20,509 bases of DNA from a virus. The translations under genes were made by a program, and so were the position numbers. The stretch lies in IMG/VR virus record IMGVR_UViG_3300005056_000223, positions 1 to 20,509 of that record; one strand, written 5' to 3'. Positions 1 to 20,509 of this stretch are shown here, in pieces. The notes beneath the pieces are model-generated. The model was not told the origin of the DNA. It saw nothing but the letters and a program-made list of their open reading frames with translations, and did no database searches. The first letter of the stretch is position 1, and every line of letters begins with the position of its first letter.

Positions 1-516
1 CTACTTGTAAATCGCGTCATAGGCCTGCTCGCAGGTCACTCCCCGGCTGTGGCTTTGATCAGCAAATCCTGCCAGGTCGCCCGCTCGCTGGTCAGCGCGC
101 TTGAGCACGTCGGCAAGCACCATGACGGCACGGGTAGCTGCCGCGCTTGCGGCGGCAGTGCAGGAATGGCTGCCGGCTTGACCGACTGCGAGTCGAGCGG
201 CAAGGTTGTCTGCCGCCCCGCGCAGGCTGTCAGCAGAAGCGCGAGCGGTAGCAGCATCACCAACCGCTTGATCGATCGCATGTTGTCCATCTTCCGTCAC
301 CTTGTCGAGTTTGAGTTGCCATGCTTGTTCTTTGTCGCGCGCGGCGGCCTCGTTAACGGCTTTTGCCGTAGCGTCATCCGTATCGCGGGCACTCCACTTG
401 GCCTGCCAGTCGTCATTTGTGACGGACACCCCATGGTGATAGGCGCCATACAGCACGCCCAGGGCCAGAAGCACCGCGGCTATATAAGGAATGGATTTCA
501 GCAGGATCGTGTTCAT
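1..516 (-). CDS. Rz-like i-spanin (inner-membrane lysis protein)
   Basis: This 171-residue protein has a short N-terminus, one transmembrane segment (about residues 9-25) and a long Ala/Asp/Glu/Gln-rich helical periplasmic domain, which is the layout of Rz or DUF2514-type i-spanins. Such proteins bind an outer-membrane lipoprotein partner and fuse the two membranes in the last step of lysis. Two cysteines in the C-terminal part (in SHSCTA and VTCEQA) could form disulfides. The gene overlaps the end of the endolysin gene by 4 nt and contains the o-spanin gene in another frame. The TAG stop lies exactly at the left edge, so the protein is complete. The assignment rests on topology, position and the nested partner, not on a catalytic motif. 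Confidence 0.85.
   Translation of the reverse strand: MNTILLKSIPYIAAVLLALGVLYGAYHHGVSVTNDDWQAKWSARDTDDATAKAVNEAAARDKEQAWQLKLDKVTEDGQHAIDQAVGDAATARASADSLRGAADNLAARLAVGQAGSHSCTAAASAAATRAVMVLADVLKRADQRAGDLAGFADQSHSRGVTCEQAYDAIYK
36..290 (-). CDS. Rz1-like o-spanin lipoprotein, nested in the Rz gene
   Basis: This 84-residue ORF lies entirely inside the i-spanin gene in a different frame. It has a basic start, a hydrophobic stretch and a clear lipobox, LLTAC followed by AG, with Cys23 as the predicted lipidated residue. The mature part is proline-rich (PAAIPALPPQARQLPVPS), as is typical of Rz1. The role is to sit in the outer membrane and pair with Rz across the periplasm. Two starts are possible. 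The ATG at 290 has AAGGTG 7 nt upstream. The ATG at 281 has GGAAG 9 nt upstream and would give 81 residues with Cys20. The fully embedded arrangement is the lambda-type one. Confidence 0.85.
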   Translation of the reverse strand: MDNMRSIKRLVMLLPLALLLTACAGRQTTLPLDSQSVKPAAIPALPPQARQLPVPSWCLPTCSSALTSERATWQDLLIKATAGE

Positions 517-1064
517 GCCAACACCTTCAGCGCAGTGTTGTAGAAGGCGACGCGCTCGGCCAAGCCGTTGATCCCACCATTGATGCGACGGGTGATCATC
601 TCGAACGAGCCAGAGTCAGCCAGTTTGTTCAGGTCGCGGGAGTTCCAGAACCAGGCCGCAGACTTAGCCGCCAACTCGGCCTGCTCCAATAGCTCTGGTG
701 TGCGTAGCAGGCGGTCGTCGCCGAACAGCGCCTTACTGCACGCCAGATAGTTGTCATGCCCTGTAATCTGGATCAGCCCGCGCCCGCGGTACTTCTGCCC
801 GTCACCGTCGGCCTCTGGTGTATTGCCCAGCCGCTTCGCCAGGGTGCCAGTGTCGTACTTGCTCAGGTACTGATCGCCGCCCAGCTCGCGCACATACAGG
901 AACTGGCCCGACTCATGGCCGACCTGGGCGATAAACGCCGCCATCCGGAGCTTGGTGTTGATCTGGTACCGCTGCATGGCCAGGTTCAGCGCAGATGCAA
1001 AAACACCGGCATTGCGGCCGGCGTTCGGGGTGATCTGCAGCAGTTGCTGTGCTGTGATTGGCAT
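513..1064 (-). CDS. GH19 (chitinase-like) endolysin
   Basis: This 183-residue muralytic enzyme belongs to the glycoside hydrolase 19 family, which many Pseudomonas phages use as endolysin to cut the glycan strands of peptidoglycan. Visible family signatures are VGHESGQF with the probable catalytic Glu51, a second acidic candidate at Glu60 (VRELGG), YRGRGLIQITG at 92-102, and TRRINGG at 158-164. No signal peptide or membrane anchor is present, so export needs a holin or similar factor. The gene overlaps the i-spanin start by 4 nt and follows the membrane-protein gene by one base, forming a compact lysis cassette. Length and motifs suggest a single-domain, complete enzyme. Confidence 0.93.
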   Translation of the reverse strand: MPITAQQLLQITPNAGRNAGVFASALNLAMQRYQINTKLRMAAFIAQVGHESGQFLYVRELGGDQYLSKYDTGTLAKRLGNTPEADGDGQKYRGRGLIQITGHDNYLACSKALFGDDRLLRTPELLEQAELAAKSAAWFWNSRDLNKLADSGSFEMITRRINGGINGLAERVAFYNTALKVLA

Positions 1065-1065
1065 G

Positions 1066-1647
1066 TCAGATCGCCTTGTAGAAGTTGATTTTCGTGGTCA
1101 TGCCTACAGGCTCGCCGTCCGTTCCGGCGTCGTCCGGCTGCACCTTGAAGCCCAGGCGTATTACAAAGGCCCGCGTCTCGCTCCACTGGTGCACCAGATA
1201 GAACCCATACCAGTGCTTCCCACTGTTCTCGGTAGTCACAAACTGCCAGCCAGCCTCGCCTGGGTGATCGCGGACGGTGTAGTCGCCGACATAGGTGATC
1301 GTGCTGCCCTTTATCGGCGCCTGCCACAGCTTGACGAACCGCATGTTGTTGACCGGGTTCCGTACCGCAGCCCACCACCACATCGCCATGAACGAGTCGA
1401 CCTTCCAGCCGAAAGGGGTGTTCTCAGCCCACCAGCCGCGCCGATCACCCTGAAGGCCGTCGTAGTCATTACCGAACAGCCATGCCCAGCGCGGAAGGCT
1501 CACGATTGCGCGGCCATCACTCTTGCTGATGTCGTCAACCCTGAACGGGATAGCGGCTGCGACCACAAGCAGGCCGACTAGGTCGGTGACAATATTGCAG
1601 GCAAGCAAAAACACCCACTGGCATATCGCCCTTGAGATTTTGAGCAT
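1066..1647 (-). CDS. Phage protein of unknown function with N-terminal membrane segment
   Basis: I take the ATG at 1647 as the start because GGAG lies 6 nt before it; TTG at 1659 and ATG at 1653 are possible but worse placed. The protein is then 193 residues. Residues about 9-36 are hydrophobic and could cross the membrane once, or twice as a short hairpin. The rest is soluble and rich in Trp (for example WWAENTPFGW and MAMWWWAAV). It resembles proteins found beside endolysins in Pseudomonas phages, possibly the DUF7338 group, but I do not know their function. It is the first gene after an AT-rich gap and directly precedes the endolysin. A lysis-accessory or holin-like role is conceivable by position only. 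Confidence 0.75.
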   Translation of the reverse strand: MLKISRAICQWVFLLACNIVTDLVGLLVVAAAIPFRVDDISKSDGRAIVSLPRWAWLFGNDYDGLQGDRRGWWAENTPFGWKVDSFMAMWWWAAVRNPVNNMRFVKLWQAPIKGSTITYVGDYTVRDHPGEAGWQFVTTENSGKHWYGFYLVHQWSETRAFVIRLGFKVQPDDAGTDGEPVGMTTKINFYKAI

Positions 1648-1659
1648 GGTCATCTCCAA

Positions 1660-1725
1660 AAGAAGCCCAAGGCGCAGCAGCCCCGGATTGTATTGCTTGA
1701 TTTATTAACTTGAACTATTAAACAA
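1660..1725 (-). promoter_or_regulatory. AT-rich intergenic gap with weak promoter candidate for the lysis cassette
   Basis: This gap between the fibre-assembly gene and the lysis genes is much more AT-rich on its right side than its surroundings. Read on the minus strand it contains TACAAT (5 of 6 to the -10 consensus), with TTCAAG 16 nt upstream as a poor -35. The distance to the ATG at 1647 leaves room for a leader ending in the GGAG ribosome site. No terminator-like hairpin is seen in it. This is a guess from consensus matching. Confidence 0.25.
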
Positions 1726-2088
1726 TTACGATGCCGGTTTTTCTGGCCAGACCGGATTAGTAACAGTGAGATCAACCGCTTTTAAAGCGCGGTAGTAAGC
1801 CTGCCAAGCTTTGGCGATTAATGCTTCTTCGTCTGTGGCATCGCCAAGCTGGAGAGACACCAAGATAGGCGCCATAACCCTCGATGCTTCATCAGTTCTT
1901 GCAAGCTGCTCGTTACCATTCCGCATAACGACCTGCTCGTGCGTTGGGACAGGATGCAGATGCGCTTCCAGCGCCGCGCCAACAAGCGGCACCATGTCAG
2001 CACCATACCCCATAGCGATCTGACTCTCGTCATATGCGTATACGAGCCCGTCAATAGGGTTTGTAAAATACAAGTATGTATCGTTCAT
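1726..2088 (-). CDS. Putative tail fibre assembly protein (chaperone)
   Basis: This 120-residue acidic protein begins MNDTYLYFTNP. The ATG at 2088 overlaps the fibre stop as ATGA, so I prefer it to the upstream ATG at 2103, which lacks a ribosome site. Small proteins directly after the tail fibre gene are commonly tail fibre assembly chaperones. The N-terminal YxYFTNPxxGLVYAYDE pattern and the C-terminal WQAYYRAL...VTNPVWPEKP pattern fit that broad family: such proteins often end in a short Trp/Pro motif. They help the fibre trimer fold and are usually not in the virion. Its composition is more AT-rich than the core structural genes, like the fibre gene next to it. A definite subfamily cannot be named. 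Confidence 0.7.
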   Translation of the reverse strand: MNDTYLYFTNPIDGLVYAYDESQIAMGYGADMVPLVGAALEAHLHPVPTHEQVVMRNGNEQLARTDEASRVMAPILVSLQLGDATDEEALIAKAWQAYYRALKAVDLTVTNPVWPEKPAS

Positions 2089-3170
2089 ATCATTTCTACC
2101 CATTTGCTAATGGTTGCGCCGCCGGTAAGGTCCACTTTATAAGTCTGCCCATTCCCCACAAGGAAGCTTACCGGAGCCGTCGCCCCAGAAGTTCCGAGGT
2201 CTCCAGTGTAGACAATGGTCGAGCCAACCGTGACCGTGACCGTATCTACGCCAGGCTGGGTGGCTATGGAGACAACCACGAGAATCGGAAAGTTATTTGA
2301 GTTTGTGTAAGTGGTGCCGCCCACTCGCGAGCCGGTGACATCGGAGTATGTCCTGTTGTAACCAGCAGTCATCATCAGGGCGTTATTAATTTTACCCTGA
2401 AGGCGTAGCGGGGTTACTGCTTTTGTCGACTCGGTTCCCGCCGAAACCTCTTCGGAGGTCGCTAAGAAAACTAGGCCGCGAGCGGTCTCGCTTGCGGCAA
2501 TTAAATATGACTGAAGCTCTTGATAGACAAAGTTTGTATTTGCCAATCTCGCACTATTGTCGTGTAGTGGAGGAGTTGAGTTTGTGCCAGGCGTCCCGGT
2601 GAAAAATGGGCTGTTGATAGGTGCAAAAGAGGTAACATCTATTGGTAACTGGTCGAGAATTACCAAATCAGTGCCGTCGTACTCAACGTCTGCGAGCTGG
2701 TTGGCTGCGAACACGGCCGCCACCTTGGCACCGGTGGAGTCGTATTGCTTGATGCTCTTGGCGCCTTTGCCGGAAACGTTGATGGTGTCTGTGCCCGTGC
2801 TGTTTTGGCTGAATTTCACACGGAGTCGCAAAGGTGCCGAGTACGCAGAGATTGACGGAGTCGGAGTAAGAGTTAGTGCTCCAGCGCTTCCCGCAGTCGT
2901 AAATGCAGTTCCGGACTGAAGCTGCTTCAAGACCTGAAGTGCGTCGAAGAACTGCGACGCACCCACGGCATCAACAGCGCCATTGGCTGTAACGCCTGCA
3001 GCACTTAGAAGCGACTGAAAGAAACCTTCTTTGTCGTTCGCCCAGTCTTGCTCAAGATATGATCCGTCTTTGGCGTTCGGTGCAGTCCTGTTTTTGAATG
3101 ATCCCAGCGGGTATTCGGAAGATGGGTTGTTGAACCGGTTTGGGTACCGCTCGTTAAGCTTCAGCGACAT
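2085..3170 (-). CDS. Tail fibre / receptor-binding protein
   Basis: The 361-residue protein starts MSLKLNERYPNRFNNP, a conserved baseplate-attachment type of N-terminus. Typical fibre elements follow: PINSPFFTGTPG at 184-195, DNSARLANTNFVYQ near 204-217, and ASETARGLVFLATSEEV near 226-242, a segment shared by many phage and R-pyocin-like fibres. The last 90 residues are rich in Thr, Val and Gly and look beta-stranded, ending in SKWVEMI. This is probably the small receptor-binding head. The gene sits after the DUF2612 protein and before the assembly chaperone, the expected place. Host range should be decided here. Composition is less GC-rich than the core genes, consistent with exchange between phages. 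Confidence 0.88.
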   Translation of the reverse strand: MSLKLNERYPNRFNNPSSEYPLGSFKNRTAPNAKDGSYLEQDWANDKEGFFQSLLSAAGVTANGAVDAVGASQFFDALQVLKQLQSGTAFTTAGSAGALTLTPTPSISAYSAPLRLRVKFSQNSTGTDTINVSGKGAKSIKQYDSTGAKVAAVFAANQLADVEYDGTDLVILDQLPIDVTSFAPINSPFFTGTPGTNSTPPLHDNSARLANTNFVYQELQSYLIAASETARGLVFLATSEEVSAGTESTKAVTPLRLQGKINNALMMTAGYNRTYSDVTGSRVGGTTYTNSNNFPILVVVSIATQPGVDTVTVTVGSTIVYTGDLGTSGATAPVSFLVGNGQTYKVDLTGGATISKWVEMI

Positions 3171-3171
3171 G

Positions 3172-3813
3172 TTAAGCCCCTATATATCCTGCAAATTCTG
3201 CGTCTTCGTCACCGAACTCAGCATCCATATCGCCGAACTCGACCATTCCGAACCCCTCAAGGAATCCGTTAAATCTCACCGATTGCGGCTTAGGAACCAG
3301 TCCTGCATTTAGCAGTGCGAACCGCTCAAGATCGGTTATCTGCCCGTAGAACTCGATACTGAAAGACATATCCTCGCCGTCCGTCACGCGCAGAACATCA
3401 GCGTGCGGGAGCAGGAAATTCATACCGTCGAGGATGTTCTCAATCGTCGTATCGCCGTTGTTCTTGATGATCTTGGCTTTGATGACCAGTCGGTAAAGGT
3501 CATCCGATAGCTGCCCGTATTGATCGATCGTCAGGGCGCTGAACATCGCGCCATCGTCGCCAAACTCATCGCCGTCCGTTAAATCGAAAAGCCCAGGGTT
3601 CATTGGGAATGCGCCAACGAAACTACGCGGCGCCACGACGATCCGGCCGATTACGTTCAACTGTTCGCCGAACACGTTGTCGATGTCGTAACTCTTGCGC
3701 ACCGCCTCGGCTGCATCCTCAATGCTCCCGCCGAGCCTCTTGGCGATCGCATACCAGGCCACTGCCTTGGGCTTGTCGCGGTATTGCGCGTAAATGCGGT
3801 CTGGGATGTTCAT
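3172..3813 (-). CDS. DUF2612-family tail/baseplate protein (tail protein I position)
   Basis: I choose the start MNIPDRIYAQYRDKPKA at 3813 because its ATG overlaps the stop of the J-like gene (TGATG). The frame is open to 3849, but no good ribosome site supports the longer form. The 213-residue protein matches the DUF2612 pattern: YRDKPKAVAWYAIAKRLGGSI early, then the segment with GEQLNVIGRIVVAPR. The family sits between baseplate protein J and the fibre in contractile-tailed phages and is thought to act like P2 protein I, linking fibres to the baseplate. The C-terminus has a short acidic repeat-like stretch (EFGDMDAEFGDEDAEFAGY). Confidence 0.85.
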   Translation of the reverse strand: MNIPDRIYAQYRDKPKAVAWYAIAKRLGGSIEDAAEAVRKSYDIDNVFGEQLNVIGRIVVAPRSFVGAFPMNPGLFDLTDGDEFGDDGAMFSALTIDQYGQLSDDLYRLVIKAKIIKNNGDTTIENILDGMNFLLPHADVLRVTDGEDMSFSIEFYGQITDLERFALLNAGLVPKPQSVRFNGFLEGFGMVEFGDMDAEFGDEDAEFAGYIGA

Positions 3814-5033
3814 CAGGTGATCACTACGGTGATGTTGCTCTCCGTCCACCGGGACATTTGGTTGTAGGCGATGACAGCGTTCGCCTGGACGCCATTGAGG
3901 CTTGACGAAGGAAAGTCGACGTAGCTGTTGCCGTATGCCCCGATGACCTTGTTGACCGGCGTGAAGATCGTGCTGAACGGCACGGTCTCGCCAATATCAA
4001 ACCCGCTGATCTTGAATCCCACGTCTGCTGGGATCAGGTCGCCGGCCGCGTACTCCATCATCGCCTCCTTGATGAGCTGGTCGGCGTTGTCCGGTAGCGT
4101 TCCATCGTTGACTACGTGAATGACCGGGAGCATGTCCACGTAGATCGGGCGGCTGGCGCGGATCACCTTCTTGTTGGTCGGGTATTTCGGCGACGTCACC
4201 TCAACCTCGAACGGCGTTCCTGCCTGGTACAGCAGAGGGCCGGGGTTCTTCTTCAGATAGATCGCCATAGCGATATCTTCATTGGTGCCGCCGTCGACGA
4301 TCACCGCATATGACTTTCTTGGAAGGCCGTGAGGGTTGTCGACTGATACGGCCGAGCTATCGGTATCGTTCTCGTAGATCTTGACGCGGCGCACGCCAGG
4401 CACCGAGTACAGTTCGCCGTAAGTGGAGTCGATCTGATTGTTGCCGGGGCGCCCTACTGCCGTCGCCCGGGTTACGCGTAGCTGTTCGTCGCGCTGACCG
4501 TCAGTGCCTGGTGTTGCCGGAGTGGCGTTTGTAACGCTTGCCAGGCCTGCCACCACGTCCACGATGCGGGTAATAGTGCCGGCGTCAGCCTGGGTAGGCC
4601 CGACGACTGTGCACGTCGCGTTGACGGTCGCCGACCCCAGGGAGTCAGCTGTCACGGCCTGGTCAGTCGTCCAGCGGCTGCCGGTGGTGACCGACTCGAA
4701 GCGGTTGCCCGACGGGATTGGTGTACCTGGAGTAGCGGTTATGGTCAGTTGCACGCTGGAGCGAGAACCGCCCGATCGGATGGTGGCAGTCAGCGAGCAT
4801 ACAATATCGAGGTCGTTGCCCTTGGCCTTTTTCGGGTCTTTCGAGTTGTAGGCCTGCTGCAGCCTTTCATCGAGCGCGTAGAAGATCTCCGAGTCGTGCG
4901 CCATCTTCAGGCCGTCGGGCGTCGAAGGGTCAAAGTTCCACAGCGGATCAATATCCAAGTAGAACTGGCGCTCCTGGGCAAACCAGTCGTTTTGCGTCTG
5001 TAGCACGTAGCCGGTCGAAGTCAGGCTAGCCAT
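3813..5033 (-). CDS. Baseplate J / T4 gp47-like wedge protein
   Basis: This 406-residue protein shows the baseplate J layout. The N-terminal region carries a DIDPLWNFDPSTPDGLKMAHDSE segment and EILY-type helices. A middle beta domain follows (GTPIPSGNRFESVTTGSRW; VDVVAGLASVTNATPATPGTDGQRDEQLRVTRA), containing the characteristic G-x-D-x-E-x-x-L-R motif. Further on it has YSVPGVRRVKIYEN and PHGLPRKSYAVIVDGG. J forms the wedge ring with the gp25-like protein and triggers sheath contraction. Its start overlaps the wedge gene stop by 8 nt, and its own stop overlaps the next ATG, so the three are translationally coupled. Confidence 0.92.
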   Translation of the reverse strand: MASLTSTGYVLQTQNDWFAQERQFYLDIDPLWNFDPSTPDGLKMAHDSEIFYALDERLQQAYNSKDPKKAKGNDLDIVCSLTATIRSGGSRSSVQLTITATPGTPIPSGNRFESVTTGSRWTTDQAVTADSLGSATVNATCTVVGPTQADAGTITRIVDVVAGLASVTNATPATPGTDGQRDEQLRVTRATAVGRPGNNQIDSTYGELYSVPGVRRVKIYENDTDSSAVSVDNPHGLPRKSYAVIVDGGTNEDIAMAIYLKKNPGPLLYQAGTPFEVEVTSPKYPTNKKVIRASRPIYVDMLPVIHVVNDGTLPDNADQLIKEAMMEYAAGDLIPADVGFKISGFDIGETVPFSTIFTPVNKVIGAYGNSYVDFPSSSLNGVQANAVIAYNQMSRWTESNITVVIT

Positions 5034-5376
5034 TCAGTGTTACCTCTTCCAGGCCGAACTCAGTGAGAATCCCAGCGGTTACGCTGTAGGTACGGTTGTT
5101 GATGTTGAAGTCGGCGGAGAAGCTGGTGAGCCGGATCACGCCGGGGGTGTTGGCGATTCGCGCCCTGAGGGCTGCCTCGGCAGTAGACAGGCTGGTGAAC
5201 TTCCCAAGGATCTGTTCGTACCACGGCGTGCCGTCGGTGATGTCTCGGAAGTACTCGCCCAGGAACAGGCGAAGCCGGGTCAGCACGGTCTGTGCAACCT
5301 CGGACTGTCCGGTGATGAACTGTTGCCCGCGCGTCACGATGTCGCCTGTTTCGTCGTCCAGCCTGCGTACTGTCAT
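5026..5376 (-). CDS. gp25-like (P2 W-type) baseplate wedge protein
   Basis: The protein has 116 residues, the usual size for gp25/W-like wedge subunits. Family-like features are TRGQQFITGQSEVAQTVLTR, the central LRLFLGEYFRDITDGTPWYEQILGK (charged Glu/Arg pair and GTPWY), then ALRARIANTPGVIRL, with a beta-rich end. In T4 gp25 and its relatives such a subunit contacts the first sheath ring and nucleates sheath polymerisation. It overlaps the spike gene by ATGA upstream and the J gene by 8 nt downstream, placing it in the spike-W-J order known from P2-like and T4-like baseplates. Confidence 0.85.
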   Translation of the reverse strand: MTVRRLDDETGDIVTRGQQFITGQSEVAQTVLTRLRLFLGEYFRDITDGTPWYEQILGKFTSLSTAEAALRARIANTPGVIRLTSFSADFNINNRTYSVTAGILTEFGLEEVTLNG

Positions 5377-6080
5377 GGAACTGGAACTCCGCTTGTCCCG
5401 GAGCCCGGGGTTACACCGCCATGGCGATGCGTATTGAGGTTTGTGCCGGCGGCGGTGATGACGTTTCCGTCCGGCGTTATCTTCAGCCCGTTAATCAGGA
5501 AGGTGCCGTCTGCCTGCAACTGAAAGCTGCCCGCGCCGTTCTGCATCAGGGTTGTGCCGTCGGCCAGTACGTTGAACCTGGCCACCCCGTTGTCCATGGA
5601 GATGCTGTTGTCGTTCTTCAGCCAGACGAATTGGGTGCCAGCCTTGTTGCGCATGCGAACGCCGTTATTCTGGAAGTCCGGCAGCGCGTTGGGCTGCGAC
5701 CTGAACCCAGGCAGGAACATGGCGTCCTGCATGTTGTGGAAGCGCCCGATTGGGTTTTCCGCCACCCCGCCGCTCTGCACCCACCCATCAATGCAGCGCT
5801 GAGAGAACAGGATGTCCCCCTCACAACCAGCATCGATCTGGTACTCGACGCAGTAGTCACCGCCGGGGAAGTAGACCGGAACCTCGATGATTGGAGGTAT
5901 CGTGAACTCGGCACCGTTGATGTCGACCCTCAATATCCCTGGCTGCACCTGGGCAAGCTGCGTGACTGGGTCGAAGGTCCTGACGTGCCCGGGCAGCGAA
6001 GTGCAAACACCTTTCATCACCTCACGAAAGGCGTCGCGCATCATCTTGGCCTGCTTAGTGCGGCCTTCTTGTTTGAGCAT
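5373..6080 (-). CDS. gp138/V-like membrane-puncturing spike protein
   Basis: This 235-residue protein has an N-terminal OB-fold-like part (about residues 20-105, with THEVRTFDP-type strands, IPPIIEVPVYFPGG and GDILFSQRCIDGW). A middle linker follows (FHNMQDAMFLPGF). The C-terminal half of short repeated beta strands (FNVLADGTTLMQNGAGSF, LQADGTFLINGLKITPDG) resembles a triple-stranded needle. It ends near THRHGG, with His218 and His220 forming the H-x-H that binds an iron ion at the tip of known phage spikes. GGGAG lies 6 nt before the ATG. The gene directly follows a strong terminator and has only about 35 nt of leader, so its mRNA probably comes from readthrough of upstream transcription. 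Confidence 0.88.
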   Translation of the reverse strand: MLKQEGRTKQAKMMRDAFREVMKGVCTSLPGHVRTFDPVTQLAQVQPGILRVDINGAEFTIPPIIEVPVYFPGGDYCVEYQIDAGCEGDILFSQRCIDGWVQSGGVAENPIGRFHNMQDAMFLPGFRSQPNALPDFQNNGVRMRNKAGTQFVWLKNDNSISMDNGVARFNVLADGTTLMQNGAGSFQLQADGTFLINGLKITPDGNVITAAGTNLNTHRHGGVTPGSGTSGVPVP

Positions 6081-6109
6081 TTCCCGCTCCCGCCTTTGTC
6101 GTGGGCAAT

Positions 6110-6132
6110 AAAAAACCCGCCGAAGCGGGGTT
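6110..6132 (-). terminator. Strong intrinsic terminator after the exported-protein gene
   Basis: On the minus strand the sequence reads CCCGC, TTCG loop, GCGGG, then six T before A. The UUCG-type tetraloop on a GC stem and the T-run form a textbook rho-independent terminator. It lies about 28 nt past the stop of the 6160-6567 gene and about 30 nt before the spike ATG. On the plus strand the hairpin lacks a continuous T-run, so it works mainly for minus-strand transcription. Confidence 0.85.
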
Positions 6133-6159
6133 GTTAAATTTCGTGATGCTGGTTCTGTT

Positions 6160-6567
6160 TTATCTGACGCTTCCGAACCCGTCGGTCAGCACGCCTTTTT
6201 GGCTGTACTGACTGCTGATCAGCTTGCCAATCTTGGCGTCTACCTGACGCAGGCTGGACAACATTCCTTTGGTAGGTCCGCCACTCAGCGATTTGCATCC
6301 CATGCGCGCCAGGTAAAGGTCATGCTCTCGAATCGACACGGACATAGCGTTGTAAATCTCCATGTTCCTTGACCTTAGAGCCAGCGTAACGGCGCCTGCA
6401 CCATATAACGGATCATTGGCCACATTCACGACGCCAGAACCAGAGCTAAGCGCGGTGTCGACATAGTTGTACATCTGCCGACCATCGCACTGGCCGCCAT
6501 CATCAGCCAGCGCGATGAATGGCAGCATTGCTGCTGCGGTGAGGATAACCAGACTTGTCTTCAACAT
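6160..6567 (-). CDS. Small exported protein of unknown function (candidate moron)
   Basis: This 135-residue protein has a clear Sec signal peptide: MLKTS, a hydrophobic core to about residue 20, and a likely cleavage ALA before DDGGQ. The mature protein (about 114 residues) would be periplasmic. It has two cysteines (Cys27 and Cys91) that could pair, and no recognisable enzymatic motif. It interrupts the baseplate genes between hub and spike, where no structural gene of this kind is expected. It has a 74-nt non-coding leader, no strong ribosome site (CCCTTAA precedes the ATG), and a dedicated terminator behind it. GC looks lower than its neighbours. Possible roles are superinfection exclusion, host-surface modification or another lysogeny-expressed function, or a virion-exit factor. 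None of these is shown by the sequence. Confidence 0.8.
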   Translation of the reverse strand: MLKTSLVILTAAAMLPFIALADDGGQCDGRQMYNYVDTALSSGSGVVNVANDPLYGAGAVTLALRSRNMEIYNAMSVSIREHDLYLARMGCKSLSGGPTKGMLSSLRQVDAKIGKLISSQYSQKGVLTDGFGSVR

Positions 6568-6641
6568 TTAAGGGCACCAGCGAGGCTTTGGGTATTGCTC
6601 GGAAATGTAGCAGATCGCCAGCGCAAGTCATTGACCAGTCG
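6568..6641 (-). promoter_or_regulatory. Leader of the exported-protein gene with weak promoter candidate
   Basis: This 74-nt gap between the hub stop and the ATG at 6567 is unusually long for this tightly packed operon. Read on the minus strand it contains TGCTACATT, which fits an extended -10 (TG-n-TACATT, 4 of 6 to TATAAT). No convincing -35 stands at the right distance. If real, it would give the exported gene its own transcript. The evidence is weak. Confidence 0.25.
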
Positions 6642-8057
6642 TCATCGCACGAACTGCTGACCGCGCATGTAGGAAGTGTTGACGGAGGCGACGGCCTCGC
6701 CACGGGTAATTACCCCGTTACGGTTTATGTCCAGGCCGGAGTTGGCCGCGTACTCGCGCTGGTAGGGGCCAGTGTCGCGCTCCCACATCACGTATGAGTC
6801 TGGGCGCCCTACCGCTGCCGGCCATAGAACGGCCAGGTAGGCGTCTCCCAAGTTGCGGATGCGACCTGAGTAGGGCTTGTAGTAGGCCTCCACGTAATCG
6901 AGTTGGCGCACAGCGGTCATGCGTGCGAGCTGAGCAGTGGATGTACCAACCTCGCGCGCAGACGCCTCCAGGAACTGAATAAGGCCCGTTGCTGTACTGC
7001 CTGGGTTCCGCGCTGCTGGACTGAACGTGTAACCAGTCTCGAAGCCCATCACGGCCATGAGCCAGTTGGGATCGAACGACATCCGTTCGCATATCTCACG
7101 CACCTTCACCCGGAACGCCTGGTCGACCCTGGCTCCCCAGATCAGCTTTCCGTTTTGCTGGGTTGCGATCTCGGTAGCTGCTGGCGCGGTACCGGCGCGC
7201 AGGCCGTCGATCTCGGTTCGCCACAGGTCGCTGTGCGAATCGCCTGAATGCTTCATCGCGAAGATGTTGTATTCGCCATTTGCGGTCGCGTCACCACTGA
7301 GCTCAGAGATGAACAAATTCCCGGTATTGAAGGTGGCAAACTCGCTTTCTACATTTATCCTTCCGTTGATTCGTAGTGCGGGATTGAGCTGCACGGCCAC
7401 GAATACGCCAAGGCCGTCAGGCCCGCGGGAAACCTCTGGGATGCCGATCATTCCGCTGAACTGATCAACTCTCACCATCGTGGTGGTGCGCGGCATGTTC
7501 GGCTTGGTAACGACGATGCGCCCGCGATCCTGCATCCATTCAAATTTGTAGGCGTATGCCAGTTCGGTCATTGCTTTCGGGATGTCTCCGTCAACCACGA
7601 GGCCCGAAGAAAGCGGCCTGGCGTCGGCAAACTGAGCGTTGTCGATATCGATTGGAAGCGGCCATGCCGCGGCAAGAGCGCGAATGACTTCCTCTACCCT
7701 GGTGCCGATGCCAAATGAAAGCTGGGCAGACGCCCGATCGGTGGCCGGCTGCCCAGACCTGCAGATCAGTCTTGTGATGATCTCTGGTGAGCCTGGCTCG
7801 CGCTCGCGCAAGGTGTTGGTCACGAAGCCTGTAAAAATCGCGTCTACGTTGTCGTTGTACCCAGCGCGAAGCACGATGCTCGAGCGCTGGGCGATGGCTG
7901 AGCCCTTGTTCATGTTGTAGAGGCGGATGTCGGCGAACGACAGCGCGTCACCGGGAGAGATATCAATGTTGAACTGGATGCGGAACTGCCGGCGACCGGA
8001 CTGGAGCCCAATGTACGGCTGGCCGTTCACGTCAATCGACCAAACACGCTCTCTCAT
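6642..8057 (-). CDS. Baseplate hub fused to a lytic transglycosylase with EF-hand-like tail
   Basis: The 471-residue protein appears to have three parts. Residues 1 to about 300 look like a gp27/gpD-type hub: IDVNGQPYIG start, FADIRLYN, AIFTGFVTNTLREREPG, and the LAYAYKFEWMQDRGRIVVTKP segment. Residues about 308-430 form an SLT-type transglycosylase: SFDPNWLMAVMGFETGYTF with probable catalytic Glu340, then TGLIQFLEASA at 357-367 and AYLAVLWPAAVGRP at 406-419. Near the end, D443-I-N-R-N-G-V-I-T-R-G-E454 matches a 12-residue EF-hand calcium loop. The enzyme would open peptidoglycan locally during DNA injection. Its ATG overlaps the plug gene stop (ATGA). Confidence 0.87.
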   Translation of the reverse strand: MRERVWSIDVNGQPYIGLQSGRRQFRIQFNIDISPGDALSFADIRLYNMNKGSAIAQRSSIVLRAGYNDNVDAIFTGFVTNTLREREPGSPEIITRLICRSGQPATDRASAQLSFGIGTRVEEVIRALAAAWPLPIDIDNAQFADARPLSSGLVVDGDIPKAMTELAYAYKFEWMQDRGRIVVTKPNMPRTTTMVRVDQFSGMIGIPEVSRGPDGLGVFVAVQLNPALRINGRINVESEFATFNTGNLFISELSGDATANGEYNIFAMKHSGDSHSDLWRTEIDGLRAGTAPAATEIATQQNGKLIWGARVDQAFRVKVREICERMSFDPNWLMAVMGFETGYTFSPAARNPGSTATGLIQFLEASAREVGTSTAQLARMTAVRQLDYVEAYYKPYSGRIRNLGDAYLAVLWPAAVGRPDSYVMWERDTGPYQREYAANSGLDINRNGVITRGEAVASVNTSYMRGQQFVR

Positions 8058-8362
8058 GTTTCCACCAGTGGAGGTATCCAGACGAGGAAGTTATCGATGC
8101 CCAGGTTATCGAGGGTCACGTCTTTGCCGGTGAACACCATCTGCCCGATACCGGATCGGTAGCTCTGGATGATGTCGCTGCCAGGCTCGAGCATTGCACC
8201 GGCCACGATGCGGCTGCCGTCACGTAGCAGGTTCATGGACCAGGCTGGCGCATCCAGGTAGGAGATAAAGTCAATTTCAAAGTCGATCAGGTTGTCACCG
8301 AGCTGAACGCCAAAACGCTGGTGAGCGTTGGCGGCACCGGCGCGCAGCGGGATGGTGTACAT
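8054..8362 (-). CDS. Baseplate plug protein (cyanophage Pam3 gp18-like)
   Basis: This small beta-rich protein of 102 residues lies between Dit-like and hub genes. Its features (YTIPLRAGAANAHQRFGVQLGD near the start, then DFEIDFISYLDAPAWSMNLLRDG, IVAGAMLEPGSDI, and LGIDNFLVWIP at the end) match the pattern of baseplate plug proteins described for the cyanophage Pam3. There the plug seals the tail tube under the hub. The start overlaps the Dit-like gene stop as TGATG and the stop overlaps the hub ATG as ATGA, so the three are coupled. The family assignment is from memory of sequence pattern and position; the structural role is inferred. Confidence 0.75.
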   Translation of the reverse strand: MYTIPLRAGAANAHQRFGVQLGDNLIDFEIDFISYLDAPAWSMNLLRDGSRIVAGAMLEPGSDIIQSYRSGIGQMVFTGKDVTLDNLGIDNFLVWIPPLVET

Positions 8363-9018
8363 CAGACGACTCCGTCAAGAATTCCATTTACCGACTTTGA
8401 AACACTGTCGGATGCCTCTTTGGCAATTGCCTGTCCGCGGTTGATGGCGCGGGTCAGCGCCGACTTTGACGGGTCTCCGTCGCGCAGTTGGTCCGGCGTG
8501 CACTGGTAGTCCCGCTGTATGCGGTCGAGATCGATGATCTCCTGCATCTCCACAATGAACTCAAGGCCACCCTCGTTCCGGGGCTCCTTTGTTCGGGACA
8601 GGCGCGTGATAGCCATGTTCTTCAGCAGGATGTCGCCGGCGTCGATGTCGAACGGGTCGTACGATTTCATCAGCCAGATCAGGAAGTCGAGCGTAGTGCT
8701 TGCACGGGTTTCGTCACTACCCGCCAACCAGCCGGCAGACAGACCGGCCACCGTGGAAACGATGGGGTTGTCGGTCAGATTGGAAAGCGCGCCGCCGAGG
8801 AAATCCGTCAGTTGAACCTTGACCGGGTTGTTGCTGATAGCGCCGGTCATGGTCCACTTGAAGGGATTCAGGATTCGGTGATCCGATATCCTCACCCCCG
8901 ACTCAATCGGGATGGAGGTAATCGTAACCGTAGCCTCGAACGTGTCTTCCAGAACCGCATCGAACGAGTAGCCAGCAATGGTCGGGGCCTTGCGCGTGAA
9001 GATGTTGATAATGCTCAC
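8362..9018 (-). CDS. Dit-like baseplate/distal tail protein
   Basis: The 218-residue protein contains FDAVLEDTFEATVTITSIPIESGVRISDHRILNPFKWTMTG near its start, a pattern typical of Dit-like N-terminal domains in phages with simplified contractile tails. A Gly/Thr-rich linker follows. A second part has TLDFLIWLMKSYDPFDIDAGDILLKNMAITRLSRTKEP and ends FIVEMQEIIDLDRIQRDY. Dit-type proteins form the hub ring at the end of the tail tube on which the plug, hub and wedge assemble. The gene starts 2 nt after the tape measure stop, which is the usual place. The C-terminal 40 residues are helical and may be flexible. Confidence 0.8.
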   Translation of the reverse strand: MSIINIFTRKAPTIAGYSFDAVLEDTFEATVTITSIPIESGVRISDHRILNPFKWTMTGAISNNPVKVQLTDFLGGALSNLTDNPIVSTVAGLSAGWLAGSDETRASTTLDFLIWLMKSYDPFDIDAGDILLKNMAITRLSRTKEPRNEGGLEFIVEMQEIIDLDRIQRDYQCTPDQLRDGDPSKSALTRAINRGQAIAKEASDSVSKSVNGILDGVV

Positions 9019-9020
9019 GG

Positions 9021-10421
9021 CTATCGCTCCGTTGTGGTCTTCAGGTCGCCCAGCGTTTCGTAGTTCTGGCGCTCGTTGACCTGCATGATTTTTGACTCAA
9101 GCGCCTGGCCGTCGATCTGGATGGTTGCGTTCAGGCTGCTTTCAACCTTGATCGGGGTTCGATTCAGCGCCCCGGCCAATGCCTCGGCGTTTGCTTGACG
9201 GTCTTCGTCTGGCGTGGCTCCGCTCGATGGCGGCATGCTATCGGAGGCCGATCTGTCCCTGTGCTCAAGGAAGTCGACATCCTCCTGGGACCGAATGACC
9301 TTGCCCGTGTATTCCTCGGGCTTTTCATACCTGAAGCTGCTGCTTTGTGTTGGATTGCCATCGCCGCCGAACATCAGCTCCATCGGCCCCTTGATTCTTT
9401 CCAGCCCGGTGACGCCCTTGAGCATGTCGTCGAAGCCGCTGGCGGCCTCGCCGTAGCCGGGCACGTACTCATTCAAGGATCGGTTGAGCAGGTTCGATCC
9501 GATCGCGCCGCCAGTAATTGCCATACCGGCAGCGCCTGACTTGCTGATAAGACCCCCAACCGATGTAAGCCCCAGCTTGGCGAGCGTTGCGCCAACCACT
9601 GCCGCAACGGACGAGGCGCCCAGCGCGGCTGTTGCTTCCGGGTTGTTTGAGGCGTAATCAATCGCACCGCTGATGTTTCCGCGATGGTCCTTGAGGAATT
9701 CGTTGAGTGCGCTTCCTGCGCCTACAAGGCTTTTCATGAACTTCTCGGACAGCTCATTGCTGACGCCGTCAATGATCAGCCCAAACTCGGCCGAGTTTTC
9801 GGCGAGCTTCCTTGCGTTATCGGTCAGTTGGTCGACGCTTCCGGTCAGCGAGTTGGCCCGCTTCATGGTGTCGTCCAGCTTCTCTACGCCGCCGGCCAGC
9901 GAGCGGAATACACCGTCTGACAGCCCGAGCGAGCTTTGAACCTGGGCGCGCTGCCCCTCGTCCAGCTTGGGAATCATCTCCGCGAGCGCGCGCATGAACT
10001 CTTCGCCAGTGCTGGTCTGATACAGCGAACTGACATCAATGCCGGCTGTTGCCAGATCATTGATTGGTCCGGCATCACCCTTTAGGCGAAGGTTGTTTTG
10101 GATTTCCTCGAAGCGCTTCAGGGTATCGACGGCGTCCTCTGCGTCCCCACCCATCAGTTTTAGGGCGTTGCCGTAGCTGTACACGGCCGCCTGAGACGTG
10201 CGCATGTTCTGCGTGGACATGGCCAGCTTGTCGACCTTGCCCGCGACACCAACGATAGCGCCAGCAGCCGCACCAAACGCACCGACCAGCGATGCAGAAA
10301 TGCCCAGCGCGCCCGACTTGATTCCATTCAAACTGGCGTTGATCTTCTTGTCGCCCGCTTCAAGGGCTTTGGTGTCATAGCCGATGCCGATCAGGAATGA
10401 CTTCAGTACTTTGCTAGCCAT
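9021..10421 (-). CDS. Tape measure protein
   Basis: The protein has 466 residues, helical and Ala/Gly/Ser-rich. It starts MASKVLKSFLIGIGYDTKALEAGDKKI, a common tape-measure opening. Two hydrophobic stretches (about residues 36-62 and 265-293) could be membrane-inserting parts released during DNA entry. It stands between the frameshifted chaperone ORF, which it overlaps by 8 nt, and the Dit-like gene, as in most tailed phages. At the usual scale of about 0.15 nm per residue the tail would be around 70 nm, which is short for a contractile tail. No lysozyme or peptidase domain is evident in it: the muralytic domain is in the hub instead. Confidence 0.9.
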   Translation of the reverse strand: MASKVLKSFLIGIGYDTKALEAGDKKINASLNGIKSGALGISASLVGAFGAAAGAIVGVAGKVDKLAMSTQNMRTSQAAVYSYGNALKLMGGDAEDAVDTLKRFEEIQNNLRLKGDAGPINDLATAGIDVSSLYQTSTGEEFMRALAEMIPKLDEGQRAQVQSSLGLSDGVFRSLAGGVEKLDDTMKRANSLTGSVDQLTDNARKLAENSAEFGLIIDGVSNELSEKFMKSLVGAGSALNEFLKDHRGNISGAIDYASNNPEATAALGASSVAAVVGATLAKLGLTSVGGLISKSGAAGMAITGGAIGSNLLNRSLNEYVPGYGEAASGFDDMLKGVTGLERIKGPMELMFGGDGNPTQSSSFRYEKPEEYTGKVIRSQEDVDFLEHRDRSASDSMPPSSGATPDEDRQANAEALAGALNRTPIKVESSLNATIQIDGQALESKIMQVNERQNYETLGDLKTTTER

Positions 10422-10641
10422 TCTTCGCAGCCTCGTATTGATCCCACAGTTCGTCCATCGCCTGATTGAAGCGCTCTACGCTCGCTAGAGAGTGGGTGCC
10501 GTCTTCAAGCTGGGCCCAGGTGCAAAGCGGCGGGCAAACCCCGACAATCCCCACACAGGGCCGCATCAGGAACCAATTTACTGCGCTGCGCTTGCCGCCC
10601 CTTCCTGCCGAGCGCCTTTTGCGCCGCTTGGCAGCCAATCG
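10414..10641 (-). CDS. Tail assembly chaperone, T part (reached by -1 frameshift)
   Basis: This frame has no start with a ribosome site. It overlaps the 3' end of the G-like gene and continues 164 nt beyond it. After a -1 slip at T TTT TTC the ribosome would read RLAAKRRKRRSAGRGGKR as a basic linker, then NWFLMRPCVGIVGVCPPL and QLEDGTHSLASVERFNQAMDELWDQYE. The pattern RP...DG...L.....N.AMD resembles the C-terminal part of other phage chaperone pairs. The joint product would be 188 residues (113 from the G frame and 75 from this frame). In lambda the analogous gpG-T fusion recruits tail tube subunits to the tape measure. The 8-nt overlap with the tape measure start supports translation of this frame. 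Confidence 0.75.
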   Translation of the reverse strand, partial: RLAAKRRKRRSAGRGGKRSAVNWFLMRPCVGIVGVCPPLCTWAQLEDGTHSLASVERFNQAMDELWDQYEAAKNG

Positions 10642-10979
10642 AAAAAATCGGAGAGGTTCCAGCGCAGCAGTTCCGACAGCAGCTGGTTGTACTGCACCAT
10701 CTTTCCGCCGAAGTCGGCGACGGTGACCGGGCGCTCGGTGCCGTTGATCAGCACGCGGGCCATGATCATCTGCGCGACCTGGGCTTTTACGTCCTGGCGC
10801 ATCGACATGAACATTGCGCAAAGCATCTGATCGTCTACTTCCAGGCCGGCGCCTGCCGCCGTGGCGAATCGCTCCAGCACGGCGGCAGACAGCAGGGACA
10901 TCAGGCGGTCTTGGTCGACAGCGCTGGCCATGGCGGCGTTGTATTGCACGCCGCCAACGGTGAATGATTTAACGCTCAT
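10578..10979 (-). CDS. Tail assembly chaperone, G-like part
   Basis: This is a 133-residue, mostly helical protein between tail tube and tape measure genes, the standard place of the chaperone that keeps the tape measure soluble and guides tube assembly. It starts MSVKSFTVGGVQYNA and has a Met-rich helical core (LCAMFMSMRQDVKAQVAQMIMARVLI). A pattern LLSELLRWNLSDFFDWL lies just before the slippery site, where the frame changes in part of the ribosomes. Without the shift the protein ends with a short Ala/Gly-rich tail. Identification is by position, length and the conserved overlapping frame rather than by a named domain. Confidence 0.8.
   Translation of the reverse strand: MSVKSFTVGGVQYNAAMASAVDQDRLMSLLSAAVLERFATAAGAGLEVDDQMLCAMFMSMRQDVKAQVAQMIMARVLINGTERPVTVADFGGKMVQYNQLLSELLRWNLSDFFDWLPSGAKGARQEGAASAAQ
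10606..10633 (-). promoter_or_regulatory. Candidate stimulatory stem-loop downstream of the slippery site
   Basis: On the minus strand TGCC-A-AGCG and CGCT-C-GGCA pair as two 4-bp stems with one mismatch, around a 10-nt loop. An alternative GCGC/GCGC pairing lies inside the loop region. The structure begins 7 nt after the slippery heptamer, within the distance usual for frameshift stimulators. Folding was done by eye. Confidence 0.45.
10641..10647 (-). promoter_or_regulatory. Probable programmed -1 ribosomal frameshift site (T TTT TTC)
   Basis: In the zero frame of the G-like gene the codons are GAT TTT TTC GAT, giving the classical X XXY YYZ heptamer T TTT TTC. A -1 slip moves ribosomes into the frame that ends at 10414. 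The site is 113 codons into the gene and 20 sense codons before its stop. Confidence 0.75.
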
Positions 10980-10982
10980 CTA

Positions 10983-11390
10983 TCAGCCCCTTGTCGCTTC
11001 CCAGATATTGAAGTGCATCGTGAACTGGTCGTCCGTGATGGTGGAGCCGGCCCGGCCGCGCTGGCCGTCGTTCGCGATGATGCCTTCAGAGCCAAGCGCC
11101 GTTTCCAGCGTGCCGATCTGGGTGAAGGTCAGCGTGATGTTGGCGTTCGAGTTCATCAGCCCCTGCACGTATGCGGAGTCGGACGAGCCCGGGTTGAGGT
11201 AGACGTTCACCTCGCGGCCCGGGTTTTGGCGGTCGAGGCGCACGGCGTTCCCACCCTGGCCCCGGCGCAACTGGCTGCGCGGGTCGATCGGCGCGTCCGT
11301 GTACGGGGTAGCGGTTTCGCCCCAGTCCTGGATCTGCCGGCCATTGATGGTGACGACTGTCAGGTCGTTCGAGAAATTACTCAGGCTCAT
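10983..11390 (-). CDS. Tail tube protein (DUF3277-like)
   Basis: This 135-residue, beta-rich protein follows the sheath gene, where the tube gene of contractile tails belongs. The pattern MSLSNFSNDLTVVTINGRQIQDWGE, then REVNVYLNPGSSDSAYVQGLMN and FTMHFNIWEA, fits the DUF3277 family of phage structural proteins. Hexamer rings of such a protein would stack inside the sheath and carry the DNA. The G-like chaperone gene starts 4 nt after its stop. No unusual residue or truncation is seen. Confidence 0.85.
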   Translation of the reverse strand: MSLSNFSNDLTVVTINGRQIQDWGETATPYTDAPIDPRSQLRRGQGGNAVRLDRQNPGREVNVYLNPGSSDSAYVQGLMNSNANITLTFTQIGTLETALGSEGIIANDGQRGRAGSTITDDQFTMHFNIWEATRG

Positions 11391-11400
11391 GGGTCACCTA

Positions 11401-12543
11401 TCAATAAACGTCGAGGTCGACATCAACAATGCGGATGGAGCCTTTGCGGAATAGTCGGATACGCAAAGGAGCTGCCTTGTGGTCATCCCGATCAACATCT
11501 GAAAGGTCAAGAATTTCCTCAGGCTTGGTCAGGATCTCGAAGCCAAAGGTGTACTTCTCAAGACCATCATCAGGATCGGTGTAGTTGCGCGGGCCGAGAT
11601 AACCGTTGCCGACAAAGGTCCGAAGGGTTGCGCGCGCAGAACCGATCAGCGTTGCCTGGCCAGCAGGGTCTTGACCCAATTTGGTCGGCTGATTTGCCGT
11701 CGTGTTGTAGAGGGATGTGCGCAGGAAGTTGATGCACGCATCAAGATTCACAACGTCGTCAATGGTCTCCCCATAGGTGCTATGGGTGTTGGTATTGATC
11801 CATCGACCCACGTCTTTCGAGCCCTGATTGTCCACTTCCGTGTAGAAGGCGACGTTCTTGGACTTGCTTTTCATGGTCGTATAGGCCGTACCGCTTAGAG
11901 ATTCAGCGATCACGCCTGGAGATTTCTTGTACTCGCCGTCAATGGTCGAGTTGTCGGCGCTGTAGTTCACGGCAGCGAAGTGCTTGGCCAGGGCCGAGCC
12001 TGAGTAGGCGTCAGTGGCGTGCGCGGCAGTGAATGCGTGACGGAAGCCGGCAGAAGTCAACTGAGTTGCAATATCGTCAACATCAGCCGGGTCGCGAATC
12101 TCGCCTACCGATGCGCCAGTCTGGTTGTCGATGAACATGCTGGTGTTGTCTTCGCACCATTGGGCGATTGCCAGCACGTCCGCCTTGACCGCCAGAACTG
12201 GAGCCGTCCACATGGTCCAGTACCACCAGGTGATGTTCCGGGCCTTGTTGAGCGTGGCAGCACGGGTAGCGTCGGCGGTGGCCGCACCCCAGACTTGAAT
12301 CTGGCGGGTTGCCGGAGTGCCGCCAAGCCAGCGCTGAGCCGCCTTGTACGTCTCGGTGGTGTCGGCGAAGTCTTCAGACAGCGCGGGAAGCGTGAAATAG
12401 GTCCGGTATGTGTCCGGCGCGAAGCCCACCGGCAGCTCAAGCTGCGGAGCGAACAGCATGGCGCTGGCAAAGTTCGCATTACCAAGGCCTGCCGGGCTGA
12501 TCCTGGCGTTGATGCGGATGATTTCTGAGGCGGGGTAACTCAT
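11401..12543 (-). CDS. Contractile tail sheath protein (DUF3383-like)
   Basis: The 380-residue protein has the pattern of DUF3383 sheath subunits: SEIIRINARISPAGLGNANFASAML at the start, TETYKAAQRWLGGTPATRQIQVWG, and an ITWWYWTMW segment. In the C-terminal part it has NACINFL-type helices, GNGYLGPRNY, and a final strand KGSIRIVDVDLDVY. In contractile tails the terminal strands interlock neighbouring subunits in a mesh. Its presence identifies the phage as a myovirus-type virion. GGAG lies 8 nt before the ATG. It precedes the tube gene by 10 nt. Confidence 0.9.
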   Translation of the reverse strand: MSYPASEIIRINARISPAGLGNANFASAMLFAPQLELPVGFAPDTYRTYFTLPALSEDFADTTETYKAAQRWLGGTPATRQIQVWGAATADATRAATLNKARNITWWYWTMWTAPVLAVKADVLAIAQWCEDNTSMFIDNQTGASVGEIRDPADVDDIATQLTSAGFRHAFTAAHATDAYSGSALAKHFAAVNYSADNSTIDGEYKKSPGVIAESLSGTAYTTMKSKSKNVAFYTEVDNQGSKDVGRWINTNTHSTYGETIDDVVNLDACINFLRTSLYNTTANQPTKLGQDPAGQATLIGSARATLRTFVGNGYLGPRNYTDPDDGLEKYTFGFEILTKPEEILDLSDVDRDDHKAAPLRIRLFRKGSIRIVDVDLDVY

Positions 12544-12561
12544 CTCGAGCGCTCCAATGAT

Positions 12562-13107
12562 TTATGCGGGGTCAATTTCGACGGTGAAGGTCTCAATGAC
12601 CCGCGCCTTTTCGTTCTGGAGCGCCACTTCGACGCTCAGGATGTTGTTGATAGCCGGAAGGCTGCTGGTCTCGTACATCAGGCGGATGGTGATCTGCGCC
12701 CGCTGCTCGAAGTTGGCCGATTGCAGGCTGGTGAGGTTGTTCACGGCGTCCGTGCTGTTCCAGCCGATCTTTGCCCTGAGCAGCATCATGCTCACATCGG
12801 GGCGCTTGTTGGCTTGCTTCAGGCGCTCGGCGTACATCAGCGCCTCGCCGCGATAGAAGTTGATGCTTGCCGAGCACATGATCTGCGCTCGGACATCAAC
12901 CTCGACCTGATCCCCTGCTATGTCGCGCGACACGATGTTGGCCTGGCCGCGCTCACTGATGGACTGCCTGGGCGTGATCGTTGCGTATGCGCCCTTGGGC
13001 GCCGGCATGCTGCCTGGCCCGACCTGATCCGCCAGGATGCACTCAGGCACACCGGTCGCCAGCATCACGATCGGGCGCAGCTTCTTGAATAATTCTTCGT
13101 TGGTCAT
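12562..13107 (-). CDS. Tail terminator / neck protein candidate (gp12-like)
   Basis: The 181-residue protein lies directly before the sheath gene, the normal site of the tail terminator. Its pattern (an N-terminal helix, then AYATITPRQSISERGQANIV, a central VEVDVRAQIMCSASINFYRGEALMYAERL, and later VNNLTSLQSANFEQRAQITIRLMYE) matches the phage neck terminator type known in LIC_12616-like proteins. It would cap the finished tail and join it to the head. Its ATG overlaps the preceding gene's stop (ATGA). The family call is from pattern and position. Confidence 0.75.
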   Translation of the reverse strand: MTNEELFKKLRPIVMLATGVPECILADQVGPGSMPAPKGAYATITPRQSISERGQANIVSRDIAGDQVEVDVRAQIMCSASINFYRGEALMYAERLKQANKRPDVSMMLLRAKIGWNSTDAVNNLTSLQSANFEQRAQITIRLMYETSSLPAINNILSVEVALQNEKARVIETFTVEIDPA

Positions 13108-13481
13108 GCTGGGCCGCCTGACTGGTCGTCAATGCGCATAACGATGACTTTGCAGTAGTCGCGCCAGTATCGGTTGTCGCACTTGACGGCCTTCCACTGC
13201 TGGCCGAGAAACGTCCATGTCCCGGTCTGGTCGATCAACTGCATCTCGCCCTGGTTGATATAGATGCGGCGCACGTCGGTGATCCGCTCGCCGCCCTGGC
13301 GGATGAAATCCACTTCCCGGTCACTGGCCTGTTGGATGTTGACCGTGTAGGGCTTCGTATCGGTCGTGCCGGGAACCCATATGCCTTCGACATACTGACC
13401 GTCCACCGAGACAGTGCGCGATGCCGGAACACTGACGAACGTGTCATCAACGTGACCGGCCATGCTCAGCGTGCTGCTCAT
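13104..13481 (-). CDS. Head-closure / collar protein candidate
   Basis: This beta-rich protein of 125 residues lies between the gp10-like and the terminator-like genes, with ATGA overlaps on both sides. The segments SVPASRTVSVDGQYVEGIWV, PYTVNIQQASDREVDFI, RRIYINQGEMQL and TWTFLGQQWKAVKC resemble small neck or stopper proteins of contractile-tailed Pseudomonas phages, which close the portal channel after packaging. I cannot name a definite domain. Function is inferred from gene order and fold type. Confidence 0.65.
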   Translation of the reverse strand: MSSTLSMAGHVDDTFVSVPASRTVSVDGQYVEGIWVPGTTDTKPYTVNIQQASDREVDFIRQGGERITDVRRIYINQGEMQLIDQTGTWTFLGQQWKAVKCDNRYWRDYCKVIVMRIDDQSGGPA

Positions 13482-14077
13482 TCCAGTCCCTCCGTAACGG
13501 GTCCGATAGATACTTTGTGCGTGACTGACTGGCGCATGTGCCCATCAGCAATCAGCGGGTTGGAGCTGCCTTTCTTGCGAATGGTCGATGCGGCGTTTGG
13601 CGGGGTCTTCAGTTCGGTCATGTAGACCTTCACCGCGGCCGCCGCGACCACGCCGACAGCCTCAAGGATCTGATCCATCGATTGTCCGGCCTCCATGCCA
13701 TCCTGAATGGTCAGCAGGACCTCTGGCGTTGCGCTCGACACTCCCGGCTCAAGCCATGGCCTAGCCGGGATGTTGATGGTGTGCGCCTGGGTCACGCCCA
13801 GTTCCATGTATCCCTTGCCCGTCTTGAGGAAGCGAACCTCATCGCGGTCGGCAGCAGCCTTGCTGGCGTAGCCGTAGGACGTTCCGCCCGGGTGTTTGAT
13901 GTCGGCGCCGAACTCGTTGATCGCGCCGAGACTGGCCATGGTCAGGTCGCCTGACTCGACATCGCCGGCCTCCTCATGAATGCCGACAGTTACGACCTTG
14001 TCTGACCTCAGCGCCGCAAGTTCCTTGGACAGTTCGTCCTGCAGCTCCTGAAAGCCTTGGATGTCGAGGGTGATCAT
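13478..14077 (-). CDS. HK97 gp10 / Mu G-like head-tail connection protein
   Basis: The 199-residue protein carries the features of this family: VTVGIHEEAGDV, GAINEFGADIKHPGGTSYGYA, the TINIPARPWLEPGV motif, and at the end LKTPPNAASTIRKKGSSNPLIADGHMRQSVTHKV. The motifs NEFG, PARPxL and L-x-D-x-G-x-x-R-x-S are typical of virion morphogenesis and gp10-type proteins that finish the head-tail interface. It follows the DUF4054 gene with no gap (stop and ATG adjacent) and overlaps the next gene by 4 nt. Confidence 0.82.
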   Translation of the reverse strand: MITLDIQGFQELQDELSKELAALRSDKVVTVGIHEEAGDVESGDLTMASLGAINEFGADIKHPGGTSYGYASKAAADRDEVRFLKTGKGYMELGVTQAHTINIPARPWLEPGVSSATPEVLLTIQDGMEAGQSMDQILEAVGVVAAAAVKVYMTELKTPPNAASTIRKKGSSNPLIADGHMRQSVTHKVSIGPVTEGLE

Positions 14078-14500
14078 TTAAACCGCCTTGGCACCCATGC
14101 CTACGCGACGACGCAGTCGCAGGAACTGAACGCCGTAGTTGGTGAGGGACAGCCAGTCGTTTTCGGTTTCCTGAATGGCGCCGACCCGGTATGTCACTGA
14201 CTCATCGCCAATCGACTTGGCAGCCACGTTGAGGCGTGCGGTCGACGGGATATTTGTCGGGTCAGTGGCGCCAAGACCGGTCGGGTACGTGACCGATAGC
14301 CAGTGCGCGGCGAAGTAGTAGAGCCCGCGGCGCTTGAGGTTGTGGCATTCATCCTCGTAAGCGCCCCAGCGGCTGCTACCGGTTTCGCAATCAGCCTCGC
14401 ACAGGGATTCCTGCACCACGGCATCGGGCCACTTCGTTGTGTCCGTGAATGCGAGCTGAACCGCCCGGAATGAGGCGACAATTTCGGGCGTGATTTGCAT
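14078..14500 (-). CDS. DUF4054-family head-tail connector
   Basis: The 140-residue protein is mostly helical in its first half: [18 protein letters not shown], then [42 protein letters not shown]. The central W-x-x-Y-x-x-x-x-x-x-L-x-A-HxL-type pattern is what I recognise as DUF4054. It ends with a strand region and [16 protein letters not shown]. Such adaptor proteins bind the portal underside. AAGGTG precedes the ATG by 5 nt. Two cysteines lie three residues apart (CEADC), with no clear metal site. Confidence 0.82.
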
Positions 14501-14539
14501 GCGTTCACCTTGAATGAGTGGGCGCCAGGCGCCCGGGTG

Positions 14540-14773
14540 TTACTTCTTGCTCTTTGCAGGCGCTTGCTCTGCTTCGCCGTCTTCCAGATCATCGGCGCCA
14601 ACACGGCGCAGGTCACCGTTTTTCAACAGCGCCTTGACGAAATCGATCTTGGCGGCCTCATCCGGTACTTCGACGGGTGGGTTTTCGCCCGGCAGGATCG
14701 GGTAGCTGGTCTCTTTTTCGCCGACCAAGTGGTTGATGGTGATCAGTCGTGCTGCTTCGTTCTTCAGGAACAT
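14540..14773 (-). CDS. Small acidic phage protein, function unknown
   Basis: The 77-residue protein starts MFLKNEAARLITINHLVG, has a proline-rich middle (PILPGENPPVEVPDEAAK), a helix (IDFVKALLKNGDLRRV), and a charged tail (DDLEDGEAEQAPAKSKK). Similar small proteins occur between the capsid gene and head-tail connector genes in many phages and may be neck or capsid accessory parts. I do not recognise a domain. AGAGGA lies 6 nt before the ATG. It is the first gene downstream of the capsid terminator, and the HNH remnant ends (5' side) just before its ribosome site. Confidence 0.75.
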   Translation of the reverse strand: MFLKNEAARLITINHLVGEKETSYPILPGENPPVEVPDEAAKIDFVKALLKNGDLRRVGADDLEDGEAEQAPAKSKK

Positions 14774-14794
14774 GTCGAATCCTCTTTGGGTTAG

Positions 14795-15025
14795 AATTGG
14801 GAGGCCCTTGGGTATTCACCGGCCGATTTCGCCGGACACATGGAATCCCTCTTTTTAGAAGGCATGTCATGGGCCAATCATGGCGAATGGCATATCGACC
14901 ATGTGATCCCACTAAGCGTATTGATCAGGCGCGGAGTAAGCAGCCCAGCAGTGATCAATGCGCTTTCAAACTTGCAGCCGTTGTGGGCTGAAGACAATCA
15001 GCGAAAATCAGCAAGGATTCAATAA
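14795..15025 (+). pseudogene. HNH endonuclease remnant (N-terminally truncated), opposite strand
   Basis: This frame is open from just after a TAG at about 14792 and reads NWEALGYSPADFAGHMESL, then FLEGMSWANHGEWHIDHVIP, and ends SNLQPLWAEDNQRKSARIQ. This is the C-terminal half of the common phage and mobile HNH family, with the beta-beta-alpha-metal core intact: His/His in WHIDH, Asn in SNLQPLW, Asn in DNQRKS. Full-length relatives have another 80-100 residues upstream, often with zinc-binding cysteines; here they are missing. The only ATG (14840) would give 61 residues and lacks a good ribosome site. It is the only plus-strand coding remnant in the window and ends at the shared terminator. 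It is probably a decayed homing-type nuclease gene, though a minimal active domain cannot be excluded. Confidence 0.8.
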
Positions 15026-15049
15026 AAAAGGCCCGTTCGGGCCTTTTTC
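15024..15049. terminator. Bidirectional intrinsic terminator between capsid gene and HNH remnant
   Basis: The sequence is six A, GGCCC, GTTC loop, GGGCC, five T. It is a symmetric hairpin with a T-run on either strand, so it can end minus-strand transcription from the capsid gene (stop at 15064) and plus-strand transcription through the HNH remnant (stop at 15025). It fits both convergent units at 15 nt or less. Confidence 0.88.
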
Positions 15050-15063
15050 ATATAACCAATCAA

Positions 15064-16092
15064 TCAAAATTGATCGCGATAAGCCCCTGCAAATACATAG
15101 CGGAATTCAACGCCAGAGCACTTGTATTCACACGGAATACTAACCGTCAGGTTATGGAACTGCGGGGCCAGGGAGCGCCACGGGATCGGCACCTGCATGC
15201 CCAGGTTCTCGTCGTTCAGCTCATAAGCGACGATGCGGTCCTTGTTGCCGTTGGACACGCCGGCGGCGGCCAGCTGGGCAGCAGACAGTTGCAAGCGGCT
15301 GAAGATGTTGATCGGGCGACCGGTCAGCGCGGTGAACTGGTTGTTGGTGCGGAAATACTCGAGGATCGTCTTGTCGGTGATGGTGCCCATACGCTTGTTC
15401 GAGATGAACGCGAAGCGGGCGGCATCCAGGATGATCGTGTCCGGGACGTGAACAGTGGCCGAGTTGATGTAGACATCAACCAGGATCTTATTCAGGTCGG
15501 CGACGATCTGGTCACCGGTGGTGGCCGCGTTGTACCAGTCGAGGGTGGAGTTCGACAGCGCCAAGTTGGGGTTGTTGAACAGGCCGGTCATGTTGCGAGC
15601 GGCGTCACCGAAGTAAGCCACACGCTGGGTGTGCTCCTGGGCGCCACGGAAGGCCAATCGCGCTTTGGTGGTGTCCAGCGGAATGCGCAACTGCTGCGAC
15701 TTGCGCAGCTCATCCAGGCTGTAGCTGTACTTGTTGCCCGCGTAACCGATCGGTACGGACGACTTGTTGGCAGACAGGGTTACATCCGGCAGGTCGTCAG
15801 CGCTGGCGCCGATGAACTTGCCCAGTGTCACGCCGTCGTAGCTGATGTAGTCCCAGCTATCCACCCACTCAGGGAGCGAGGTATCGACCGGGATCAGCTC
15901 GTCGTAGTTGATGGCTGCGTACTTGGCCTCGTAGATACGAGCTTCCAGGTTCGCCAACTGGCTGATGTAAAACGCCAAGCCGTCGTCGAGGGTCGGCAGA
16001 CCGTCGTTGAAGGTCACTTGATAAGCATCGCGGCCAATCTGGTGCGCAATAGCGGCATCGATGGCTACGACGATTTTTTTAAGCTGGGTCAT
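15064..16092 (-). CDS. Major capsid protein (DUF2184-like)
   Basis: The 342-residue protein has the features of DUF2184-type capsid proteins, which have an HK97 fold: LANLEARIYEAKYAAINYDELIPV near the start, WVDSWDYISYDGVTLGKFIGASADDLP, and GNKYSYSLDELRKSQQLRIPLDTTKA. Further on it has QRVAYFGDAARNMTGLFNNPNL and a C-terminal part with MQVPIPWRSLAPQFHNLTVSIPCEYKCSGVEFRY. It follows the cement-like gene by 5 nt. A strong terminator directly behind it would keep its messenger abundant relative to downstream genes. A plus-strand ORF covering it is a codon-bias shadow. Confidence 0.9.
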   Translation of the reverse strand: MTQLKKIVVAIDAAIAHQIGRDAYQVTFNDGLPTLDDGLAFYISQLANLEARIYEAKYAAINYDELIPVDTSLPEWVDSWDYISYDGVTLGKFIGASADDLPDVTLSANKSSVPIGYAGNKYSYSLDELRKSQQLRIPLDTTKARLAFRGAQEHTQRVAYFGDAARNMTGLFNNPNLALSNSTLDWYNAATTGDQIVADLNKILVDVYINSATVHVPDTIILDAARFAFISNKRMGTITDKTILEYFRTNNQFTALTGRPINIFSRLQLSAAQLAAAGVSNGNKDRIVAYELNDENLGMQVPIPWRSLAPQFHNLTVSIPCEYKCSGVEFRYVFAGAYRDQF

Positions 16093-16097
16093 GTCGA

Positions 16098-16592
16098 TTA
16101 GCCCCCGATCTTCAGAGAAATTTTAGCCAGCGCGCCGGCGCCGGCGGAGCTGACCCATTTGGCGTTCGGGATCAGAACGGCCAGGGTTGCAGCAGCGCCG
16201 ACCACGTTCGAGAACTGGCCCTGGTTGGTGCCGGTGCCGTCGCCGATGACCAGATACACCGGGTCATCCTTGGCGACTGCGACGCGGGCGGTCACCCACA
16301 CAGGCGCTACGGTCTCGACCGACATATCGCGCTTGGCGACTGCGCCGACCACATCGGTAGCGGTGTAGGCACGGTTCAGTTCGCGCTTAACGATGCCGAT
16401 GAACTGGGCCGCAGTGGAGCCGGCCACAGGCAGCTTGGCGCCGTCGTCACCATCGGTAACAACGCCCAGGCCGAACGCGATGTTCACGGTGCCCTTGTTG
16501 ACTTTGGAGACGGCGTTGGACAGTTCGCCGTCGGCGACCATACCTGCGTAAGCGACGCCGTGATTGAGTGCGTTACCACCTTGAACAGCCAT
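16098..16592 (-). CDS. Capsid cement / decoration protein candidate
   Basis: The 164-residue, Gly/Ala/Val-rich beta protein lies between protease-scaffold and major capsid genes, where decoration or cement proteins are found. Its pattern (GMVADGELSNAVSKVNKGTVNIAFGLGVV, IGIVKRELNRAYTATDVVG, VETVAPVWVTARVAVAKDDPVYLV, and a terminal strand ISLKIGG) fits structural cement proteins of Pseudomonas and Bordetella-type phages. It would sit on the outside of the shell and stabilise it after expansion. AAAGGAG lies 7 nt before the ATG, the best ribosome site in the window, in keeping with high expression. Confidence 0.7.
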   Translation of the reverse strand: MAVQGGNALNHGVAYAGMVADGELSNAVSKVNKGTVNIAFGLGVVTDGDDGAKLPVAGSTAAQFIGIVKRELNRAYTATDVVGAVAKRDMSVETVAPVWVTARVAVAKDDPVYLVIGDGTGTNQGQFSNVVGAAATLAVLIPNAKWVSSAGAGALAKISLKIGG

Positions 16593-16594
16593 GG

Positions 16595-17197
16595 TCAGGC
16601 TCCTTTCTGGGGTTGTTTGTGGGCGCCCGACAGCTTCTGCTTGTGCTGCTGGTATGGGGTCGGCGCGGCGTCGGCGGTCGCCGTGGTGGCTGCGCCGTCC
16701 TTAGCCAACTGCATGAACTGGGCGAAGAGCGCGGCAGTGTCACCAGTAGCGGCCTTGGGCTTCTTCTTGCCTTCTTCGTCCATGTCGTCTTCGTCAGGCT
16801 CTTTCTCAGCCTCGGCGTCGAAGGCGCACTCGACATAACCGGCAGACTTGTCGCCCCACGCCATTTTCGGACGCTTGACGGCCAGCGCGGCGCGCTTTAT
16901 CTCGATCACATCGAGGCTGTCGCAGGTGAACGAGTCGCCGGCGATCTTGCGGGCCAAGGCCTGGGTGCTGCCGATCAGGACGACGCGAGCATTGATCGCC
17001 TCGTCGCTCGAAGCCTTGCGGGCCTCGGCCAGATCTTCGGCTGCCTTGTCAGCGGTTGCCTGGGCCTTGTCAGCCAGTACCTGTGCATCGTTTGCCTTCT
17101 TGTTCAGGCGCTCGAAAGCGTCAGTGATCGCGACAGCGGTTGCCGCGTCTGACACTTCGACCGAGCTACCTGAGTCCAGCGTGACTTTATGGGTCAT
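16595..17197 (-). CDS. Capsid scaffold from an internal start in the DUF2213 gene
   Basis: Within the DUF2213 frame, Met187 (ATG at 17195-17197) has GGAGAG directly upstream, with 6 nt between the GGAG core and the ATG. This is stronger than the site of the full-length start. It would give a 200-residue protein. That protein starts MTHKVTLDSGSSVEV, then a long Ala/Lys/Asp/Glu helical stretch likely to be a coiled coil (about residues 199-250 of the full protein), then an acidic segment (EPDEDDMDEEG) and a basic C-terminus (QQHKQKLSGAHKQPQKGA). This is the form of a scaffolding protein, as lambda Nu3 is made from inside C. Inferred, not proven. Confidence 0.6.
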   Translation of the reverse strand: MTHKVTLDSGSSVEVSDAATAVAITDAFERLNKKANDAQVLADKAQATADKAAEDLAEARKASSDEAINARVVLIGSTQALARKIAGDSFTCDSLDVIEIKRAALAVKRPKMAWGDKSAGYVECAFDAEAEKEPDEDDMDEEGKKKPKAATGDTAALFAQFMQLAKDGAATTATADAAPTPYQQHKQKLSGAHKQPQKGA

Positions 17198-17755
17198 GTT
17201 GCTCTCCGGGGTGTGGTCAAAAACGCGAGCATTGGCGCCCGCCCTTGCTCTTTCTACGATCGCGACGTGATTTATCTTGATATCGCGCTGGATGTAGTCG
17301 TATGTCTGGCCGTCCTCGGTCACCCCTGGGGTTTCGTCGTAGACAGCGGTGTATCCGGCGGACAGTTCGCACTTTCCGCCAATGATCTCGTCGATGGTCT
17401 TCTGGTCTTTGACGATCAGGTCGCAGATCACGAAGTCGCCATCACGGCGCCCAGGGCCGCGCACTACGCCGACGGCGACACCCTTGTAGGTGGCAGCGGT
17501 GACCAAGGAATGCGGGTGGTTGTTCGTAACGTCCGAAGCGTCGTAGGTGCCGAGCGAGGCGTCGCTGAACACCTCATCTTCAGGCCGGTACACGCGGACA
17601 ACCCGCATCGGGTCGCCATCGAGACCAAGCTCGCGGGCCAGGTATTCCTGAATCCCCGTGCGGGCAACCCGGCCCGGAACCTTGAGGAACCCCTCGTCGG
17701 TGTACTCTCGCTGGGTAATGCGATACCCGGCCCGGTCGAAAACCGTGCATTTCAT
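16595..17755 (-). CDS. DUF2213 prohead protease-scaffold protein
   Basis: The 386-residue protein has an N-terminal DUF2213 domain (about 1-180) and a C-terminal scaffold-like domain. Protease-type features are TNNHPHS (His80 or His82), KCELSAGYTA with Ser132 in the typical LSxGY setting, and INHVAIVERARAGANARV at 161-178. These resemble the His-Ser pattern of HK97-type prohead proteases, although the exact triad is my inference. The role is cleavage of the scaffold and of capsid N-termini during maturation. GAGG stands 7 nt before the ATG. The gene lies between the minor head protein and the cement-like gene. An internal start inside it can make the scaffold alone. Confidence 0.85.
   Translation of the reverse strand: MKCTVFDRAGYRITQREYTDEGFLKVPGRVARTGIQEYLARELGLDGDPMRVVRVYRPEDEVFSDASLGTYDASDVTNNHPHSLVTAATYKGVAVGVVRGPGRRDGDFVICDLIVKDQKTIDEIIGGKCELSAGYTAVYDETPGVTEDGQTYDYIQRDIKINHVAIVERARAGANARVFDHTPESNMTHKVTLDSGSSVEVSDAATAVAITDAFERLNKKANDAQVLADKAQATADKAAEDLAEARKASSDEAINARVVLIGSTQALARKIAGDSFTCDSLDVIEIKRAALAVKRPKMAWGDKSAGYVECAFDAEAEKEPDEDDMDEEGKKKPKAATGDTAALFAQFMQLAKDGAATTATADAAPTPYQQHKQKLSGAHKQPQKGA
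17202..17207 (-). promoter_or_regulatory. Strong ribosome binding site for the internal scaffold start
   Basis: GGAGAG inside the DUF2213 coding sequence stands 4 nt (6 nt from the GGAG core) before the in-frame ATG at 17197. Its position exactly at the border between the protease and scaffold parts argues against chance. Confidence 0.6.
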
Positions 17756-17780
17756 GTTGCGGCCTCGCGGGATGGATGAA

Positions 17781-18596
17781 TTAGCGAAGAACGCCCGGCG
17801 CTGTCTTGCCTGCGTCTTGGTTGGCCTTGACCTCGCGGGCGCTCACTGGCTCCGCGATGCATCGGCAGGAATAGTCAGACCCAGGCTTGATCGGGACACC
17901 CTTGTCGCTCAGCGGAAGGTTGTCCCAGCGGTAAACCCCTTTGCCGTAGGCGGTGACCTTGTTGGCGATCTCGTGATGGCGGTGCCGAACACGCTGGTCG
18001 TCCGAGTCACGCCATCTGAAGTACTCGAAGCCGGCACCCTTCTGCTGCTTCTCGGCCAGCTCGCCCTGAATCTTCGATGTCTGGTCGCGGGCGATCATCT
18101 TGGCGCGGCGCTGGGTCACCCCGAACTGCTCCTGCAACGCCTTCTCGATGTAGCCAGGCCGCATACCGGAGCGCATGTTCGCCATCACCAGCGTCTGCAC
18201 CTCTTCCAGATACTTGGCGGGGATTGACTTGATCAGCTGGGCGTTCTGTTGGGCCGAGGCCTTCAGGTAGTCCTGCATGACGCTGTTGCCGCTGTACACG
18301 TCGATGCCGGCCGACTTCTTCAGGTCGCGCTCGGACTTCTTCAGCGATGACTGGACGAACTCGCCGGCTATCCTGCTCGCGCCAGCGCTGACCCTTTCGT
18401 TTTGCCACTTGCTGAACAGGAACGACATTGCGTTGCTGATTAGGTCAGACCAGGCGTCAGTCGTGGTAACCGCGTCCTGCGTGTACTCCGGCGCCAACTG
18501 GCGAACCAGCGGCATGATTTCCTTGCTGATCGACGCCTTGACCTGCTTGACCAGCCGCTGCAGCTTGGCGTTGTACTGGATGCCGATCATGTCCAT
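17781..18596 (-). CDS. SPP1 gp7 / Mu F-like minor head protein
   Basis: The 271-residue protein has a helical N-terminal part and the C-terminal family signature: RAKMIARDQTSKIQGELA near 164-181, then FRWRDSDDQRVRHRHHEI at 193-210, and KPGSDYSCRC at 237-246 with Cys244 and Cys246. Proteins of this kind bind the portal, take part in procapsid morphogenesis and can be ejected with the DNA. AGGA lies 7 nt before the ATG, inside the end of the small upstream ORF, which stops 3 nt before this start and may couple translation. Confidence 0.88.
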   Translation of the reverse strand: MDMIGIQYNAKLQRLVKQVKASISKEIMPLVRQLAPEYTQDAVTTTDAWSDLISNAMSFLFSKWQNERVSAGASRIAGEFVQSSLKKSERDLKKSAGIDVYSGNSVMQDYLKASAQQNAQLIKSIPAKYLEEVQTLVMANMRSGMRPGYIEKALQEQFGVTQRRAKMIARDQTSKIQGELAEKQQKGAGFEYFRWRDSDDQRVRHRHHEIANKVTAYGKGVYRWDNLPLSDKGVPIKPGSDYSCRCIAEPVSAREVKANQDAGKTAPGVLR

Positions 18597-18599
18597 CAG

Positions 18600-18683
18600 C
18601 TATTCCTGCTTTGGCGGCTTTACCGGTGGCATGGGGAGCGGATTGCGCATCGGCGGCAAGTCATACGGGCGCGTCATCGTCAT
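18600..18683 (-). CDS. Tiny proline-rich ORF between portal and minor head genes
   Basis: The ORF begins MTMTRPYDLPPMRNPLPMPP and ends VKPPKQE (27 residues; 9 prolines). AAGG lies 8 nt before the second ATG at 18677, which would give 25 residues. An in-frame ATG at 18701 would give 33. It overlaps the end of the portal gene and stops 3 nt before the next ATG, so it fills the 64-nt gap exactly and carries the next gene's ribosome site. It may be a small structural peptide or merely a coupling ORF. No homologue is known to me. Confidence 0.4.
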   Translation of the reverse strand: MTMTRPYDLPPMRNPLPMPPVKPPKQE

Positions 18684-20043
18684 CACCTTCAGGCGGGTCA
18701 TTGAACATGGTCAGATCCTCATCAGCCTCCAGCGCTTCGATTTTCTTGTCGTCGAACTGGTAGAGCTCTTCGGCCTGCAGGCGTCGCATGATCTGGCTCG
18801 GCAGGACGATGCCGGCGTCCTTGTACATGATGTCGGTCTCGGCCTTGGCCTTGTTGGCGGTAGCGATTTGCACCGCGTCAGGCTGCTGGAATGGGTTCCA
18901 GACGTAGTTGAAGTCTTCGAGCCACTGCCCGGTAGCGGAACGCACCATCACCTCATCAAGCTGCCGAAGGCCTGGATCGATCTGGGTCAGGCGCTTCGAG
19001 GACAGCGAGTTGAAGTAGTTGTCCATGTCCCCTTCGCCGGTGGCGTTGAGGCCTTTGGCGGATGTGCCGAACAGCCGGGTGAGCGGGATGTCCGCCGCGC
19101 CGCTGATCCATGTCATGAGCGTGTCGAGCACCGGCGCAACCCCGGACAGGTCCAGGGTCTTGCGGTCGTAGGTCTCTTCACCGTCCAGCAGCGCCAGATT
19201 GATTGAGGACTTCATCATGCTGAACAGGGCGTAACGCGCCGTGATGGCGTCGTCCTGATCGCTCGCCAGCTCATCGGAGAGCCCGTTGCGCTGGATGATG
19301 TCGACGTTCGCTTCCTGCATCAGCTCGGCAATGCCGTCCTTGCTGGCTACGATGTCCATGACGTCGTCGAGGCACTTGCGCAGCTCTGAGTCTCCCCAGC
19401 CCTGCGTCTGTGCGCGCTGGCGGCGCGGCAACTTTGCACCAGCGAACCGGGCGAAGTGCGTCCAGTGGATCTGCTGGGCGCCGGCCGAGATGGTGTAGAA
19501 CTCCGGCTGCAAGTAGTTCGCAGCCAGGATGTTCGACTGGTTCATGTTCATCGCCGTCATGTCGAAGCGATCGATCACCAGCAGGCGGTAAAGGTCGCCC
19601 TTCTTGATCTTCTCCGGCCTGAGCGGCTTGGTCAGGTCCTGATTGGTCAGCATGAGGATGCCGGCGCCACCGTACAGGCGCGCCCAGCTTGTTGCCTCGC
19701 TCACCATTGCAGGCAGGTTCAAGCGGTCTTCTTCGGCCCGGATCACGTCCGCGTCGTCGCACTTGAGGGTGCGCCATTCGCGGGTCATGTCCTCGGCCGG
19801 GTAGTCCACGATCGCCCGGGCAAGCCAACTGGTTTGGTAGGCCGCGTCGAGTTGCTGGAAGTTGTTCAGGAAGCCGTATTCGAACTGGTTGTGCGACCGC
19901 TTGGCCTTTTCGGTTCCCAGGCCGGACACTACGTTCACCAATCCATCGGCGGTCTGTTTCGTGCCGGCCTTATATTCAACCAAGGCCCGAGTGAGGGCCT
20001 TGCCCAGCTTTTTGGTTGCTGGCGCTTGGCCCTTCTTACTCAT
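18661..20043 (-). CDS. Portal protein (DUF1073-type)
   Basis: The 460-residue protein has the pattern of DUF1073 portals: LDAAYQTSWLARAIVDYPAEDMTREWRTL, ATSWARLYGGAGILMLTNQD, LLVIDRFDMTAMNMNQ, HWTHFARFAGAKLPRR, GWGDSELRKCLDDVMDIV, and the clip-like DIPLTRLFGTSAKGLNATGEGDMDNYFNSL. It ends with an acidic tail. Twelve copies would form the packaging and ejection vertex. It directly follows the terminase gene. Databases sometimes label this family Acb1-like (anti-CBASS). This protein has only three histidines, all in the portal part, and no second H-x-T/S, so I do not see the 2H phosphodiesterase. Its ribosome site (GGTGA) is weak. Confidence 0.88.
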   Translation of the reverse strand: MSKKGQAPATKKLGKALTRALVEYKAGTKQTADGLVNVVSGLGTEKAKRSHNQFEYGFLNNFQQLDAAYQTSWLARAIVDYPAEDMTREWRTLKCDDADVIRAEEDRLNLPAMVSEATSWARLYGGAGILMLTNQDLTKPLRPEKIKKGDLYRLLVIDRFDMTAMNMNQSNILAANYLQPEFYTISAGAQQIHWTHFARFAGAKLPRRQRAQTQGWGDSELRKCLDDVMDIVASKDGIAELMQEANVDIIQRNGLSDELASDQDDAITARYALFSMMKSSINLALLDGEETYDRKTLDLSGVAPVLDTLMTWISGAADIPLTRLFGTSAKGLNATGEGDMDNYFNSLSSKRLTQIDPGLRQLDEVMVRSATGQWLEDFNYVWNPFQQPDAVQIATANKAKAETDIMYKDAGIVLPSQIMRRLQAEELYQFDDKKIEALEADEDLTMFNDPPEGDDDDAPV

Positions 20044-20059
20044 GGGGTCACCAATTTGG

Positions 20060-20509
20060 TTATAGGAGGTCGCGGATCGATCGCTTGCCTTTGATGTAAA
20101 CCTCGGACAAGGCGTCGATCATCACGTCTGTCTGGTCGTCGTACTTGTGGCTGTCGTCGGCGGTGAAGGATGCGACCTCACACACGAACTCGTAGTTTTG
20201 GCTGTCGTCGTACGGCAGGCAGACCAGCTTGGCAGCGTGGAAGCCTTGAACGTCCAGGGCGCGGGTCAGCTTGTCGCGGTCCCGAGGAACTGGCGTAACC
20301 TTGAGCGGCAGGCGCTTCTCCATCTCCTGGATCAGGCCGGTACCGCTTGATTTGTCCTCGACGTAGACCCGACGCAGGATGCCGTTGGCCTTCCCGTTCT
20401 TGGCCCAGGCGCCTTTGACGAACGCCTCGAACTCACGGCGTAGCGTCTTTGCGTCCATCCGCCCGCGCTTCATGCCAACGCGGTAGATGCGGCCCTCGGC
20501 GACGCCCCA
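20060..20509 (-). CDS. Terminase large subunit, C-terminal part (cut by window edge)
   Basis: The frame is open to the right edge, beginning WGVAEGRIYRVGMKRGRMDA, so the gene continues outside; 149 residues are visible. They correspond to the end of the nuclease domain of TerL. KSSGTGLIQEMEKRL and PRDRDKLTRALDVQGFHAAKLVCLP are typical of the RNase H-like fold, and FTADDSHKYDDQTDVMIDAL carries the conserved acidic DDQxD motif that binds metal. The enzyme cuts concatemeric DNA and, through its ATPase domain upstream (not seen), pumps it into the head. An internal ATG at 20473 is not the true start. The stop lies 16 nt before the portal ATG. Confidence 0.92.
   Translation of the reverse strand, partial: WGVAEGRIYRVGMKRGRMDAKTLRREFEAFVKGAWAKNGKANGILRRVYVEDKSSGTGLIQEMEKRLPLKVTPVPRDRDKLTRALDVQGFHAAKLVCLPYDDSQNYEFVCEVASFTADDSHKYDDQTDVMIDALSEVYIKGKRSIRDLL

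What the first reader, a model, noticed from the sequence alone, without database searches (positions are those of the whole stretch)
6110..6641. Candidate moron: exported small protein with its own terminator inside the baseplate operon
Between the hub and the spike, normally adjacent, sits a 135-residue Sec-exported protein with two cysteines and no known domain. It is framed by a 74-nt leader (possible extended -10) and a strong minus-strand terminator. This is the layout of a moron: an independently transcribed gene added to a phage. Exported moron products often alter host envelope or block superinfection. This is the best candidate here for an undescribed function.
Basis: partly seen in the sequence, partly recalled or inferred. 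Interest (0 to 1): 0.65.

Follow-up and report, generated by a model that had tools for sequence, protein, structure and literature searches.

The report
Exported-protein moron in phage tail operon
Between two tail-tip genes of a Pseudomonas prophage sits an interchangeable add-on gene with its own switch-on and switch-off signals; it makes a small secreted helical protein that most likely helps an infected cell keep out further phages, although that role is inferred and untested.

Summary
A 135-aa signal-peptide protein (6160-6567, minus strand) lies between the baseplate hub and spike genes, behind a 74-nt leader and before an intrinsic terminator. Comparison with about 40 relatives strongly supports the moron reading. 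In close relatives this junction is either empty (6-59 nt), or holds relatives of this gene, or holds one of at least three unrelated, mostly exported proteins. The cassettes share an extended -10 motif TGNTACATT (20 of 21 cargo leaders, 0 of 16 empty junctions) and a terminator CCCGCNNCGGCGGGTTTTTT (21 of 21, 0 of 16), although coding sequences are unrelated. The slot changes content at least 13 times on the hub tree. Mature protein: dN/dS about 0.09, predicted four-helix bundle (pLDDT 84), no match in Pfam, PHROGs, NCBIfam, PADLOC, PDB or BFVD. The neighbouring hub ends in a lytic transglycosylase domain. An exported homolog of one alternative cargo occurs in Klebsiella jedunaviruses behind a near-consensus sigma-70 promoter, which favours an infection-time role. 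Best explanation: a periplasmic superinfection-exclusion moron, possibly inhibiting the tail transglycosylase as T4 Spackle inhibits gp5 lysozyme. The cassette is shown by comparison; the function is inferred.

The parts
6160..6567 (-). gene X: 135-aa exported protein (cargo family A)
   Evidence: ORF; 12 aligned sequences, mature part dN/dS 0.094
6505..6567 (-). signal peptide, residues 1-21, AxA cleavage
   Evidence: rule-based scan; divergent in sequence (dN/dS 0.62) but always hydrophobic
6163..6504 (-). mature protein, 114 residues, predicted four-helix bundle, Cys at mature 6 and 70
   Evidence: AlphaFold2 pLDDT 84.4, pTM 0.74
6604..6612 (-). extended -10 promoter motif TGCTACATT
   Evidence: conserved in 20 of 21 cargo leaders of three unrelated cargo families, 0 of 16 empty sites
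6568..6641 (-). leader between hub stop and X start
   Evidence: sequence; aligned leaders
6110..6130 (-). intrinsic terminator CCCCGCTTCGGCGGGTTTTTT
   Evidence: the core is present behind all 21 A/B/C cargo genes tested and the L101 cargo, absent from 16 empty junctions
6642..8057 (-). baseplate hub, upstream flank of the slot
   Evidence: PHROG 196 E 5.5e-126; Pfam E217_GP41
6642..7157 (-). lytic transglycosylase (SLT) domain at the hub C-terminus, putative target
   Evidence: phmmer to PDB 9udh_A 'lytic transglycosidase' E 3.6e-48; E340 invariant in nine aligned hubs
5373..6080 (-). baseplate spike, downstream flank of the slot
   Evidence: Pfam PF18352 and Apex

Best explanation
Gene X is the cargo of a moron cassette inserted at the hub-spike junction of a temperate Pseudomonas myovirus-type phage. 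[Shown by comparison] The cassette is an extended -10 promoter motif, one exported-protein gene and an intrinsic terminator, and it is gained, lost and exchanged as a unit. [Inferred] The host RNA polymerase transcribes it from the prophage and soon after infection, independently of the late operon, while late transcripts must pass through its terminator because only about 29 nt separate it from the spike start codon. [Inferred] The protein is exported by Sec, folds as a small, probably disulfide-bonded helical bundle in the periplasm, and excludes superinfecting phages at the envelope-crossing step. The most economical target is the lytic transglycosylase domain of the hub encoded next door, by analogy with T4 Spackle and gp5 lysozyme; this last step is the weakest.
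For: Polymorphic slot with empty, X-bearing and differently loaded sites in close relatives; shared promoter and terminator motifs across unrelated cargo, found only in the slot in 28 loci; at least 13 changes of slot content on the hub tree, 10 between empty and cargo; cargo families A, B and C unrelated by hhalign, yet with signal peptides or lipoboxes, except that the L109 relative of family B has a zinc-ribbon and transmembrane N-terminus instead; mature X under strong purifying selection with a freely changing signal peptide; G+C of X 54% against 59-60% for its neighbours; integrases 8-9 kb from the hub in four Pseudomonas genomes and on the same contig in a fifth; helical bundle with two invariant cysteines, which resembles how Spackle is described (PMC7677548); lytic transglycosylase domain in the adjacent hub; a homolog of cargo family C, exported and on its own near-consensus promoter (TTGACG-17-TATAGT) with its own terminator, in Klebsiella jedunaviruses with a homologous hub, where a benefit to a lysogen alone would make little sense; small exclusion lipoprotein encoded next to the receptor-binding gene in T5 (PMC9586334).
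Against: No experiment links X to exclusion. X has no sequence or fold match to Spackle or to any known exclusion protein. X divergence tracks the transglycosylase domain only slightly better (r 0.59) than other tail genes (0.50 for the hub N-terminus), which adjacency alone could explain. Close relatives without X keep an equally intact hub, so X is not required with that enzyme. The link to the Klebsiella gene goes through a different cargo family.
Confidence: 0.5

Rival explanations
1. X is a moron for lysogenic conversion unrelated to phage exclusion: a periplasmic protein that changes envelope stress, adhesion, motility or survival of the host.
For: Temperate phage with nearby integrase; independent promoter and terminator fit expression from a prophage; morons of P. 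aeruginosa phages affect diverse phenotypes (cited in PMC7067206).
Against: A homolog of alternative cargo C is kept in 67 phage records, mostly Klebsiella phages of the Jedunavirus type, where benefit to a lysogen should not apply; the slot lies beside the cell-wall-piercing tail genes; no match to any known host-modifying family.
Confidence: 0.28
2. X acts in lysis timing, for instance as a periplasmic antiholin or inhibitor of the phage endolysin (T4 RI-like).
For: Small exported helical protein with two cysteines in the late region; T4 RI also has a cleavable signal peptide (title of a reference listed in PMC9902359).
Against: Lies about 5 kb from the lysis genes of the window (1-1064) and swaps independently of them; its own promoter would express it without the holin; no similarity to RI in Pfam or PHROGs.
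Confidence: 0.08
3. X is a structural or assembly factor of the baseplate, placed between hub and spike because it joins them.
For: Position between two interacting tail proteins; probably also expressed with the late operon by read-through.
Against: Missing from about half of close relatives with well conserved hub and spike; replaced by unrelated proteins; has a cleavable signal peptide; own promoter and terminator motifs.
Confidence: 0.04
4. X is a decaying or chance ORF, with a terminator that belongs to the phage operon.
For: No database family.
Against: dN/dS 0.094 in the mature part over divergent relatives, 57 invariant columns; the terminator is absent from empty sites.
Confidence: 0.01

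Closest known systems
Phage morons (HK97 gp15, lambda-type morons, Tab of Pseudomonas phage JBD26)
   Same: Extra gene between genes that are adjacent in relatives, own promoter and terminator, different base composition, interchangeable
   Different: Known examples lie at other places and encode other proteins; here one slot carries at least four unrelated, mostly exported families behind one shared promoter and terminator type
T4 Spackle (gp61.3)
   Same: Small Sec-exported helical protein with two cysteines; phage with a tail-borne cell-wall hydrolase
   Different: No sequence or fold match found; Spackle is a T4 early gene and inhibits a lysozyme, not a lytic transglycosylase; X is encoded beside its putative target
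T5 Llp and Cor lipoproteins
   Same: Small exported exclusion protein encoded next to a tail-tip gene; some family C cargo here have lipoboxes
   Different: X has no lipobox, is larger and has no similarity; Llp blocks the outer-membrane receptor FhuA
Klebsiella phage JD001 gp07 and its jedunavirus relatives (unnamed family)
   Same: Exported protein as an independent unit in a phage with a homologous hub; homolog of alternative slot cargo C
   Different: Not homologous to X; located on the opposite strand about 2.5 kb from the hub, not in the hub-spike slot

Membership tests
Phage moron | Gene lies between two genes that are adjacent in related phages | tested here: met
   Empty junctions of 6-59 nt in close relatives; overlap in phiPLPE and CASP1
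Phage moron | Own promoter | tested here: met
   TGNTA[ACG]A[TG]T in 20 of 21 cargo leaders, 0 of 16 empty sites; sequence evidence only, transcript start not mapped
Phage moron | Own rho-independent terminator | tested here: met
   21 of 21 cargo sites, 0 of 16 empty
Phage moron | Base composition differs from flanks | tested here: met
   X 54.2% G+C, hub 59.3%, spike 59.7%; 49-58% in relatives, a modest difference
Phage moron | Expressed from the prophage and benefits the host | not testable with these tools
   Needs RNA and phenotype data
T4 Spackle family | Sequence or fold homology to gp61.3 | tested here: not met
   No credible PDB sequence hit with A1 or A5; no Foldseek hit at E <= 0.001, and no Spackle entry among the 50 rows shown
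T4 Spackle family | Sec-exported, helical, disulfide-bonded | tested here: inconclusive
   Signal peptide and four-helix prediction with two invariant Cys agree; the disulfide itself is not shown
T4 Spackle family | Inhibits the phage's tail cell-wall hydrolase | not testable with these tools
   The hub does carry a lytic transglycosylase domain
Llp/Cor exclusion lipoproteins | Lipobox and lipid anchor | tested here: not met
   No lipobox in any family A member

The most novel reading that the evidence does not exclude
The hub-spike junction is a dedicated exchange site for exclusion proteins: a standard promoter and terminator frame into which unrelated periplasmic inhibitors of the neighbouring tail transglycosylase (or of other envelope-crossing steps) are swapped, so that X founds a new family of phage-encoded inhibitors of lytic transglycosylases.
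Probability: 0.2. Interest if true: 0.75.

Novelty: new member of a known kind. Interest (0 to 1): 0.5.

Why it matters
It gives a clear, comparison-based case of a moron slot in a tail operon, with sequence signatures (TGNTACATT and CCCGCNNCGGCGGGTTTTTT) that allow further cargo genes to be found by pattern alone. The cargo families seen are mostly exported proteins of unknown function, so the slot is a short list of candidate envelope-level exclusion proteins in Pseudomonas, and the linked transglycosylase makes one mechanism directly testable.

Tried and rejected
Full-length AlphaFold2 with signal peptide gave pLDDT 45 and was not used; the mature form gave 84. Fold searches in PDB and BFVD gave nothing at E <= 0.001. 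Pfam, PHROGs, NCBIfam and PADLOC gave only chance-level hits for X. tblastn of X in 50,697 phage records: none. X in Pseudomonas genomes: 1 of 400; in the class: the same one genome of 369, so no sign of a common host gene as its source. Tested whether the transglycosylase part of the hub alone changes with cargo type: no, hubs of the lineage that carries most family C cargo diverge along their whole length. Tested whether cargo families A, B and C are remote homologs: no. Searched the literature for an exclusion study in Jedunavirus and for a moron described at this junction: none found in the open library, which lacks most subscription papers.

Full report
What is there. The window is a 20.5 kb virus record holding, on the minus strand, the head, tail and lysis genes of a myovirus-type phage. 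The gene in question (X, 6160-6567) encodes 135 residues with a standard signal peptide and a 114-residue mature part with two cysteines. It is flanked by the baseplate hub (6642-8057) and the spike (5373-6080). The 74-nt leader contains TGCTACATT at 6604-6612 and the gene is followed by a hairpin with six T at 6110-6130.

Relatives. Patterns from X, hub and spike brought in about 40 distinct loci from virus contigs and Pseudomonas genomes. Junctions fall into classes: empty, with 6-59 nt between hub and spike (17 loci with hub at least 73% identical); family A, relatives of X (62-100% identical); family B (156-161 aa, and a 242-aa relative with a zinc-ribbon and transmembrane N-terminus in L109); family C (202 to about 250 aa from the likely starts, a shared C-terminal domain with Sec or lipoprotein signals and variable N-terminal parts); and a fourth cargo in L101 (148 aa, PHROG 22446). 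Profile comparison shows A, B and C to be unrelated. The window's hub is 96% identical to that of an empty-site relative (L011).

Cassette. In the leaders of 21 cargo loci the only strongly conserved block is cTGNTACATT: 20 of 21 match TGNTA[ACG]A[TG]T, against 0.2 expected from shuffled leaders and none in 16 empty junctions; L031 lacks it. The terminator CCCGCNNCGGCGGGTTTTTT is behind all 21 and in none of the empty junctions. In 28 loci of about 5-10 kb, every exact hit of both motifs lies in the slot. The L101 cargo has CTGATACAGT upstream and the same terminator downstream. The loci are related, so the counts are not independent, but the coding sequences between the two motifs are unrelated and the rest of the leaders has diverged, so the motifs are kept by selection or move with the cargo. 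The hub tree needs at least 13 changes of slot content and 10 between empty and filled.

A real protein. Across carriers the mature part has median dN/dS 0.094, similar to the spike (0.097), while the signal peptide has 0.62. The mature form is predicted with good confidence as a four-helix bundle with a small strand pair (pLDDT 84.4, pTM 0.74; the best two of five models scored 84, the other three 43-47), the two cysteines lying in or next to the two strands. No fold match was found.

Lifestyle. Integrase genes lie 8-9 kb from the hub in four Pseudomonas genomes and on the same contig in a fifth, and hubs of this type sit in chromosome-sized contigs, so the group is temperate.

Mechanism. The moron architecture is established by comparison. 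What the protein does is inferred from four facts: it is exported; its slot partners are also mostly exported and unrelated; the adjacent hub ends in a lytic transglycosylase domain (PDB 9udh_A, E 3.6e-48) that should act in the periplasm during entry; and Klebsiella jedunaviruses with a homologous hub carry an exported homolog of cargo C as a separate unit behind TTGACG-17-TATAGT and before a terminator. That jedunaviruses are lytic is from general knowledge, not tested here. T4 Spackle (PMC7677548) and T5 Llp (PMC9586334) are precedents for small periplasmic exclusion proteins. Superinfection exclusion is therefore the best single explanation (about 0.5), with the transglycosylase as the most economical target (about 0.2). 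Other lysogenic conversion remains a serious rival.

Late transcription. Only about 29 nt separate the terminator from the spike start codon, with no room for a second promoter, so spike and wedge genes must be reached by read-through or antitermination of late transcripts (inference).

Known or new. As a moron it is a member of a known kind: criteria used in the literature (sigma-70 promoter, rho-independent terminator, different G+C; PMC5567305) are met at sequence level. The protein family, the slot and its shared promoter-terminator frame were not found described in the papers held.

Noticed in passing
L100 3417-3923, L102 3396-3923, L113 3420-3923; L101 2177-3286 (-): In the diverged hub lineage the slot also holds, next to the exported cargo, genes that look by eye like KilA-N or Bro-N antirepressor-type proteins; not scanned.
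   Followed up: no
L118 4441-5001 (JD001 gp07) and 67 phage records: Exported protein on the strand opposite to the tail genes of Klebsiella jedunaviruses, with near-consensus sigma-70 promoter and own terminator; homolog of slot cargo C and so far called hypothetical.
   Followed up: partly
L007 7612-8820 and L008 same place: A second variable place in the tail operon: a 402-aa tail-fibre-like gene lies between the baseplate wedge and the gpI-like gene, which overlap in the window.
   Followed up: no
L057 4460-4867 (phage vB_KsaM-C1): A more distant phage carries yet another exported 135-aa protein directly after its hub gene, without the promoter motif.
   Followed up: partly
window 1-516 and 36-290 (-): Nested lysis genes of the Rz/Rz1 type by appearance (lipobox LTAC in the inner frame), next to a GH19-type endolysin at 513-1064 (Pfam PF00182).
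   Followed up: partly
window 1066-1659 (-): DUF7338 protein (Pfam PF24027, E 1.7e-29) between the endolysin and the tail fibre region.
   Followed up: no
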